Translations under genes and position numbers: made by a program | The notes under the pieces: model-generated | The model's database searches: none | What the model saw: only the letters and a program-made list of their open reading frames with translations | Told to the model about the DNA's origin: nothing | In this document: positions 1 through 64,000 of the stretch, in pieces | Layout of the letters: each line of letters opens with the position of its first letter | Position numbering within the stretch: the stretch's first letter is position 1 | DNA from: Sporohalobacter salinus | GTDB lineage: Bacteria; Bacillota; Halanaerobiia; Halobacteroidales; Acetohalobiaceae | Reading direction: 5' to 3' | Assembly: GCF_016908635.1 (NCBI RefSeq) | Contig: NZ_JAFBEG010000004.1 | Span: forward strand, 62,001 to 126,000 | DNA length: 64,000 nt

Positions 1-3
1 TTT

Positions 4-969
4 ATGGATGTTATATTTATGGGAACTCCTGATTTTTCAGTACCGACACTTAAACGATTAATTGAAGAAGATTTTACTGATGTAATAGGAGTTGTTACCC
101 AGCCGGACCGACCTAGAGGTAGGGGGCAGAAGATGCACCCATCTCCCGTTAAAGAAGAAGCCCTAAAAGAGGATTTAACCTTATTACAGCCTGAAGATAT
201 TAATAACTCAGATTCAGTTACTAAACTAAAAGAATTAAATCCTGATGTAATTGTAGTTATTGCTTATGGTCAGATTTTGGATAAGGAGATCCTTGATTTA
301 CCTAAATTAGGATGCATTAATGTTCATGCTTCATTATTGCCTAAGTATCGCGGTTCTGGCCCTCTACATCGAGTGATTATTAATGGAGAAGAAGAAACTG
401 GAATTACTACAATGTATATGGAAGAAGGCTTAGATATTGGTGATATAATTTTAAAAGAAAAAGTTGAGATTACTTCTGAAGAGACTGTTGGTGAATTACA
501 TGATAGATTAGCTGTTTTAGGAGCTGAGGTCTTGCTTGAAACTTTAGAGTTAATTAAGGCTGGAGAAGCTAATCGTATTTCGCAGGACGATAGAAAAGCT
601 ACTTATGCCCAAAAGATTACTAAAGAAGAAGGGCGAATTGATTGGACAGCAAGTGCTCAAGAGATTAAAAACTTAATTCGAGGGATGAACCCTTGGCCAG
701 GTGCTTATACTTTCTATAATGATAATAGACTTAAAGTCTGGAATAGTAGGATATATGATTCTAAAACAAAGCCCTCTGTAATCCCCGGGACAGTAGTTGA
801 TATTGAAAATGAATCTGGTTTTATAGTTCAGAGTGGAGAAGGACAGCTATTGATTAGTGAAGTTCAGCCAGAGAATAAACAGCGAATGTCGGCTAATGAT
901 TTTTTGCGGGGATATGATTTACAAGAGGGGACTTTATTAACTACGGACCAGGATCAGAATGGAGATTAA
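4..969 (+). CDS. fmt: methionyl-tRNA formyltransferase
   Basis: Transfers a formyl group from 10-formyl-tetrahydrofolate to Met-tRNAfMet for translation initiation in the cytoplasm. The N-terminus has the family's FMGTPDFSVPTL start, and the formyl-transferase core contains the NVHASLLPKYRG-type motif near residue 105. A C-terminal OB-like domain follows. At 321 aa it is close to the usual 310-320 aa. The ATG at 4 fits the family N-terminus, but any ribosome binding site lies outside the window. It is the first visible gene of a run continuing through DUF116, YugP-like and RsmB, an order common in Firmicutes, where def and priA often lie upstream. Confidence 0.97.
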   Translation: MDVIFMGTPDFSVPTLKRLIEEDFTDVIGVVTQPDRPRGRGQKMHPSPVKEEALKEDLTLLQPEDINNSDSVTKLKELNPDVIVVIAYGQILDKEILDLPKLGCINVHASLLPKYRGSGPLHRVIINGEEETGITTMYMEEGLDIGDIILKEKVEITSEETVGELHDRLAVLGAEVLLETLELIKAGEANRISQDDRKATYAQKITKEEGRIDWTASAQEIKNLIRGMNPWPGAYTFYNDNRLKVWNSRIYDSKTKPSVIPGTVVDIENESGFIVQSGEGQLLISEVQPENKQRMSANDFLRGYDLQEGTLLTTDQDQNGD

Positions 970-970
970 G

Positions 971-1732
971 ATGCAGCAAGATAAAGAGAATGCTAGAGAC
1001 CAAAAGCTATTTTTAAGTCTACTGGTATTATCAGTAATAATTCTGGGCATTATAGTAGGTAGTATCTGGTATTTAAATCTGACTAATTTTAATTATATTA
1101 GCCGAAGTATTCTATTGATTGTAGGAATAATAATTACTTTATTTAGTTTGGTTGTGGTTTTAGGAATAATAGGTATTTTGATCATTTTACAGAAGAAAAA
1201 AACTGTTTCCTTCTTTTATGTACCAATTAGAATTGTAATTTCTTATCTTTTTCCCTTAGTTATTTATTTAGGTAAGATATTGGGATTTGATAAATTAGAA
1301 ATCAAAAATTCTTTTATTGAGGTTAATAATCAATTAGTTAAGCCGGATAGATTAAAGGTTGCTCCGGAAAAGATATTAATGCTATTGCCACACTGTATTC
1401 AAAAAGCTGATTGTCAATATAGGATAACGAATGACCTTGATAACTGTCGCCGTTGTGGTCAATGTCAAGTTGATGATATTCTAAAGCTAAAGGAGAAATA
1501 TGGTTTTAAAGCAGTGGTAGCTACCGGTGGGACTTTAGCTCGGAGAAAAATTAAAGAAGTACAGCCGAAGGCTATTATTGCTGTAGCTTGCGAACGGGAT
1601 TTAACTAGTGGAATTCAGGATACTTATCCTCTGCCAGTGATTGGAGTGATTAATATTCGGCCGGAAGGACCTTGTATTAATACTTTAGTTAATATCGAAG
1701 AATTAGAAAAGGCTATTAATAAACTATTATAA
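971..1732 (+). CDS. DUF116 membrane protein with Cys-rich cytosolic domain
   Basis: Conserved protein of unknown function, DUF116 family (253 aa). Three hydrophobic segments fill the first ~105 residues. A soluble domain with clustered cysteines follows (LPHCIQKADC, then NCRRCGQC), which could hold a metal or an Fe-S cluster; that is inference. An in-frame ATG also exists at 959, but GGAG at 961-964 sits 6 nt before the ATG at 971, so 971 is preferred. It follows fmt by one base and is very probably cotranscribed. DUF116 is often found between fmt and rsmB in Firmicutes, but its job is not known. Confidence 0.85.
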   Translation: MQQDKENARDQKLFLSLLVLSVIILGIIVGSIWYLNLTNFNYISRSILLIVGIIITLFSLVVVLGIIGILIILQKKKTVSFFYVPIRIVISYLFPLVIYLGKILGFDKLEIKNSFIEVNNQLVKPDRLKVAPEKILMLLPHCIQKADCQYRITNDLDNCRRCGQCQVDDILKLKEKYGFKAVVATGGTLARRKIKEVQPKAIIAVACERDLTSGIQDTYPLPVIGVINIRPEGPCINTLVNIEELEKAINKLL

Positions 1733-1745
1733 AGGAGGGGTTAAT

Positions 1746-2441
1746 ATGTTTTTTCCATTTTTTGATCCGACGTTTTTTATTTTAATACCTGCTTTATTGA
1801 TTTCAATGTATGCTCAGTATAAAGTTAAGAGTACTTTCAATAAATATTTAAATGTAGCAGCTAGTAGAGGCTATACTGGAGCAGAAGTAGCGCGAGATAT
1901 TTTACAGCAGAAAGGAATTCGGAATGTAACAATAGAGAGAGCCCAGGAAAGCTTGAGTGATCATTATGATCCACGTAGTAAAACAGTTCGTTTATCACCA
2001 GAAGTATATAATGGTAGATCGGTGGCTTCCTTAGGAGTAGCAGCTCATGAGACCGGGCATGCTGTTCAGCATGCTGTAGAGTATTTGCCTTTGAATATTA
2101 GGCATACTTTATTGCCAGTGGCTAATTTTGGTTCGAAGTTAGGACTACCATTAGGAATTTTTGGCTTTTTCTTCTTTAGATCAGAGTTTATGGTCCATTT
2201 AGGACTAATTATTTTTGCTGGTGCTGTTTTATTTCAGATTGTGACTTTGCCAGTGGAGTTTAATGCTAGTGCTCGGGCTATCGATTTTCTTCGGAATGGT
2301 GATTATCTTGCTCGTGATGAAGTAAAGCCAGCTAAGAAGGTATTGAATGCAGCAGCTTTAACTTATGTAGCAGCAGTATTAGTTTCTATAGGTCATATGT
2401 TACGATTGTTGATGATGGCTAGTATGCTGGATGATGATTAA
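1746..2441 (+). CDS. YugP-like zinc metallopeptidase (Zn_peptidase_2)
   Basis: Membrane-bound zinc-dependent protease-like protein of the YugP/Zn_peptidase_2 family, 231 aa. It has an N-terminal membrane anchor (about residues 8-25). The zincin motif HETGH lies at residues 101-105, giving two zinc-ligand histidines and the catalytic glutamate. Two or three further hydrophobic segments lie in the C-terminal half. AAAGGAGGGG lies 6-7 nt upstream of the ATG. Substrates are unknown; membrane protein quality control is a common guess. It sits in the fmt-rsmB operon and overlaps the next gene by 11 nt, suggesting coupled translation. Confidence 0.9.
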   Translation: MFFPFFDPTFFILIPALLISMYAQYKVKSTFNKYLNVAASRGYTGAEVARDILQQKGIRNVTIERAQESLSDHYDPRSKTVRLSPEVYNGRSVASLGVAAHETGHAVQHAVEYLPLNIRHTLLPVANFGSKLGLPLGIFGFFFFRSEFMVHLGLIIFAGAVLFQIVTLPVEFNASARAIDFLRNGDYLARDEVKPAKKVLNAAALTYVAAVLVSIGHMLRLLMMASMLDDD

Positions 2442-3117
2442 TATGCCTTTATTATTATTTTTTTTATTAATTGTAATTTTATTTCCGGCATTGTTGATTC
2501 CTGTTGGTAGTTTAATTATGCTATTAATCTTATTTATTCCTTTTAAGTTTACTCTTGATTCATTAATTACTTTAATAACTGCTCCTGAACAGATTATCAA
2601 GATTGCTGTTAATCCTAAATTAAGACGAAACCATGCTTTAGAACATGCTACTATTAATGTATTGGAAGAATCATATGGGCATCAACATTTATCAGGTTTA
2701 GCTAAAGAAAATGGTTTTTTAATTCAGGGGGCTATAAATCCAATAGTATTACAGCAGGCTGCCGAAGAGGGACTCCATCGATTAAAAGCAGGTGAAACAG
2801 ATTTAGTCATTCATGATAGATGTGGTACTAGTTTAATGATGGGAAATCTTATATCAGCTCTGATTTTCTTTGGACTATTATTGTCAACTGGGAACTTTAC
2901 TATCATATATGTATTAATTGCTGTTATATTTTCTAGGTTGCTGGGGCCTACAATAGGTAAATATGCTCAAAAATTATTAACTACTTCGCCTGATGTAGAA
3001 GGAATGGTGATTGATGGAATTAGATCTGAAACTAATTTTAATAATTTCTTTGGGATTAATATAAGGAATCAACCCCAGAAATTATTTGTTAAAACAGAAA
3101 GATTAGAAGTCTATTGA
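2431..3117 (+). CDS. DUF6391-like membrane protein
   Basis: Conserved protein of unknown function, 228 aa. It begins with a very hydrophobic segment of about 45 residues. A conserved-looking block follows, NPKLRRNHALEHATINVLEE, whose HALEHATI core recalls the DUF6391 family. Another pair of hydrophobic segments lies near residues 140-175. Candidate start codons are the ATGs at 2431, 2434 and 2443; all lie inside or just after the end of the YugP-like gene. The HxxEH pattern could bind metal, but that is speculation. The operon context links it to the upstream protease. Confidence 0.7.
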   Translation: MMINMPLLLFFLLIVILFPALLIPVGSLIMLLILFIPFKFTLDSLITLITAPEQIIKIAVNPKLRRNHALEHATINVLEESYGHQHLSGLAKENGFLIQGAINPIVLQQAAEEGLHRLKAGETDLVIHDRCGTSLMMGNLISALIFFGLLLSTGNFTIIYVLIAVIFSRLLGPTIGKYAQKLLTTSPDVEGMVIDGIRSETNFNNFFGINIRNQPQKLFVKTERLEVY

Positions 3118-3133
3118 TTGGAGGCTTAAAATA

Positions 3134-4480
3134 GTGACAAAGAATGGACGTCAGGTTGCTTTAGAGGCGGTGTATAGGATAAATGAGGAAGGAGCGTACT
3201 CTAATTTAGTACTAAACCATCTCTTTAAAAAGTATAATTTACCAGAGCAAGATAAAGGTTTAGCTACTGAATTAATTTATGGTAGTTTGCGAATGAGAAA
3301 TCATTTAGACTGGATTTTAAATCAGTTTGCAGATCGAAGTATAAATAAAATGGATAGCTGGACGAGGAATATATTGCGGTTGGGGTTATATCAGATTCGG
3401 TTTCTTGACAGCATTCCTGATGCTGTAGCCTGTAATGAAACAGTAGAATTAGCTAAGGAATATCAACATAGTGGAGCTGCAAATTTTGTTAATGGAGTTT
3501 TGCGTAATATTCTTCGTAATTTAGATAAAGTTGAGTTTCCTCAATTAGATGATAATCCTGTTCAGCATATTAGATATAAATATTCATTTCCTCAATGGAT
3601 GGTAGAAACTTGGGTAAAAAGATACGGAATAGAATTAACAATTGATATTTGTTCTGCTTTTAATCAAGTACCTCGTAAGATTATTAGACAGAATCAGCTT
3701 AAAATAACGGCTGAAGAATTAAAGACAGAGTTAGTTTCAGCTGGCATAGAGATAGAGTCTATTTCGGAGATTCCTCAAGCTTTCAAAGTGACCAATTCTT
3801 CTTCTCTTTTTCAATCGGATTTATTTACAGCTGGATATTTTCAGATTCAGGGCTTGGCTTCTATTCTGACCGGCCATATTATAATGCCAGAGCCTGGAGA
3901 TAGAGTTTTGGACTTATGTAGTGCTCCTGGCGGTAAGACGACTCATTTGGCTGAGTTTATGGCCAATCAAGGGGAGATAATAGCTAATGATTTGCATGAG
4001 GATAAGCTAGAATTGATTGAAAGAAATTGTGAACGGTTAGGAATTGAGATAGTTAATACTCAGTCTGGTGACGGACGCAGTTTAGAGTTCAAGAATAAGT
4101 TTGATAAAATTTTAGTTGATGCTCCTTGTTCTGGATTAGGGATGATAGCTAAAAAACCGGAAATCAAATGGCAGAAGAAGCCGCAGGATAGCAAGTCTTT
4201 AGCTAAACTACAACTTGAACTTTTAAATAATGCCAGCGAATTTTTAAAGTCAGGTGGAGAGTTAATTTATAGTACTTGTACTATTGCTAAAGAAGAGAAT
4301 CTAGAAGTAATAAATAAATTTTTAGCTCAAAATTTAGCTTTTGAATTAGTTGATTTAAGCAGTCAGGCTGAAAGGTATGGAATTGGTTCGGATTTTATCT
4401 TAGAAGGAGCTATTCGATTATTACCTACCTGGCAGGAGAATGAGGGATTCTTTATTGCTAAGTTGAGGAAAAAAGTTTAA
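3134..4480 (+). CDS. rsmB: 16S rRNA (cytosine-967-C5) methyltransferase RsmB
   Basis: Methylates C967 of 16S rRNA using S-adenosylmethionine. The first ~140 residues form a NusB-like RNA-binding domain. The remainder is the class I methyltransferase domain with the SAM loop LDLCSAPGGKTTHLAE near residue 255. The two conserved cysteines are present: DAPCSGLG (general acid/base region) and YSTCTI (catalytic nucleophile). At 448 aa the length is normal. The start is GTG with GGAGG about 9 nt upstream. It ends the operon that begins with fmt; a promoter for the next gene follows. Confidence 0.96.
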   Translation: MTKNGRQVALEAVYRINEEGAYSNLVLNHLFKKYNLPEQDKGLATELIYGSLRMRNHLDWILNQFADRSINKMDSWTRNILRLGLYQIRFLDSIPDAVACNETVELAKEYQHSGAANFVNGVLRNILRNLDKVEFPQLDDNPVQHIRYKYSFPQWMVETWVKRYGIELTIDICSAFNQVPRKIIRQNQLKITAEELKTELVSAGIEIESISEIPQAFKVTNSSSLFQSDLFTAGYFQIQGLASILTGHIIMPEPGDRVLDLCSAPGGKTTHLAEFMANQGEIIANDLHEDKLELIERNCERLGIEIVNTQSGDGRSLEFKNKFDKILVDAPCSGLGMIAKKPEIKWQKKPQDSKSLAKLQLELLNNASEFLKSGGELIYSTCTIAKEENLEVINKFLAQNLAFELVDLSSQAERYGIGSDFILEGAIRLLPTWQENEGFFIAKLRKKV

Positions 4481-4488
4481 CTTGTAGC

Positions 4489-4516
4489 TTGACATTTAAG
4501 TGAAGTAGTATATCAT
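4489..4516 (+). promoter_or_regulatory. sigma-A type promoter for rlmN operon
   Basis: TTGACA (4489-4494), a 16-nt spacer, then TATCAT (4511-4516), immediately after rsmB. It would drive rlmN-stp-pknB-rsgA-rpe. The -35 box is a perfect consensus match, but no transcription start is known. Confidence 0.65.
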
Positions 4517-4573
4517 ATTTATATAGATGGAATAGTAATTATCAACTGAAAAGGTGGTAGAAAGGAAGATAGA

Positions 4574-5626
4574 ATGGCTACTAAAGTAGATCTTTCTTCT
4601 TTTAATTTAACTGAATTAGAAGATTTTGTGAGTGATGAATTAGGTGAAGCTTCTTTTAGAGCTAAACAGATAATGAATTGGATTTATAAGCAGGGGGTTG
4701 TTGATTTTGAAGAAATGACTAATTTAAGTCAAGATTTGCGCAGTAGATTACAGGGTAAGGCCTATATTAATAAATTTATAGAAATAACTAGAGCAGAATC
4801 GAAAGATGGTACAGTTAAGTTTTTATTCAAGTTGAGGGATAATAAAGAGATTGAGACAGTCTTTTTACCATATCAAGATGGAAGAAATAGTATCTGTGTA
4901 TCTACTCAAGTAGGTTGTGGTATGGGTTGTAATTTCTGTGCAACTGGACAGCAGGGACTGGAACGTAATTTAACTACTGGAGAGATTATAAGTCAGATTT
5001 TAGAGGTTCAGCGGTTAATGAGTTCGAGTGGTTATAATTCTTCCTTGATAACTAATATAGTTTTTATGGGTATGGGTGAACCGCTGGCGAATTATGATAA
5101 TCTTTTGAAGGCAATTAAGATCTTAAATAGTAATGAAACCTTAAATATTTCTATGCGAAGGATAACAGTTTCTACTTGTGGTTTAGTACCTCAGATTAAA
5201 AGGCTAGCTGATGAAGAACTGCAGTTAGTTTTGGCTATTTCACTACATGCTGCTGAGGATGAAATTCGAGACAATATGATGCCAATTAATAAACGTTATC
5301 CCCTAGAAGAATTAATTACTGCCTGTGAGTATTATTTAGAAAGGACGAATAGACGGATTACGTTTGAGTATGCTTTGATAGATGGTGTTAATAATCGACA
5401 TGAGGATGCTAAAAAGCTGGCTCAATTATTGTCAGGATTGCTCTGTCATGTTAATTTAATTCCCATTAATCCAGTGAAGGATTTAAGGCTTTCAAGGCCT
5501 AATAGAGAAGATACTAAAGAATTTAAAAAGATATTGAATCAGAATAATATTCAGGCTACTGTACGTCAGGAAAGAGGTAAGGATATTGAAGCAGCTTGTG
5601 GGCAGCTTAGGACTGAAAATAATTAG
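4574..5626 (+). CDS. rlmN: 23S rRNA/tRNA adenine-C2 methyltransferase RlmN
   Basis: Radical-SAM enzyme that methylates A2503 of 23S rRNA and A37 of some tRNAs. The radical SAM cluster motif CxxxCxxC is seen as CGMGCNFC near residue 115. The family's C-terminal conserved cysteine is present in AACGQL near residue 343, and a further Cys lies in STCGLVP. At 350 aa the length is typical. The gene opens the rlmN-stp-pknB-rsgA-rpe cluster conserved across Firmicutes and has its own TTGACA/TATCAT promoter 60-85 nt upstream. Confidence 0.96.
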   Translation: MATKVDLSSFNLTELEDFVSDELGEASFRAKQIMNWIYKQGVVDFEEMTNLSQDLRSRLQGKAYINKFIEITRAESKDGTVKFLFKLRDNKEIETVFLPYQDGRNSICVSTQVGCGMGCNFCATGQQGLERNLTTGEIISQILEVQRLMSSSGYNSSLITNIVFMGMGEPLANYDNLLKAIKILNSNETLNISMRRITVSTCGLVPQIKRLADEELQLVLAISLHAAEDEIRDNMMPINKRYPLEELITACEYYLERTNRRITFEYALIDGVNNRHEDAKKLAQLLSGLLCHVNLIPINPVKDLRLSRPNREDTKEFKKILNQNNIQATVRQERGKDIEAACGQLRTENN

Positions 5627-5652
5627 CTTGAAGCAATATGTGGGGTGATCTA

Positions 5653-6363
5653 ATGAGATCTGGATTCAAATCCGATTGTGGTAGAGTAAGGGACCAGAAT
5701 GAAGATAATTATCTTCAGATGGAACAGAATGGCCTTAAGATATTTGCAGTAGCTGATGGAATGGGTGGCCATAATGCTGGTGAAGTAGCTAGTTCAATAG
5801 CTATTGAACTACTGCAGGATTATAATTTCAGCTCAGATAAGATACCTGGTGACTTAATTAAAGTTATTGAATCTATCAATATTGAGATTAGAGATAAAGC
5901 GGAGAAAAATACTGATTATCAAGGAATGGGTACTACTTTGACAGTTGCCGTTTTGGATGATAATCAAGTATACATTGGTCATGTGGGTGATAGTCGAGCT
6001 TATCTGTTACGCGATGGAGAATTTAATCAGTTAACTGAAGACCATTCATTGGTAAATAAGTTAGTTAAGACTGGTAAGATAACTGCTGAAGAAGCGAGAG
6101 ACCATCCGCAGAGTAATGTATTATTACAGGCTTTAGGAACTGAAAGCCAGGTAGATGTAGATGTAATTGAATTAGAAGCTAAGTCTGGAGATCTTTTTTT
6201 ATTATGTAGTGATGGATTGAATGTTATGTTAAGTGATAAAGAGATTAAGGATATTTTGTTAAAAGAAGATAGTTTGCAAGATAAAGCTGATAGATTGGTT
6301 CGATTGGCTAAAGAATTCGGTGGGTATGATAATATAACTATTAATCTCTTTGCAGTTAGCTAA
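5653..6363 (+). CDS. stp: PP2C-type serine/threonine phosphatase Stp (PrpC)
   Basis: Protein phosphatase that reverses phosphorylation by the neighbouring kinase PknB. The PP2C signatures are visible: RDQNEDN near the N-terminus, VADGMGGH with metal-binding aspartate, GHVGDSRAYLLR, and a C-terminal GGYDNIT. An in-frame ATG exists at 5638, but GGGGTGAT at 5642-5649 places the ribosome binding site before the ATG at 5653, giving MRSGFKSDCG, the expected start of the family (236 aa). It lies 20 nt upstream of pknB. The pair usually controls cell-wall synthesis and growth state. Confidence 0.95.
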   Translation: MRSGFKSDCGRVRDQNEDNYLQMEQNGLKIFAVADGMGGHNAGEVASSIAIELLQDYNFSSDKIPGDLIKVIESINIEIRDKAEKNTDYQGMGTTLTVAVLDDNQVYIGHVGDSRAYLLRDGEFNQLTEDHSLVNKLVKTGKITAEEARDHPQSNVLLQALGTESQVDVDVIELEAKSGDLFLLCSDGLNVMLSDKEIKDILLKEDSLQDKADRLVRLAKEFGGYDNITINLFAVS

Positions 6364-6382
6364 AATTATAGAGGTGACTTGA

Positions 6383-8389
6383 ATGATTGGTAAATGCTTA
6401 AATAATCGTTACCAGATTGAAGATGAAATTGGCGCAGGCGGAATGTCTTTAGTTTATGAGGCAACGGATAAGCTCTTGAACCGCAAGGTAGCAGTGAAAG
6501 TGTTGCGGCCGCAGTTTGCTACTGATAAAGAATTTATAGAGAGGTTTAAACGGGAAGCACAAGCAGTAGCTAATTTTACTCATCCTAATATTGTAAATAT
6601 TTTTGATATAGGAGAAGATAATGGAACTCATTATATTGTAATGGAGAATGTTCAAGGGGAAACTCTGAAAGATAGAATTGAGAAACAGGGGAATTTGAGC
6701 CCTGTATCTGCTTTAGAGATTACTAAACAGGTATGTAATGCTTTAGTTACAGCTCATCGAAAGCAGATTGTTCATTGCGATATTAAACCAGGGAATATTC
6801 TGATAGCATCTGGTGGAACAGTTAAATTAACTGATTTTGGTATTGCTCGGGCTGTGACTTCTTCGTCGACTTTAAAGCAGACGGATACAGTAATAGGTTC
6901 AGCTGCTTACTTTTCACCGGAACAGGCTAGGGGAGATAGACTGGATAATAGGACTGATATTTATTCACTGGGAATTGTTCTTTATGAAATGTTGACAGGA
7001 GAGGTTCCTTTTACCGGAGATACTCCTGTATCTGTAGCTTTAAAACATATTAAAGAAGATCCTAAACCTCCAACGGAGTTTGATCATACTATTCCAGGGG
7101 AAGTTGAGAATATAATTTTAAAGGCGGTCAATAAGGAACCAAAAAAGCGCTATACTAATGTTAAAGAGATGTTGATTGATCTTAAAGAAACATTAGAAGA
7201 CTTAGAGAAGACAGAAAAAGATAGCTTAGATGAGTCTGAATCTGATATTGATAAAGATGATAAGACTATTGTGATGTCTAAAAATGACTATCCTACAAAA
7301 CGGATATCAGACTACAAAAAAACAAAACAGATATCAAATTTTAAAGATAATGAATCAATAAAAGAAGAATCAGTTACGAGGACGAAAAATGAAGAAATAG
7401 AAGAGGTGGGTTATACGCAGCCTCAAAAGTCTAGTTTCTGGAATCGAAATCGAAGTTTAATGATTTGGTTTTTAGTATTAGCTTTAATTACTGGTGGTTT
7501 AGTTTTTAGTTATTATCAGGTGACTAATTATTTGGAAGTACCTGTTGTTGAAGTGCCTAATTTGGTTGATAAAGATTTAAAAACTGCTAGACAGATTTTA
7601 GAAAAAAAAGGACTACATCTTAAAGTTTATAATCGCAATTATAATAATAATGTTCCTGAAGATCATATTATTTCACATCATCCTGAATCTGGCAAAAAGG
7701 TTAAGAAGAATCGAAAAATAAGTGTAGTTGTCAGCAAGGGAGCAAAGTTAACTAAAATTCCTGATGTGATAGGAGAACGACTGCGGGAAGCTAAAATTTT
7801 AATTGAAGAAGCAGATTTAGAAGTAGGTGAGGTCAACTATGTTTTTAGTGATCGAATTAAAAAAGGGTTAATTATTGACCAGTCTCCTAGTTCTAAAAAG
7901 GAAGTTAAAGTAGATACTAAAGTTGATTTAATTATAAGTAAAGGAAAAGAGGCTGAAGCCATTGAAGCTCCTAAGTTAGTTGGTTTAAGTGAAAAGAATG
8001 CTAAAAGTAAGCTGCGAAATCTTAATTTGATTATTGGTAAAGTTAAGTATAAAAAGAGTCTAAATTACTTTGAAGGTAAAGTGATGAAACAGGAACCTAA
8101 GCCTGGAAGTGAGATAGTACCTGGATCTCCTGTTAATTTAGTAATTAGTAAAGGAATTAGAAATCCTTATAATTCTGAAGTTCATGAATTTAAAATTAGA
8201 GTTAATATTAATCCGGGAGAAAAGGACCAACGCGTGAAGATAATTGTTCGTGATGATAATGGACGGCGGATTATTTATAATCAAATTCATCATCCAGGAG
8301 ATTTAGTAGATAAAAGGATTATTAGTGTTGGTTCAACAGTAGTAAAAGTATATATTAATGATAAATTGGTTCGCGAACAGAGATTATAA
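6383..8389 (+). CDS. pknB: PASTA-domain serine/threonine kinase PknB/PrkC
   Basis: Membrane receptor kinase sensing cell-wall fragments. The kinase domain (about 10-270) has a glycine loop GAGGMS, VAVKVL lysine, and DFG. The catalytic loop reads HCDIKPGN, so the usual Arg of HRD is Cys, making this a non-RD kinase. A charged linker (270-355) precedes a transmembrane helix (~360-380) and three PASTA repeats (~390-590), each ending near VVSKG or ISKG. A ~65-residue C-terminal extension of unknown fold follows. It pairs with stp upstream. PrkC of Bacillus has three PASTA repeats plus an Ig-like tail, so the layout is similar. Confidence 0.95.
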   Translation: MIGKCLNNRYQIEDEIGAGGMSLVYEATDKLLNRKVAVKVLRPQFATDKEFIERFKREAQAVANFTHPNIVNIFDIGEDNGTHYIVMENVQGETLKDRIEKQGNLSPVSALEITKQVCNALVTAHRKQIVHCDIKPGNILIASGGTVKLTDFGIARAVTSSSTLKQTDTVIGSAAYFSPEQARGDRLDNRTDIYSLGIVLYEMLTGEVPFTGDTPVSVALKHIKEDPKPPTEFDHTIPGEVENIILKAVNKEPKKRYTNVKEMLIDLKETLEDLEKTEKDSLDESESDIDKDDKTIVMSKNDYPTKRISDYKKTKQISNFKDNESIKEESVTRTKNEEIEEVGYTQPQKSSFWNRNRSLMIWFLVLALITGGLVFSYYQVTNYLEVPVVEVPNLVDKDLKTARQILEKKGLHLKVYNRNYNNNVPEDHIISHHPESGKKVKKNRKISVVVSKGAKLTKIPDVIGERLREAKILIEEADLEVGEVNYVFSDRIKKGLIIDQSPSSKKEVKVDTKVDLIISKGKEAEAIEAPKLVGLSEKNAKSKLRNLNLIIGKVKYKKSLNYFEGKVMKQEPKPGSEIVPGSPVNLVISKGIRNPYNSEVHEFKIRVNINPGEKDQRVKIIVRDDNGRRIIYNQIHHPGDLVDKRIISVGSTVVKVYINDKLVREQRL

Positions 8390-8405
8390 TATTGAGGAGG
8401 GAACA

Positions 8406-9293
8406 ATGGAAAAAGGTAGAATTATTAAGGCTTATGCAGGTTATTATTATGTATTAAGTTTTGAGAATAATAAGATTTATGAGACTAAATTACGTGGTAG
8501 ATTTCGACAAGAAGATTTTGATTTTTATGTAGGTGATAAAGTAAAATTTTCTGTTATTGATGAGAAGGAAGAGACTGGTGTAATAGAAGGATTATTACCG
8601 CGGGCAACGAAATTGGATCGGCCAGCAGTAGCAAATGTAGATCAAGTTGTTTTAGTTTTTGCCAGTCAACAGCCGGAGTTGAATTATAGACTATTAGATC
8701 GTTTCTTACTTCTAGTTGAAGCTTATGAATTTGAGGTATTGATTTGTTTGAATAAGATGGATCTAGTTGGGCTTGAGAAAGCTAAGGAACTAATGGCTAA
8801 TTATGTGGATATTGGCTATAGAGTTGTTTATACTTCAGCTGAAAACAATCAGGGTTTAAGTGAACTAAAAAAGGAACTACAGAATAGATTATCTGTTTTG
8901 GCAGGGCCATCGGGGGTAGGAAAATCTAGTCTCTTGAATCAGTTAAGCCCAGAGGCAGAGATGGCTGTTGATGAGGTTAGCCAGAAAATAAAGCGCGGAA
9001 AGCATACTACTAGACATGTAGAATTAATAACTTTAGATAATAGTGGTTTAGTTGTGGATACTCCTGGCTTTACTAGTTTGAATATTGATTTTATTACTAA
9101 AAGAGAATTGGTTTATTTCTTTCGAGAAATGAAGGAATATATTTCTAAGTGTAAGTTTAATGATTGTCTTCATTTCCATGAGCCTAAATGTAGAATTAAG
9201 CAAGCGGTACAAGAAGGAGAGATTGCTCAGTCAAGATATGATAGCTATTTAAATTTTTTATCAGAAATTGAAGGAGAGGATGATCAATGGTAA
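8406..9293 (+). CDS. rsgA: ribosome small-subunit GTPase RsgA (YloQ/YjeQ)
   Basis: Circularly permuted GTPase acting late in 30S ribosome maturation. It has an N-terminal OB-fold. Its G-motifs come in permuted order: NKMD (G4), then GPSGVGKS (G1), then DTPG (G3). A zinc finger CKFNDC-LHFHEPKC follows near residues 240-252. An in-frame ATG at 8358 lies inside pknB, but GAGGAGGG at 8394-8401 sits just before the ATG at 8406, so the 295-aa form is correct. It overlaps rpe by 7 nt. The rsgA-rpe order after pknB is the standard Firmicute arrangement. Confidence 0.95.
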   Translation: MEKGRIIKAYAGYYYVLSFENNKIYETKLRGRFRQEDFDFYVGDKVKFSVIDEKEETGVIEGLLPRATKLDRPAVANVDQVVLVFASQQPELNYRLLDRFLLLVEAYEFEVLICLNKMDLVGLEKAKELMANYVDIGYRVVYTSAENNQGLSELKKELQNRLSVLAGPSGVGKSSLLNQLSPEAEMAVDEVSQKIKRGKHTTRHVELITLDNSGLVVDTPGFTSLNIDFITKRELVYFFREMKEYISKCKFNDCLHFHEPKCRIKQAVQEGEIAQSRYDSYLNFLSEIEGEDDQW

Positions 9294-9937
9294 AGATTGC
9301 ACCATCAATTTTATCAGCGGATTTCAGTAACTTAGAAAAGGAAATAAAACAGGTTGAGGAAGCAGAGTATTTGCATTTAGACGTAATGGATGGTCATTTT
9401 GTTCCTAATATTACTATAGGGCCGTTAGTAGTTGAAGCGATTTGTGATAAAACCGACCAACTTCTGGATGCTCATTTGATGATTGAAAATCCTGATCATT
9501 ATATTTCTAGTTTTGCTGAAAGTGGAGCAGATTTAATTACTGTTCATGCAGAGACCTGCCCGCATTTACACCGTACAATACAGAACATTAAAGAACAGGG
9601 AGTGAAGGCGGGAGTAGCTTTAAATCCTGCTACCTCTTTAACAGCTTTAGATCATATTCTACCGGAACTTGATCTTGTTTTGCTGATGACAGTCAATCCT
9701 GGTTTTGGAGGTCAGGAGTTTATTGAAGATATGTTACCTAAAATAAATAAATTACGAAAAAGAGTTGAGCGTAATGATTTAGACATTGATATTCAGGTTG
9801 ATGGAGGCATAAAGCCTTATAATGTAGATAGAGTAGTTGATGCTGGGGCTAATGTTATAGTAGCTGGCTCGGCTATTTTTGGTAGTGATAATCCAGGACA
9901 GGCAGTTATTGATCTTAAAGAAAACTGTAATAAATAA
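9287..9937 (+). CDS. rpe: ribulose-phosphate 3-epimerase
   Basis: Interconverts ribulose-5-phosphate and xylulose-5-phosphate in the pentose phosphate pathway. The TIM-barrel signatures are clear: APSILSADF at the N-terminus, HLDVMDGHFVPNIT with metal/catalytic Asp and His, MTVNPGFGGQ, and QVDGGI. At 216 aa the length is typical. It overlaps the end of rsgA. Ribulose-5-phosphate is also the substrate of RibBA in the riboflavin operon just downstream, so the two loci share a metabolite, although a separate promoter and riboswitch lie between them. Confidence 0.97.
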   Translation: MVKIAPSILSADFSNLEKEIKQVEEAEYLHLDVMDGHFVPNITIGPLVVEAICDKTDQLLDAHLMIENPDHYISSFAESGADLITVHAETCPHLHRTIQNIKEQGVKAGVALNPATSLTALDHILPELDLVLLMTVNPGFGGQEFIEDMLPKINKLRKRVERNDLDIDIQVDGGIKPYNVDRVVDAGANVIVAGSAIFGSDNPGQAVIDLKENCNK

Positions 9938-9949
9938 TTTAGTTTGAAA

Positions 9950-9976
9950 CAAGGAATTAGCTGTTAATTGTAGAAT
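9950..9976 (+). promoter_or_regulatory. candidate sigma-H-like promoter of the rib operon
   Basis: CAAGGAATT, 11 nt, GTAGAAT: this matches the Bacillus sigma-H pattern RnAGGAwWW-N11/12-RnnGAAT except for the first base. It lies 26 nt before the FMN riboswitch. Similar sites occur before alr, the HD-GYP gene, the GNAT gene and cheW. The assignment is by eye and unproven. Confidence 0.4.
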
Positions 9977-10001
9977 GGTTTAATATAGAGAATTGAATAT
10001 T

Positions 10002-10130
10002 ATGCTTCGGGATTAGGTGAAATTCCTAACCGGCGGTGTTATCTTTAATTTTAAGATTAAGTCCGCGAACCTATAATGGTTGATTTGGTGAGACTCCAAA
10101 ACCGACAGTAAAGTCTGGATGGGAGAAAGT
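10002..10130 (+). ncRNA. FMN riboswitch (RFN element)
   Basis: Binds flavin mononucleotide and represses the riboflavin genes downstream. The hallmark conserved blocks appear in order: CTTCGGGATTAGGTG, ATTCCTAACCGGCGGT, AGTCCGCGA, TTGGTGAGACTCCAAAACCG, ACAGTAAAGTCTGGATGGGAGA. The spacing and pairing (GGATTAGG with CCTAAC; TTTGG with CCAAA) fit the six-helix RFN fold. It precedes ribD by about 100 nt with a terminator hairpin in between, so control is probably by transcription termination. Confidence 0.97.
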
Positions 10131-10148
10131 AAGTTTTTAAGTTTAGAT

Positions 10149-10183
10149 AAAGATTCCTGGAGTTACTTTGGGAATCTTTTTTT
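10149..10183 (+). terminator. intrinsic terminator of the FMN riboswitch
   Basis: Stem AAAGATTCC (10149-10157) pairs with GGAATCTTT (10171-10179) and runs into a T tract to 10183. It lies between the FMN aptamer and ribD and is the likely expression platform. Confidence 0.85.
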
Positions 10184-10228
10184 GTTTATGATAATATTCT
10201 TATTTCAGAATAGAGATGAGGTGTTTGG

Positions 10229-11344
10229 ATGGAAGAGTATAATACAGATTATGATTATATGAAACTGGCTTTAAAATTAGCAGCTAAAGGACGGGGTAGA
10301 ACTAGTCCTAATCCTATGGTAGGGGCAGTAATCGTAAAAGATGGGGAAATAGTAGGAAAAGGATATCATCATGCTGCTGGAAAGGCACATGCTGAAATAA
10401 ATGCTTTGCAGGATGCAGGAAAGAAAGCAGCAGGAGCAACAGTCTATGTTACATTAGAACCTTGTTTTCATTATGGTAAAACTTCTCCCTGTACTGAAGC
10501 TTTGATTAAAGCTGAGGTAGATAAAGTAATAGTAGCAATGAAAGATCCAAATCCTAAAGTATCCGGCCGTGGATTAAAAGAGTTAGCTGGAGCAGGGATT
10601 GAAGTAGAAAGCGGATTATTAAAAGAAGAAGCTAAGAAGTTAAACGAAGCATTTATAAAGTATATTACTACTGGACATCCCTTTGTGATTTTGAAGAATG
10701 CTATGACCCTAGATGGTAAGATTGCAACTAAAACTGGTGATAGTAAATGGATTAGCTGCAAAGAATCGCGTCAATATGTTCATCAACTGCGAGATGAAGT
10801 TGATGGAATTTTAGTTGGAATTGGAACTGTTTTAGCTGATAATCCACGTTTGACTACTAGACTTCCTAATTGTAAGGGGGAGGATCCAATTCGAATAGTA
10901 TTGGATAATAAATTGAAGATTCCTCTAGATTCTAACTTGGTTACACAGAAATCTGAAGCTGAAACAGTAGTAGTTACTGATAGAACAGCCGATAAAGGTA
11001 AAGTAGCTAAATTAGAAAAAGCTGGAGTTAGAGTTTTAGTTCTACCTGTTGAGAAAGATAAAATAGATCTTAAGGCATTATTAACGAAATTAGGCGAAAT
11101 GGGAATTATGAGTTTATTAGTAGAAGGAGGAAGTCAGATTAATACTTCTTTTCTATTTGAAGAGTTGGTAAATAAGGTTATTTACTTTATTGCTCCTAAA
11201 ATAGTTGGAGGAAATAAAGCTGTTCCGGTTGTCGGTGGTCAAGGAGTTAGTAAAGTAGTTGATGGAATTGAGTTTGAAGATTATGAATTAACTACTATAG
11301 GTGATGATATTTTAATTGTTGGCTATCCAGCTTATAAGGGGTGA
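10229..11344 (+). CDS. ribD: riboflavin biosynthesis deaminase/reductase RibD
   Basis: Bifunctional enzyme that deaminates and then reduces the pyrimidine intermediate in riboflavin synthesis. The N-terminal deaminase domain shows the zinc site HAEINAL and PCxxxGKTSPC (about residues 50-85). The C-terminal NADPH-dependent reductase domain (150-370) contains MTLDGKIAT and VEGGSQINTSF. At 371 aa the length is normal. It is the first gene of ribD-ribE-ribBA-ribH behind the FMN riboswitch. Its stop is 5 nt from the ribE start. Confidence 0.97.
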   Translation: MEEYNTDYDYMKLALKLAAKGRGRTSPNPMVGAVIVKDGEIVGKGYHHAAGKAHAEINALQDAGKKAAGATVYVTLEPCFHYGKTSPCTEALIKAEVDKVIVAMKDPNPKVSGRGLKELAGAGIEVESGLLKEEAKKLNEAFIKYITTGHPFVILKNAMTLDGKIATKTGDSKWISCKESRQYVHQLRDEVDGILVGIGTVLADNPRLTTRLPNCKGEDPIRIVLDNKLKIPLDSNLVTQKSEAETVVVTDRTADKGKVAKLEKAGVRVLVLPVEKDKIDLKALLTKLGEMGIMSLLVEGGSQINTSFLFEELVNKVIYFIAPKIVGGNKAVPVVGGQGVSKVVDGIEFEDYELTTIGDDILIVGYPAYKG

Positions 11345-11349
11345 ATATA

Positions 11350-12006
11350 ATGTTTACTGGAATAGTAGAAGAAATGGGAAAAGTTAGTTCTATTAATCGT
11401 GGTAGTCAATCGATTGAATTAAAGATCAAAGCTGATAAAGTTTTACAAGATGTAGAGATAGGAGACAGTATAGCTACTAACGGTGTTTGTCTAACGGTAA
11501 CAGACTTTAGTGAAAGCTATTTTACTGTTGATGTAATGCCAGAGACAATGCGTAAATCTAGTCTTGCTGAATTAAAGATTGGATCTGAGGTTAATTTAGA
11601 ACGAGCGTTACGGTTACAGGATAGATTGGGTGGTCATTTAGTTTCGGGGCATATAGATGGAACAGGAAAAATCCAAGACAAGAAGCAGGAAGATAATGCT
11701 ATTTTAGTGACAATTTCATTACCAGTAGATTTGAAGAAATATTTGATTTCTAAAGGATCAATTGCTATTGATGGTATTAGTCTAACGATTGCTGAATTAC
11801 ATCAGCATGAATTTATAATTTCTTTAATTCCTCATACTGCCGAGGAGACTACCTTGGGTCAAAAAGATGTAGGAGATACTGTAAATCTTGAAGTGGATTT
11901 AATTGGAAAGTATGTAGAAAAAATGTTGAATTTTCAAGCTGAATCAAATAACAGTCAGGAGTCTAACGTAGATTTGAATTTGCTGCAGAAGAATGGATTT
12001 CTATAA
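11350..12006 (+). CDS. ribE: riboflavin synthase alpha subunit
   Basis: Dismutates two molecules of 6,7-dimethyl-8-ribityllumazine to riboflavin. Two lumazine-binding repeats are visible, the first starting MFTGIVEEMG and the second near residue 97 at SGHIDGTGKI. The length is 218 aa. An in-frame GTG at 11341 overlaps ribD, but AAGGGGTGA directly precedes the ATG at 11350, and the family begins MFTG, so 11350 is preferred. It acts with RibH in the lumazine synthase/riboflavin synthase complex. Confidence 0.97.
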   Translation: MFTGIVEEMGKVSSINRGSQSIELKIKADKVLQDVEIGDSIATNGVCLTVTDFSESYFTVDVMPETMRKSSLAELKIGSEVNLERALRLQDRLGGHLVSGHIDGTGKIQDKKQEDNAILVTISLPVDLKKYLISKGSIAIDGISLTIAELHQHEFIISLIPHTAEETTLGQKDVGDTVNLEVDLIGKYVEKMLNFQAESNNSQESNVDLNLLQKNGFL

Positions 12007-12027
12007 TGAATAGGGAGTGACTAGAAA

Positions 12028-13248
12028 ATGGATTTTGAATTCAATAAGATTGAAGAAGCAATAGAGGATATCAAAGCAGGGAAGATGGTAGTTGTAATTG
12101 ATGATGAAGATAGAGAAAATGAAGGCGATTTAATTATGGCTGCAGAAAAAGTGACTCCAGAAGCAGTTAATTTTATGGTTACTCATGCTCGGGGTTTAAT
12201 CTGTTTACCTACAATTGGTGAAAAACTAGATGAGTTAGATATTCCCCAAATGGTTAATTATAATACTGATTCTCATGAAACAGCTTTTACTGTTTCTATT
12301 GATCATAAGAGTACAACAACAGGTATTTCAGCTTATGAACGCTGTACAACTATTAATGAGTTTGTGAAAGAAGATGCAGAACCTGAAGATTTTGTGCGGC
12401 CTGGTCATATCTTTCCTCTACGTGCTAAATCTGGTGGCGTATTAAGACGAGCAGGCCATACTGAGGCGACTGTTGACTTAGCTAGATTAGCTGGTTTATA
12501 TCCTGCTGGGATTTGTTGTGAAATCATGGATGAAGACGGGACGATGGCCAGAGTACCAGAATTAATGAAGTTTGTTAAAAGACATCAATTGAAGATAATT
12601 ACTATTGAAGATCTGATTAAATATCGGGTTAAGCAGGATAAATTAATATCTAGAGTTGCTGAAGTAGATATGCCAACTAAATATGGACATTTTAGGGCTT
12701 ATAGTTATGAAGAAGAAAATAGTCAGGATTCTCATGTAGCATTGGTCAAAGGAGATATAGAGGACAAAGAAGATGTTTTGGTGAGAGTTCATTCTGAATG
12801 TTTAACTGGCGATGCGTTAGGCTCATTGCGCTGTGATTGTGGAGAGCAGTTGGCTGAAGCTTTAACTAGAATTGAAGAAGAAGGTACAGGAGTATTGCTC
12901 TATATGCGGCAAGAAGGTAGAGGAATTGGTTTAAGTAACAAGTTTAGAGCCTATGAATTACAAGATGAAGGTAAGGACACTGTTGAAGCTAATGAATTAT
13001 TAGGTTTTGATGCTGATCTTCGTGATTATGGAATAGGGGCTCAAATTTTGGCTGATTTGAATTTGAGTAGTATTAGATTGATGACTAATAATCCTCGTAA
13101 AATAGTAGGGTTAGAGGGTTATGGTTTAGAGGTTACTGATCGAGTTCCAATAGAAATCAAGCCTAATTGTAATAATCAAGATTATTTGAGGACAAAAAAA
13201 GAAAAATTAGGTCATATCTTAGCTGATAATCTTAATAAAAATAATTAA
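12028..13248 (+). CDS. ribBA: bifunctional DHBP synthase / GTP cyclohydrolase II RibBA
   Basis: Supplies both riboflavin precursors. The N-terminal half makes 3,4-dihydroxy-2-butanone 4-phosphate from ribulose-5-phosphate ([16 protein letters not shown] motif near residues 25-40, and YERCTTI). The C-terminal half is GTP cyclohydrolase II, with zinc ligands in [20 protein letters not shown] near residue 255 and the RQEGRGIGL arginine motif. At 406 aa it is the usual fused length. It has GGGAGTGA upstream and sits in the FMN-controlled operon. Confidence 0.97.
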
Positions 13249-13271
13249 TTTATTTAAGGAGGAAAATTGTA

Positions 13272-13742
13272 ATGAAACAGGTATTTGAAGGAAAGTTGGT
13301 TGGAGAAGGTTTAAAATTTGGAGTAGTAGTAGGACGATTTAATGAGTTTATTTCCAATAAACTCTTATCTGGGGCAATGGATGCTCTAAAAAGACATAAT
13401 GTGGCTGAAGAAGATGTAGAAGTTGCTTGGGTGCCTGGAGCTTTTGAAATTCCGTTAATTGCAAAAAAGATGGCTAAAAGCGAGAAATATGATGCAGTTA
13501 TCTGTTTAGGAGCTGTTATTAGAGGAGATACCCCACACTTTGATTATGTTTGTAATGAAGTTTCTAAGGGAGTAGGTAAAGTAGGCTTACAAGAAGAAAT
13601 ACCAGTAATGTTTGGTGTGATTACAACTGATACTATTGAACAGGCTATTGAAAGAGCTGGTACTAAAGCCGGCAATAAAGGCTGGGAAGCGGCAGTTAGT
13701 GCTTTAGAAATGGCTAATTTAATTACAGAAATTGAGGAGTAA
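13272..13742 (+). CDS. ribH: 6,7-dimethyl-8-ribityllumazine synthase
   Basis: Condenses the RibD-pathway pyrimidine product with dihydroxybutanone phosphate to form lumazine. Family motifs include VVGRFNEFI near the N-terminus, [26 protein letters not shown] with the catalytic His, and [12 protein letters not shown]. The length of 156 aa is normal. It is the last gene of the rib operon, with AAGGAGGA before the start and an intrinsic terminator about 100 nt downstream. Confidence 0.97.
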
Positions 13743-13845
13743 TAACTAAGGATTAGTTGAAGGGAAAAATGATTTTTAGTAAGTATGGTCTTTAAATAAG
13801 ATTTTTGGAATAGTACTAAAATATTTAACCTTTTATCGAGTAATT

Positions 13846-13884
13846 AAAGCTTTGTGTGGAATGATTTAACACAAAGCTTTTTTA
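13846..13884 (+). terminator. intrinsic terminator of the rib operon
   Basis: AAAGCTTTGTG (13846-13856) pairs with CACAAAGCTTT (13870-13880), followed by a short T tract. It lies downstream of ribH. Confidence 0.85.
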
Positions 13885-13922
13885 ATTTGGATCTATGATT
13901 TACTTTAAAGTAGTAGTGTATT

Positions 13923-13949
13923 AAAGGAAAAATCACTTAAATATAGAAT
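13923..13949 (+). promoter_or_regulatory. candidate sigma-H-like promoter upstream of alr
   Basis: AAAGGAAAA, 11 nt, ATAGAAT matches RnAGGAwWW-N11-RnnGAAT exactly. It is the best of the five such sites in the window and lies 87 nt before the alr start. Confidence 0.5.
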
Positions 13950-14035
13950 AAATTTTAATAGAATATTCAAAATATTAATGAAAATGTGGTTATTTTTAAA
14001 ATATTTAAACTAATCATAGAAGGAGGAGAACTACA

Positions 14036-15178
14036 TTGGAGAATGAATTTAACAGACCGGTTTGGGCTGAAGTGAATTTAGATAATATTAAGTTTAATAT
14101 GCAACAAGTTAAATCCCAAATTTCAGATGAAACTCTTATGATGGCTGTTGTTAAAGCAAATGCATACGGTCATGGGGCAGTTGAAGTTGCTAATGCTGCT
14201 ATTGAAGCGGGAGCAGATCGTCTGGCAGTAGCTGTAGTTGAAGAAGGTATTGAGTTACGTGAGGCGGGATTTGAGTTACCTATTCACATATTAGGTGAAG
14301 TATTACCTGAACAAATTTCTTTATTAGCAGAGTATAACTTAACTCCTACAATTTCCAAATTAAAAACAGCTACTGAATTAGATAAGATTAATGCTAAATT
14401 AGAAACTAAACAGAAGATTCATGTGAAGATTGATACTGGAATGGGAAGAATCGGAGTTCTACCAGCTGAAGCTTTAGAATTCATACAGAAGATTAATAGT
14501 TTTCCTCATCTTGAGATTGAAGGTTTAATTACTCATTTTGCTAAGGCAGATGAAGAAAATAAGGATTATACCAAACAGCAGTGGGAGAAGTTTAATGATG
14601 TTATTAAGGAGGTGGAATCTGCTGGAATTCAGATTCCGATTAAACATTGTGCTAATAGTGCTACTATAATTGACTTACCGCAAATGGAGTTGGATATGGT
14701 TAGAGCAGGGATTATGTTATATGGTTTGTATCCATCATCTGAAGTAGATCAAAACTTCCAACTAAAGCCAGCTTTAAGTTGGAAAGCACGCGTAGTCTAC
14801 TTAAAAGAGTTAGATGAAGGACATGGTATTAGTTATGGAACAACTTATATTACTCCAGATAAAACTGAGATAGCAACTATTCCTTTAGGATATGCAGATG
14901 GTTACTTTAGATTATTAAGTAATAAAGGAGAAGTTTTGATTAATGGGAAGCGAGCCTCAATTCGTGGTAGAGTCTGTATGGATCAATTTATGGTAGAAGT
15001 AACTGATATACCCGATGTCAATATTGGAGATGAAGTAGTTTTAATCGGCCAGCAAGAGAATGAAGAAATTACCGCTATGGAATTAGCTGATTTAATTGGT
15101 ACAATTAATTATGAAATAGTTTCAAAAATTACCAAACGAGTACCTAGAATTTATATAAAAGAGCAGGTTGAAAATTAA
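14036..15178 (+). CDS. alr: alanine racemase
   Basis: PLP enzyme interconverting L- and D-alanine for peptidoglycan. The PLP lysine motif VVKANAYGHG is near residue 38, the barrel residue pattern KIDTGMGRIG near 135, and the second catalytic region GHGISYGTTY near 265. The length of 380 aa is typical. The start is TTG, preceded by AAGGAGGAG at 14020-14028; no in-frame ATG fits better. It stands alone between two terminator-bounded units, with a sigma-H-like promoter upstream that could tie it to sporulation or stationary phase. Confidence 0.95.
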   Translation: MENEFNRPVWAEVNLDNIKFNMQQVKSQISDETLMMAVVKANAYGHGAVEVANAAIEAGADRLAVAVVEEGIELREAGFELPIHILGEVLPEQISLLAEYNLTPTISKLKTATELDKINAKLETKQKIHVKIDTGMGRIGVLPAEALEFIQKINSFPHLEIEGLITHFAKADEENKDYTKQQWEKFNDVIKEVESAGIQIPIKHCANSATIIDLPQMELDMVRAGIMLYGLYPSSEVDQNFQLKPALSWKARVVYLKELDEGHGISYGTTYITPDKTEIATIPLGYADGYFRLLSNKGEVLINGKRASIRGRVCMDQFMVEVTDIPDVNIGDEVVLIGQQENEEITAMELADLIGTINYEIVSKITKRVPRIYIKEQVEN

Positions 15179-15274
15179 GATTTTCAAAGTGAGATAAAAC
15201 AGCTTGAAAGGAGGAACTGGATGTGATTATCTAGAAGTTAAAGCTGTATATTGTAAAGGAAGGAGCTATTAATT

Positions 15275-16504
15275 ATGTCAGTGGATGAAGAAGCTTTAGA
15301 GTTACATCGAACTAAAGAGGGTAAACTAAGTATAGAGAGTAAAGTCCAGGTAGATAATAAGGAGCAGCTTAGCTTAGCTTATACGCCAGGAGTTGCTGTT
15401 CCTTGTAGAGAAATTTCACAGAATGATGAATTAGTTGATGAGTATACTGTGCGAAGAAACTTAGTAGCAGTTGTTACCAATGGAAGTGCAGTGTTAGGAT
15501 TAGGGGATATTGGACCTAAAGCAGCATTGCCAGTGATGGAAGGTAAAGCCGTATTATTTAAGGAGTTTGCTGGGGTGGATGCTTTTCCTCTCTGTTTAGA
15601 TGCAGAAAATACTGAGGATATAGTGGAAGCCGTGAAAAAATTAGCCCCTACTTTTGGTGGAGTTAATCTTGAAGATATTTCTGCTCCTAGATGTATGGAG
15701 ATTGAGTCTAAATTGAAAGAAGAGATTGATATACCTGTCTTTCATGATGATCAGCATGGGACAGCTATTGTTGTTTTAGCTGGGTTACTTAATGCTTTAA
15801 GATATATAGATAAAGAGTTAGAGAATATAACTGTGGTTGTTAACGGAGCTGGTTCGGCAGGAATAGCTATTACTAAGTTATTATTAAATGTTGGAGTAGA
15901 TGATGTAATTCTTTGTGACATCTTTGGGATTTTGCATTCTAAACAAGAAGAGCTGAATACTGTTCAAGCAGAAATGGCTGAAAGGACTAATAAGAAGAAT
16001 TTAACTGGTAGCCTGACTGATGCTATGGAGGATGCTGATGTCTTTATTGGTGTATCAGCGCCAGAGATTGTAACTGAAGATATGGTAGTTTCTATGGCAG
16101 AAGATCCTATTGTCTTTGCTATGGCTAATCCTGTACCAGAGATTAAACCTAAGTTAGCCAAAAGAGCAGGAGCTAGAGTAGTAGGGACTGGTCGTTCTGA
16201 TTATGATAATCAGATTAATAATGTTTTAGCTTTTCCAGGTATCTTTCGAGGGGCTTTAGATGTGGGAGCGACTGACATTAATGAAGAGATGAAGATAGCA
16301 GCTGCTTATGCTATAGCAGATTTAATTTCTGACAATGAGCTTAAAGCAGATTATGTTATTCCAGATCCATTTGATAAGCGGGTAGTACCAGAGATTGCTG
16401 CAGCAGTAGCTAAAGCAGCTATAGAGACAGAAGTAGCTAGAAGGAAGATTGAACCTAAAAAAGTAGCTGACAAAGCTAAAGAGATAATAGAAGGAATAGA
16501 ATGA
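15275..16504 (+). CDS. NAD(P)-dependent malic enzyme
   Basis: Oxidative decarboxylation of malate to pyruvate. The malic N-domain (about 10-155) has SLAYTPGVAVPCREI and GDIGPKAALPVMEGKA with the conserved lysine. The NAD-binding domain (~155-400) has HDDQHGTAIVV and the nucleotide loop VNGAGSAGIAI. At 409 aa it is the short bacterial form, without a phosphotransacetylase extension. AAGGAAGGAG precedes the ATG. It may be monocistronic, bounded downstream by a palindromic terminator. Cofactor preference cannot be read from the sequence with confidence. Confidence 0.93.
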   Translation: MSVDEEALELHRTKEGKLSIESKVQVDNKEQLSLAYTPGVAVPCREISQNDELVDEYTVRRNLVAVVTNGSAVLGLGDIGPKAALPVMEGKAVLFKEFAGVDAFPLCLDAENTEDIVEAVKKLAPTFGGVNLEDISAPRCMEIESKLKEEIDIPVFHDDQHGTAIVVLAGLLNALRYIDKELENITVVVNGAGSAGIAITKLLLNVGVDDVILCDIFGILHSKQEELNTVQAEMAERTNKKNLTGSLTDAMEDADVFIGVSAPEIVTEDMVVSMAEDPIVFAMANPVPEIKPKLAKRAGARVVGTGRSDYDNQINNVLAFPGIFRGALDVGATDINEEMKIAAAYAIADLISDNELKADYVIPDPFDKRVVPEIAAAVAKAAIETEVARRKIEPKKVADKAKEIIEGIE

Positions 16505-16512
16505 AAAGATTA

Positions 16513-16540
16513 AGGCCTAGATATTTAAATATCTAGGCCT
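16513..16540. terminator. bidirectional palindromic terminator
   Basis: A perfect 28-bp palindrome: AGGCCTAGATAT, TTAA, ATATCTAGGCCT. It lies between the convergent malic enzyme gene and rpmB. T-rich sequence follows on both strands, so it may serve both. Confidence 0.8.
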
Positions 16541-16559
16541 CTTGTATATTTAAGTAGAA

Positions 16560-16790
16560 TTAATATGCTCTTTCTACTTTACCTGCTTTAAGACACTTAG
16601 TACAGACATGAATGCGCTTTGGACTACCATCAACCATTGCTTTTACTTTTTGAAGGTTAGGTTTTTGAGTTCGTTTAGCGCGCTGAGTTACGTTACGCCC
16701 AACTCCACCTTCTTTCTTTGCTTTACCACGTCTAGTGACAGCATTTGCCTGGTTAGAACCTTTTCCACAGATTTCACAACATTTGGCCAT
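16560..16790 (-). CDS. rpmB: 50S ribosomal protein L28
   Basis: Structural protein of the large ribosomal subunit. It starts MAKCCEICGKG and contains paired cysteines, CEIC near the N-terminus and CTKC near the C-terminus, of the zinc-binding C+ type. At 76 aa it is slightly longer than the usual 61-65 because of a loop around residues 25-35. An in-frame ATG lies 21 nt upstream at 16811, but GGGAGGTG just before 16790 and the family's MAK start favour 16790. It is divergent from the DUF1858-asp23-fakA unit, as is common in Firmicutes. Confidence 0.95.
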   Translation of the reverse strand: MAKCCEICGKGSNQANAVTRRGKAKKEGGVGRNVTQRAKRTQKPNLQKVKAMVDGSPKRIHVCTKCLKAGKVERAY

Positions 16791-16830
16791 ATCTAAACAC
16801 CTCCCTAACAAAGCGGATATTTTATTTGAA

Positions 16831-16859
16831 TTGACAAACTTACTTAATTATTTTATCAT
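16831..16859 (+). promoter_or_regulatory. sigma-A promoter for DUF1858-asp23-fakA
   Basis: TTGACA (16831-16836), 17-nt spacer, TATCAT (16854-16859). Just downstream, AAATAAGACT (16861-16870) and AGTCTTATTT (16886-16895) form an inverted repeat that could act as an operator or a 5' hairpin. Confidence 0.65.
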
Positions 16860-16960
16860 AAAATAAGACTGAATGACAAGACTAAAGTCTTATTTATTGA
16901 ATGAGGGGAGGAGTTTAGTAGGGTTTGTTGAATATTTAATGTAGGTAGGAGGTAAATAAA

Positions 16961-17173
16961 ATGAAGGTAACAAAAGATATGTTCATTTTAGATGTCTTAA
17001 AAGAATATCCTGAAGTTAAGAAGGTGTTTGTAGATTATGGCTTAGCTTGCGGCAGCTGTTTAGGAGCTGATTCGGCTCGAATTAAAGAGGTAGTTTCTAG
17101 TCATGGTATTGATTTGGATAATTTGTTATCTGATTTAAATAAATTAGTAGAAAAAAAGGAAAAGGAGGGATAA
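16961..17173 (+). CDS. DUF1858 redox-disulfide domain protein
   Basis: Small 70-aa protein of the DUF1858 / hybrid-cluster-protein-associated redox disulfide family. It starts with the typical MKVTKDMFILDVLKEYP and carries the CxxC motif ACGSCLGAD near residues 30-33. These domains are thought to be redox-active or metal-binding; the exact role is unknown. AGGAGG lies about 7 nt before the ATG. It is one base from asp23 and probably cotranscribed with it and fakA. Confidence 0.88.
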   Translation: MKVTKDMFILDVLKEYPEVKKVFVDYGLACGSCLGADSARIKEVVSSHGIDLDNLLSDLNKLVEKKEKEG

Positions 17174-17542
17174 ATGATGCAAAAAGAACTTGAAAATGAA
17201 CTGGGTAAGATTACAATTTCTAAAGATGTTATCTCTATTATTGCTGGAATGGCAGCGGTGGAATGTTATGGTTTAGTGGGGATGGCCACACAGAGAGTTA
17301 AGGACGGTATAAATGAATTACTGGGAAGAGATAACCTTCGTAAAGGAGTAGAAGTAATAATTGAAGAAGGTGCAGTAAGAATTAATTTATATATAATAGT
17401 AGAATATGGCATTAACATTTCTGAAGTAGCCAACAATGTAATTGATAAAGTAAAGTATACTTTAGAAGACACAGCTGGTGTTGAAGTGAGTGAAATTAAT
17501 ATCAATGTTCAAGGAGTGAGGGTAGGTGAGGTCCAAGAATAA
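17174..17542 (+). CDS. Asp23/Gls24 family protein (YloU-like)
   Basis: 122-aa member of the alkaline-shock/Gls24 family, corresponding to YloU of Bacillus, which is encoded next to the DAK-type kinase YloV (FakA). The family core KITISKDVISIIAGMAA and a GVEVSEININVQGV-type C-terminus are visible. The start may be ATG at 17174 or at 17177. AAAGGAGGG lies just upstream. Its end overlaps the fakA start by 17 nt, indicating coupled translation. Function: linked to the cell envelope and the fatty-acid kinase, otherwise uncertain. Confidence 0.92.
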   Translation: MMQKELENELGKITISKDVISIIAGMAAVECYGLVGMATQRVKDGINELLGRDNLRKGVEVIIEEGAVRINLYIIVEYGINISEVANNVIDKVKYTLEDTAGVEVSEININVQGVRVGEVQE

Positions 17543-19214
17543 GTTGAGACAGTCAGATATAAAAGATGAATTATATTTGTTAGATGTAATTCAGCTAAAA
17601 GCAGCATTAAAATTTTCTGTAAATTATTTTGCTGATTTTCAAGATGAAATAAATAAATTAAATGTATTTCCAGTTCCTGATGGTGATACTGGTACTAATA
17701 TGTATTTAACACTATCAAAAGCGGTAGAGAAAATTGAGGAATTACAGACTAATTCTATTTCTGAACTATTAGAGGTTTTTGCAAATGGAGCATTAATGGG
17801 AGCTAGAGGAAATTCAGGCGTTATCTTTTCTCAGCTCCTACGGGGTTTTTCTGAAAAGATTACAGCTAAAAAAGAGATTGGTGTAAGAGAAATAGCAGCG
17901 GGATTAAAGAATGCATCTGCAGTGGCTTATCAAGGAGTTATGAAGCCAATTGAAGGGACAATTTTAACTGTAGCTAAAGAGACTGGTGAAACTGCTATTT
18001 CTTTGGCTAAAGAGAAAAAAGATATAATTGAATTTTTGGAGTTAATAGTCAAACAGGCTGAATCTACTGTAGAAAAGACGCCTGAATTATTATCTCCATT
18101 AAAGGAAGCTGGTGTTGTTGATGCTGGTGGTAAAGGTTATAAAGTTTTTTTAGAAGGGATTTATAGATACTTTATTTTGGATGATGCAGGTAGAAATAAG
18201 ACACTAAAAGATAAAGTTACTTCTATTGATCTTAAAAGCGGAGCGGATTCACAGGCTCAGAATTTAGAGTATAAGTATTGTACTGAATTTATAATAAAAG
18301 ATTCTGAACTTAGCAGTAAAGAACTGAGAAGAAAAATAGATGAATATGGAGATTCATTGTTGGTAGTAGAAGGTAATGGTTTTATTAAAGTTCATATTCA
18401 CTCTAACAATCCAGGCTTGATTTTAGAGGTAGGTTTAGAGGCTGGTAATTTGACGGAAATAAAGATTGATAATATGGAAGAAGAACAGCATGAGAATAGA
18501 GTAGTTGATGAAGAATCAAAAAAAGAAAATGAAATGAAAGTAAATGAAGTGAATGAAGATAGGATTGGGGTTATAGCAGTTGCTGCTGGAGATGGTATTA
18601 TAGATATGTTTGAAAGCTTAGGCGTTGATTTAGTAATTGAAGGCGGTCAATCGATGAATCCCAGTACTGAGGACTTATTAGAAGCGACTAAAGAGATTAA
18701 GGCTGATCAAGTAATAATTCTTCCTAATAATAAAAATATCATTTCAGCGGCTAAACAGGTAATTAAAATTGCTGATAAAGAAGTAGAGATAATTGAGACT
18801 AAGTCTGTACCTCAAGGAATTGCAGCAATGATGATGTTTAGTCCAGCAGGTCAGTTAACAGAGATTAAAGAGGTAATGGAAGAGGAAGTAACTGAAGTTA
18901 AGACAGGAGAAGTTACATATGCTGTCTGTGATTCTGATCTCAATGGTTTGAATATTGAAGAAGGAGATATATTGGGATTAGTAGAAGGAGATATTGAAGT
19001 TGTAACTAAAGATAGAATAGAGACAGTTTGGGAGATATTAGATAGTCTGGTTGAAGAAGATGATTATTTAATTACTATCTATGTAGGTGAAGAAGTTGAT
19101 GATAAAGAGGTAAAGCAGCTAGAAGAAAGATTGGAGAATGAGTTAATGGAATTAGATTTAGAAATTTGTGATGGAGGGCAGCCGCTATATTATTATCTAA
19201 TAGCTGTAGAATAA
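17526..19214 (+). CDS. fakA: DAK-domain fatty acid kinase FakA-like (YloV)
   Basis: ATP-binding subunit that phosphorylates fatty acids held by DegV/FakB proteins. The N-terminal DhaL domain (about 25-220) has FPVPDGDTGTNM, with the Mg-binding aspartates, and GARGNSGVI. A middle region and a C-terminal DegV-like domain follow. Length 562 aa. The start is GTG at 17526, inside the end of asp23. Residues ~320-345 form a very charged linker. The next gene encodes a DegV protein, the expected FakB partner, 36 nt downstream. Confidence 0.92.
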   Translation: MRSKNKLRQSDIKDELYLLDVIQLKAALKFSVNYFADFQDEINKLNVFPVPDGDTGTNMYLTLSKAVEKIEELQTNSISELLEVFANGALMGARGNSGVIFSQLLRGFSEKITAKKEIGVREIAAGLKNASAVAYQGVMKPIEGTILTVAKETGETAISLAKEKKDIIEFLELIVKQAESTVEKTPELLSPLKEAGVVDAGGKGYKVFLEGIYRYFILDDAGRNKTLKDKVTSIDLKSGADSQAQNLEYKYCTEFIIKDSELSSKELRRKIDEYGDSLLVVEGNGFIKVHIHSNNPGLILEVGLEAGNLTEIKIDNMEEEQHENRVVDEESKKENEMKVNEVNEDRIGVIAVAAGDGIIDMFESLGVDLVIEGGQSMNPSTEDLLEATKEIKADQVIILPNNKNIISAAKQVIKIADKEVEIIETKSVPQGIAAMMMFSPAGQLTEIKEVMEEEVTEVKTGEVTYAVCDSDLNGLNIEEGDILGLVEGDIEVVTKDRIETVWEILDSLVEEDDYLITIYVGEEVDDKEVKQLEERLENELMELDLEICDGGQPLYYYLIAVE

Positions 19215-19250
19215 CTGTTATATTTTGAAAAAGAAGGTAGGAGATAAATT

Positions 19251-20111
19251 ATGTCAGCAATTAAGGTGGTAACTGACAGTACATCTGATTTATCCTCGGG
19301 ATTAATGAGTAAGTTTGGAATTGGAATAATTCCTTTAACAGTAAATATTGGTAATCAATTCTTTGCAGATAAGATAGATATTTCATCTGGAGAGTTCTTT
19401 ACAAAATTACAAAAAGAAGATGAGCTGCCCACTACATCCCAGCCTGCTATAGGCAAGTTTAAAGAGAAATATCTTCAGTTGGCTGAAGAATATGAAATTA
19501 TTATATCCATTCATCTTTCTAGTGAGTTAAGTGGCACTTATAAGACGGCTCAATTAGCTGCTGATGCTGTAATGGAAAAAGTTGATGTGGATATTAGGGT
19601 AGTAGATTCTAAGAGTATTTCGTTAGGTTTAGGTTTTTTAGCTATCTATGCTGCTGAGGCAGTAAAACAGGGTAAGGATATTGAAGAGATAATGGATGGT
19701 ATTAAACTAAGACAAGAGTCAGTTGATATTCTTTTTACAATTGATACGTTAGACTATTTACAGAAAGGCGGTCGAATTGGCAAAGCTAAGGCTTTTTTAG
19801 GTAATCTATTTAATATAAAACCTATTTTGAAGGTTGACGAACAAGGAGGAGTTGCCTTTCATTCAAAAGTTAGGGGTAAAAAAAGATTATTTAAAAAGGT
19901 TAAGCGATTAGTAAAACGGAAGTTAAAAGAACGTACTCTTGATTTTCCGCCTAAACTGGCGCTTTTACATGGAGCAGCTATTAATGATTTAAGAGAGTTG
20001 CAAAGTGAGATTATAGATTTAGCTGATTGGGATAGTGTAGTGGTTTCAGAAATTGGACCTGTAATTGGTACTCATGTAGGTCCTGGAGCTTTAGGAGTTA
20101 TAATATTATAG
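19251..20111 (+). CDS. DegV family fatty-acid-binding protein (FakB-like)
   Basis: Binds a fatty acid and presents it to FakA for phosphorylation. It opens with KVVTDSTSDLS, the DegV signature, and contains the TSQPAIGKF loop near residue 63 and FTIDTLDYLQKGGRIG near residue 160. Length 286 aa, normal. The ATG is preceded by GGTAGGAG. Placement right after fakA strongly suggests the two work together in membrane lipid synthesis or fatty-acid uptake. Ligand chain length cannot be inferred. Confidence 0.93.
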   Translation: MSAIKVVTDSTSDLSSGLMSKFGIGIIPLTVNIGNQFFADKIDISSGEFFTKLQKEDELPTTSQPAIGKFKEKYLQLAEEYEIIISIHLSSELSGTYKTAQLAADAVMEKVDVDIRVVDSKSISLGLGFLAIYAAEAVKQGKDIEEIMDGIKLRQESVDILFTIDTLDYLQKGGRIGKAKAFLGNLFNIKPILKVDEQGGVAFHSKVRGKKRLFKKVKRLVKRKLKERTLDFPPKLALLHGAAINDLRELQSEIIDLADWDSVVVSEIGPVIGTHVGPGALGVIIL

Positions 20112-20172
20112 AAAAAGTTGGATAACCTAATAATATAGTAAGGAGTAGTTTTTTATCTTTGAGGTGGATTTG

Positions 20173-22590
20173 ATGGATAATAAAAAAGAAATTTTACAGA
20201 AATTATTGAAGCCGATTAAGATTGAGAAAAAAGTCGGTTATAATAATTCGTCAGTTTTTGGCGGGTTTGATAATTATCTTCTTCAGTGGCTTAATAGATT
20301 AGAAGAATTGAGTTCTGATGATGAGACATTAAGAATAATAGATGATTTAAAGGAGTTGTTTTCTGATTATTCTCAAGTGCAGGCAAAAAAACGAAAGAAA
20401 AAATTAGCATCTGGGAAGGAATTATTTACCAAACTATCTAATGTAATTCAAGGGAGAGAAACTGAATCTACTTCGAAGTTGAAATCTGCCCCTGAAAATA
20501 ATAAGGTTTCTGTTCAGCGTCTACCTCAAATTTGGCAGAAGTCAATTCGGTATGTTAAGGGAGTAGGTAAGAAGCGAGCTAAAAAGTTAGCTAAATTAGG
20601 GGTGGATACATTGCGGGATATGTTATTTTATATTCCCCGTGATTATCGAGATTGGAGCAAGACTTCTTCTATTAGAGATTTATCTCCAGGTAGTGAGGTA
20701 ACTATAACAGGGCAAGTGGTTAATTCTACTGAAATTCGTCCGCGCAAAGGACTGATAATTACTAAGGTGATTATCAGTGATAATACTGGAAGTTTGTCAG
20801 GAGTATGGTTTAATCAACCTTATATCAAAAAGAAATTTAAATCAGGAGAAGCAGTAGCTTTTAGTGGTGAAGTAAAGCGGGAATATGGAGAGTTACAGAT
20901 TAGCCATCCTCATTATGAAATAATAAATAGTGATAGTAATTATGACAAGGGGAAAATATTACCAGTCTATTCTGCTACCCAAGATTTGAATCAGAATCTG
21001 TTGCGGAAGATAGTAAGTAGGATTTTAGAAGAGTATTTAAGTCAGTTTCCTGAATTCCTATCCGAGGGGATAAAAGAAAAATATAGCTTATTAGAGGTTA
21101 GAAAAGCTCTTTATAAGATACATTTTCCTGATCGAATTGAGGAGATAGAAGAGGCTAGAAAGAGGCTAGCTTTTGATGAATTATTTATTTTACAGTTAGG
21201 AATTCTGTTAAAGAAGACTGATCTTTTTATAGAAGAAGAAGGTCTTGTACATAGTGGAAGTGATGAATTAATTACTAATTATTTAGCTGATTTGCCTTTT
21301 GAGTTAACTTCTGCTCAGAAAAGAGTCTGGACAGAAATTAAGAATGACTTGGAAAGAAGTGTAGTGATGAATAGGCTAATTCAGGGAGATGTAGGATCTG
21401 GAAAGACAGTAGTTGCTACTTTAGCCTTGCTTAAGGCTGTAAGTAGTGGTTATCAGGGGGCTATGATGGCTCCCACTGAGATTCTTGCTGAACAGCATTA
21501 TTTAAGTCTAAAGGAATCATTAGAAAAGTATGGATTACAGATTGGATTATTAGTAGGGAGTCTAACTAAGAATGAGAAAGAAGAAATAATTACTGCTCTT
21601 GAAAGTGGAGAAGTTGATATAGTTATTGGAACTCATGCTTTGATTCAAGAAGAGATTAGATTTTCTAATTTAGGTTTGGTAATTACGGATGAACAGCATA
21701 GATTTGGCGTTAGACAGAGAGCTACCTTTAAAGAGAAAGGCAAGAATCCTGATGTATTGGTAATGACAGCGACGCCAATTCCAAGAACATTAGCTCTAAC
21801 CCTTTATGGGGATCTGGATTTATCGGTGATAGATGAATTACCGTCGGGGAGAAAACCGGTAGTAACTGAATGGAGAACGGAGAAGGAGTTTTCCAAAATA
21901 TTTTCTTTTGTTCGGCAAGAAATTGAATCGGGACGTCAGGCATACATAGTTTGTCCGTTAGTAGAAGAGTCTGAAGAGATGGATGTTAGGTCGGCAGAAA
22001 ATATGGCAGAGAAGCTAGAAGATGATATTTTTCCTGAATTTGATGTTGCTTTATTACATGGACAATTGAAGACGGATGAGAAGGAAGCAGTAATGGAAGG
22101 GTTTCGCAGTCAGCAAATCGATATTTTAGTTTCTACTACTGTGATTGAAGTAGGAGTTGATGTAGCTAATGCTACTTTGATGATTATTCTTGATGCTCAG
22201 CGTTTTGGTTTAGCTCAGCTTCATCAGCTGCGGGGAAGAGTTGGTAGAAGTGAACATCAGTCTTACTGTGTTTTAGTAGCTGAGCCCGGAACTGATACAG
22301 GTAGAGAGAGAATGAAGATTATGACTCGATCCACTGATGGATTTGTGATTGCTGAAGAGGATTTAAAGTTGAGAGGTCCAGGAGAATTTTTTGGTACTCG
22401 TCAACATGGATTGCCTGATTTAGAAGTAGCTGATTTACTGCGGGATAGTGAGCTAGTAGAGCTAGCCCGTAAGGAAGCTAGAGTAGTAGTAGAGAATGAT
22501 TCTAAGCTGCAGAAAGAAGAAAATCAATTATTAGGAGATTTATTACAGGTTAAGTTTGGAGAAAATTTTGAGCTTATCGATGTTAGTTAA
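20173..22590 (+). CDS. recG: ATP-dependent DNA helicase RecG
   Basis: Branch-migration helicase that remodels stalled forks and Holliday junctions. It is 805 aa. An ~130-residue N-terminal extension precedes the wedge OB domain. Helicase motifs follow: GDVGSGKT (Walker A, ~418), DEQHRFGV (motif II), TATPIPRTL (III) and QLRGRVGRSEHQS (VI). An in-frame GTG at 20164 exists, but GAGGTGG at 20161-20167 serves the ATG at 20173. The N-terminal extension is longer than in E. coli RecG and is typical of Clostridia and Thermotoga. An intrinsic terminator follows. Confidence 0.96.
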   Translation: MDNKKEILQKLLKPIKIEKKVGYNNSSVFGGFDNYLLQWLNRLEELSSDDETLRIIDDLKELFSDYSQVQAKKRKKKLASGKELFTKLSNVIQGRETESTSKLKSAPENNKVSVQRLPQIWQKSIRYVKGVGKKRAKKLAKLGVDTLRDMLFYIPRDYRDWSKTSSIRDLSPGSEVTITGQVVNSTEIRPRKGLIITKVIISDNTGSLSGVWFNQPYIKKKFKSGEAVAFSGEVKREYGELQISHPHYEIINSDSNYDKGKILPVYSATQDLNQNLLRKIVSRILEEYLSQFPEFLSEGIKEKYSLLEVRKALYKIHFPDRIEEIEEARKRLAFDELFILQLGILLKKTDLFIEEEGLVHSGSDELITNYLADLPFELTSAQKRVWTEIKNDLERSVVMNRLIQGDVGSGKTVVATLALLKAVSSGYQGAMMAPTEILAEQHYLSLKESLEKYGLQIGLLVGSLTKNEKEEIITALESGEVDIVIGTHALIQEEIRFSNLGLVITDEQHRFGVRQRATFKEKGKNPDVLVMTATPIPRTLALTLYGDLDLSVIDELPSGRKPVVTEWRTEKEFSKIFSFVRQEIESGRQAYIVCPLVEESEEMDVRSAENMAEKLEDDIFPEFDVALLHGQLKTDEKEAVMEGFRSQQIDILVSTTVIEVGVDVANATLMIILDAQRFGLAQLHQLRGRVGRSEHQSYCVLVAEPGTDTGRERMKIMTRSTDGFVIAEEDLKLRGPGEFFGTRQHGLPDLEVADLLRDSELVELARKEARVVVENDSKLQKEENQLLGDLLQVKFGENFELIDVS

Positions 22591-22598
22591 TAAATAAT

Positions 22599-22632
22599 AA
22601 AGAAGTTGGTGAATTAACACCAACTTCTTTTT
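22599..22632 (+). terminator. intrinsic terminator after recG
   Basis: AAAGAAGTTGGTG (22599-22611), a 6-nt loop, CACCAACTTCTTT (22618-22630) and T residues. Confidence 0.88.
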
Positions 22633-22775
22633 GCGGGATAGGGGAAACCGGAGGAAGAGCTGATGGGGAGGATATTTATACTGCTTGGTAATATTCTTTC
22701 TTAAATTTTGGTTTCTATGCAGATTTAAATTGGTAATTAATAAGTAATGATTTCCATAAAGGAGGAACTAGGTTT

Positions 22776-23333
22776 ATGCGAGTTATTGCTGGCCGGTCTA
22801 AAGGACATAATCTTAAGTCAGTTTCCGGTACTGAGGTACGGCCGACGATAGATCGAGTCAAGGAGGCTTTATTTAATATTCTCGGTGCGGAAATTATAGA
22901 TATAGATTTTTTGGATTTGTATGCTGGTTTTGGTGGTTTAGGAATTGAAGCTTTGAGTAGAGGAGCAGCGAGTAGTACTTTTATTGAAAATTCTTCTAGA
23001 CAAGTAAAAATTATAAAGGAGAATCTTAATCTTACTGGGCTGGAAAAAGAGGCTGAAGTGATTCAAGGAGATGTTTTAACACAGTTAGGACGATTTAAAC
23101 CTGAAAGCTTTGATATTGTTGTTATGGATCCGCCTTATCAAGCTGGGTTAATAGAACCAACTATTAAAAAGATTTTAAAGTATAATTTATTAAAAGAAGC
23201 AGGGATTATTTCTGTTGAACATCATAAGAAGGATGAAATTACAATAGAGTCTACCGATTTAAAGTTAATTAGAGAACGAAATTACGGAAATACATGCTTG
23301 AGTTTATATATGAAAACTAAGAAAGGGGAATGA
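22776..23333 (+). CDS. rsmD: 16S rRNA (guanine-966-N2) methyltransferase RsmD
   Basis: Methylates G966 of 16S rRNA on assembled 30S subunits. It begins [15 protein letters not shown], as in the family, with a SAM-binding [19 protein letters not shown] near residue 48 and the catalytic DPPY at about residue 122. Length 185 aa. AAAGGAGG precedes the ATG. Its end overlaps the first possible start of coaD; the rsmD-coaD order is conserved in Firmicutes. Confidence 0.95.
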
Positions 23334-23335
23334 CA

Positions 23336-23821
23336 ATGCGAAGAGTTGCAGTGTATCCCGGAAGTTTTGATCCAATAACTAATGGTCACTTGGATATCAT
23401 TGAAAGAACAGCTAATATATTTGATAATGTAATTGTAGCAGTTTCTAATAATCCCAATAAAGATCATTTATTTAATAGGAAAGAAAGAGTTGAGATGATA
23501 GAAGAAGCAACATCTGATTATGAATCAATAGAAGTTGATGCCTTTGATGGGTTATTAATTGATTATATCAAACAGCAGGAGGCAGGAATTATTGTCCGCG
23601 GCTTGAGAGCGGTATCCGATTTTGAGGCTGAGTTCCAGATGGCTTCTATGAATAAGAAGTTAGATTCTGATATTGAAACAATTTTTATGATGACTAAAAA
23701 TAAATATGTTTATCTTAGTTCTAGTATTATTAGAGAAGTGTCTGAATTAGGAGGATGTATTGAAGGATTAGTACCGGAGAATGTTATTCCTAGATTACGG
23801 GAGGAGATTGGAGGGGAATAA
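23336..23821 (+). CDS. coaD: pantetheine-phosphate adenylyltransferase
   Basis: Adds AMP to 4'-phosphopantetheine in coenzyme A synthesis. Motifs are [15 protein letters not shown] (HxGH-type nucleotidyltransferase site), [13 protein letters not shown] and the SSSIIREV signature. Length 161 aa from ATG 23336. Another in-frame ATG at 23330 adds two residues, but AAGGGG at 23323-23328 is better spaced to 23336, which also gives the typical MRRVAVYPG start. Confidence 0.96.
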
Positions 23822-23824
23822 GTT

Positions 23825-24286
23825 TTGCAGGATAGGGATCTTTTACAGCTTAATAATATCTTAGATGAATTAGAAGAGGTAGTTGAGGCTGCTGATAGTT
23901 TACCATTAACAGATAAAGTCTTAGTCAATCCTGATTATGTTTTAGGACTTGTGACTAAGTTGAAAGATATGATGCCTGCTGAGATTGAAAAAGCAGAAAG
24001 GATTATAGAAAAAAAGAAAGAAATTTTGGCTGAAGCTGAAGGAAAGGCTGAAAAGAGAATTGAAGAAAAGGTTGCTGAGGCTCAAGTAATTAAAAAAGCA
24101 GAGAATAAAGCTAGAGAGATAGTTAATGAAGCTAGAAGAGTTGCTAGTGAAATTAGAACTGGAGTCGATGCTTATGGAGATGAAGTATTAGCAAAGGTAG
24201 AAGGTAAGTTAGAGGAGAAACTAAATGAAGTTCGTAGAAGTCGAGCTGAGTTAAAGGAAAAGAAAAATCTAAACCAGACTTCGTGA
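23825..24286 (+). CDS. coiled-coil protein of unknown function
   Basis: 153-aa soluble protein, mostly charged and helical. Residues ~55-150 are rich in Glu, Lys and Ala with long coiled-coil character (KAERIIEKKKEILAEAEGK). It resembles small ATP-synthase-b-like or DivIVA-like proteins found downstream of coaD in some Clostridia and Halanaerobiales, but there is no diagnostic motif. The start is TTG with GGAGGGGA about 8 nt upstream. It is the last gene of the rsmD-coaD unit before a bidirectional terminator. Confidence 0.7.
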   Translation: MQDRDLLQLNNILDELEEVVEAADSLPLTDKVLVNPDYVLGLVTKLKDMMPAEIEKAERIIEKKKEILAEAEGKAEKRIEEKVAEAQVIKKAENKAREIVNEARRVASEIRTGVDAYGDEVLAKVEGKLEEKLNEVRRSRAELKEKKNLNQTS

Positions 24287-24336
24287 TATATATATTGAGT
24301 TAAATTATAAATATGATTAATTAAAGATTATAGTAA

Positions 24337-24370
24337 TAAATCCCCTCAGTTTTTTATTTGAGGGGATTTA
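24337..24370. terminator. bidirectional terminator
   Basis: TAAATCCCCTCA (24337-24348) pairs with TGAGGGGATTTA (24359-24370), between convergent genes. The loop is T-rich on the plus strand. Confidence 0.85.
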
Positions 24371-24373
24371 TAT

Positions 24374-25234
24374 TTAATATGAATATTTGATTCCTAATAG
24401 ATGAGTGTCACCTAAGTTTTTATCTTGAAAAGCATAATCAATTCGAATCTTATTTAATTTATAACTAAAACCTGTAGTAGGATTTTCTCCATAACTGCCT
24501 GTTCTTGCTGTTAAGTTTTTAGTTAATTTTTTTTCAATTCCAACCCTCATTCTATTATCTATATCTGTTTCTGTTTCATTGGTAGCATCATATATAGAAG
24601 CTGCTAAAATTAATGAATTATCTATTTTATAAGCTATGCTAGGGCGAAAGTTTCTTATGTATTTTATTTCGTCGTTAAAAAATTCGGTTTGTTTAGCATC
24701 TTGGATTAACAAGCCTAATGATAATTTCTTATTAAATTTATATAATGCACTTAGATCAATAGCAATATCTGAATCTGAAATAGAATCTGATCCTAATTTA
24801 ATTTTCTTTTCCATTCTTCTAATGTTACCGCCTAGATAAAAGTTATTACTAATTTTTTTACCTATCGAAAAAATATACCAATTATCAATTGTTTCTATAC
24901 TCTTGTCTTGCCAATAATTTTTTAAACTTTCTCCTATATATCCGAATCCATAAGCTATATGTAATTTTTTATTATGACTAACTATACCTATAAAGTCATT
25001 GTAGTTATAAATGTTTCTGTTGTTTATGGTGCGAGTATAAGTAGCTTCTCGTTGTTTTAATTGGGCTAATCCAGATGGATTCCAATAAATTGAGTTTACA
25101 TCATCGGCAATAGCAATAAAGGCTCCTCCCATGCCTAAAGGTCTGGCTCCAACGCAAGCGTAAGAAATAGAAGGTTGATTGATTACTATGATAAGTGCTA
25201 AAGTCAAAAATAAAATAATTTTTTGATTATTCAT
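24374..25234 (-). CDS. PorV/PorQ-like outer-membrane beta-barrel protein
   Basis: Predicted secreted outer-membrane protein, 286 aa. An N-terminal signal peptide (about residues 1-26, ending SISYA) is followed by GARPLGMGGAFIAIADDVNS and YWNPSGLA. This block is shared by PorV/PorQ/FadL-like and UPF0164 barrel families. The rest is alternating polar/hydrophobic short strands, and the protein ends IKYSY, an aromatic C-terminus typical of barrels. AAGGAGAG lies before the start. It indicates a diderm envelope. The specific cargo or role is not known. Confidence 0.75.
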   Translation of the reverse strand: MNNQKIILFLTLALIIVINQPSISYACVGARPLGMGGAFIAIADDVNSIYWNPSGLAQLKQREATYTRTINNRNIYNYNDFIGIVSHNKKLHIAYGFGYIGESLKNYWQDKSIETIDNWYIFSIGKKISNNFYLGGNIRRMEKKIKLGSDSISDSDIAIDLSALYKFNKKLSLGLLIQDAKQTEFFNDEIKYIRNFRPSIAYKIDNSLILAASIYDATNETETDIDNRMRVGIEKKLTKNLTARTGSYGENPTTGFSYKLNKIRIDYAFQDKNLGDTHLLGIKYSY

Positions 25235-25729
25235 TGGTATCTCTCCTTATTTAATATTTCTTACCTTGGATATTTGTAAATTAGTTGTCATATTATATAT
25301 ATTTTCTTATTCAAACATTAATTCCTTTTAATTTGACGACAAATTTACTTATTTTTTTACAAATAATAAGTAAAACTGAGCTTTGTTGATTTGTAATAAA
25401 ACAAAAAAGCAATAAAATTTGATAATTTTGCAGGAAGTTTATTGTTTACATGGTATTTAATTTATAGGAGTGAGGAAGATGGCTATTATGGTGAAAAGAT
25501 AGAAATGAATTATAATTTACATAGTTTTATTTTTAGAGGTAATTAATTTTTTTCTTTTAGTCACTATTATTATAGAAAACTCATATGTATAAATTAATAT
25601 AAAATCAGAAAAAATTATTTTTTTGCAGGAAAATTAATCCTCATCTAGTAAGTATATATGTGGAAGTGATATTTTTGGTTGATCTGCATATAAATACAGA
25701 TAGGTAAAAAATGTTTTAATAGTGATGAT
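25235..25729. other. AT-rich intergenic region between two outer-membrane genes
   Basis: About 500 bases with no convincing gene. It holds TTGACG (25333-25338) with a weak -10 17 nt later, and two GCAGGAA elements (25430-25436, 25625-25631) that match the -35 half of a sigma-H promoter but lack a good -10. A seven-codon frame at 25479 (ATG...TAG) has a fair ribosome site (GGAG) but no other support. Divergent promoters for both flanking genes are expected here. Confidence 0.4.
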
Positions 25730-25730
25730 A

Positions 25731-25981
25731 ATGCAGCTACTAGTGAAGGGGGGGAGAAAAGAAAGCTGCATTTTAGATAAATAGCAGGAAATTCATTATC
25801 CTGTGTAATGGTAATGTTGGTTAAGGCGGCTTATTTTCTAACTGGTTACTTAGTTAGCAGAAATTATTGCTATATGGATGAGGAAACACGGTCACTCATC
25901 TGTGCCGAAATATCGATAATTAGTAGCTGGTTAGAGAAAATTACAAACAGAAACTTAAATTCTCAAAGGAGGAAATTAATA
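25731..25981 (+). ncRNA. structured 5' leader of the porin gene (candidate RNA element)
   Basis: The ~250 nt before the porin start are visibly richer in G and C than other spacers here and contain several hairpins. These are ATGCAGCT/AGCTGCAT (25731-25738 with 25764-25771), CAGGA/TCCTG (25785-25789 with 25799-25803), CTAACT/AGTTAG (25838-25843 with 25852-25857) and GATGAG/CTCATC (25877-25882 with 25895-25900). It does not match FMN, Moco, c-di-GMP, cobalamin, SAM or THF riboswitch signatures that I know. The function is inferred only from position and pairing. Confidence 0.4.
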
Positions 25982-27091
25982 ATGAAAAAACTTTCAATTG
26001 CAATGGCTTTAGTATTAGTTGTAGCTATGGCTCTTCCAGCTATGGCAGCAGAAGTAAAAGTTAATGACAAGACTGTAAATATTAGCGGTGAAGTAGAGGT
26101 TGAACAGACAGATAATGATAATGATAATACAGCAGCTTATGGAACAGATGATACATTAGAAACTACTTTAACTCTATACATTGATTCTCAACTATCTGAG
26201 AAAGTATCTGTATTTTCTACATTAGAAATTGCAGATAATAATGATAGAGCTGATAACGATGACTTTTCTATTGAAGAAGCAGGTGTAGATGTTAAGGATG
26301 TATTTGGTCCTATTGGCTTAAAAGCTGGTAGAATGGAATTAGTTTCTACTGATGGTATGCTATATGACTATGATGAAATAGATGCAGATAGTAACTTCGC
26401 TACTTTCTACTATGAAGAAGGTAATGTAAATGCTAGTATTAGTAATTCTTTAGATGATGACACTACTGATAGTACTGCTACTAATAATGATATAGGTTCA
26501 GCTACTGTTGCTAAGTTTGGAGCAACTGACCTAGAATTAATTGATAGCTTTGACATTGACTATATGGATTTAGGAACTGTTAATAATGCTGGAACTATTT
26601 ATGAAGATGTTACTGGATATACTCTAAAGGGTACTAAAGACTTTGGCGTTGTAGATACTGCTTTAATCTTTGGTAATGTGGATAGTGACAATTCATTTGA
26701 TAGTGCAGATGTTGCAAAATTAGACTTATCTACTGATCAGTTATTCCCAGGAGTTACTCTTTCTTTAAATTATGCTGATGTTGAGGAAGGTTACACGACT
26801 TTAGCTGGTTTCCAAGATAATGAAATTGGAGATTCTGATCGTGTTAATGGTCTTGATTTTGATATGATTAAGCCGGGAATTAACTTTGACATTACTGATA
26901 AGTTAAACGTTGACTTCTCTTATGCAATGTACGATGCTGATGATGTAGATAATGAAGATGATTATACAGATCTAGTATTTGCTTATGACATGGCTACAAA
27001 TACTACTTTAGAATTAGAATATGAAAACCATGATTATGATACTGGTAATGATAATGACACAATTACTACTACTTTAACTACTAAGTTTTAA
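25982..27091 (+). CDS. acidic porin-like outer-membrane protein
   Basis: Predicted outer-membrane channel, 369 aa. A clear signal peptide (residues 1-23, ending AMAA) starts MKKLSIAMALVLVV. The mature part is very acidic (many DND/DDD runs) with alternating barrel-like strands. The final residue is Phe (TTTLTTKF), the classical C-terminal signal for barrel insertion. AAAGGAGGAA precedes the ATG at 25982. An open frame extends back to 25808, but that part overlaps the structured leader and is not protein-like. The acidity fits a saline habitat. Substrate unknown. Confidence 0.8.
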   Translation: MKKLSIAMALVLVVAMALPAMAAEVKVNDKTVNISGEVEVEQTDNDNDNTAAYGTDDTLETTLTLYIDSQLSEKVSVFSTLEIADNNDRADNDDFSIEEAGVDVKDVFGPIGLKAGRMELVSTDGMLYDYDEIDADSNFATFYYEEGNVNASISNSLDDDTTDSTATNNDIGSATVAKFGATDLELIDSFDIDYMDLGTVNNAGTIYEDVTGYTLKGTKDFGVVDTALIFGNVDSDNSFDSADVAKLDLSTDQLFPGVTLSLNYADVEEGYTTLAGFQDNEIGDSDRVNGLDFDMIKPGINFDITDKLNVDFSYAMYDADDVDNEDDYTDLVFAYDMATNTTLELEYENHDYDTGNDNDTITTTLTTKF

Positions 27092-27114
27092 GTAGTGGCT
27101 ATTAGTTAATATCT

Positions 27115-27147
27115 AAACCCTCGGGGATTTTCCTCGAGGGTTTTTTT
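27115..27147 (+). terminator. intrinsic terminator after the porin gene
   Basis: AAACCCTCG (27115-27123) pairs with CGAGGGTTT (27135-27143), followed by a T tract to 27147. A strong, isolated terminator suggests a highly expressed monocistronic gene. Confidence 0.92.
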
Positions 27148-27179
27148 GCATTTTGGGGATGTTTAGTTAACTTAGTAAT

Positions 27180-27209
27180 TTGCTTTAATGTTATATTTTA
27201 TGCTATAAT
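27180..27209 (+). promoter_or_regulatory. extended -10 promoter for the dehydratase-like pair
   Basis: TTGCTT (27180-27185), 18-nt spacer, TATAAT (27204-27209) with an upstream TGC, forming an extended -10. It lies 62 nt before the GTG start of the next gene. Confidence 0.65.
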
Positions 27210-27271
27210 AATATGATTGTAGGAATCTGATTATCAGATTTAAACTTTTATTTTAAAGGAGTAATGGTATC

Positions 27272-28273
27272 GTGAGAAAAATAGGAATTACTACTACAGT
27301 ACCGGTAGAAGTCTTATTAGCAGCTGGTTGTCAGGTAGTTGATCTTAATAATTTATTTATTACATCTAATGAGTATAACCAGTATATTGAGCAAGCTGAA
27401 CGAGATGGTTTTCCTAAAAATTTTTGTGCTTGGATTAAAGGTATCTATGGAGCCTGTTTGAAACATAATATTAAAGAAGTAATTAGTGTAATAGAAGGGG
27501 ATTGTTCTAATACTCATGCTTTAGCTGAAGTATTAGAAGCTCGAGGAATAACGACGTATCCTTTAGCTTATCCTTATAGTCATGAATTAGATGATGTTAG
27601 AATGGCTATTAATCAATTTATGGATATATTTGGAGTGACTAAAAAGGAAGTAGAAGAAGTAAGAGATAAATTAAATGAAATTAGATTTTTAGCTAGAAAA
27701 ATAGATCAACTTACTTGGAAAGATAATAAAGCTACAGGTTTTGAAAATCATCTTTATCAGATTAATTGTAGTGATTTTACTGGAGATGTTGATTCTTTTA
27801 TAGAAGAGCTTAAGACTAAAATAAATGAAATAGAAAAAAGAGAGAGGATAGATAAAAAAATAAGATTAGGTTATATAGGTGTCCCTCCAATGATGGATGA
27901 CTTATATGATTTTGTAACTAAATTTGGCGCTTATATAGTCTATAATGAAGTACAAAGAGAGTTTGCTTTTCCTAGAGCCAAACAAGCTGATAATATTTAT
28001 CAACAGTATTATGATTACACATATCCTTATGATTTGGATTTTAGACTAGAAGAGATAAAAGAACAGATCCAAGTTAGAAATTTAGATGGTTTAATTCATT
28101 ATACTCAATCTTTTTGCTATCGAGAATTAGAGGATGTAGTAATTAAGAAGGAACTAGAGATACCAATTTTAAATATCCGAGGTGATAAATCTAGACAACT
28201 TGATTCACGAATGAAGCTTAGATTAGAAGCATTTCTAGATATGCTTGGGGATTTAAAGGAGGGCAGAAAATGA
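27272..28273 (+). CDS. 2-hydroxyacyl-CoA dehydratase-like / double-cubane cluster protein
   Basis: HgdB/BcrC-type iron-sulfur protein, 333 aa. The start (MRKIGITTTVPVEVLLAAG) and spaced cysteines (AGCQVVDL, NFCAW, GDCSNTHA, INCSD, SFCYREL) fit the D-component family. Because it is a single subunit paired with one activator, it resembles the double-cubane cluster proteins (DCCP, YjiM-like) rather than a two-subunit dehydratase. The start is GTG, with AAAGGAG 11 nt upstream. It overlaps the activator gene by 4 nt. The substrate is unknown; small-molecule reduction coupled to ATP is the family theme. Confidence 0.8.
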   Translation: MRKIGITTTVPVEVLLAAGCQVVDLNNLFITSNEYNQYIEQAERDGFPKNFCAWIKGIYGACLKHNIKEVISVIEGDCSNTHALAEVLEARGITTYPLAYPYSHELDDVRMAINQFMDIFGVTKKEVEEVRDKLNEIRFLARKIDQLTWKDNKATGFENHLYQINCSDFTGDVDSFIEELKTKINEIEKRERIDKKIRLGYIGVPPMMDDLYDFVTKFGAYIVYNEVQREFAFPRAKQADNIYQQYYDYTYPYDLDFRLEEIKEQIQVRNLDGLIHYTQSFCYRELEDVVIKKELEIPILNIRGDKSRQLDSRMKLRLEAFLDMLGDLKEGRK

Positions 28274-29031
28274 AAGCTTTAGGAATTGATTTAGGAAGTC
28301 GGGAAGTAAAGGTTATAGTTATGAATAATGATAAAATTATAAATCAATTTAAGGTTAGTACTATGTCTTTCTATCGAGATTATTGCGATTTTGAAGGAAA
28401 AATTATAGTTAGTAAGGATAAACTTAATGTTTCTCAAACAAAAATAAAAATTTCAACAGGTTACGGGAAAAATAATACTGATTTAAAAGAATTTGAACCA
28501 ATCAATGAAATTAAAGCCCATGTTTATGGTGCTATTTATCAAACTGAACTTGAAAATTTTATTTTATTAGATGTTGGAGGTCAAGATGTTAAAGCAGTTA
28601 AGGTTGAAAAGGGGCTAATTACAGATTTAGAGCTTAATGAGAAATGTGCTGCTTCTTGTGGGCGTTATTTAGAGAATATGGCTAATGTATTGGAAATATC
28701 TTTGGGTGAAATGTCTAAGTATTATCGGAATCCAGTAGAACTTAATTCTACCTGTGCTGTTTTTTCTGAGTCAGAGTTGATTGGTCAAATTGCGGAAGGG
28801 GTTCAAATAGAGAGACTATGTGCTGGTGTTAATTACTCCATGTATAAGAGATTACGTCCTTTATTAACTCAATTTAAAGGAAGAAGATTAATTATTTCCG
28901 GTGGAGTAGCTTATAATCAAGCTATAAAAAGATATTTAGAAGATGATTATGATCAAGTAATTACTTTAGATAAACCACAATTTAATGGAGCAATTGGTTG
29001 TTGCTATTATGGATTGTTAATGGACAATTAA
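28270..29031 (+). CDS. BadF/BcrA-type ATPase activator (HgdC/YjiL-like)
   Basis: ATP-dependent reductase that injects a low-potential electron into the partner protein just upstream. ASKHA-fold ATPase motifs are LGIDLGSREVKV, LLDVGGQDVKAV and ISGGVAYN. The two conserved cysteines that hold the dimer's [4Fe-4S] cluster are in EKCAASCGRYLE (~120) and NSTCAVFSESE (~160). Length 253 aa. The overlap with the upstream gene implies stoichiometric production. It could equally serve another dehydratase elsewhere, but adjacency makes the local partner most likely. Confidence 0.88.
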   Translation: MKALGIDLGSREVKVIVMNNDKIINQFKVSTMSFYRDYCDFEGKIIVSKDKLNVSQTKIKISTGYGKNNTDLKEFEPINEIKAHVYGAIYQTELENFILLDVGGQDVKAVKVEKGLITDLELNEKCAASCGRYLENMANVLEISLGEMSKYYRNPVELNSTCAVFSESELIGQIAEGVQIERLCAGVNYSMYKRLRPLLTQFKGRRLIISGGVAYNQAIKRYLEDDYDQVITLDKPQFNGAIGCCYYGLLMDN

Positions 29032-29080
29032 ATTGAGAATTGGTTTAATTAAAAAATGTTAATAAGACAGAGGTGGTAAA

Positions 29081-29752
29081 ATGAAAAAAGCAGTAGTTTT
29101 ATTTTCTGGGGGATTAGATTCAACAACAGCTTTATATTTAGCTAAAGAAAAAGGTTATCAAGTTTATGCTCTTTCTTTTAAGTATGGACAAAGTCATAAC
29201 AGGGAACTAGAAGCTGCTAACCAAATAGCAGAAGAAGTAGGAGTTAAAGAACATGTGGTAGTAGAAACTGATATGTCAGTTTGGGGCGGTTCTTCTTTAA
29301 CTGATCAAGAAATGGATATTCCACAAAGAGAAGAGGAAAGAGAAGATATTCCAAATACTTATGTGCCAGCCAGAAATATGATTTTCTTATCTTATGCTGC
29401 TTCTTATGCTGAGGCTATAGGAGCGCAGAATATTTTTATTGGAGTTAGTGAAGTTGATTATTCTGGTTATGTAGATTGTCGTCAAGAATTTATTGATGCA
29501 ATGGAAGAAGCAATTAATCAGGGGACAGTTTGTGGAGCACAAGAAGGTAATCCGATTAAAATACAAGCGCCTTTTATTAACATGACTAAAGCAGAAGAGA
29601 TTCAATTAGGTATGGAATTAGGAGTTGATTATAGTTTAACGTGGACTTGTTATCGGGGAAAAGAATTAGCTTGTGGTAGTTGTGATAGTTGTGGATTAAG
29701 ATTAAAGGCTTTTGAAGAGGCAGGATATAACGATCCAATTAAATACAAATGA
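29081..29752 (+). CDS. queC: 7-cyano-7-deazaguanine synthase QueC
   Basis: Converts 7-carboxy-7-deazaguanine to preQ0 with ATP and ammonia in the queuosine/deazapurine pathway. The PP-loop SGGLDSTT is at residues 9-16, followed by [12 protein letters not shown]. The C-terminal zinc site CYRG...[10 protein letters not shown] is intact. Length 223 aa. AGAGGTGG precedes the ATG. It begins the queC-queD-queE operon. No preQ1 riboswitch motif is visible in the 49-nt leader. Confidence 0.96.
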
Positions 29753-29791
29753 TCTAAATAACTTAAATTGAAAACTGTGAGGTGCAAGTAA

Positions 29792-30253
29792 ATGTCACGA
29801 ATATCTGTTACAAAGAGTTTTTCTTGGGATATGGCTCATATGTTGGCAGGTCATGAGAACCAATGTAAGAATTTGCATGGACATACTTATAAATTAGAAG
29901 TAGAAGTAGCCAGTAAATCTGGTGGGCTAAAAAAGGCTGGTGCTGGTCAAGGGATGATTATTGATTTTAAAGATTTAAAACAGGTTGTTAGAAAGGAGAT
30001 AGTTAGTCCTTTGGATCATGCTTTTTTATATTGGGTTAAATCGCCTGATGAAGTAGAACATCAATTAGCTAGTACATTACAAGAAGCAGGTAGAAAAGTT
30101 GTTAGTGTAGATTTTAGACCTACAGCAGAAAATATGGCTAATTATTTTTTGGAAACATTACAAAATAGTTTTGCTGAATCAAATATAGAAGTTTTAAGTA
30201 TTAGAGTTTGGGAAACTTCAACTAGTTATGCCGAAGTTAAAGGAGTTAGATAG
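29792..30253 (+). CDS. queD: 6-carboxy-tetrahydropterin synthase QueD
   Basis: Second step of deazaguanine synthesis, from 7,8-dihydroneopterin triphosphate. It has FSWDMAHMLAGHENQCKNLHGHTY with the zinc-ligand histidines and catalytic Cys, and a later DHAFLYW. Length 153 aa, slightly longer than the usual ~120 because of the KSGGLKKAGAGQG insertion near residue 47. It lies one base upstream of queE. GTP cyclohydrolase I (FolE), which makes the substrate, is not in this window. Confidence 0.94.
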   Translation: MSRISVTKSFSWDMAHMLAGHENQCKNLHGHTYKLEVEVASKSGGLKKAGAGQGMIIDFKDLKQVVRKEIVSPLDHAFLYWVKSPDEVEHQLASTLQEAGRKVVSVDFRPTAENMANYFLETLQNSFAESNIEVLSIRVWETSTSYAEVKGVR

Positions 30254-30254
30254 A

Positions 30255-30977
30255 ATGGAGATGAAAAAGGTTGAATTACCAGTAGTTGAAATTTTTAATA
30301 GTATTTCTGGAGAAGGTATCTCAGCTGGAGAGATAGTAACTTTTGTTCGCTTGGCTGGTTGTAATTTAAGGTGTGATTATTGTGATACTGTGTATAGCTA
30401 CCGGGATAGAGAGCATGAATTATTGACTCCACAACAAATAATAAATAAAATAAATAACTTTGGTAGTCAACAGCTTATTTGTACTGGAGGAGAACCACTA
30501 GAAGAAGATAAACCTAAAAGGTATTTACCACTTTATTTAGCCAAACAGGGGTTTAAAGTTAGAATTGAAACTAATGGTAGTTGGCCTATTTATAATCAAC
30601 AGGAATTTCAAAAATTTGAAGTCGATGGTGAGGATATTAATTATACTTTAGATATTAAATGTCCTAGTTCTAATATGGTTGAATATAATTTATTTTCTAA
30701 TTTGACAAAGTTAAGTCTAAATGATGAAATAAAATTTGTAGTTAAAGGCAAATCAGATATAGATTATGCGTTAAAAGTAATTGATGATTATAAGGATGAA
30801 CTTTCTGAGGAAAAAATAGTTATTAATTTTTCACCAGTTTTTGAAGAGTTAGCTCCTAAAAAATTAGTGTCAATTTTACAAGAACATCAAACTTATTTTA
30901 CTCAATCTAATTTAAAGGTAAGGTTAAGTATACAATTACATAAGTTAATCTGGAATTCAGAGGCAAAAGGAGTTTAG
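30255..30977 (+). CDS. queE: 7-carboxy-7-deazaguanine synthase QueE
   Basis: Radical-SAM ring-contracting enzyme of the deazaguanine pathway. The cluster motif CxxxCxxC is seen as CNLRCDYCD near residue 34, and the substrate region FNSISGEG at residue ~14. Length 240 aa from the ATG at 30255, which has AAGGAG 10 nt upstream. Another in-frame ATG at 30228 is inside queD and less likely. The product feeds QueC; together the three genes make preQ0 for queuosine or for DNA/tRNA deazapurines. Confidence 0.95.
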   Translation: MEMKKVELPVVEIFNSISGEGISAGEIVTFVRLAGCNLRCDYCDTVYSYRDREHELLTPQQIINKINNFGSQQLICTGGEPLEEDKPKRYLPLYLAKQGFKVRIETNGSWPIYNQQEFQKFEVDGEDINYTLDIKCPSSNMVEYNLFSNLTKLSLNDEIKFVVKGKSDIDYALKVIDDYKDELSEEKIVINFSPVFEELAPKKLVSILQEHQTYFTQSNLKVRLSIQLHKLIWNSEAKGV

Positions 30978-30991
30978 GGGAGAGATAAATT

Positions 30992-32056
30992 ATGTTTACA
31001 GGTAGATTTTTTAAAGTGCTTTATGGACTTATTCTAATTTTATTAAGTTTATTTTTAGCAGGGCAGATTCCTTATGTGATGGATCCGCTATCTACAGTAT
31101 TATCTATTATACTGCTGCCGATATTGTTAGGAGGATTCTTTTATTATCTACTGCGGCCGATAGTTTGTTTTTTTACTGATAGAGTTGGGAATAAGAATTT
31201 TGCTGTTTTGATAACTTTTTTATTGATTATTATTTTTGTAGTTTCGGTTATTTATTTTGGAGGAAGTATAATTTATATTGAAATAGAAAAGTTAATTAAA
31301 TATTTTTCTCTTAATTATGAGACAATTAGAGAAAGTATTAACCAAATTATTAAGTTAGGAGATGGACATCTTAATTTCTTATCTGATTTTAATATTCAAA
31401 AGAGATTATTTGCTTTTGTTCAAGGGATACTAGAGAGATTTAGTAACTATAATTTTATGGGAGCTTTTTCTTCATTAACGAACTTAGGAACGATTATAGT
31501 TTTAATTCCCTTCGTAGTATTCTATTTTCTTAAAGATGATAATAAAATTTATCAATTGATTTTGTCTTGTTTTGCTGAAGAAAATAAAGAACCGGCTAAA
31601 AGAATGTTAAGTGAAATAGATAAAGCCTTATCTACCTATATTGGCACTCAATTAATTGTAGCTTTTATTTTAGGAATCTTTATGTTCATAGGATATATGG
31701 TTATTGGTTTACCAAATTCTTTAGCTTTAGCATTGATAATAGCAGTAACTTCTTTAATTCCTATTTTAGGGCCGGCCTTAGGAATTTTACCGGCATTATT
31801 TGTAGCAATAACAACTAATTTTTTGATGGTAGTGAAGTTATTTGTTGTATTGGCTATAGCTCAAAATTTAGAAGGGAATTTAGTGCGGCCTTTAGTCCAG
31901 GGAGGAAGCCTTAATATTCATCCGCTAGTTGTTCTTTTCTTAATTGTAATTTCTATTCTATTATTTGGAATATTAGGTGCTCTATTTGTCGTGCCGATTT
32001 ATGTAGTAGCTAGAATAGTAATAAAGAGGAGAAAAGAATTTAATAATAAATCTTAA
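30992..32056 (+). CDS. AI-2E family transporter (PerM/YtvI-like permease)
   Basis: Polytopic membrane protein, 354 aa, with about eight transmembrane segments: two near the start, one pair around 60-100, and four or five after residue 165. It carries the family's C-terminal glycine/proline-rich block SLIPILGPALGILPALFVA and QNLEGNLVRPLVQG near 295. The family contains the AI-2 exporter TqsA and Na+/H+ antiporter-like members, so the substrate cannot be named. GGGGAGAG precedes the ATG. It ends only 6 bp from the convergent recombinase gene, with no clear terminator between. Confidence 0.88.
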   Translation: MFTGRFFKVLYGLILILLSLFLAGQIPYVMDPLSTVLSIILLPILLGGFFYYLLRPIVCFFTDRVGNKNFAVLITFLLIIIFVVSVIYFGGSIIYIEIEKLIKYFSLNYETIRESINQIIKLGDGHLNFLSDFNIQKRLFAFVQGILERFSNYNFMGAFSSLTNLGTIIVLIPFVVFYFLKDDNKIYQLILSCFAEENKEPAKRMLSEIDKALSTYIGTQLIVAFILGIFMFIGYMVIGLPNSLALALIIAVTSLIPILGPALGILPALFVAITTNFLMVVKLFVVLAIAQNLEGNLVRPLVQGGSLNIHPLVVLFLIVISILLFGILGALFVVPIYVVARIVIKRRKEFNNKS

Positions 32057-32062
32057 CTTCAT

Positions 32063-32647
32063 TTAGAGACAGACTTTGTCATAGGCTTCATTTACATCCT
32101 TTTGTTCAATACCTAAATATTTTCTAGTTGTGGAGGTGGAATTATGTTTAAACTTTGTTTGTATAGTTTCAATACTTACTCCTGCCTTGTGGGCATGGTA
32201 GCCCCAAGTCTTTCTTAAAGTATGAGTCCCGACATCTAAATCTGTTAGGCCTATTTTTTGACACCATTTTCTAACTAATTTATAGGCTTGAACTCTGCTT
32301 ATTGATTTAGAATGATCTCGTTTATTGAAGATAAGATAGTTATTTTTATTATTTGATAAATTAGTTTTATCAAAGAGTAGATTAAGAGTAATTTGGGCTT
32401 TACAATTAATTTTAATTACATTTCTTTTTTCGGTTTTTTGTTCAACTATTTCAAAAGTGTTCTTAATTTTATTATCTGAATTAACTACATCTTTGATTTG
32501 AATTCTTAACAAATCTCCAATTCGCAAACCAAAATTTATTCCTAAGGTAAAAAGAGTATAATCTCTCCAGTTATCATTTTTTTTAAGAAGATCTTTAATA
32601 TCTTGAATTTTACTTTTATCTCTAATTGGTTCAACTCTATTACCCAT
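32063..32647 (-). CDS. small tyrosine recombinase (FimB/RecV-sized)
   Basis: Site-specific DNA recombinase of 194 aa containing only the catalytic domain. The full catalytic set is present: Arg42 (GLRIGD), Lys71 or Lys74, His142 and Arg145 (HTLRKT), His168 (FKHNS) and nucleophile Tyr177 (TRKYLGI). It lacks the N-terminal core-binding domain of XerC/D and phage integrases. That size and layout match FimB, FimE and Clostridioides RecV, which flip short promoter segments. GGAGGG lies 7 nt upstream. Its start is 87 bp from a pair of inverted repeats. No phage genes are nearby. Confidence 0.88.
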   Translation of the reverse strand: MGNRVEPIRDKSKIQDIKDLLKKNDNWRDYTLFTLGINFGLRIGDLLRIQIKDVVNSDNKIKNTFEIVEQKTEKRNVIKINCKAQITLNLLFDKTNLSNNKNNYLIFNKRDHSKSISRVQAYKLVRKWCQKIGLTDLDVGTHTLRKTWGYHAHKAGVSIETIQTKFKHNSTSTTRKYLGIEQKDVNEAYDKVCL

Positions 32648-32733
32648 CTTAGTCCCTCCAAATCATTAACAATTATATAACAATCATAATATATATTAAT
32701 TAATTTGGCAAGGGAAATCTTTTATAGTAATAG

Positions 32734-32758
32734 GTTAACAGAAGAGATATTTTGTTAA
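32734..32758 (+). repeat. left inverted repeat arm
   Basis: GTTAACA, then GAA, then GAGATATTTTGTTAA. The last 15 bases are perfectly complementary to 32942-32956. The arm itself has GTTAACA and TGTTAAC half-sites in opposite orientation around its centre, resembling a tyrosine-recombinase core site. Confidence 0.85.
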
Positions 32759-32941
32759 CTTATTTCAATTAATAAAAACAAATTATTTCAAATATTAGCA
32801 ATTAATAATTATATTTTAGGACACTTTTTCCATGTTATTCATTATATTCTTGTTTATTTATTACTCTATTCAATATTTATACCATTAATCCTTTTTATTT
32901 ACATAAAAAAATATTTTTTATGTTCTATTTTTCAATATTAC

Positions 32942-32966
32942 TTAACAAAATATCTCAATTGTTAAC
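32942..32966 (-). repeat. right inverted repeat arm
   Basis: TTAACAAAATATCTC, then AAT, then TGTTAAC. It is the reverse complement of the left arm apart from three central-flank bases. Confidence 0.85.
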
Positions 32967-33115
32967 TTTAATAGTATTATTAGTAATACTTCTAAAGTAA
33001 AAAATTCACAATAATTAGATTTTGGATTTCAATAGTGGAAAAGTCAAAACAGGAGTCAAACTTATAAGATAAAAGTCTAGAAATATCAAAAAAATAAGTT
33101 AAGGAGTTGAAAAAA

Positions 33116-34954
33116 ATGAATTTTAAATTTAATCTTAAGACAAAATTAGTTTTAATTTTTATAGGTGTATTACTAGCTTCTTCTTTAATTATTAATTATT
33201 TATTTATTAGTCATAACACAGAGTGCATAGAACAAAATGTGTTTAGAAAGAACATGTCATTGGCTAAAGGACTTAAAAGCCAGATAAAGATTACAATTAA
33301 TGATATGGAAGCAGTAATGAGGAGCTTAGTTGATACAAAGAATGTCAAAAATATGGAAAGTAATGATTATTTAGATAGTTTACTAAAAGGAATTGCTGAA
33401 GAATATCCTGTCATATCCCAGTTATATATTATGGATCGCAACGGAAGACAGATTTATAAAACTTCAGGGTCTTTGGGTAACAGGGCTGATAGAGAGTATT
33501 TTCAAAAAGCAATTCAGGGTAAAACGTATTTTTCTAAAGCAATTATTTCTCGTAGTCAAGGTACACCAATTATAGTTTTGGCAATACCCATTAAAAAGAA
33601 TGGGGAGATAGTAGGAGTTATGGGAGCTAATTTAGATTTAACATATTTAAATAGATTAGCATCTAAAACGAAGCCTGGTAAAACCGGTTATGGATATATA
33701 GTTGATAGAGATGGAAGACTTATCGGTCATCCTGATAGCCAACTAGTTAATAATAGATATGATGCATCTAATTTACTTCCGGTTAAAAAAGTCATGCAAG
33801 GCCAGAGCGGAACTGACAGATATACTTTTAAAGGAGAAAAGAAGTTAGCTTCTTATACTCCAATAGAAGAAACAGGCTGGGGAGTGGTAGTTCAGTTAAC
33901 TTCTCAGGAAGCTTTTAGCCAAATAGATCAAGAAAAGGAATTTGCTTTAATGATAGTTCTTGTTTCTGGATTGGCTGCCATTGGTATAGCATTACTACTT
34001 GCCAAATACATAACTGACCCAATTAATAAGTCAATGAACTTTGCTCGAGAAATAGCTCAAGGGAGGTTGAATGTTGAGGATTTAAATATTACCTCTCAAG
34101 ATGAGTTTGGTAAATTAATGGAAGCTCTTAATGAGATGAAGAATAATTTAAAGACGGTAATAGAGAACTTAGTTGATACTTCCGAAGACTTATCTGCTTA
34201 TAGTCAGGAATTATCTGCTTCGGCAGAGGAGGGTAATGCAATAATAGAAGAAAACACTGAAAGTGTTGAGCAGATGGCGACTAGTATTCAGCAAATTTCA
34301 GCCAGTAGTCAGGAAGTAACCGGTTTAGCTCAGGAGGCTAGTTCAAAGGCTCAGCTTGGTAGTGATAAAGTTAAGGAAATGACTAATATTCAAGAATTTA
34401 GAGAAGCGGTTAATAAGACAGTAGAAGACATTAATGAACTAGATACTAATTCAGAAGAAATAAGTAAGATAGTAGCATTAATTACCAATATTGCAGAACA
34501 GACGAATATGTTAGCTTTAAATGCAGCTATTGAAGCAGCTAGAGCCGGAGAACATGGAGAAGGTTTTGCAGTAGTTGCTGAAGAGATTAGAGAATTAGCT
34601 GAAGAAACAACAAAAGCTACTGGAGAAATTAAGGAATTGGTTGCAACTACTCAAGATAAATCAAAAGAAAGCTTAGAAGCTGTAAAAGAAGTACAGAATA
34701 AAGTAGAAAATAGAAAGGAAGTATTAGAAGAAACAAATGAAGTTTTCTCAGAAATTAAAGCTGCTATAGAGAATACATCGGCCCATATTCAACAAACAGC
34801 TGCAGCAACTCAAGAATTAGCTGAAAATAGTGATCAAATAGAAAATACATCTCATGATATGGAAAATATGTCTCATGAAATAACTAATTCTTCACAAGAA
34901 TTAGCCAATATGGCTCAAAAGTTACATGATTTAATTGAAGAATTTAAAATTTAA
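33116..34954 (+). CDS. methyl-accepting chemotaxis protein with Cache sensor
   Basis: Transmembrane chemoreceptor, 612 aa. TM1 is at about 13-32, followed by an extracellular Cache-type sensor (40-270) with [15 protein letters not shown] and [19 protein letters not shown]2 is near 280-300, then HAMP, then a signalling domain whose tip [21 protein letters not shown] binds CheA/CheW. An in-frame TTG at 33107 is possible, but AAGGAG at 33101-33106 is spaced for ATG 33116. It is directly downstream of the inverted-repeat segment, so its expression could depend on that segment's orientation. Ligand unknown. Confidence 0.93.
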
Positions 34955-34967
34955 GTTTAGTTAAATT

Positions 34968-35001
34968 AAAAGACTCCTAGATGATCATCTAGGAGTCTTT
35001 T
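34968..35001. terminator. 34-bp perfect palindromic bidirectional terminator
   Basis: AAAAGACTCCTAGATGA followed by its exact reverse complement, between the convergent chemoreceptor and YczE-like genes. A-rich and T-rich flanks give a T tract on both strands. Confidence 0.9.
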
Positions 35002-35019
35002 AAAACTTTTCAAAGTGTT

Positions 35020-35610
35020 TTAATTGTCATGAGAGCTATTTAGCACATTTAACGAAAATTCTACTACTGGTCCTGTTCCTAAAGCAGCACAGACAGTACC
35101 TATGCCTACTGGCCCTCCTAGTATAGAGCCGAGTATTAAAATTGTTACTTCGATTCCATTCCGAACCAGTCCTAATTTGAATTTTAACTTTCGGTGTAGA
35201 GCTATCATCAAATTATCTCGTGGACCAGCCCCACATTGAGCTGAAATGTAGATTCCTGCTCCATTACCGAAAATCAGTATTCCAGAGAATAAATATAAAT
35301 ATTGCCAATAAATATTGGCAGGTTGAGGAACTAAAGGTAGAACTAAATCAATCAAAGATCCAATTAATATAATACTAATTATTGTACCTAATTTTGGTTT
35401 GACACGAACAAGTAAAAAACTAATTATAATTACTACCAATCCCGTTATCTGGTTTGCTTGTCCCACAGTTAGATCAAAATATTTTGTTAGACCAATATGG
35501 AATACATCCCAAGGTCTTACTCCTAGATTTGATTTAATAGTTAAGACTAATCCTATACTAAGAACTAATACACCAATCAAAAATCTTGTCCATTGTTTCA
35601 GTAATTTCAT
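35020..35610 (-). CDS. YczE/YyaS-type integral membrane protein
   Basis: 196-aa membrane protein with about five transmembrane helices, of the YczE family. Family-like blocks are IKSNLGVRPWDVFHIGL near residue 30, GIYISAQCGAGPRDNLM near 125 and the C-terminal GTGPVVEFSLN. Function is unknown; Bacillus YczE is tied to surfactin production and others are predicted transporters. An in-frame GTG at 35619 is too close to AAGGAG; ATG 35610 is spaced 10 nt from it and is preferred. Confidence 0.85.
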   Translation of the reverse strand: MKLLKQWTRFLIGVLVLSIGLVLTIKSNLGVRPWDVFHIGLTKYFDLTVGQANQITGLVVIIISFLLVRVKPKLGTIISIILIGSLIDLVLPLVPQPANIYWQYLYLFSGILIFGNGAGIYISAQCGAGPRDNLMIALHRKLKFKLGLVRNGIEVTILILGSILGGPVGIGTVCAALGTGPVVEFSLNVLNSSHDN

Positions 35611-36202
35611 ATGTAACACACTCCTTTTTAACCTTAATTATATACTAGAGTGATCAGTGATTAATTTTTACTAGTTATTTTTATTTAAAAGGCTATATTT
35701 ATTTCCTTTACTTTTATTACTTCATTATTCAATTGCATTATACTATTAAATTATTACTACAATATTATAATGAAGTTAAAACTAAGTTAAAAATTATCAT
35801 ACTTAATCATTCCGGTTCCTTATACTATAACATTATCTAATTATTATCAATGATTAATTCGAAGTATCTATTTTAAAAGTATTTGCAATTTTCTAATCAA
35901 AGTAATAAGAATTAGGATTTATGGATCTAATCTAGAAAACCTGAATAAAATAATATATTAGTAAGAATAAGTTGACAGATAATAAATGATAGGATGATTT
36001 TAAGTAGCGATTTAGAATGAAGCATATATTATTTTTTTAGATCAGATAAAGTTTTTATCTAAAATACCTCAAGAAAACTCCATCTAAATATTTTAGTTTG
36101 ATTTAGGTAGTGAGGTCCGCGTTGTTGTGATAAATGTTTGATATATAGTATATTATAATTATTAGCTGGAGATTTTTTAAAGAATTAAAGGAGGTTAATT
36201 TA
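35611..36202. other. 592-bp AT-rich intergenic region
   Basis: No gene is supported here. It contains TTGACA at 35972-35977 with a poor -10 (TGATTT) 17 nt later. A possible promoter TTGTGA-18-TATATT (36125-36154) lies about 50 nt before the next gene, whose ribosome site AAAGGAGG is at 36187-36194. One GC-rich island, GAGGTCCGCGTTGTTGTGA (36112-36130), stands out but I cannot assign it. Confidence 0.4.
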
Positions 36203-36670
36203 ATGATAAATATAAATCAAGCTAATAGTGAAGAACTGCAAAAAGTATGGGGAATTGGCAAAGTCACAGCAAGAAAGATTATCCGATATCGAAAAAATAA
36301 TGGAAGTTTTGATGATTTAGAAGAATTAACTAATATATCAGGTATAAGCTCAAAAAACTTGACTAAAATGAAAGATAAGTTAACTTTAGATAGGGATAGC
36401 TTAGCTAAAACAAATACTAAGGTGAATATTGAATTTAATCCTAGAGATTATGGGTTAGATAGAATTAATGAAGTTCATCTGGTAGGGGAGATGAATAATT
36501 GGGATCCAGAAGATAAAACATATTCTTTAATTCAAGAGAAGGATGGAATTTGGAGGAATAGTTTTGATTTGAGCAAAGGAACTGAATATAAAATTTTATA
36601 TGACTCTACTAGTTGGGAAAAGAATAAATATATTGGAAATTTAGATGGTTCTAATTTACAAATTGATTAA
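36203..36670 (+). CDS. helix-hairpin-helix plus CBM48-like E-set fusion protein
   Basis: 155-aa two-domain protein. Residues 1-62 form a ComEA-type helix-hairpin-helix pair (NINQANSEELQKVWGIGKVTARKII, here split as two hairpins with GIGKVTA and ISGISSKN), normally for non-specific DNA binding. Residues ~74-153 look like an AMPK-beta/CBM48 early-set fold (VHLVGEMNNWDPEDK ... KDGIWRNSFDL ... EYKILYD), normally for glycogen or carbohydrate contact. No signal peptide or membrane helix is present, so it is not a standard ComEA. The combination is unusual and its role is unknown. Confidence 0.75.
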   Translation: MININQANSEELQKVWGIGKVTARKIIRYRKNNGSFDDLEELTNISGISSKNLTKMKDKLTLDRDSLAKTNTKVNIEFNPRDYGLDRINEVHLVGEMNNWDPEDKTYSLIQEKDGIWRNSFDLSKGTEYKILYDSTSWEKNKYIGNLDGSNLQID

Positions 36671-36684
36671 TATGGTTATTCTTT

Positions 36685-36713
36685 AAGGCCACCTTGATTT
36701 GGTGGCTTTAAAA
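36685..36713 (+). terminator. probable intrinsic terminator
   Basis: AAGGCCACC (36685-36693) pairs, with one G-U, with GGTGGCTTT (36701-36709). The tail is mixed A/T, so termination may be weak. Confidence 0.55.
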
Positions 36714-36811
36714 ATTTGGCTTAATTAAGTTTTGATGAATGAAGTAGGTTGGTGTATTTTATTTGAAGATATTTTAATAGTTTGATAAATTAATATGGAG
36801 GTGATTATTAG

Positions 36812-37669
36812 ATGGAAGATTATTTAATTAGAGTAATGACTACTAATAAGGAAATTAGAGCTTTGGCAGTTAATTCGACTGAAGTTGTTAAAAATGCTCA
36901 GGAGGCACATAATACAGCTCCGGTGGCGACAGCAGCTTTGGGAAGGACATTAACTGCTGCTTTGTTGATGGGATCTATGGTTAAGACAGGTCATGAAACA
37001 GCTTTAAAGATTACTGGTGATGGCCCATTAAAAAAGCTTGCAGCTGAAGCTAATCATCATGGAGAAGTGAGAGGATATGTTCATAATTCTAAAGTAGACT
37101 TTATGACAAATAAACAGGGAAAGTTAGATGTAGCTAAAGCTATTGGGAAAGGGCAGCTAATTGTTCGTAAAAATTTAGGGTTAGAAGAACCTTATGAAGG
37201 TAGTGTTCCTTTAATTTCAGGTGAAATTGGTGAAGATCTTACATATTATTTTACTCAGTCAGAGCAGATTCCTTCAGCAGTTGGATTAGGAGTATTAATA
37301 AATACTGACCTTTCTGTTAAAGCTTCTGGTGGATTTATTGTTCAGTTATTACCAGAGGCTAGCGAAGAAACAATAGAACAACTAGAGAAAAATCTAGCGA
37401 AGATAGAGGTTGTGAGTAAGTTGATAGATCAGGGATTAAAACCTGAAGAATTACTTGAAAAGGTTTTAACTGGTTTTGAGTTTAGAACTTTAGCTGAGAA
37501 GGAAGTTGTTTATAAATGCAAATGTAGTAAAGAAGATACTAAAAAATTATTAGTTGGTTTAGGTAGAGAAGAAATAGAGGACATAATAGCTGAAGAAGGT
37601 CAAGTAGAGATTGAATGTCATTTTTGTAATGAAGTGTATCGGTTTGATAAAGAAGAAATGAATGTTTAA
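36812..37669 (+). CDS. hslO: redox-regulated chaperone Hsp33
   Basis: Holdase chaperone activated by oxidation. The N-terminal domain contains TAALGRTLTAALLMG and ALKITGDGPL. The C-terminal redox switch has CKC near residue 236 and CHFC near 270, the zinc-binding cysteines that form disulfides under stress. Length 285 aa. GGAGGTGA precedes the ATG. It appears monocistronic. In an anaerobe it would protect proteins during accidental oxygen exposure. Confidence 0.96.
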   Translation: MEDYLIRVMTTNKEIRALAVNSTEVVKNAQEAHNTAPVATAALGRTLTAALLMGSMVKTGHETALKITGDGPLKKLAAEANHHGEVRGYVHNSKVDFMTNKQGKLDVAKAIGKGQLIVRKNLGLEEPYEGSVPLISGEIGEDLTYYFTQSEQIPSAVGLGVLINTDLSVKASGGFIVQLLPEASEETIEQLEKNLAKIEVVSKLIDQGLKPEELLEKVLTGFEFRTLAEKEVVYKCKCSKEDTKKLLVGLGREEIEDIIAEEGQVEIECHFCNEVYRFDKEEMNV

Positions 37670-37769
37670 ATTATTTAGGATAATACCTTGATAATTAAGC
37701 ATAGTTTTTACTATCTACAATTGTACTGCAATGCTAGAAATTGAGGTTATAAAATAGGAGCTGGTGGAA

Positions 37770-38576
37770 ATGTTTAGTGATATTAGTGTTATTGTTAGGG
37801 GAGGCGGTGATTTAGCTACAGGAGTTATTTATACTCTTTACCAGACTGGATTTAAAGTAATAGGAACAGAGATTTCAGAGCCATTAGTAGTCAGACGGAC
37901 TGTTTCTTTTGCTGAAGCAATTTATGAGGGGAAATTTACAGTAGAAGAGGTGACTGCTAATCGAGTAGATGATTTTACTGAAATTAAGCAAGTATTATCA
38001 AGAAATGAGGTTCCTATTGTTGTGGATTCTGAAGCAGAAATAATAGATCGCCTACAGCCTCAAATAGTAGTGGATGCTACTATGGCTAAACGGAATTTAG
38101 GAACGGGACTTAATGATGCTTTTTTAGTAATTGGGCTTGGACCTGGATTTACAGCTGGCGAAGATGTTGATGTGGTAATTGAAACTAATCGGGGGCATGA
38201 TTTGGGGAGAATCATTACTGCTGGTCAAGCAGAATCAAATACAGGAATACCAGGTGAAGTAAAGGGATATAGCACTAAAAGAGTATTAAAAAGTCCTACT
38301 AGGGGAAAGTTTATTACAGATAGAAGGATTGGAGATAGTATTGCAGCAGGAGAAATATTTGGCTATGTTGATAATGATGCAATTAAGGCTGAGTTAGAGG
38401 GGATGATTCGCGGTGTATTGAAGTCAGGAATAGAAGTTAAACAAGGGACTAAGCTCGGTGATATAGATCCTAGAAATGAAATTGATTATTGTTATAGAAT
38501 TTCTGATAAAGCCCGAGCAATTGGTGGCGCAGTATTAACAGCAATTTTAAGTTTTGATCAACAATGGAGGGATTAA
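37770..38576 (+). CDS. yqeB: EF2563/YqeB family selenium-dependent molybdenum hydroxylase protein
   Basis: 268-aa protein of the EF2563/YqeB family, found with selenium-dependent molybdenum hydroxylases and linked to labile-selenium cofactor maturation. The Rossmann-like start IVRGGGDLATGVIYTLYQTG and VIGLGPGFTAGEDVDVVIETNRGH are typical. An in-frame GTG at 37764 is only 3 nt from the ribosome site; ATG 37770 is 9 nt from GGAG. No selD, xdh-type hydroxylase or yqeC is beside it here, so it appears as an orphan. A short remnant frame follows after one base. Confidence 0.88.
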   Translation: MFSDISVIVRGGGDLATGVIYTLYQTGFKVIGTEISEPLVVRRTVSFAEAIYEGKFTVEEVTANRVDDFTEIKQVLSRNEVPIVVDSEAEIIDRLQPQIVVDATMAKRNLGTGLNDAFLVIGLGPGFTAGEDVDVVIETNRGHDLGRIITAGQAESNTGIPGEVKGYSTKRVLKSPTRGKFITDRRIGDSIAAGEIFGYVDNDAIKAELEGMIRGVLKSGIEVKQGTKLGDIDPRNEIDYCYRISDKARAIGGAVLTAILSFDQQWRD

Positions 38577-38577
38577 G

Positions 38578-38625
38578 ATGGATTTTAGCGAAGCCCAAAG
38601 TATTATCGAAAGTATTCATCATTAA
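38578..38625 (+). pseudogene. 15-codon remnant after yqeB (FolC-like start)
   Basis: A frame with a strong ribosome site (GGAGGG 6 nt upstream, inside the yqeB end) reads MDFSEAQSIIESIHH and then stops. The wording resembles the start of FolC-type ligases (EALxYIxSLxxFG), so this may be the 5' end of a gene lost by deletion. The similarity is weak and only 15 residues long; it could also be a small peptide or chance. Confidence 0.3.
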
Positions 38626-38820
38626 CTTATTTTTTTAATTCTTTTTCTATAAATTCACCTTCTTTTTTCTTATTTTACTTATAAAATAAATAGTATATGC
38701 TTTATTTTCTCTCATATTTTTATCATTTCCTAATTGATTTTAGATAATTATATCAATTTTTTAATCATTTTAAAAATTTAACTTTATCATTTTTTATCCG
38801 TTTTAAAATTCTAAATTTAA

Positions 38821-38877
38821 TTAACAGAAAGTCCTAACATTTTTTTTAGTTATAATCACATACTAAATTTAAGGAGG
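38821..38877 (+). promoter_or_regulatory. conserved upstream box 1 of acidic protein gene
   Basis: This segment aligns without gaps to 39391-39447 with 48 of 57 identical bases, from TTAACAGAAAGTCCTA to AAGGAGG. TATAAT or TTTAAT lies at the same offset in both. It contains no recognised TTGACA-type -35, so an alternative sigma factor or activator is plausible. Confidence 0.55.
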
Positions 38878-38889
38878 TCGATTTAAGAA

Positions 38890-39201
38890 ATGACAAAAGA
38901 ATTTGATGAAGAAACGGAAGAAAAAGAGGATTTTAGGCTTAGAAAAGATGAAGAATTAGCAGATATTGATCCAGGAGTTGATGAGGAGCTAGCAGATATT
39001 AATTCGGGAATCGATGTAGATCAAGATATAGTTAATGGCTTAGATACTGAGGGGGATATTGATGGCCTTGATAATAATGAAGAGTTAGTAAACAATTTAA
39101 TAGCTCAGAATCCGGAAGAAGGAAATACACGTGGATCAATTAATAATTTAGATAATGAAGAAGAGGAGAATGAAGATCCAAAAATAGATGATTTAATATA
39201 A
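38890..39201 (+). CDS. small acidic protein of unknown function (103 aa)
   Basis: Extremely acidic, low-complexity protein of 103 residues with repeated DEELADID/DEELADIN and DGLDNNEE units. No hydrophobic segment or signal peptide is present, and it is probably disordered. AAGGAGG sits 12 nt before the ATG. It shares its upstream region with the next small acidic gene and has a similar composition to a third at 57516. Function unknown; control by a specialised promoter suggests a stage-specific product, possibly in sporulation, but that is a guess. Confidence 0.65.
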   Translation: MTKEFDEETEEKEDFRLRKDEELADIDPGVDEELADINSGIDVDQDIVNGLDTEGDIDGLDNNEELVNNLIAQNPEEGNTRGSINNLDNEEEENEDPKIDDLI

Positions 39202-39390
39202 TATAAAATGAAAAAGCAAGTTTATTTCCAGGGCAAAATCAAAATGGTTCAAATTTAACTGTGAAGTTTCGAAATGATAATTAATAATTTGAGGAGATCC
39301 TTATTATTTAGGATGTTAAATATATTATAGCGCAAGATTGTTAAATTAATATTATAGACAAGTTAAAAATATGTTAAATTTTCTGTCTAA

Positions 39391-39447
39391 TTAACAGAAA
39401 GTCCTAGCATTTATTCTGTTTTTAATCATAAACTAAAGTTAAGGAGG
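39391..39447 (+). promoter_or_regulatory. conserved upstream box 2 of acidic protein gene
   Basis: Second copy of the element at 38821-38877, with the same spacing (50 nt) from TTAACAG to the ribosome binding site. The conservation extends over the whole promoter-leader, more than ribosome-site similarity would explain. Confidence 0.55.
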
Positions 39448-39455
39448 TTGTAAAA

Positions 39456-39653
39456 ATGGCAGAAAATAATAAAGAAGAAAATCAAGGATTATTAGATGGG
39501 CTTATTAACCGAATAGTAGGAACTGAAGGAGAAGGTAATGAGGAACCTGGAATTGCTCAGCAAGAGTTAGAGAATAATAATCAAGAATTATCTCCAGAAG
39601 CAGAGTTTAGTGATGATGAAGAGGAAAGAGAATTGAATATTGTGGAAGAGTAA
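39456..39653 (+). CDS. small acidic protein of unknown function (65 aa)
   Basis: 65-residue protein rich in Glu, Asp and Asn (ENNKEENQGLLDGLINRIVG at the N-terminus, DDEEERELNIVEE at the C-terminus). It has no cysteine and no membrane segment. Its promoter-leader is a near copy of that of the acidic gene at 38890, although the two proteins share composition more than sequence. AAGGAGG is 8 nt before the ATG. An intrinsic terminator follows, so it is a single-gene unit. Confidence 0.65.
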   Translation: MAENNKEENQGLLDGLINRIVGTEGEGNEEPGIAQQELENNNQELSPEAEFSDDEEERELNIVEE

Positions 39654-39668
39654 ATCTGTCTAAGATTG

Positions 39669-39695
39669 GCCCTGCATTTAAAATGCAGGGCTTTT
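39669..39695 (+). terminator. intrinsic terminator
   Basis: GCCCTGCATTT (39669-39679) pairs with AAATGCAGGGC (39681-39691), then TTTT. It ends the small acidic gene. Confidence 0.85.
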
Positions 39696-39783
39696 AATAA
39701 CATTAATGGGTAGATATTATTGTGGCTTATATTTCAAATCAAAATTTTTAAGCTCGTTATATCTAGTTATTAGTAAAAATTTA

Positions 39784-40248
39784 TTAGACGAATTTTAATT
39801 TCTGTTGATAAATAAGATAATAAGTTAATCCTAAATGAGTTATAAATGCCAATAAAAAATCTAAGTATGGACTCCAATTGAGATATGATCTATAACCTAA
39901 TAAAACGGAACCATAAGTAATAATTGAAGTTATTAATGCAAAGCCGGCTATATATATAACTACTTTTAGAAAAGAATTTATTTTATAGGCAAAATGTCCG
40001 AAAATTATTGTAGGAGGAATCCAAGCAAAAAGAATTCCCAAAGGGATTTTGTTAATAGATATTAAAGCAGCATTAAATTTCCATAGTTCAAAAACATTAA
40101 CACCTAGAAATTGTAAAATTATTGCTATTAAACCTCCACCTATCAAACCAAAAGAAAGAAATTCTTTGATTCTATTTGGTGGAACTAATAAAATCATTGC
40201 TGCTGTTAGAACAGTAAATAGATAAAACCAGACTAAAGTTGTTGACAT
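39784..40248 (-). CDS. integral membrane protein, CBO0543-like
   Basis: 154-aa protein with about five transmembrane helices and short loops. The overall look (WFYLFTVLTAAMILLVPPNR near the start, LTYYLIYQ at the end) recalls the CBO0543 family of clostridial membrane proteins, but I have no diagnostic motif. AGGAGG is 7-8 nt upstream of the ATG. It stands alone, converging on the small acidic gene. Function unknown. Confidence 0.6.
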   Translation of the reverse strand: MSTTLVWFYLFTVLTAAMILLVPPNRIKEFLSFGLIGGGLIAIILQFLGVNVFELWKFNAALISINKIPLGILFAWIPPTIIFGHFAYKINSFLKVVIYIAGFALITSIITYGSVLLGYRSYLNWSPYLDFLLAFITHLGLTYYLIYQQKLKFV

Positions 40249-40373
40249 TTCATTTACCTCCTGTTTTTATCTAATAATATTATTTATTAATTGATTATTT
40301 TTATACAATGATTATAATAAATTTACTTAATTATAGAAATAATTTTAGTATGTAATAGGGGGGGGCGAAATTT

Positions 40374-40542
40374 ATGCCATTTGAGTGGAATGATGAACTA
40401 AAACTTGATATAAAGAAAGTAGATCGTCTTTAGACAAGTTGATAAATTTATAGAATTTAGTGAGGAAGTAGAGAGTAAAAAAGAGTTAAAGAATAAATTG
40501 GGAAAAACTACTTTGGTTTTTAATAGATTATGTAATAATTAA
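40374..40542 (+). pseudogene. decayed bacteriohemerythrin
   Basis: The ATG at 40374 opens MPFEWNDELKLDIKKVDR, the classic start of bacteriohemerythrin (FxW...I..ID.QH), then hits TAG at 40431. In the next frame DKLINL follows, and from 40453 EFSEEVESKKELKNKLGKT continues the expected helix before a final stop at 40540. At least two frame changes and loss of the C-terminal iron-binding helices make it nonfunctional. An intact copy would bind O2 through a di-iron site. Confidence 0.7.
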
Positions 40543-40569
40543 CTTGAAACTAAAGAATAAGTATTAAAA

Positions 40570-40605
40570 GAATAACAGGAGCATATGCTCCTGTTATTCT
40601 TTTTT
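40570..40605. terminator. 30-bp palindromic terminator overlapping the SASP stop
   Basis: GAATAACAGGAGCAT (40570-40584) is followed by its exact reverse complement ending at 40599. The minus-strand SASP stop codon lies inside the hairpin. T tracts follow on both strands. Confidence 0.85.
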
Positions 40606-40776
40606 CTGAGTCATTTGTTTGGTTTTTTCTTCTTCAGCCATTTCTATAGCTTTTTTTACTAATGACCCAGCTTCTCTGGTGGTTATATTACCCCAATCAC
40701 CGTCTTCAACTTTATGAGCAAAGCCTAATTCTTTAGCCAACTCATACTTAGTCTCATTGGACATAACATCCCCCAT
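40594..40776 (-). CDS. alpha/beta-type small acid-soluble spore protein
   Basis: 60-aa protein with the features of clostridial SASPs that coat spore DNA: KYELAKELGFAHKVEDG, GNITTREAGSLVKKAIEMAEE, including the E-L-G and T-R-E-A-G-S blocks. It is shorter and more divergent than Bacillus SspA/B. GGAGGT is 9 nt upstream of the ATG at 40776; a second ATG at 40764 (MSNETK) is possible. Its presence implies the organism can form spores. It is a single-gene unit with a terminator over its stop. Confidence 0.72.
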   Translation of the reverse strand: MGDVMSNETKYELAKELGFAHKVEDGDWGNITTREAGSLVKKAIEMAEEEKTKQMTQKKE

Positions 40777-40892
40777 TGGATAACCACCTCCAATAATAAT
40801 ATGCCCTATATATTCAATATTATGCTGGTTAATTATAGTTCTTAATTGCTTTATTTATATTAATTTTAAATCTTGGGTAATTTGAAATTTAA

Positions 40893-40919
40893 GCAGGAAA
40901 TTTGATGATTATACAGAAA
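40893..40919 (+). promoter_or_regulatory. candidate sigma-H-like promoter of the tandem-HD gene
   Basis: GCAGGAAAT, 11 nt, ACAGAAA; matches RnAGGAwWW-N11-RnnGAAT except for the final base. It lies 60 nt before the ATG. Confidence 0.45.
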
Positions 40920-40978
40920 CTATCAATCATAGTTTATTTTTAGTTTTTTGATCTTTTTTGCTAAAAAGGGGGGAGGAA

Positions 40979-42292
40979 ATGAGTAGATTTAGAGGTGAAG
41001 ATAAAATAAAGGGAGAGGAAGGGATAGCTATTCCGCTTTTAGAGATGATTATGTGTTTATCAGACGCTATGGATTTAGTTAGCACTGTAGTAAATGGACA
41101 TCATAAACGGGTAGCTTATATTGCTTCCAGTATTGCTGCAGAATTAGGAATGTTTGAAGAAGAACAGAGACATTTAATTATAGCTGGAGCTTTACATGAT
41201 GTTGGAGCATTTTCTCTTCAGGATAGATTGGATGCTTTAAATTTTGAAGTAGAAGATTTTTCGGAGTCACTAGGTTTAAGTAAACATGCTGAATTAGGCT
41301 ATCGGCTGATTAAACACTTTAAACCTTTTGATAAGATAGCTCCTTTTGTTCGATATCATCATGTTTACTGGCAGAATGGAGCAGGTTCAGAATTTGAAAA
41401 TGAAGAAATTCCACTTGGAAGTCATATTTTACATTTAGCTGATAGGATAGATGTATTAATTAATTCGGAAAAAGAAATCTTAAGTCAAACTAATAGAATT
41501 AATAAATTGATTGAAGAAAATAAAGGGAACCAGTTTAAGCCTGAGTTAGTAGAAGCCTATTTAAACTTATCTAATAAAGAATCTTTCTGGTTTGATATTA
41601 TATCTCCGGCAACAACAAGAATATTAGCTAAAAGATCTAAAGGAAGTAGTATTTCATTGAATATAGCCGAATTAGGTGACTTAGCTAAGCTATTCAGTCA
41701 GGTTATAGATTTTAGAAGTCGATTTACTGCTTCGCATTCAAGTGGTGTAGCTGCTAGTGCTCAAGCATTAAGTAAAGAGATTGGTTTATCAGAACTTGCT
41801 AGAAAGAAGATGAAGATTGCTGGTCATCTCCATGATTTAGGTAAGCTAGCAGTGCCTACTGAGATTTTGGAGAAAGAAGGTAAGGTAACTAATAAAGAAT
41901 TTAATTTGATAAAGAAACATGTATATTATACATATCATACGTTAGATAGGGTAAAAGGGTTAGAAGAGATAAATAAATGGGCTTCCTTTCATCATGAACG
42001 TCTGGATGGCACGGGCTATCCTTTTCATCATTGGAAGGAGGATCTACCCTTAGGATCGCGAATTATGGCTGTTGCTGATGTGTTTACAGCTATTACTGAA
42101 GATCGCCCCTATCGAAAAGGAATGGATAAAGATAAAGCTTTAGAGGTATTACAGAATATGGCTCAAAATTCGGCCCTAGATTCAAATGTTGTTACTGTTT
42201 TGGCTGATAATTATGAGAGAATAAATATTATTCGACAGACTGCTCAGAAAGAAGAAATTAAAGAATATGAACGATTTTGGCAGGAAGGGTAG
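40979..42292 (+). CDS. tandem HD-domain protein with C-terminal HD-GYP
   Basis: Probable cyclic-di-nucleotide phosphodiesterase, 437 aa. The C-terminal half is an HD-GYP domain: HLHDLGKLAVP (~285) and HHERLDGTGYP (~345), then DVFTAITEDRPYRKG. The N-terminal half is a second HD domain with ALHDVGAFSL but HHVYWQNGAG in place of the GYP motif, so it may be sensory or have another substrate. A TTG at 40958 is in frame, but GGGGGGAGG leads into ATG 40979. No membrane segment is present. A sigma-H-like promoter lies upstream. Confidence 0.85.
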   Translation: MSRFRGEDKIKGEEGIAIPLLEMIMCLSDAMDLVSTVVNGHHKRVAYIASSIAAELGMFEEEQRHLIIAGALHDVGAFSLQDRLDALNFEVEDFSESLGLSKHAELGYRLIKHFKPFDKIAPFVRYHHVYWQNGAGSEFENEEIPLGSHILHLADRIDVLINSEKEILSQTNRINKLIEENKGNQFKPELVEAYLNLSNKESFWFDIISPATTRILAKRSKGSSISLNIAELGDLAKLFSQVIDFRSRFTASHSSGVAASAQALSKEIGLSELARKKMKIAGHLHDLGKLAVPTEILEKEGKVTNKEFNLIKKHVYYTYHTLDRVKGLEEINKWASFHHERLDGTGYPFHHWKEDLPLGSRIMAVADVFTAITEDRPYRKGMDKDKALEVLQNMAQNSALDSNVVTVLADNYERINIIRQTAQKEEIKEYERFWQEG

Positions 42293-42826
42293 TTATTTTT
42301 CATTTTTTTCTTTTAGAATTTTTAAATATTCGTTTAATTCTTCTAAAGAACAGTCTTTAAGACTATCTTTATCTAAATGTTTAGTTAAGATTTCTTGTGC
42401 CTTTTTACGATTTAAGTCACCTTTGGTCATAATTTGATTGATTTCATTAATTATCTTTTGACGAGGTTCATTAAATTTTACTGGACTATCTACTATTCTT
42501 TCTCCTTCTTCCATTTCAGGAGCAAACTGAGTTCCATAACCTAAAGTAGCTAATGCTCGTCCAATAGCTCCAGTTTCAGCTTTTTCTACGAAATCAAAGA
42601 AACTTGCTTTATATTCGGTTTTGGTTCCCTTGGCTAATTGCCGGTTATTTTTATCACTGATAGTTGCTTGACAGACAGCAACTCCTTGATCCATATCTAG
42701 AATTAAAAAGTCAGTATCTATAGTATAATCAGGATGTTCTTCTCTAAACCAGACCAATCTCCATTTAACTTCTAGATAATCTCGTCCTTTTACTTTAGTT
42801 AGATGTTTTTGAGGATTGAAAGACAT
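42293..42826 (-). CDS. conserved protein with AETGAIGRAL motif, possibly DNA-recombination related
   Basis: 177-aa soluble protein that I cannot name with confidence. The N-terminal ~110 residues include KGRDYLEVKWRLVWFREEHPD and VEKAETGAIGRALATLGYGTQ, the latter similar to conserved blocks in phage-type single-strand annealing/Rad52-like proteins, as I remember them. The C-terminal ~55 residues are a helical, lysine-rich tail. AAGGAGCTGA lies upstream. It is immediately convergent with the HD-GYP gene (adjacent stops). A phage origin is possible, but no other phage genes are seen. Confidence 0.5.
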   Translation of the reverse strand: MSFNPQKHLTKVKGRDYLEVKWRLVWFREEHPDYTIDTDFLILDMDQGVAVCQATISDKNNRQLAKGTKTEYKASFFDFVEKAETGAIGRALATLGYGTQFAPEMEEGERIVDSPVKFNEPRQKIINEINQIMTKGDLNRKKAQEILTKHLDKDSLKDCSLEELNEYLKILKEKNEK

Positions 42827-43060
42827 ATAAATATCAGCTCCTTATTTAGTTTATTATTATTATGTAATTAATCTTAAGTATTATATACTCCTGGAAATTA
42901 TAAAAAAATTTTTTATAAGAAATAGTTAACAAGTATAGAGTATTATTTTATATAACCGAAAATAAATGCATAGTAAGGAAGGAGTTTACTACTTAGCCCG
43001 GAATAATATTGTTGAATAGGCTATAGAAATTAAATTTAGTAGAGGATGGTATTATAAAAT

Positions 43061-44251
43061 ATGCTAAGCATTGCAGGAGTATTGATAGCATTTAGTTTAA
43101 TTATTTGGTTGTTGAGTAAGAAAGTGAACTTAGGACATGCTATGTTTCTAGGTTCAATTATAGTAGCTATAACATCTAAATTAAGCATTCAAAAAACAAT
43201 AAAGGTCTTTATTAGAGGAATAAGTAGCGAAGAGACCTTAGAATTAATTATCATTGTAACTTTAATTGGTGTTTTAGCTCAGTTGATGGAAAAGACTGAT
43301 TTATTAACTGAGATGATCGAATCATATTCATATATTTTCAATCAAAAGTTAATAGCTGTGTTTATTCCTTCAGTTATAGGAGCTTTACCAATTCCTGGTG
43401 GTGCAATTATGTCAGCACCTTTAGTAAAATCAATTGGGGATGATATGGGATTAAACGATAGAAAGAAAATGGCAATTAATTTTTTGTATCGACATATCTG
43501 GGGCTTTGTTTTTCCAATGATACCAGGGTTAATCTTAGCTGCCCAGCTAACTAGTGTAAATGTCTTTACTCTTATTAAACTTCAATTTCCTATTTCTGTG
43601 GTAATGGGACTTGTAGGTTATTATAGTTTATTTAAAGATAATAAGTTTGAAAAACAGAAGAAAGAACCTAAAAGTATAATAAGAATATGCTATCAGCTTT
43701 TTATTACCACTTTACCTTTGCTGGTTACTTTTACAGTTCCTTTATTATTTGATGTGTCCCTAATTATTGGACTGGTTATTGGTTCATTAACTGTTATCGG
43801 GCTTAAATATAATAAATTTAGATGGTCTTTATTATTAGAGAGTTTTGATTATAAATTAACGATTTCTGTTGTAGGTATTATGGTGTTTAAAGAATTTATT
43901 AATTCAGGTCCAGATTTAAAGTTATTGACCGATTTATTACTAGGACTGGGGATGCCGACTATAGCTTTAGTAACTATTATTCCCGCTTTGGTTGGTTATG
44001 TTACTGGTTCTATTACAGCAGGAGTTGGTATTTCTTTTCCATTATTATTACCTGTAATTAATCAAGGGCCTATATTAATTATGATTATGTATAGTGCAGT
44101 CTTTTTTGGTTATTTTGTTTCGCCGGTTCATTTCTGTCTTATATTGACTAATGATTATTTTGGTACAAAGATAAAACAGGTTTACTATGATTTGTTTTGG
44201 CCGACAGTTACAGGAATTGCTACACTTTTTTTATTAGTTATAATTCATTAA
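43061..44251 (+). CDS. DUF401 family membrane transporter
   Basis: 396-aa polytopic membrane protein with about ten transmembrane helices, of the DUF401 family. Distinctive blocks are SVIGALPIPGGAIMSAPLVKSIG near residue 105 and YVTGSITAGVGISFPLLLP near 310, two pseudo-symmetric glycine/proline hairpins resembling those of GntP/DctM-type carriers. The substrate is unknown. The ribosome site (GAGGATGG) is moderate. It is flanked by spacers of ~230 and ~170 bp and probably stands alone. Confidence 0.85.
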   Translation: MLSIAGVLIAFSLIIWLLSKKVNLGHAMFLGSIIVAITSKLSIQKTIKVFIRGISSEETLELIIIVTLIGVLAQLMEKTDLLTEMIESYSYIFNQKLIAVFIPSVIGALPIPGGAIMSAPLVKSIGDDMGLNDRKKMAINFLYRHIWGFVFPMIPGLILAAQLTSVNVFTLIKLQFPISVVMGLVGYYSLFKDNKFEKQKKEPKSIIRICYQLFITTLPLLVTFTVPLLFDVSLIIGLVIGSLTVIGLKYNKFRWSLLLESFDYKLTISVVGIMVFKEFINSGPDLKLLTDLLLGLGMPTIALVTIIPALVGYVTGSITAGVGISFPLLLPVINQGPILIMIMYSAVFFGYFVSPVHFCLILTNDYFGTKIKQVYYDLFWPTVTGIATLFLLVIIH

Positions 44252-44318
44252 AAAAGTATGCATATTATATTTTAAATTGGATATAATAATTATGTGGCTG
44301 AAGAATTTTATATATAAT

Positions 44319-44345
44319 GCAGGAAAAATTAAGTCTATATGGAAA
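44319..44345 (+). promoter_or_regulatory. candidate sigma-H-like promoter of the GNAT gene
   Basis: GCAGGAAAA, 11 nt, ATGGAAA; one mismatch to RnAGGAwWW-N11-RnnGAAT. A sigma-A-like TGCATA-17-TATAAT (44259-44287) lies just upstream as an alternative. Confidence 0.4.
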
Positions 44346-44423
44346 TATAAATAAGTAACCAAATTTATATGTAATAAATTCCCAGTTAATATACTTCTTA
44401 TCTTCAATTAGAGAGGTGATGGT

Positions 44424-45317
44424 ATGGAGCAATTTGTCTATGCAAATGAAGGTAGGGTGTTATTACGCGAAGCTACCCAGGATGATGTACCAAAAATTGT
44501 TGAACTTTTTGCAGAACTACCTAAAAATGATTACTGGCAGACAGAAGAATTAGCTCAAAATCGTTATGATTTAATAGAAAAAACAGATGGAATAATCTGT
44601 GTAGCAGTTTTAGGTGAGGAAGTGATTGGCTATACAGAAGTTATTCTGCCTGATTCTAGAGATGACTTTGGTTTCGTAACCAAACTGCAGATTGCTGATG
44701 AATATAAGCGTCGTAAGTTTGGAACAGAGTTAGTTCGCTATGGAATGATTTTGACTAAGAAGAAAGGCTATGTAGGTTCTGTAGTTTGGCCTGATGTTAA
44801 TAAATCAAAGGGGCTGTATAAAAAGGTAGGTTTTAAAGAGATAACAGATAATCAGAAGGTAATCTTTAGAGTAAAAGAAAACTTACCAGAGATTAAAGGA
44901 GAATTAATCGAAGAGATTTCTTCTTTGGATGAATTCAAAAAGTTAGAATTGGCAGTTGGGTCTCAGTATAAAGTTGAGTTTATCTGGAGCCGTGGTTTTG
45001 AATTAGGCCAACAAGGATTATTAGGCTATAAGCAGCCTTTAGTTCAGAAAGTAAGAGTTGATGCAGGACAAGGAGCTATCTTCTTTGATAATCATCATTT
45101 ATTTGTGGCTGTAGCAAAAGAGGATAGAGATAATTTAGACTTAATTACAGCTTTATTAAAGTATGGTTCAAAGGTTGCTCAAGAACAAGGAGCAGAAGAA
45201 TTAATGACTTACATAGATATTGATGACTGGGGAGAAATCAATTCAAGACTTAAAGACATATGGGAAATTGAGCAGGATGAAGCTCGATTAGAAATGAAAA
45301 TGGAATTTGATGATTAA
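44424..45317 (+). CDS. GNAT family N-acetyltransferase
   Basis: 297-aa protein. Residues ~12-150 are a GNAT domain that transfers an acetyl group from acetyl-CoA: REATQDDVPKIVELF at the start, VIGYTEVIL on beta-4, and the acetyl-CoA loop LQIADEYKRRKFGTELVRYG (Q/RxxGxG/A variant). The C-terminal ~140 residues form a second domain (KVEFIWSRGFELGQQG...) that I do not recognise, perhaps a degenerate GNAT. GAGAGGTGATGG precedes the ATG. Substrate unknown. A strong terminator follows. Confidence 0.82.
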   Translation: MEQFVYANEGRVLLREATQDDVPKIVELFAELPKNDYWQTEELAQNRYDLIEKTDGIICVAVLGEEVIGYTEVILPDSRDDFGFVTKLQIADEYKRRKFGTELVRYGMILTKKKGYVGSVVWPDVNKSKGLYKKVGFKEITDNQKVIFRVKENLPEIKGELIEEISSLDEFKKLELAVGSQYKVEFIWSRGFELGQQGLLGYKQPLVQKVRVDAGQGAIFFDNHHLFVAVAKEDRDNLDLITALLKYGSKVAQEQGAEELMTYIDIDDWGEINSRLKDIWEIEQDEARLEMKMEFDD

Positions 45318-45320
45318 TTT

Positions 45321-45352
45321 AAATCCTCCTGGAATCACCAGGAGGATTTTTT
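45321..45352 (+). terminator. intrinsic terminator after the GNAT gene
   Basis: AAATCCTCCTGG (45321-45332), 5-nt loop, CCAGGAGGATTT (45338-45349) and a T tract. The convergent rqcH gene ends within it. Confidence 0.9.
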
Positions 45353-47117
45353 ATTGTTGATTCATTTTTTTAATTATTTCTTTTTGAGGAGTAACATAGA
45401 GAGTCTGTTGATTTTCATAATAGACCATCCCTGGTTTAGCTCCTTTAGGTTTATTGACATGTTTAGACAAAGTATAATCGACAGGAACATTGGATGAATT
45501 CTTTCCTTTACTATAGTAAGCTGCTAGATGAGCTGCTTCTTCAATGCTTGTCTGTGGAATTTCATCGCGAGTATGATTTTTGATAATCACATGAGCTCCT
45601 GGTATGTCCTTAGCATGGAGCCAGAAATCTTGATTTGAGGATTCATATTTGACTAACTTATCATTCTGGCGGTTATTGCGTCCAACTCTGATATCAAAAC
45701 CATCAGATGATTTAAATTTAAGTGGTTGTGATTTTTTGTGTTTTTGTTTTCGAGAGTCTTTTTGTGATTTTTGTTTTTTAATATATCCTTCAGAAATTAA
45801 TTCTTCTTTAATTTCTTGTAAATCTTCGATGCTTTCTGCTTGTTCTACTAAAACTTCTACTTGTTTAAGATAATTAACTTCATTTTTGGCTTTTCGTAAT
45901 TCGTTTTTAAGATAATCTACACTATTTTTTGCTTTATCATATTTTTCGAAGTATTCCTGAGCATTCTCAATCGGAGACAGATCTGCATCTAATTGAATAT
46001 TCATTGTTTCTTCGTCATCAGAATAGTAATTAGTGGCTTCTAGTTTTGTCTGTCCTGGCTCTATACGATAGATATTTGCCTTAATTAGTTCGCCTTTAAT
46101 TCTATATTTATCAGCATTTTTAGCACCTTGTAATTGGCCTTTTACTCGACGATATTTTTTCATCGCTTTATCGATATTATCTGATGTTACTCCTTTAAGA
46201 GAGTTTTTAAGATCGGTAATTTTTTTAAGTTTGATTTTATTAGTAAAGTAGTAGTCTAATAATTTATTAGTGGTATTGAACTGTTTTGGTTGATACTGTG
46301 ATAGACTAGTTAACTTAGTTATTGAATAAGCTTCAAATTTATCATTGTTAATAATTAAATTTGGTTCAAACTCTTCAGCTTTTATCTGCTTAATTAGATT
46401 TTTAAATTCTGACCACAATTTTTCTAAAGAAATATTATTTATTTTTCTGATTTTATCATTTTTATCTAACCCTGCTCGATAAGCTAATTCTTTAGCTATT
46501 AAGGGACTGATTCCACGGATATTTTCCATTATAGCACGGTAGACTTTCTTATCTATATCAGATTTGATTCGTTTCATAAATTCATCTTTATTAATAGTTA
46601 ATGGGTTTATTTTGCCTTGTTTAGGTGGTTTTTGATATTCATGTCCTGGTAAAATTTCTCGATGCCGGCTCATATCAGAGGTAACTCGTTTAATACTATC
46701 CAAAATTTGATTTTCGTTATCAATTAGAATGATATTGCTATGGCGACCCATAGTTTCAATTAACAAAGTTTTAGTTTCTATTTCACCTTGTTTATTCTTA
46801 GAGTCTATGTGAATTTTCAAAATACGTTCGAAATCTGGTTGTTCTATTTTGCGCAGTCTGCCGTGTTCTAAATGTTTGCGGAGTAACATACAAAAGGTAG
46901 GAGGGCGGAGCGGATTGTCATGATTACTTTCGGTAATATAAATTCTAGGGTTCTGTGGATTAGCAGAAAGAAGTAACTTTATATTTTCACCTGGTTGTCT
47001 AAACCTTAAAGTTAATAAATTTTCTTCAGGCTGGTATATTTTATCTAGACGTCCTCCAATTAATTTTTCTTCTAATTCTGTTTTGATTGCACGTAAAGTT
47101 AATCCATCTAACGCCAT
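45351..47117 (-). CDS. rqcH: Rqc2 homolog RqcH (NFACT, fibronectin-binding-like)
   Basis: Ribosome-associated quality-control factor that recruits tRNA-Ala to obstructed 50S subunits and adds alanine tails. The NFACT-N domain begins MALDGLTLRAIKTELEEKL and includes RPPTFCMLLRKHLEHGRL (~90). Long coiled coils occupy about residues 285-445, followed by the NFACT-R domain with DIRVGRNNRQND and HAKDIPGAHVII. Length 588 aa from ATG 47117, preceded by GAGGTG; an upstream in-frame ATG at 47147 lacks support. It was formerly called fibronectin/fibrinogen-binding protein. Confidence 0.93.
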   Translation of the reverse strand: MALDGLTLRAIKTELEEKLIGGRLDKIYQPEENLLTLRFRQPGENIKLLLSANPQNPRIYITESNHDNPLRPPTFCMLLRKHLEHGRLRKIEQPDFERILKIHIDSKNKQGEIETKTLLIETMGRHSNIILIDNENQILDSIKRVTSDMSRHREILPGHEYQKPPKQGKINPLTINKDEFMKRIKSDIDKKVYRAIMENIRGISPLIAKELAYRAGLDKNDKIRKINNISLEKLWSEFKNLIKQIKAEEFEPNLIINNDKFEAYSITKLTSLSQYQPKQFNTTNKLLDYYFTNKIKLKKITDLKNSLKGVTSDNIDKAMKKYRRVKGQLQGAKNADKYRIKGELIKANIYRIEPGQTKLEATNYYSDDEETMNIQLDADLSPIENAQEYFEKYDKAKNSVDYLKNELRKAKNEVNYLKQVEVLVEQAESIEDLQEIKEELISEGYIKKQKSQKDSRKQKHKKSQPLKFKSSDGFDIRVGRNNRQNDKLVKYESSNQDFWLHAKDIPGAHVIIKNHTRDEIPQTSIEEAAHLAAYYSKGKNSSNVPVDYTLSKHVNKPKGAKPGMVYYENQQTLYVTPQKEIIKKMNQQ

Positions 47118-47351
47118 GTTTTTCACCTCACAAAATAATGTTAACATCTATAAAAATTAATTGCAAATATTAGATAAAGGATATTATAATTAATGATTTT
47201 TAGTGACTAGTACATTATTTAATATACCACACATTAAGTATTTATTGTAGTAATTGCATGAGATAGCATAATTAAATAAAACCATCTTAAAATTGTAATT
47301 TTTTTATAATAGATTGAATAGTAATAAGTATGTATAGTAAGGAGGGTAGCT

Positions 47352-50063
47352 ATGGAAGAAAAAAGTAATTATCAAGCATATCAGTTATCAATTTCTGATG
47401 TCATTACCGAACTAAAGACTGATTTAGAGACGGGGTTATTATCATCACAGATACCAAGAAGACAAAAGAGGTATGGTCCTAACCAGTTACCAGATCAAAA
47501 TAGTCCTTCAATATTTGGGATGATGTTAGAACAATTTAATGATTTTATGGTTTGGGTATTAATTGGAGCAGTACTCATTTCAGGTTTTTTAGGTCAGATG
47601 GATGATGCAATTGCTATTATAGCTATAGTTATTTTAAATGCAATTATGGGTTTTGTACAAGAGTATAGAGCAGAGAAGTCATTGCAGGCTTTAAAGAAAT
47701 TAGCAGCTCCAGAAGCAACTGTTCTTCGTGATAATAAGAAACAGAAAATATCAACTGATGAATTGGTTCCAGGAGATATTCTATATTTAAAACAAGGTGA
47801 TAAAATACCGGCTGATGGTAGAGTTATAGAAAGTAATAGTTTAGAAACTAATGAGGCTTCATTAACTGGAGAATCAATTACAGTTAAGAAAGATTCGAAT
47901 AGAATCACAGCCGAGAATGCAGCTTTAGGCGATAGAACTAATATGGTTTATATGGGGACTAATGTTGTTAAAGGAAGGGCTAAAGTTGTAGTTATTGATA
48001 TAGGACTGGATACAGAAATGGGGCAAATAGCCGATATGCTCCAGAATACAGAAGAACGCCAAACACCTCTCCAACAAAGATTGGATGCTTTAGGTAAGTG
48101 GTTGGTTTATATCTGTTTTTTAGCTTGTGCGGCAGTAGTAGGTCTAGGAGTAATTAAAGGTGAACCGATCTATAAAATGTTTCTTTCAGGGGTTAGTTTG
48201 GCAGTAGCAGCTATTCCTGAAGGATTACCAGCAATTGTAACGCTATCTTTGGCAATTGGTGTTCAACGGATGATTAAACGCCAAGCAATAGTTAGAAAAT
48301 TACCTTCAGTGGAGACATTAGGCTGTACAACAGTAATTTGTTCTGATAAAACCGGCACTTTAACTAAGAATGAAATGACAATTAAGAAGATTTATACTGA
48401 TGGAAAAACTTATGATTTGAATTCAGAATCGTTATCTGCTGAGGGAGTTAGAAAATCATTGCAGATTGGTGCTATTTGTAATAATGCTCGTTTAAAACGA
48501 AAATCGCATGGTATGTTTAGTCAAGATAGTTGGGAGGTAATGGGAGATCCTACCGAAGGAGCTTTTTTATTGGCTGCTAGGAAAGCAGGAATGAATAAAG
48601 AGAGATTACAGCAGCAGTTTTCTCAGTTGAAAGAAGTCCCTTTTGATTCTAATCGTAAGCGGATGTCTATGATTGGGCAGCGCAATGGAAAGAATACATT
48701 ATATCTTAAAGGGGCTTTTGATGTAATCATAAATCGATGTAGTCATTATTGGGAAGATGGAGAAGTAAAACGCTTAACTTCTAAGAAACTAAATCATTTT
48801 AAACATCGGAATGAAGAGTTATCTAGCCAGGCATTAAGAGTGTTGGCAGTAGCTGTTAGAAAGTTACCAAAAAATTTAGATCAAGAACGGTTGGAGAAGT
48901 ATGAAACTGATTTAGTTTTGGTAGGCTTAGTAGGAATGATGGATCCTCCTCGTCGAGAGGCTAAGCGAGCCATTGCTAGATGTAAACGAGCTGGGATTAA
49001 ACCGATAATGGTAACTGGAGATCATAAGAATACAGCTCAGGCAATTGCTGATGAATTAAATTTATTAAATAGAAATGATAAGGTAGTTACTGGTAGTGAA
49101 CTACAACAGATGAGTGAAGGAGAGTTTAGATCTAAAATAGATCAGATAGGAGTTTATGCTCGGGTGACTCCTGAAGATAAATTAAGAATTGTAAAGACGC
49201 TTAAGGATAGAGGAGAAGTAGTTACTATGACCGGTGATGGTGTTAATGATGCACCGGCAGTTAAAGAGGCAGATATAGGTATAGCAATGGGAGAGCAAGG
49301 AACCGATGTAACTCAAGAAGCTTCCTCATTAATCTTAGCTGATGATAACTTTCGAACGATAGTAGCAGCTGTAGAAGAAGGTAGGGCAATTTATGATAAT
49401 ATTCGTAAGTTTATTCGTTATCTTCTTTCTTGTAATATTGGTGAGATATTAACGATGTTTTTAGCTTCGCTTTTTGGGTTTGAGTTGCCATTAATACCGA
49501 TTCAGATTCTTTGGGTTAATTTAGTTACAGATGGACTGCCAGCTTTAGCTTTAGGAGTTGACCCAGCAGCAGAGGATATTATGAAACGTACTCCACGCCC
49601 TCCTAATGAAAGTATTTTTGCTCATGGATTAAGAACAAGGATAATTTCAAAAGGTATATTAATAGCCTTAAGTACTCTTTTTACTTTTATTTTAGGGCTA
49701 AAGATTAGTGGCGGAGATTTAACCGAAGCTAGAACTGTAGCTTTTAATAATTTAGTAATGGCTCAGCTCTTTTTTGTTTTTAGCTGTCGATCAGAAGAGT
49801 ATAGCATTTTTGAAATGAATCCGTTTTCAAACTTCTATTTAGTAATTTCAGTAATAATTTCTTTTGGAATGCAGTTAGTTGTTTTATATTTCCCAGGTTT
49901 AAAAAGTATATTTGAAACTACTTCTTTACATCAAGGAGAATGGCTGCTTATTCTAGTTACTGCTGGTAGTGCTACCATTTTAGTAGAGTTCTTTGAGGGA
50001 ATAATTAATAAGATTAGTAATAAAATTCGATATATTAGTATTGAAAACGAATCTATTAATTAA
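47352..50063 (+). CDS. P-type Ca2+-transporting ATPase (PMCA/SERCA-like)
   Basis: Cation pump of 903 aa. It has an N-terminal cation ATPase segment, actuator motif LTGES (~176), the M4 ion-site motif PEGLPAIVT (~288), phosphorylation site CSDKTGTLT (~330), and hinge TGDGVNDAPA (~630), then a six-helix C-terminal domain with NLVTDGLPALALGVD. PEGLP in M4 is typical of calcium pumps, so Ca2+ export is likely; Na+ or Mn2+ cannot be excluded. AAGGAGGG precedes the ATG. It is monocistronic, ending in a terminator. Confidence 0.92.
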   Translation: MEEKSNYQAYQLSISDVITELKTDLETGLLSSQIPRRQKRYGPNQLPDQNSPSIFGMMLEQFNDFMVWVLIGAVLISGFLGQMDDAIAIIAIVILNAIMGFVQEYRAEKSLQALKKLAAPEATVLRDNKKQKISTDELVPGDILYLKQGDKIPADGRVIESNSLETNEASLTGESITVKKDSNRITAENAALGDRTNMVYMGTNVVKGRAKVVVIDIGLDTEMGQIADMLQNTEERQTPLQQRLDALGKWLVYICFLACAAVVGLGVIKGEPIYKMFLSGVSLAVAAIPEGLPAIVTLSLAIGVQRMIKRQAIVRKLPSVETLGCTTVICSDKTGTLTKNEMTIKKIYTDGKTYDLNSESLSAEGVRKSLQIGAICNNARLKRKSHGMFSQDSWEVMGDPTEGAFLLAARKAGMNKERLQQQFSQLKEVPFDSNRKRMSMIGQRNGKNTLYLKGAFDVIINRCSHYWEDGEVKRLTSKKLNHFKHRNEELSSQALRVLAVAVRKLPKNLDQERLEKYETDLVLVGLVGMMDPPRREAKRAIARCKRAGIKPIMVTGDHKNTAQAIADELNLLNRNDKVVTGSELQQMSEGEFRSKIDQIGVYARVTPEDKLRIVKTLKDRGEVVTMTGDGVNDAPAVKEADIGIAMGEQGTDVTQEASSLILADDNFRTIVAAVEEGRAIYDNIRKFIRYLLSCNIGEILTMFLASLFGFELPLIPIQILWVNLVTDGLPALALGVDPAAEDIMKRTPRPPNESIFAHGLRTRIISKGILIALSTLFTFILGLKISGGDLTEARTVAFNNLVMAQLFFVFSCRSEEYSIFEMNPFSNFYLVISVIISFGMQLVVLYFPGLKSIFETTSLHQGEWLLILVTAGSATILVEFFEGIINKISNKIRYISIENESIN

Positions 50064-50075
50064 TTGTAGATAAAG

Positions 50076-50115
50076 ATACTAGGTGATCTAAATTTTAGGT
50101 TACCTAGTATTTTTA
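50076..50115 (+). terminator. intrinsic terminator after the P-type ATPase
   Basis: ATACTAGGT (50076-50084) pairs with ACCTAGTAT (50102-50110), followed by TTTTT. Confidence 0.8.
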
Positions 50116-50124
50116 ATTTGAAAT

Positions 50125-50152
50125 GCAGGAATTTATTATTATTATCACGAAA
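50125..50152 (+). promoter_or_regulatory. candidate sigma-H-like promoter of the che operon
   Basis: GCAGGAATT, 12 nt, CACGAAA; two mismatches to RnAGGAwWW-N12-RnnGAAT. It lies 84 nt before cheW. No sigma-D (flagellar) consensus is evident there. Confidence 0.4.
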
Positions 50153-50235
50153 TGCATAGAATAAAGAGGAAATAGAATGTATCGTAAATGAGGTAATAAA
50201 ATATTTAGTATTAAGTTGAGAAGGAGGAAAAGATA

Positions 50236-50709
50236 ATGAGTGATAAGACGAAACAGTTAATAGTCTTTAATTTGGGCGGAGAAGAATTCGGAGTTAAAAT
50301 CACTAGAATCCAGGAGATTATTCGGATGAAAGAGATTACAGAGCTGCCTAATAGTTCTGAATTCATGGCTGGGATTATTAATTTACGCGGGGATATCATA
50401 TCAGTTATTGATTTGAGAAGTAAGTTTGCTATTACTCAGGAAGAAACCAAAAAGACGCGAATAATTATTGTAGAAATGGATGATCAGGATGTTGGATTAA
50501 TTGTAGATTCTGTTTCAGAAGTATTAAGAATTAGTTCTGAAGATATTGAGGATGCTCCAGATAGAGTTGCTGGAATCAGACAAGAGTACTTAAAAGGAAT
50601 TGGTAAAATAGATGATAGAATTATTATTTTGCTTGCTTTAGATAAATTATTAACGGCTGAAGAGAAGATTGAATTAGAAAATATTGATGAAAATGTTGAA
50701 GCTCAATAA
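50236..50709 (+). CDS. cheW: chemotaxis coupling protein CheW
   Basis: 157-aa scaffold that links chemoreceptors to the kinase CheA. It contains VFNLGGEEFGVKITRIQEIIR at the start, LPNSSEFMAGIINLRGDIISVIDLR (~45-70), and DVGLIVDSVSEVLRI. AAGGAGGA precedes the ATG. It begins the cheW-cheA-cheY-cheB operon. CheR, CheC/CheD and flagellar genes are not adjacent, so they must lie elsewhere. Confidence 0.95.
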   Translation: MSDKTKQLIVFNLGGEEFGVKITRIQEIIRMKEITELPNSSEFMAGIINLRGDIISVIDLRSKFAITQEETKKTRIIIVEMDDQDVGLIVDSVSEVLRISSEDIEDAPDRVAGIRQEYLKGIGKIDDRIIILLALDKLLTAEEKIELENIDENVEAQ

Positions 50710-50743
50710 GTTTTAGCGTATTTTGTAAAGGAGGGATACTGCT

Positions 50744-52747
50744 ATGGATATGGAAGAACTTCAGGATTTGTATGCAAATGAAGCAGAAGAGCATTTGGGA
50801 GTATTGAATCGTTCATTATTGGAATTAGAAGATAATCCACAAAATTTGGATATTATCAAAGAGTTATTTAGAGCGGCCCATACTCTTAAGGGTATGGCTG
50901 GAACTATGGGATTTGATGAAGTTAGTAATTTAACTCATGCTATGGAGAATATTTTGGATAAACTAAGAAATGAAGAGATGACTGTAACTACTGAAATCAT
51001 GAATTTATTATTTAAGTCTGTAGATACATTAGAGATATTAGCAAATGAAGGAAAAGAAGCTTTAGATTATGATTTGGATGGAGTTATTTCTGAATTGAAG
51101 GCTTATGCTTCCGGAGATATTGAAGTGGACAAGCCAACATCAAATGGAGATAGTAATAAAGAAGTATCGGGAGATTATAGTCTTAATTTAACTGATAAAG
51201 AGGTTGAAATACTTAATGATAAGCTTACAGAGCAGTCGGTTATATATATGTTAGATGTAATACTAGAAGAAGACTGTGTTTTTGGAGCTTTACGGGCTAA
51301 GATGGTGGTTGATGAATTAGAAAGTTACGGTGAAACAATTAAAGGTAAGCCAGAGCTAAAAGGGATTGAAGAAAAGGACATTGAGGAAAAATTTCATATT
51401 ATATTCATCAGTGAGCATGGGAAAGAGGAAGTATCAAGTTCTTTAAATCGTATTTCCGAAATAGAAAGAATAGAGTTAGAAGAGATTGAAAAAATAGAAG
51501 ATTTAAAAGAAAGTGAAGATAAAACTGAGAAGAAAAAACAAAAGACTAAGAAGAAATCATCCTCTAGTAGATCATCATTATCTAGTAAATTACGTTCAAG
51601 TAATAAAATTAAAGTAGATGTAGATAGATTGGACGATTTAATGAATTTAGTAGCTGAATTGGTAATTAAAAGAACTCAGGTAGAGTCTATTGGACTTGAT
51701 TATGAATTAGACGAGTTAAATAAAAAGCTTAAATCTTTGGGCAAGGTAACTAGTGAACTGCAGGATGAAGTTATGAATATGAGAATGGTGCCGATAAATT
51801 TAGTCTTTAATAGATTTCCACGTTTGGTACGAGATTTATCTCAGGAATTGGATAAAGAGATTAATTTAGAAATTGAAGGAGAAGATACAGAATTAGATCG
51901 AACAATTATTGATGAAATTGGTGACCCATTGGTACATATTTTGCGTAATGCTGCTGACCATGGAATCGAAAGGCCAGAGGAAAGGAAAGAAGCTGGGAAA
52001 GATCCTGAAGGTACTATTGAGTTGTCAGCTTTTCATGAAGGAAACAATGTGGTAATTGAAATAAAAGATGATGGCGGCGGTATTAATGCTGAATATATTA
52101 AACAGAAGGCTGTAAGTAATGGGGTAATTAGTAGAGAAGAATCGGAGAACATGAGTGATAAGGAAATAATTAATTTGATTTTTGCTTCTGGCTTCAGTAC
52201 TGCAGAAGATGTTAGTGATGTTTCTGGTCGAGGAGTAGGAATGGATGTAGTTAGAAATACAATTGAATCTTTAAGCGGTTCTATTGATATTTCTTCGGAA
52301 GTTGGTAAAGGATCTACTTTTACTATTAAGTTACCATTAACTTTAGCTATTATTCAGGGTTTTCTAATTAATATTGCTAATCAAAAATATGTTTTACCAT
52401 TAGAGACAATTCAAGAGATTGTAAAGGTGGAGTCTGAAGATATAAAGACGGTTAGTCAGCAGGAAGTAATTCAGCGTCGAGGAACAGTAATTCCATTAAT
52501 TTCTCTCCGGAAAGAACTTAATAAATCAGCTTATGAAGAGCAGCCGGATCAAATTTCAGTTGTAATTATTGAAGTTGATCAAGAATATTATGGACTTATT
52601 GTTGATTCAATTGTTGGACAACAGGAAGTAGTCATTAAACGTATTAATGATTTATCCGATGAAGTTAGAAAGATAGCAGGAGCAACTATTTTAGGAGACG
52701 GTAGTGTAGCTTTGATAATTGATGTAGAAGAGATAACAAGTGGTTAG
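50744..52747 (+). CDS. cheA: chemotaxis histidine kinase CheA
   Basis: 667-aa sensor kinase. Domains in order are the HPt P1 with phospho-accepting His46 (FRAAHTLKGMAG), a P2-like response-regulator-binding region (~140-250), a lysine/serine-rich linker (~260-285), P3 dimerisation (~290-350), and an HATPase P4 with HILRNAADHGIE, DDGGGI and GRGVGMDVV. A CheW-like P5 domain (~535-665) completes it. GGAGGG precedes the ATG. It phosphorylates the CheY and CheB encoded immediately downstream. Confidence 0.96.
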   Translation: MDMEELQDLYANEAEEHLGVLNRSLLELEDNPQNLDIIKELFRAAHTLKGMAGTMGFDEVSNLTHAMENILDKLRNEEMTVTTEIMNLLFKSVDTLEILANEGKEALDYDLDGVISELKAYASGDIEVDKPTSNGDSNKEVSGDYSLNLTDKEVEILNDKLTEQSVIYMLDVILEEDCVFGALRAKMVVDELESYGETIKGKPELKGIEEKDIEEKFHIIFISEHGKEEVSSSLNRISEIERIELEEIEKIEDLKESEDKTEKKKQKTKKKSSSSRSSLSSKLRSSNKIKVDVDRLDDLMNLVAELVIKRTQVESIGLDYELDELNKKLKSLGKVTSELQDEVMNMRMVPINLVFNRFPRLVRDLSQELDKEINLEIEGEDTELDRTIIDEIGDPLVHILRNAADHGIERPEERKEAGKDPEGTIELSAFHEGNNVVIEIKDDGGGINAEYIKQKAVSNGVISREESENMSDKEIINLIFASGFSTAEDVSDVSGRGVGMDVVRNTIESLSGSIDISSEVGKGSTFTIKLPLTLAIIQGFLINIANQKYVLPLETIQEIVKVESEDIKTVSQQEVIQRRGTVIPLISLRKELNKSAYEEQPDQISVVIIEVDQEYYGLIVDSIVGQQEVVIKRINDLSDEVRKIAGATILGDGSVALIIDVEEITSG

Positions 52748-52774
52748 CGAAATCATTAAGTAGGAGGGGTCGGG

Positions 52775-53137
52775 ATGGCTAAAAGTATTTTGATTGTTGA
52801 TGATGCTCAATTTATGCGGACAATGTTATCAAAATTAGTTCAGGAAGAAGGATATGAAGTAGTAGGAGAAGCAGTAAATGGAGAAGATGCAGTAGAAAAG
52901 TATAAAGAATTTAATCCTGATTTAGTAACGATGGATATTACAATGCCGGAAATGGATGGTATTGAAGCGATGGAACATATAAAAGAATTTGATCCTGAGG
53001 CGGATATTATTGTCTGTAGTGCTATGGGACAGAAGCCGATGGTAGTAGATGCCTTAGAAGCAGGAGCAAAGGATTTTATCGTTAAGCCGATAAAGCCTGA
53101 GAAAGTAAAAGAAGCTTTAAATAATATATTAGGCTAA
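52775..53137 (+). CDS. cheY: chemotaxis response regulator CheY
   Basis: 120-aa single-domain receiver that switches the flagellar motor when phosphorylated by CheA. The acidic pocket is in IVDDAQFMR, the phospho-acceptor Asp in LVTMDITMPEMDG (~54), the switch Ser in VCSAMG, and the conserved Lys in FIVKPI (~105). It has no output domain. GTAGGAGGGG lies 9 nt before the ATG. It sits between cheA and cheB. Confidence 0.96.
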   Translation: MAKSILIVDDAQFMRTMLSKLVQEEGYEVVGEAVNGEDAVEKYKEFNPDLVTMDITMPEMDGIEAMEHIKEFDPEADIIVCSAMGQKPMVVDALEAGAKDFIVKPIKPEKVKEALNNILG

Positions 53138-53164
53138 TTTTGTTTTTGCTGGAGGAGGGATAAT

Positions 53165-54268
53165 TTGTCATCTCCAATAAGAGTATTAGTAGTTGATGAT
53201 TCAGCTTTCATGCGGAAAATGATTTCAGAAATGTTAGATACTGATGGTATTGAAGTAGTTGCTACAGCAAGAAATGGAAAAGATGCTCTAAAAAAACTTG
53301 AAAAATATGATCCTGATTTAGCTACTTTAGATGTTGAAATGCCGGAGATGGATGGTTTGGAATTTTTGCAGGAAATAATGCCTGAAAGTTCGCTGCCTGT
53401 TATTATGTTAAGTAACTTAACTAGTAAGGATAATATGACTACTATTAAGGCCTTAGAATTAGGGGCAGTAGACTTTATTCCTAAACCTTCCGGACCTATT
53501 TCTTTAGATATTGATACAATAGAAGAGAAATTAATAAAGAAAGTGAAAGTAGTTGCTGAATCTAATGTAAAGAGTCATGATTCTCAGGAAAGTAGTGTAA
53601 CTGATCAATCTAAACTTAGCAAATCTAAATCAGATACTGAACGACAAAAAATTATTTCTCGAGGGCAAAAGAGAAGATCAAGTCCAAAAAATACAACTGA
53701 TGGAGAAGTAGTAATTATAGGTGCTTCAACGGGTGGTCCTAAATCTTTAAAAGAAGTAGTTACTAAAATAAGCAGTAATTTTGATATAGGAATTTTAATT
53801 GTACAGCATATGCCGCCGAATTTTACTACTTCACTAGCTCAAAGACTAGATAGATTATCTCAGATTAAAGTAAAGGAAGCAGAAGAAGGAGATATAATTA
53901 AACCTGGTCAAGTTTTATTAGCTCCAGGTGGGCATAATATGTTAGTAAAAAAAGGTGGCAAGATTACCTTAAGCCAAGAAGAAAAGATACATAATGTACG
54001 TCCGGCGGTAGATTTAACTATGGAATCTGCTGTTGAGCATTATGGCAGTCAGATTTTAGGGGTTATATTGACTGGAATGGGTAAAGATGGTACTTGTGGT
54101 TTGGATGCTATTAAATCGGCTGGAGGTTATACTATTGCTCAGGATGAAAATTCTTCTGTAGTTTATGGGATGCCACGTGCAGCCTATGAAGCTGGAGTAG
54201 TTGACAGTGTTAAACCATTGTCGGAAGTTGCTGACGAAATTATAAGATTATCAAAAAAATTAAAATAG
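53165..54268 (+). CDS. cheB: chemoreceptor glutamate methylesterase CheB
   Basis: 367-aa enzyme that demethylates chemoreceptors for adaptation. The N-terminal receiver has VVDDSAFMRKMI and the phosphorylated Asp in LATLDVEMPEMDG (~57). A Ser/Lys-rich linker (~135-180) follows. The C-terminal esterase carries the catalytic triad Ser (GASTGGPKS), His (QHMPPNFT) and Asp (GMGKDG). The start is TTG with GGAGGAGGG upstream; no better ATG exists. It is the last gene of the che operon before a 42-bp palindrome. Confidence 0.95.
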   Translation: MSSPIRVLVVDDSAFMRKMISEMLDTDGIEVVATARNGKDALKKLEKYDPDLATLDVEMPEMDGLEFLQEIMPESSLPVIMLSNLTSKDNMTTIKALELGAVDFIPKPSGPISLDIDTIEEKLIKKVKVVAESNVKSHDSQESSVTDQSKLSKSKSDTERQKIISRGQKRRSSPKNTTDGEVVIIGASTGGPKSLKEVVTKISSNFDIGILIVQHMPPNFTTSLAQRLDRLSQIKVKEAEEGDIIKPGQVLLAPGGHNMLVKKGGKITLSQEEKIHNVRPAVDLTMESAVEHYGSQILGVILTGMGKDGTCGLDAIKSAGGYTIAQDENSSVVYGMPRAAYEAGVVDSVKPLSEVADEIIRLSKKLK

Positions 54269-54276
54269 GATGACTA

Positions 54277-54318
54277 TTAAAAAGCCTTTAATCTTATATA
54301 AGATTAAAGGCTTTTTAA
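54277..54318. terminator. 42-bp perfect palindromic bidirectional terminator
   Basis: TTAAAAAGCCTTTAATCTTA..., 21 bases followed by their exact reverse complement, between convergent cheB and parC. T tracts end both arms. Confidence 0.92.
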
Positions 54319-54325
54319 ATTATTA

Positions 54326-56713
54326 TTATTTTTCTTTATTTAGTTGTGGTAAACGAATGACTTTTTCTATCTTGTCTTCATCTAGTTTAAATTGAGTATA
54401 CATTCTTCCTATACGTTTTGTTTCGGTAATATTAGCTGTTGATACCTCTTTTAGTTTGCCTTTTTCAGTTATAAATAGTAGTTTATCTTCTTTGTTGGCA
54501 GTAATAATGTCTGCCACTTCATAACTATCGTTGGTTAAAGTTTTTAAGCCTTTGCCGTTTCGATTTTGAACTTTGTAGGCATTAATAGCAGTTTGTTTTG
54601 CTCTACCACCAGCTGTGGCTGTTATTACATAATTATTTTTGGTAGTTAAATTAAAGCTTATTACTTTATCATCTTCTGCTAGGTCTATTCCTTTACTACC
54701 TTTAGTATTTCTTCCAGTGTCGGAGATGTTATCTTCACTGAAGTGGATAGTTAGTCCCTTTTTAGTTCCTAATAGTAGATTTTGTTGACCATCAGTAACT
54801 TTAACTCCAATTACTCTATCATTTTCATTTAAATTAATTGCTTTAATAGATGAAACAGTAGTTTTATATTCTTTACCATCTGTTTTCTTTATTAGCCCTT
54901 TTTCAGTAGCGATAGTAATGTATTGTTGTTTGGCTTCATCAGTTAATAGAAGAACATCTACAATTTCTTCATCTAACGGTAGTTTTAGATAGTCACTTAA
55001 TGGATCACCAGTAGATAAGCCGTGATGTTCTGGAATTTCATGAGCCTTAAGAATATGGACTTGTCCAGTATTAGTAAAGAACAGTAGATCATTTCTAGTT
55101 GTTCCACTCATGATATCAGTAATGTAGTCACCTTTGCTGGCTCTAATGTTTTCTATATCATTAGTCCGTTTGATATATTTATTATAAGAGAAAGAAAGAA
55201 CGATATCTTCATTTTTAATTAAATCACTTTCTTCTAGGTCTGCTTTGGATTCATCAGCAATAATTTCAGTTTTTCTTTCATCACCGTACTCTTTTTTAAT
55301 TTCAATTAATTCTTTCTTGATTAAATTATCCATTACGTCTTTTTTGTTTAAAATAGAATTTAAGGATTTAATTTTTTCTTTAAGCTCATCTAGTTCTCCA
55401 GTGATTTTCTTTATTTCTAGGCTGACTAAACGCTGTAATTTCATATTTAGAATAGCTTTAGCTTGTCTTTTTGATACATCTAATTTATCCTGTAAGTTCT
55501 TTTTAGCTGTGCGAGGCTGACGGGAATTACGAATAATAGCAATCACTTCATCTAGATTGTCAATTGCTATCTTTAAACCTAATAAAACATGCTGACGATC
55601 TTTAGCCTTCTGTAACTCAAATTCTGTTCTACGAGTAACAACTTCTCGTCTAAAATCTAAGAAGTGTTGTAGAATTGTTTTTAAATCCATTACTTCCGGT
55701 TTTTGATTTACTAAAGCCAACATGTTTATTCTTTTGCTAGTTTGGAGGGAAGTATATTTATAGAGTCGATTGAGAATAATTTCAGTATTTGCTTTACTTT
55801 TAAGTTCGATAACAATTCTCAATCCGTCTTGATCACTTTCATCACGTACATTCGAGACATTATCAACCTTACCTTTCTTAACTGTATCAGCAATTTCTTC
55901 GATTAATTTAGCTTTACTTAATTGATAAGGTATTTCAGTGATCACTATTCTTTCACGATTACGGCTTCGTTTTTCTATCTTAGTTTTTCCTCTTAAAGTA
56001 ATGCGGCCTTTCCCAGTGCGATAAGCTTTTTTAATTTCATTATTACCTATAATTTTACCGCCAGTAGGAAAGTCGGGTCCAGGAATAAATTCCATTAATT
56101 TTTCTAAGTTACATTCTTTATTATCTAAGAGATGAATTAAGCCGGAAATTATTTCACTAAGGTTATGTGGCGGAATGTCAGTACTCATTCCAACAGCAAT
56201 TCCACTAGATCCATTAATTAATAGACTAGGTACTTTTGATGGTAAAACTGTAGGTTCCTGTAGACTACCATCAAAATTATCTATGAAGTTAACAGTTTCT
56301 TTTTCAATATCAGCTAAAAGATCTTCCGATAATGGGGCTAATCTTGCTTCAGTATATCGCATAGCAGCAGCACTATCGCCATCGATTGATCCAAAATTAC
56401 CGTGTCCATCAATTAGTTTATAGCGTTGACTAAAATCCTGTGCCATACGAACCATGGCGTCATAGACAGCAGCATCACCATGGGGATGGTATTTACCTAA
56501 TACCTCACCAACAATACGGGCTGACTTTTTGTGAGGCTTATCAGGCGTTAAACCTAATTTTTTAGTTGCATAAAGTATTCTTCTATGTACTGGTTTTAAG
56601 CCGTCGCGGACGTCAGGCAAAGCTCGGCTAATAATAACACTTAACGAATAATTGAGGTAAGATTCTTTCATTTTATCTTCAATAGCAACGGGTGTTATTT
56701 CTTGTTCAATCAT
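54326..56713 (-). CDS. parC: DNA topoisomerase IV subunit A (ParC type)
   Basis: 795-aa type IIA topoisomerase A subunit that cuts and rejoins DNA to unlink chromosomes. It has the quinolone-determining region ([17 protein letters not shown], ~80-95), the catalytic Tyr in [10 protein letters not shown] (~120), a long coiled coil (~400-480) and a six-bladed C-terminal domain. The GyrA box QRRGGKG is not found after YIKRT where it would be in gyrase, which favours topoisomerase IV. GAAAGGAG precedes the ATG. Its partner parE is divergently oriented, 1.3 kb away. Confidence 0.88.
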
Positions 56714-56762
56714 ATTTATCTCCTTTCTAAAACTAATTTTCTCATAGTTAATAACAATATTT

Positions 56763-56790
56763 ATTATATCATTAAAAGTCTTTCTTGCAA
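56763..56790 (-). promoter_or_regulatory. extended -10 promoter of parC
   Basis: On the minus strand TTGCAA (56790-56785), 16 nt, TATAAT (56768-56763) with an upstream TGA. About 50 nt before the parC start. Confidence 0.6.
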
Positions 56791-56972
56791 AAATAGATTA
56801 ATTTTTCTTAATACTTCTTCTAAATGTTACTACATATAAAAACATATATGAAATCTTAAGATTCTTCAAGGAGTTTCTAGAATTTATAATAATCTAGAAG
56901 TACATAATAATTCTTTTACTGGACATCATATTTTTAAGAGTAACTTGGTATTAAGTTAGGAGGTGGAGTAAT

Positions 56973-57440
56973 ATTTTTAAGGATAGACTTGAAGATTCAA
57001 TCCAGTTGGGCATGATGTCTGGTGTTTTATGTAATCTACCTAAAATAATATTGATGGGGATTTTTAAATATACGGGTTTAATAAAGTATAGTTTTGCTCA
57101 AATGAGTGCTGGAGTTTTTATTAGGGAAGATGCTCTTTCAAACCCTTTTTCTTTAGCTATAGGAGTTGTGTCTGATTTTGCTGTTGCATCGCTATTAGGG
57201 ATACTGCTTGTTTATATCATGAGAATAACAGGAAAAGATTATCCAATTTCAAAAGGGGTTCTTTATGGAATTATGATTCATATTGTAGTTTATGGAGTAG
57301 CTAAAACATTAAATATTACTTCAGTTGAGTTATTGAATCCACTAGCTAATTTTATAGTATTATTTCCTAATATTATATTTGGTATTTTTAATGCTTTGTT
57401 TATTGAGCGTTATGGGATTTTAGATTCAGATGAATTCTGA
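56973..57440 (+). CDS. YqhR-like four-helix membrane protein with probable ATT start
   Basis: 155-aa membrane protein with about four transmembrane helices (SGVLCNLPKIILMG; AIGVVSDFAVASLLGIL; GVLYGIMIHIVVYGVA; LANFIVLFPNIIFGIFNALF). It resembles the YqhR family of conserved Firmicute membrane proteins; function unknown. Open-frame calling from TTG (57006) leaves no ribosome site, whereas AGGAGGT at 56958-56964 stands 8 nt before an in-frame ATT at 56973. That gives an added FKDRLEDSIQLG segment. A rare AUU start, or start at ATG 57012, remains to be settled. Confidence 0.6.
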   Translation: MFKDRLEDSIQLGMMSGVLCNLPKIILMGIFKYTGLIKYSFAQMSAGVFIREDALSNPFSLAIGVVSDFAVASLLGILLVYIMRITGKDYPISKGVLYGIMIHIVVYGVAKTLNITSVELLNPLANFIVLFPNIIFGIFNALFIERYGILDSDEF

Positions 57441-57515
57441 TAACAGTTTGGATGTACAATGGCTAACGGGATAAGTTTTTTGTAGTTATTCACATCTTAA
57501 TTATAAGGAGGTGAA

Positions 57516-57740
57516 ATGTTAGGCATAATGGATGATAATCAGAGTTTAGATAATGATTTAAGTGATAATGAAATTCTAGGAGATGAAGCATTTAATAATG
57601 AGGTAACAAAGGATAAGGTTCGAGAAAATGAAGAGACTTCTAATACTGAAGAAGTAAGAGATTATGTAGAAAAAACTTATAATCCTTTTGGTAAGAAAGA
57701 ACTGGAAGATAATATAGTAGAAAAAGATAATAAAAAATAA
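57516..57740 (+). CDS. small acidic protein of unknown function (74 aa)
   Basis: 74-residue acidic, low-complexity protein (DDNQSLDNDLSDNEILGDE, ending EDNIVEKDNKK), probably disordered. AAGGAGGTG lies 4 nt before the ATG. Composition and size resemble the two acidic genes at 38890 and 39456, and the stretch GTTATTCACATCTTA before it loosely resembles GTTATAATCACATACTA of the first. It could be a third member of one set. It follows the YqhR-like gene by 75 nt and ends in a strong terminator. Confidence 0.6.
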   Translation: MLGIMDDNQSLDNDLSDNEILGDEAFNNEVTKDKVRENEETSNTEEVRDYVEKTYNPFGKKELEDNIVEKDNKK

Positions 57741-57752
57741 TTTTTAGACTCC

Positions 57753-57790
57753 CCCCCTTAAAGTAGTTAATTTGATACTTTAAGGGGGTT
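57753..57790 (+). terminator. intrinsic terminator
   Basis: CCCCCTTAAAGTA (57753-57765), 10-nt loop, TACTTTAAGGGGG (57776-57788). The tail is short in T. Confidence 0.75.
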
Positions 57791-57940
57791 CAATTTCATA
57801 GGGATTTAAATTGATTACTTAAGAGTTATCTTCATATATTTTTAGTTATTTTATATATAATTACAAAGATCTTATTATTTCTATTTATTTTGTCATTATT
57901 TTACTTTTTTTATAGGAGTTTAACGTTATCAGTGATTAAA

Positions 57941-57970
57941 TTGGTATTTTAGATTAATCTTTGGTATAAT
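57941..57970 (+). promoter_or_regulatory. extended -10 promoter of parE
   Basis: TTGGTA (57941-57946), 18 nt, TATAAT (57965-57970) preceded by TGG. It is 49 nt before the parE start. Confidence 0.65.
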
Positions 57971-57982
57971 AACAATCAGTAA

Positions 57983-59932
<1,950 letters not shown>

Positions 59933-60022
59933 TATTATAGATTTTCAGAAAGTTTGGAGAATATAAGTATATATAAATGTGTATTATGTATATATTTATT
60001 AATAAATAGTTGGAATTAATAA

Positions 60023-60060
60023 AATCTGTATCTTTAATTAATTAATTAAAGATACAGATT
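60023..60060 (+). terminator. 38-bp perfect palindromic terminator
   Basis: AATCTGTATCTTTAATTAA followed by its exact reverse complement, then ATTTTT. It is about 90 nt downstream of parE. Confidence 0.8.
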
Positions 60061-60207
60061 ATTTTTGTTATTAAAAAAATTCAATGAATTACTTCATATG
60101 TTTTTTAAATAAAAGGGATATTAATTGTAATCTAGAATTAATAGAAATAATAGGGTATTAGTTAGTAATTTGTTAATAAATATCGTAAATAGAAAGGGGC
60201 TATTTTA

Positions 60208-60974
60208 ATGATGGACTATTCTCCTTTTAAATCTAAAGTTTATGATGCTTGGTTTGATTTTTCATACAAGGTAAAGTAGGAACTAATGCTATAGGTACGG
60301 CTTTAAAGGTTGATAAGCCGTTGCAGGTGGTGGAGAAGAGCATTATTGTAAGGAATATCATACTTGGACGTGTTCTGCTGTTCCTATACATGACAAAAAT
60401 GGTAAATTGATAGGTGTTTTAGATATGTCTGGGCCTTGTGAACTAGTTCATCCACACACTTTAGGAATAGTTGTAGCAGCAGTGAAAGCAATTGAAAATC
60501 ATTTTATTAATCAGAATAAAGAAATAACAGGTGTAGTAAGTACTTTTAAGGAGTTAGAAGCTGTTCAAAATCTGGTTAATAGAATGGTTGGATCACAAGC
60601 TAAATTTACTTTTGGAGATATAATTGGTCAGAGTACAGAATTACAAGAAGCAAAGCGACTGTCTCGTTTAGCAAGTAGGAATTTTTCGAATATTCTGTTA
60701 TTAGGGGAAAGTGGAATTAGAAAAGATTTATTTTTTAGATTAAATAATTTCAGATAGAGCTTTGAAATTATTACAGAAATATGACTGGCCGGGTAATATT
60801 CGGGAGTTACAAAATATTATTCAAAGAGCAATGGTATTGACAGAAGATAGTAATCAAATTACTGTTAATGAATTACCAGAAAAATTAAAACACGGATTTG
60901 AAGTTGAAAATGTTGAAAGCCAAAAAGTTCCTTTGATGCCATTAGAAGAGGTTGAAAAGAAGCTTATTAAATAA
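60208..60974 (+). pseudogene. broken sigma-54-dependent activator (AcoR/NifA type)
   Basis: Remnant of a GAF/AAA+ enhancer-binding regulator. The ATG at 60208 (AAAGGGGC upstream) opens MMDYSPFKSKVYDAW and soon stops. GAF fragments VGTNAIGTALKVDKP and HTWTCSAVPIHDKNG follow in other frames. DIIGQSTELQEAK leads to LLGESGI, which jumps to RKDLFFRLNNF, so most of the AAA+ core (Walker A tail to sensor I) is deleted. After another frame break YDWPGNIREL appears, and the protein ends LEEVEKKLIK before the Fis-type HTH. An intact form would probably have controlled the AOR gene downstream. Confidence 0.85.
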
Positions 60975-60997
60975 GTAGGATATGTTTGATTTATAGA

Positions 60998-61104
60998 TTT
61001 TACCTCCGAATATTTTTTCTAAGGATAAAAATTCTATCTAAGAAAAAATATCGATGGGGATTTAGAGAAATCTAAATGCCTCCCGTATTTGGAAAGGAGT
61101 AAAA
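60998..61104 (+). ncRNA. Moco/Tuco riboswitch candidate upstream of AOR
   Basis: Conserved-looking blocks CCTCCGA (61003-61009), AAGGATA (61021-61027), GCCTCCCG (61078-61085) and GGAAAGGAG (61091-61099) match the molybdenum-cofactor RNA motif as I remember it. Pairing supports it: TTTTA-CTCC with GGAG-TAAAA closes the element (60998-61007 with 61096-61104, one bulge). TATTTTTTCT pairs with AGAAAAAATA (61011-61020 with 61041-61050), and ATTTAGA-GAAA-TCTAAAT (61060-61077) is a GNRA-capped stem. It lies 23 nt before an AOR whose cofactor is tungsto/molybdopterin. A Covariance-model search would decide. Confidence 0.72.
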
Positions 61105-61127
61105 TAAATAAAGGAGGGGATAATAGT

Positions 61128-62858
61128 ATGAAAATTTATCGAGTGAACATGACTGAAGGTAAAGTTACTACTGAAGATGTGAAAGAGGATTATGCAGCTT
61201 TAGGAGGGCGAGGGCTTACATCTCAAATTATTGCAGATGAGGTGAAGCCAAATTGTAATCCAATAGGAGCCAAGAATAAATTAGTAATTGCTCCTGGATT
61301 ATTATCTGGAACTAATGCACCGAGCTCTGGTCGATTATCTGTTGGGACTAAAAGCCCACTAACGGGTGGAATTAAAGAATCTAATGCTGGTGGTACTGCA
61401 GCTCAAAAGTTGGCTAAATTAGGTGTGAAAGCTATTGTGGTTGAAGGTAAACCTAAAGATGGGAAGTTTTACACTATGATGGTGAATAAGAATGGGGTCA
61501 AGTTAGAAGATTCATCGGCTGATTTATTAGGTAAAGGCAATTATGAAGTGATGGAAAAGATGCAAAAAGAATTAGGAGAAGATGTTTCTGTAATGTCTAT
61601 TGGTCAGGCTGGTGAGTATAAGCTACAGTCTGCTTCTATTGCGGTGTCTGACCCTGAAGGTCGTCCTACTCGACATTGTGGACGTGGTGGTACTGGTGCT
61701 GTAATGGGTTCTAAAGGACTTAAAACAATAGTAATTGATGATACTGATGCTCCAGGAGTTTCTATAGTTGATAAGGATGCTTTCAAAAAATCTGCTCGTG
61801 CGTTAGCTAAAGCTTTATTAGATCATCCAGTATGTGGAGAGGGATTACCGGAGTATGGAACATCAATTTTAATTAATATTTTAAATGAATCCGGTGGATT
61901 ACCAACTCAAAACTTTCGGAGGGGAAGATTTGAAGGAGCAGATGAGATTAGTGGTGAAACAATAGCTGAAGTTATTAATGAGCGTGGGGGCAATACGACT
62001 CATGCTTGTCATCCAGGTTGTGTTATGAGATGTTCTCAGATTTATAATGATAAAGATGGTAATTATTTAACTGGTGGTTTTGAATATGAAACAATTTGGG
62101 GCTTTGGTGCTAATTCTGAAGTTGATGATATAGATGCTATTGCTAAGATGGATCGTATTTGTGATGATGTTGGAGTAGATACTATTGAAATGGCTACTAC
62201 TATAGGTGTTGCTATGGAAGCAGGTGTTATTGAGTTTGGTGATGCTGAGGGAGCAATTGATCTTTTAAAAGAAATAGGTAAAGGTACACCTATTGGTAGA
62301 ATTATTGGAAATGGGACTGGATTTACTGCTAAAGCCTTTGGTGTTACTCGGGTTCCAGTAGTTAAGAATCAAGGTATTCCAGCTTATGACCCACGTGCTG
62401 TTAAAGGTGTAGGTGTAACTTATGCAACGAGTACCATGGGAGCAGATCATACAGCTGGTTATGCTGTAACATCTAATATTCTTGATATTGGTGGTACTGT
62501 AGATCCATTAGATAAAGAAGGGCAAATTGATTTGTCGAGAGATCTACAGATAGCTACTGCTGCAGTAGATAGTACAGGGCTTTGCGTTTTTGCTGCATTT
62601 GCAATTTTAGATAATGACGAAGCTTTACCGGCTGTAGTAGATATGCTTAATGCACAGTATGGTTTAGAATTAGAGGTTGGTGATGTTACTGAATTAGGTA
62701 AATCTATTCTTAAAGTTGAAAGAGATTTCAATACTAGAGCTGGTTTTGATAATACTGATGATCGGTTACCTGATTTCTTTGTAGAAGAAGAGTGCTCACC
62801 TTATGATGTTAAATTTGATATAACTGATAAGGAACTTGATGAAGTTTATGACTTCTAG
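61128..62858 (+). CDS. aor: aldehyde:ferredoxin oxidoreductase family tungstoenzyme
   Basis: 576-aa AOR-family enzyme that oxidises aldehydes (or reduces acids) with a tungsten or molybdenum bis-pterin and one [4Fe-4S] cluster. N-terminal ALGGRGLTSQI and the APGLLSGTNAPSSGRLSVGTK region are typical. Cluster cysteines are in HACHPGCVMRC (~294-300) and STGLCVFAAF (~483). The in-frame ATG at 61089 lies inside the riboswitch; AAAGGAGGGG before ATG 61128 sets the start. MoaD-like and E1-like genes follow. The exact aldehyde substrate cannot be told. Confidence 0.93.
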   Translation: MKIYRVNMTEGKVTTEDVKEDYAALGGRGLTSQIIADEVKPNCNPIGAKNKLVIAPGLLSGTNAPSSGRLSVGTKSPLTGGIKESNAGGTAAQKLAKLGVKAIVVEGKPKDGKFYTMMVNKNGVKLEDSSADLLGKGNYEVMEKMQKELGEDVSVMSIGQAGEYKLQSASIAVSDPEGRPTRHCGRGGTGAVMGSKGLKTIVIDDTDAPGVSIVDKDAFKKSARALAKALLDHPVCGEGLPEYGTSILINILNESGGLPTQNFRRGRFEGADEISGETIAEVINERGGNTTHACHPGCVMRCSQIYNDKDGNYLTGGFEYETIWGFGANSEVDDIDAIAKMDRICDDVGVDTIEMATTIGVAMEAGVIEFGDAEGAIDLLKEIGKGTPIGRIIGNGTGFTAKAFGVTRVPVVKNQGIPAYDPRAVKGVGVTYATSTMGADHTAGYAVTSNILDIGGTVDPLDKEGQIDLSRDLQIATAAVDSTGLCVFAAFAILDNDEALPAVVDMLNAQYGLELEVGDVTELGKSILKVERDFNTRAGFDNTDDRLPDFFVEEECSPYDVKFDITDKELDEVYDF

Positions 62859-62897
62859 TTGTAAGTGATTAGATAATAGCAATAGGGGATGATGAGG

Positions 62898-63131
62898 ATG
62901 GAAGTAACAGTAAGATTATTTGCTACCTTAAAAGATTTGCTGCCAGAGGATAAGAAAAAGATTTCGATAGAGTTAGAAGCAGGTAGTACAGTTAATGAGG
63001 TAATTGAATATTTTGAGATTCCTCAGGAAAAACCTTTGATTATTAAAGTTAATGGAAGACATGGGTCGAAAAGTACAATATTAGAAGATAGGGATAGAGT
63101 TGGTATCTTTCCTCCAGTAGGGGGAGGATAA
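62898..63131 (+). CDS. MoaD/ThiS ubiquitin-fold protein
   Basis: 77-aa sulfur-carrier-type protein. It starts MEVTVRLFATLKDLLPED and ends VGIFPPVGGG, with the C-terminal Gly-Gly that is adenylated and thiocarboxylated in this family. Next to AOR it probably takes part in pterin-cofactor (tungstopterin) synthesis, though dedicated roles for AOR-linked copies are not settled. ATGs at 62889 and 62892 are also in frame; AGGGG (62884-62888) is best spaced for 62898. Confidence 0.9.
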   Translation: MEVTVRLFATLKDLLPEDKKKISIELEAGSTVNEVIEYFEIPQEKPLIIKVNGRHGSKSTILEDRDRVGIFPPVGGG

Positions 63132-63142
63132 AGCTCGAATCT

Positions 63143-63190
63143 GCGGAGGATAAAAAATAATTTTTGTTCATCTTTTGTCCTTCGCTTTTT
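63143..63190 (+). terminator. intrinsic terminator between moaD-like and E1-like genes
   Basis: GCGGAGGATAAAA (63143-63155) pairs, with two G-U wobbles, with TTTTGTCCTTCGC (63173-63185), then TTTTT. It would limit read-through into the E1-like gene, perhaps as an attenuator. Confidence 0.7.
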
Positions 63191-63212
63191 ATATTTTTTG
63201 GAGGAATTTAAA

Positions 63213-63881
63213 ATGGATTTCTTACAAAGACAGAAATTAATGTTTAGTAAAGAAGAATTAAAAGAAATTTCTGGATTAACTGTTTTAATAGCTGGAGCAG
63301 GAGGATTAGGAACTCATCAAGTTATAGAATTACAGAGAGCTGGGGTTAAAAAAATATATTTAATAGATTCTGATAAAATTGAAATATCTAATTTAAATCG
63401 TCAAGTTTTATATGGAAGAGATGATATAGGAGAATTTAAGGCAATTAAGGCTAAAGAAATTCTCGATGATTTTAAATTAGGAACGAAAATTGTAGCTATT
63501 ACTAAAAGAGTTACTGAAGATACAGAAATTCCTTCAGATGTTGATTTGATTTTTGATGCCTTGGATAATTTTGAAAGCAGATATGAATTAGAAAAGTTAG
63601 CTGCTAAATATAAATTGCCGTTGATTCATGGTGGAGTTAGTTCTTGGTATGGTCAAATAACAACTATTATACCTGATAAAACTTCTAGCTTAAAGGAAAT
63701 AATTGGCTCGGAACAATCTAAGGCTAAGGAAATTCCAGTTTTTTCACCAGTAGTTTCCGTTATTGCATCTTTACAAGTTATTGAAGGATTTAAGGTTATA
63801 TTAAATAAAGAAGATACATTAATAAATAAGTTATTAATAATTGATTTAAGTGATTATTCTTTAAGTGAAATTGAGATATAG
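63213..63881 (+). CDS. ThiF/MoeB/HesA-family E1-like protein lacking cysteine
   Basis: 222-aa adenylating-enzyme homologue. It has the ATP loop AGAGGLGTHQVIELQRAG (~33), IDSDKIEISNLNRQVLYG with the conserved Asp/Asn/Arg (~57), and FDALDNFESRYELEKLA (~118). It contains no cysteine at all, so both the zinc CxxC pairs of MoeB/ThiF and any catalytic Cys are absent; IPVFSPVVSVIASLQ replaces the usual GVLGPVVG region. GGAGG precedes ATG 63213 (a TTG at 63198 is also in frame). It probably adenylates the MoaD-like partner upstream. Confidence 0.85.
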   Translation: MDFLQRQKLMFSKEELKEISGLTVLIAGAGGLGTHQVIELQRAGVKKIYLIDSDKIEISNLNRQVLYGRDDIGEFKAIKAKEILDDFKLGTKIVAITKRVTEDTEIPSDVDLIFDALDNFESRYELEKLAAKYKLPLIHGGVSSWYGQITTIIPDKTSSLKEIIGSEQSKAKEIPVFSPVVSVIASLQVIEGFKVILNKEDTLINKLLIIDLSDYSLSEIEI

Positions 63882-64000
63882 TATATAATTTAATATTTAT
63901 ATCTATTGATTATAATTAATTTAAGATTAACCTCTTGTTTATCTAGTGAAAAAGAATTTATCAACATCAAAATCGGCTAAGACAGTAGAAGTAAGAGGGT
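63882..64000. other. AT-rich end of window
   Basis: No gene or clear signal seen in the last 119 bases; a gene may begin beyond the window. Confidence 0.3.

Follow-up and report, generated by a model that had tools for sequence, protein, structure and literature searches.

The locus of Sporohalobacter salinus described here is probably a dedicated inversion switch, in which a small tyrosine recombinase flips a neighboring DNA segment whose orientation sets the transcription of a methyl-accepting chemotaxis protein (MCP) gene. Two judgments combine into this overall estimate: it is very likely that the segment is inverted by the adjacent 194-aa enzyme and, given inversion, quite likely that the MCP gene is what inversion controls. 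For the sequenced isolate itself, we infer both that the segment inverts and that the MCP gene is the controlled one. Switches of this type are known; here, the type is found as a dedicated family in one bacterial order, the Halanaerobiales, and this family of paired recombinases and sites, together with its association with Spo0E-like genes, appears to be undescribed in the open-licence literature searched. The window, i.e., the whole stretch of 64,000 nt that was analyzed, corresponds to positions 62001-126000 of contig NZ_JAFBEG010000004.1 and belongs to a 2.68-Mb genome assembled in 54 contigs; all unqualified coordinates refer to the window.

A FimB-sized recombinase next to a unique pair of inverted sites

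The proposed inverting enzyme is encoded on the minus strand (32063..32647). The Phage_integrase profile (PF00589, E = 8.4e-22) matches residues 14-178 of the 194-aa product, which is nearly the whole catalytic domain, and there is no separate core-binding domain. Residues R42, K71/K74, H142, R145, H168, and Y177 are conserved across 12 orthologues (57-72% identical), except for R42 in one copy. The protein therefore possesses the R-K-H-R-H set and the nucleophilic tyrosine that define the tyrosine recombinase superfamily, as well as the size (~200 aa) and the catalytic-domain-only architecture of FimB-type invertases, so that its initial annotation as a recombinase of this kind with all catalytic residues is borne out by the profile match and orthologue conservation. 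When aligned to FimB/FimE with hhalign, it yields a probability of 96.6% over 156 columns with 24% identity, and the nearest solved structures are Xer proteins. However, its scores against the NCBIfam models of tyrosine-type DNA invertases, NF007370 and NF007371 (26.9 and 35.9 bits), stay below the cut-offs (221 and 222, respectively); it is thus predicted to work in a FimB-like manner, yet is not filed here as a member of the FimB family.

Separated from the recombinase gene by 86 nt, two repeats in inverted orientation (32734-32758 and 32942-32966) agree at 22 of their 25 positions, 15 of them in a row, and enclose 183 bp with a G+C content of 15.3%, compared with 32.6% for the window. The repeats and the AT-rich DNA between them had been reported previously for this stretch, and we reproduce them to the base. 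A point absent from that description is that the arms are themselves imperfect dyads (GTTAACA...TGTTAAC); for this reason, the repeats reach 74% even when they are scored as direct repeats. Each arm corresponds to a 24-bp site, TTAACA-N12-TGTTAA, a near-palindrome with an asymmetric middle. As delineated by repeat, motif, and central-identity analyses, site 1, GTTAACAGAAGAGATATTTTGTTAAC, occupies 32734..32759 on the plus strand (24-bp core, 32735-32758), whereas the inverted site 2, GTTAACAATTGAGATATTTTGTTAAG on the minus strand, occupies 32941..32966 (core, 32942-32965). The partners differ at three arm-side positions and are identical in the central 6 bp, GAGATA (32744..32749 on the plus strand and 32951..32956 on the minus strand), which we propose to be the region of strand exchange, based on partner identity at seven loci. 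The sites stand in the orientation for inversion, not excision, and are well supported by sequence comparison as the putative cognate pair of the enzyme. The proposed invertible segment corresponds to 32759..32941 (183 bp, 15% G+C).

TTAACA-N12-TGTTAA occurs at exactly two sites in the 2.68-Mb genome, both at this locus, 183 bp apart and beside the recombinase gene, whereas the reversed pattern, used as a control, averages ~1 occurrence per genome across 15 genomes. The spacer-specific pattern TTAACA-N3-GAGATATTTTGTTAA, with three mismatches allowed, has 2 matches in the window versus 0.03 expected. No Rfam family was detected within 31000-36000. The complete 233-bp block is present in a single copy (one full match in a block search of the genome), which leads us to reject, for this genome, a MITE or another multicopy element, one of the cases that the initial annotation had named as refuting a switch.

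The chemoreceptor gene as the proposed target

On the other side of the segment, 149 nt beyond site 2, begins the proposed target, a plus-strand gene (33116..34954) for an MCP of 612 aa from the ATG at 33116, with a dCache_1-HAMP-MCPsignal architecture (Pfam E-values of 9e-45 and 1e-39) and a ribosome-binding site, GGAG, recognizable in the sequence at 33103..33106 on the same strand. The chemoreceptor is thus where it had been annotated, although the two gaps are 86 and 149 nt rather than 87 and 150.

The designation of the locus as an invertible promoter switch stands in part. The invertible element with a FimB-sized recombinase is well supported by the anatomy of the sites, their uniqueness in the genome, the pairs at orthologous loci, and the presence of both orientations in the assemblies of two relatives (see below). 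Phase-variable expression of the chemoreceptor would be plausible, judging by the location of its gene and by the related loci. By contrast, the best sigma-A-like match on either strand of the segment in the window is at chance level (92% of shuffled sequences reach it), and the same scans revealed no terminator in the segment. Two orthologous segments contain strong promoter matches, namely TTGCCA-17-TATAAT in genome G005 (reached by 0 of 300 shuffles) and TTGAAA-17-TATCAT with a TG in G011 (shuffle fraction 0.013); both face away from the target as assembled and, hence, would face it after inversion. Furthermore, the flagellar switch of Clostridioides difficile operates after transcription has been initiated and has no promoter of its own within the segment (PMC5386303), so that the lack of a match above chance in the window segment is no objection to a switch.

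We propose that the 194-aa recombinase would bind the TTAACA/TGTTAA arms of both 24-26-bp sites and exchange strands within the asymmetric central GAGATA, flipping the 183-bp segment between its own gene and the chemoreceptor gene. One orientation would permit transcription of the dCache chemoreceptor and the other would not, either through an invertible promoter, as in fimS, or after initiation, as in the RecV flagellar and cwpV switches; a clonal population would then hold cells differing in what is sensed. The three arm-side mismatches between the sites might slow the reaction.

Orthologous loci carry their own site pairs next to signaling genes

Orthologues with 65-72% identity are found in five other genera and two other families (genomes G005, G008, G011, and G049, and Natroniella acetigena, G009, with two copies), and each of these loci is equipped with a separate inverted pair of TTAACA-N12-TGTTAA-like sites. 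In G011, G005, and both N. acetigena loci, this pair is immediately 3′ of the recombinase gene, in G008 it is ~1.4 kb 3′ of the gene, and in G049 a perfect pair (24/24) surrounds the recombinase gene; the window differs in having the pair on the 5′ side. The arms are conserved between loci, and each locus has a different sequence in the middle 12 bp. Across the seven pairs, partners show no mismatch in the central 6 bp (0/42 positions) as opposed to 13/42 in the neighboring 3 + 3 bp (Fisher P = 8e-5), a comparison that was not built in, because it was the outer arms that served to locate most of the sites. Conservative recombination by tyrosine recombinases requires an identical central strand-exchange region and conserved enzyme-binding arms, and the observed central identity and arm conservation fit such sites for this reason. 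The locus thereby displays two features of an inverton, namely an inverted pair with an identical central region and an adjacent, putatively cognate recombinase that co-occurs with the sites at orthologous loci. This property reaches beyond the close orthologues: in a broader sample of recombinases down to ~33% identity, for which a scan with short peptide patterns listed homologues of 33-46% identity in place of the closest orthologues, a site pair of this type was located nearby in 16 of the 120 loci among the matches listed, whereas control stretches had one in 2 of 325 cases; the window and its close orthologues account for four of the 16.

By raw count, all seven loci (7/7) adjoin signal-transduction genes encoding MCP, HD-domain, Che, or Spo0E-like proteins. 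The neighbor is a dCache MCP gene in the window; Spo0E-like, HD-domain, and MCP genes in G011; an HD-domain gene followed by cheW and, as judged from their translations, cheA-, cheY-, and cheB-like genes in G005; HD-domain and MCP genes at the C95 locus of N. acetigena; a gene in G008 whose product combines an HD-domain protein and a Spo0E-like domain in one fusion; and Spo0E-like genes at the C87/C104 locus of N. acetigena and in G049. In G008, cheB- and cheD-like fragments are situated between the recombinase gene and its switch (locus L040, 3734-4744), suggesting a decayed chemotaxis operon.

Since the window pair is located 5′ of the recombinase gene, the segment is bordered by two divergent genes, either of which it could affect. 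It is conceivable, although fairly unlikely, that the switch is real but that its output is the recombinase itself rather than the MCP, or that one promoter alternates between the two divergent genes. Such autoregulation would agree with the segment being directly upstream of the recombinase gene, with both sites 5′ of it, unlike in the orthologues, and with sites flanking the recombinase gene itself in G049 and many distant homologues. However, the promoter-like match of the recombinase gene (TTGCCA-17-TATGAT, 32683..32711 on the minus strand; 10/12 in a consensus scan, a score at chance rate in AT-rich DNA) falls outside the segment, between the start of the gene and site 1. Moreover, in G005, G009, and G011, the segment is located between the 3′ end of the recombinase gene and a signaling gene and, consequently, cannot be the promoter of the recombinase there. 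Control of the MCP gene remains the preferred reading.

Within the same genus, the syntenic place of G001 (a single contig of 2,469,596 bp) is occupied by an MCP gene without a recombinase. The shared flanks comprise queuosine genes and an AI-2E-family transporter gene on one side and a YczE-like gene on the other; the gap at this place in G001 is 135 bp, and its MCP matches that of the window only from residue 188 (47% identity over 188-612). Thus, either the window lineage acquired the module or G001 lost it, and the switch is dispensable, which we count against the switch reading.

Both orientations in the assemblies of two relatives

Comparison of orientation among related genomes, proposed in the initial annotation as a check, recovered both orientations in the assemblies of G008 and N. 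acetigena. A scaffold of G008 contains the same 38-bp sequence of flank plus site twice, joined to opposite ends of the segment around a 100-N gap, and the far end of the segment, read as its reverse complement, is identical to the 39 bases following the first flank copy (39/39). Contig C87 of N. acetigena terminates in ...CATTATGTTAA, at the very base at which the two orientations part (one continues with T, the other with C); its overlap with the reverse complement of contig C104 is exactly 77 bp long. The published assembly was produced with SPAdes using k values up to 77 (PMC9476925), and a mixture of orientations is expected to produce just such a 77-base node, from which the graph continues in two ways at the crossover. 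The second switch of this species (C95) was assembled without a break, indicating that the mere presence of short inverted sites is not enough to interrupt the assembly graph of this genome. We infer from these assemblies that both orientations coexist in cultures of G008 and N. acetigena; the raw reads of the latter are public at 350x coverage (SRR19259016; PMC9476925).

No second orientation was detected in the assembly of the window genome, where a single contig runs through the locus and the block has one full match. This single orientation and the three mismatches between the sites would be expected if the locus were a locked relic, a former switch whose segment no longer inverts in this species, and related copies are indeed decaying, as exemplified by a recombinase fragment elsewhere in the same genome (G000:C18) and by the replacement of Arg42 with Ser in a G047 copy. 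Nevertheless, a relic is unlikely: the recombinase frame is intact with all catalytic residues, the central 6 bp of the two sites are identical, and three mismatches, as in the window pair, are also present in each of the two pairs with both orientations in their assemblies (G008 and N. acetigena C87/C104).

It is very unlikely that the repeats serve as operators or delimit a small mobile element instead of being inversion sites. Each arm is a dyad, as are repressor operators, and the unit is absent from the syntenic place in G001, indicating gain or loss of the whole block. However, distant copies of an operator need not share their central bases, whereas the middle of the sites varies between loci and is fixed within pairs; in addition, the unit is single-copy, the repeats are inverted, not direct, and two relatives were assembled in both orientations. 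Finally, although weak repeats are common in a region of 15% G+C and several were found, we reject chance as an explanation of negligible probability, because none of 150 dinucleotide-preserving shuffles of 32063-33116 reached 22/25 for 25-nt inverted pairs at comparable distance (mean of the best pairs 18.6, maximum 21) and independent pairs exist at orthologous loci, the excess of the spacer-specific pattern pointing the same way.

Relationship to known inversion systems

The FimB/FimE-fimS system of Escherichia coli resembles the window locus in employing a tyrosine recombinase of ~200 aa that consists of the catalytic domain only and in the location of a short segment between the recombinase and the would-be target. 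It differs in sequence (23-26% identity to the window recombinase), in the use of two enzymes rather than one, and in the sequence of the sites; furthermore, unlike for fimS, the promoter match of the window segment is at chance level and the next gene encodes a chemoreceptor, not fimbriae. The RecV switches of C. difficile, compared by description, are similar in that a tyrosine recombinase inverts a segment of similar length connected to motility or signaling; the flagellar switch spans 154 bp with 21-bp repeats, and RecV also switches cwpV (PMC5386303). RecV serves several sites with unlike repeats (PMC5903667), whereas in the family described here a single adjacent pair appears to be cognate to each enzyme.

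Similar in terms of targets are the read-pair inversion signatures reported in Clostridia by Sekulovic et al. in 2018, located beside an MCP gene in Anaerotignum propionicum, beside an HD phosphodiesterase gene in Desulfitobacterium dehalogenans, and beside chemotaxis genes in Clostridium thermocellum (PMC5903667). These are the same target classes as those of the Halanaerobiales switches; therefore, the class is not new, and the earlier suggestion that a chemoreceptor would be a novel target of such a switch does not hold. The passage on these signatures names no recombinase for the sites and no Halanaerobiales species, and Spo0E has 0 occurrences in PMC5903667. The open-licence literature on invertible elements of these organisms and on Spo0E phase variation yielded no earlier report of the Halanaerobiales recombinase-plus-sites family or of the Spo0E-like association. 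Further counterparts of the window locus are its orthologues in Halanaerobiales and relatives, which share the recombinase (65-72% identity), the inverted TTAACA-N12-TGTTAA sites, and an adjoining signaling gene, but vary in site position (3′, 5′, or flanking), target gene, and central sequence.

More tentatively, and with somewhat less than even confidence, we suggest that these are order-wide, self-contained switches, each with its own recombinase and site pair, fronting the nodes of one decision network. The nodes would include chemoreceptors, HD-domain second-messenger genes, a che operon, and Spo0E-like sporulation phosphatases, and the window segment would be common to the divergent recombinase and chemoreceptor genes. 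If so, halophilic anaerobes would bet-hedge swimming, settling, and sporulating by DNA inversion, and the recurrence of the module beside chemotaxis, HD-domain, and Spo0E-like genes suggests which decisions they hedge. The tuning of chemotaxis is usually attributed to methylation and receptor copy number; if DNA inversion were to turn receptors on and off, sister cells would differ heritably in sensing.

Additional recombinase copies and other loci

A truncated recombinase copy of 125 aa in the window genome (G000:C18:33000-44000, locus L050, 5743-6120) is probably a pseudogene. No TTAACA-type sites were detected near the paralogue on contig C42 of the same genome, near the G002 copies, or near either of the G047 copies. 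The latter (locus L047, G047:C32, 3968-4558 and 6084-6674) are 1.5 kb apart and lack recognizable sites; the second, in which Ser replaces the catalytic Arg42, is probably inactive. Two sister-clade copies in G002 (L048 and L049) are each followed by a closely similar gene resembling an Rpn-type nuclease, with which they possibly form a small mobile pair.

Contig C42 starts within a ~95-bp repeat ending in ...TTACTAACAAAATATCACAACAG, which is found at the ends of window-genome contigs C42, C33, C40, C9, C31, and C35 and at G000:C10:43885-43969 (L046, L165-L169, and L171). This repeat, which breaks the assembly, directly precedes the ribosome-binding sites of unrelated genes (including thrS-, cysS-, and mnh/mrp-like genes, as judged by sequence), has no Rfam match, and appears to be unrelated to the switch.

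Among more distant homologues, recombinases in Lachnospiraceae-type and other genomes (L096, L101, L100, L108, and L110) are encoded near flagellin and/or CsrA-like genes, named by sequence only. In an Acetatifactor metagenome-assembled genome (L096, 6797-7555), near-perfect inverted sites enclose the recombinase gene between two divergent flagellin genes, an arrangement reminiscent of a Hin-type flagellin switch in which a tyrosine recombinase would act as the invertase.

Follow-up and report, generated by a model that had tools for sequence, protein, structure and literature searches.

A Moco-type RNA ahead of an AOR operon

Does a cofactor-sensing riboswitch control the aldehyde:ferredoxin oxidoreductase (AOR) operon of Sporohalobacter salinus and, if so, which cofactor would it read, and would binding turn the operon on or off? 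The question is raised by an RNA leader in the stretch of 64,000 nucleotides analysed here (the window). Searching the window from end to end with cmscan for members of 4227 Rfam families returned two matches, an FMN riboswitch at 10000-10134 (104.8 bits) and RF01055 (Molybdenum) at 60991-61115 on the + strand, the latter with 62.4 bits against a gathering cut-off of 36 (E 1.3e-12) and an alignment that spans the full model (1-135) with the positions of helix P3 deleted. An earlier note, made from the letters alone, had read a Moco RNA motif here from a closing helix and a GNRA-capped stem, and had named a covariance-model search as the check; a score so far above the cut-off bears it out. No other RF01055 match was found in the 2.68 Mb genome. 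The window RNA is almost certainly a member of the Moco/tungsten riboswitch family, and an ordinary, well-supported one in the expected gene context.

The span that the note had given, 60998-61104, coincides exactly with the paired aptamer. In P1, CUCC (61004-61007) pairs with GGAG (61096-61099), C61003 at its border is bulged, and an outer A/U extension, seen in the sequence and in MFE folding with P1 forced, joins UUUUA (60998-61002) to UAAAA (61100-61104); by eye, no other AOR leader has such an extension. The RF01055 alignment and the covariation described below also support the P2 hairpin (61010-61051), with a tetraloop-receptor-like internal loop; the P4 hairpin (61057-61081), which is the GNRA stem of the note and is capped by GAAA at 61067-61070; and P5 (CC/GG) with conserved core (61082-61092). 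Thus P1, P2, P4, P5 and the core CUCCGA/GGAAAGG are all present, and P3 is absent. The receptor reads CUAAG/UAAG, a form also present in relatives; the canonical receptor for the GNRA loop of RF01055 is CCUAAG/UAUGG.

The match ends 12 nt before the start codon of AOR (61128-62858, +; Pfam AFOR_N E 4.9e-65, AFOR_C E 1.1e-80), the only AFOR_N gene of the genome. The 23 nt that had been counted from 61104 to the ATG at 61128 are correct, as is the position upstream of a MoaD-like sulfur carrier gene (62889-63131, +; Pfam ThiS E 1.4e-13, NCBIfam moaD_arch below cut-off), which is followed by a ThiF/MoeB-like adenylyltransferase gene (63213-63881, +; Pfam ThiF E 2.6e-51).

For comparison, RF01055 was found in 44 of 61 related genomes, and all 83 of the matches listed were retrieved. 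AOR is the first gene after 19 of these 83 class RNAs. The other first genes, identified from one or two representatives per group, encode TupA-like, WtpA-like, ModA, MoeA, MobB-like and sulfite-oxidase-like proteins, ydhY-type Fe-S proteins and sigma-54 regulators; the TupA matches lie below the NCBI cut-off, and the MobB-like representative is matchless, its name being our own reading. The 19 AOR leaders, all of the same class (Halanaerobiia), were aligned, and covariation among orthologous leaders, the second check proposed in the note, proved strong. Across 26 pairs, 90.5% of the cells are paired, where shuffles give 76.1 +/- 1.1 and slid structures 34-52%; the share of cells paired is favoured because the structure was partly chosen on the same alignment; the covariation score is 0.465 against 0.175 in shuffles, and neither measure was attained in any of 500 shuffles. 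Changes on both sides occur in 15 of the 26 pairs, 10 of the 11 in P2 among them. That the RF01055 match is due to chance, for which nothing was found in favour, has a negligible probability and is already refuted by its E value of 1.3e-12 and by the 0/500 shuffles.

Tungsten or molybdenum cofactor

Since 2008 the case for tungsten-specific Moco riboswitches has been based on gene associations. The family was described by Regulski et al. in that year, with a subtype lacking P3 that was linked to the tungsten cofactor (PMC2408646). The question of subtype, which the earlier note had considered informative, is in structural terms settled, since the window RNA has that P3-less form. The absence of a P3 stem and the downstream AOR are features of this subtype, and copies of RF01055 in relatives precede genes for TupA- and WtpA-like tungstate-binding proteins. 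The ligand is therefore quite likely to be the tungsten rather than the molybdenum cofactor. It is rather unlikely, yet worth weighing, that the same aptamer and platform respond to the molybdenum cofactor or to both cofactors. In E. coli the loss of P3 alone left the specificity unchanged (PMC2408646), and the genome encodes MoaA as well as a molybdopterin-family oxidoreductase frame with one in-frame TGA (L304, G000 contig 13, 63303-64574), possibly a selenocysteine formate dehydrogenase to judge from the sequence. Against this stand the P3-less form together with the AOR context, which is the published correlate of tungsten (PMC2408646), and the copies ahead of the tungstate-binding proteins.

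Direction of control

The element proposed to be switched is the Shine-Dalgarno sequence (SD) of AOR, GGAGG at 61113-61117 (+), 10 nt 5' of the ATG and recognized from sequence and folding. CUCC of P1, together with C61003, forms a 5-bp run complementary to it, so that the border C, bulged in the aptamer, would be a partner of the SD in the alternative fold. Without cofactor, the P1 5' strand CCUCC would pair with the SD, a sequestration that in the window would be aided by the CCUCCC strand of P4/P5; with cofactor bound, the 5' strand would be locked in P1, the SD freed and AOR translated. As AOR protein is useless without W-pyranopterin, it would be made only when the cofactor is available. 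The same aptamer class would close tungstate and molybdate uptake by means of terminators. The RNA is probably, on this proposal, a translational ON switch of the P3-less (tungsten-cofactor) type for the AOR operon; we infer translation as the controlled step, as well as the identity of the ligand and the direction in vivo.

The border base sets the AOR leaders apart from the other class RNAs (four of the 83 were dropped from this analysis, as their P1 was not parsed). A C immediately precedes the P1 core in 19/19 AOR leaders versus 4/60 others (Fisher 1e-14), and P1 is extended at this base in 0/19 versus 54/60 (Fisher 2e-13). Given the kinship among the 19 leaders, these values do not reflect independent events, and in at least two of the unextended non-AOR rows the 5' motif was mis-located. 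A border C cannot extend P1 but matches base five of GGAGG; of the four other RNAs with such a C, two precede sigma-54 regulator genes and likewise have a GGAGG nearby. GGAGG occurs within 60 nt in 18 of the 19 AOR leaders, and in these 18 the anti-SD run measures 5-9 bp (5 in the window), although complementarity to GGAGG holds for any CUCC. The G008 lineage shows a compensating change within the run (x7-y7, T-A to C-G).

Folding with ViennaRNA, which leaves out tertiary contacts and the ligand, leaves the SD largely base-paired in 19/19 leaders when P1 is absent, and less so in all 19 when P1 is forced; in the window, SD pairing is 0.87-0.97 without P1 and 0.29 with it. When 5' flanks from non-AOR RNAs were swapped in, the mean SD pairing by the 5' strand dropped from 0.90 to 0.40, which in these models indicates that the sequestration is not automatic, except in the window, whose own flank and the donor ones behave alike (SD pairing by the 5' strand 0.15-0.41 depending on the flank, with 44% of the donor flanks doing as well as the native one). 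Within its group, the window copy is predicted to have the weakest anti-SD pairing, and its P1 carries the extra A/U extension, which also counts against the proposal; because its native and donor flanks are alike, its ON sign leans on the relatives and on geometry. Among further leaders, 10 of the 11 informative ones shift in the same direction under forced P1 (L215 is uninformative); the distant leader L211 shifts the opposite way, and L206, from Tepidimicrobium, hardly shifts. The P1 of L206 is CCAAUCC/GGAUUUGG and its SD region is GGGGGGAUU, so that P1 3' strand and SD are alike in a different sequence, although little SD release is seen on folding.

Could the switch instead be OFF, the bound aptamer lying so near the SD that it hinders the ribosome and represses AOR when cofactor is plentiful, as in E. 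coli moaA? The only family member tested does repress (PMC2408646), and aptamer and SD are separated by a short stretch, with P1 ending 8-13 nt before the SD. Nevertheless, the SD lies outside P1 here, unlike in E. coli: 61113-61117 is 13 nt past the P1 core (61096-61099) and 8 nt past the outer extension, which argues against a platform with the SD inside P1. Together with the release of the SD by forced P1 in every one of the 19 leaders, and with the little physiological sense of repressing the user of a cofactor while that cofactor is present, this makes the OFF reading improbable, and the sign of the window riboswitch is likely to be ON.

Neighbourhood and integrity of the leader

Directly 5' of the leader lies the relic of a sigma-54-dependent activator gene (60279-60971, +), recognized by tblastn with two intact relatives and by an AAA_lid_14 fragment; its frame is broken and its AAA domain largely gone. 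Might the leader be decaying as well, leaving the AOR operon uncontrolled or unexpressed? The relic itself would fit such decay, as would the promoter scans: the sigma-54 consensus has two matches in the window, which is chance level, and none near the leader, and a sigma-70-like scan of the window gave sites at chance level only. However, the aptamer core and its pairing are kept, and the frames of AOR, moaD and thiF are intact, which makes decay very improbable; the activator relic is context and no part of the ON switch proposed here. A second, decayed aptamer 5' of the relic was looked for with model R1 (see below) with filters off, and the known copy alone scored.

The intact activator relatives, in G001 and G002, themselves sit 3' of Moco-type RNAs. 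In G002, a gene that resembles iron-type alcohol dehydrogenases (named by eye) stands between regulator and AOR, and on its contig 27 (L034, about 689-7975) three Moco-type RNAs are found within 7.3 kb, before modA, a sigma-54 regulator and AOR. On the other side of the operon, the sequence from 63931 onward, which continues in L084, holds a second MoaD-like frame and then, past the window end, fragments resembling pyruvate dehydrogenase components.

Terminator platforms in AOR and other leaders

The class RNAs were supplemented with 27 variant-model loci, 39 phylum RNAs, which favour high scores because they were hand-picked, one per genome, from the best 150 matches listed, and 15 RNAs situated at AOR genes or close to them, which came from a scan of named genomes and a pattern search. 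Intrinsic terminators were called by an automatic folding scan, in which 162 of 164 items were classified (VL163 and PL300, without a recognisable core, were dropped); the counts are given uncorrected. Where AOR lies downstream within the retrieved stretch (63 RNAs), 35 have no terminator, 23 have one that shares the P1 3' strand and 5 have one further downstream, versus 11, 5 and 83 among the 99 RNAs without AOR. When the AOR match lies less than 300 nt from the aptamer (44 RNAs, the window included), the figures are 33, 11 and 0, and most of the 33 terminator-free leaders have a gap to the start codon too short for a terminator. Between the window aptamer and AOR, the scan found no intrinsic terminator.

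A terminator that shares the P1 3' strand excludes the aptamer and, therefore, ligand should prevent termination (ON). Conversely, a separate terminator whose 5' arm can pair with the P1 3' strand should terminate in the ligand-bound state (OFF); visual inspection pointed to such an arm in some leaders of transporter and mobB-like genes, for example G034:C1:509410. Thus, the AOR platforms, be they SD release or terminators on the P1 3' strand, predict ON, and those of tungstate and molybdate transporters OFF. When the five overlap calls without AOR were reviewed by eye, H55, H56, H60 and H69 resembled separate downstream terminators and PL299 was ambiguous; H14 and H33, called overlap and with AOR later in the operon, resembled antiterminators. 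In five ydhY-type operons (L052, L055, L015, L062 and L046), with a Tat Fe-S gene some 0.8-0.9 kb ahead of the AOR homologue, the platform appears OFF or ambiguous, unlike those of other AOR genes. In L092 and L093, the AOR leaders of G270 and G361, the 5' strand of P1, AAAAGACUC, shows complementarity to GAGUCUUUUU further downstream, possibly a third kind of platform.

GCAAAGG variants of the aptamer

Three weak RF01055 matches with a common altered core were used to build model R1. Since R1 picks up numerous ordinary Moco RNAs too, the number of its matches does not tell how many variants there are; the 27 variant-model loci were chosen for a short match, irrespective of the gene, and L163, L167 and L169, which have no GCAAAGG core, were excluded from the 28 variants aligned (L152-L162, L164-L166, L168, L170-L178, L253, L033, L044 and L082, of which L253 came from an AOR-based search). 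In these, GCAAAGG replaces GGAAAGG, the P5 pair is flipped (G-C in 28/28), and the loops are GUAA, GCAA, GCGA or GUGA, closed by A-U in 28/28 and never GAAA (0/28); no P2 receptor was recognised in them by eye. A GAGUAAU sequence considered as a new loop fold was rejected, as it amounts to a GUAA tetraloop with an A-U closing pair. AOR lies downstream of 25 of the 28; the contigs of G246 and G013 end too early, and G001, of the same genus as the window, is a real exception: the idea that its variant RNA leads AOR was rejected, because a sigma-54 regulator follows and no AOR turned up in the 13 kb retrieved. RF01055 finds 7 of 12 variants tested at E 0.01, 6 of them above gathering. From sequence, the variant would be an AOR-dedicated aptamer partly missed by Rfam, and a candidate for altered ligand specificity. 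The window RNA, with core GGAAAGG and loop GAAA, is not a variant; the R1 search at E 1e-4 gave no match in its genome, and a local R1 run found only the known copy (31.6 bits).

A broader picture, to be held tentatively and somewhat less probable than its opposite, is that across anaerobic bacteria AOR genes stand under ON switches of the Moco class that are gated by cofactor and come in at least two designs, one in which the P1 5' strand releases the SD and one in which a terminator is nested in the 3' strand of P1; that these lineages also employ this aptamer as an OFF switch for metal uptake; and that the GCAAAGG subclass is dedicated to AOR and may read the AOR-type W-pyranopterin.

Implications and comparison with known systems

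The family and its P3-less subtype are known; the ON sign of AOR control, which the sequences suggest, is undescribed in the literature searched. If true, a cofactor riboswitch would gate the synthesis of the very apoenzyme that needs that cofactor. An ON platform at AOR would offer a positive read-out, expression rising with tungstate, which is an easier test than repression; ON and OFF leaders of a single aptamer, set side by side, would constitute a natural experiment in the reversal of expression platforms, and an AOR-dedicated variant would be a candidate for changed ligand specificity.

PMC2408646 already includes terminators and members with a GCAA loop and no receptor, and PMC9943018 speaks of MOCO switches that act in antisense on genes for the metabolism of the Mo and W cofactors; the riboswitch in PMC7653027 is unrelated. 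The literature searches and the available portions of PMC5317091, PMC9495176, PMC9971707, PMC11477304, PMC7266159, PMC3766115, PMC12121620, PMC13390414 and PMC9943018 yielded neither an ON switch for AOR nor a GCAAAGG-type variant, and those of PMC2408646 describe no ON switch for AOR; this absence is weak evidence, since few subscription papers were covered.

The window RNA resembles the P3-lacking subtype of PMC2408646, as far as it is available, in P1/P2/P4/P5, GAAA, the CUCCGA and GGAAAGG core, the lack of P3 and the downstream AOR, and differs from the description there (OFF in E. coli, terminators) in a platform predicted to be ON by SD release. With the E. coli moaA riboswitch, an OFF switch in the same source, it shares the aptamer family and, as proposed here, translational control near the start codon; unlike the window RNA, the E. 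coli one has P3, holds the SD inside P1 and represses. The Halanaerobiia copies before tupA-, wtpA-, modA-, moeA- and mobB-like genes belong to the same aptamer family and bacterial class as the window RNA, but they mostly have downstream terminators and a P1 extended at the border base, and are predicted to be OFF. The GCAAAGG variant, finally, shares with the window RNA the AOR target and the predicted ON sign, and departs from it in the flipped P5, in a GNRA loop other than GAAA and in reaching ON mostly by terminator overlap.
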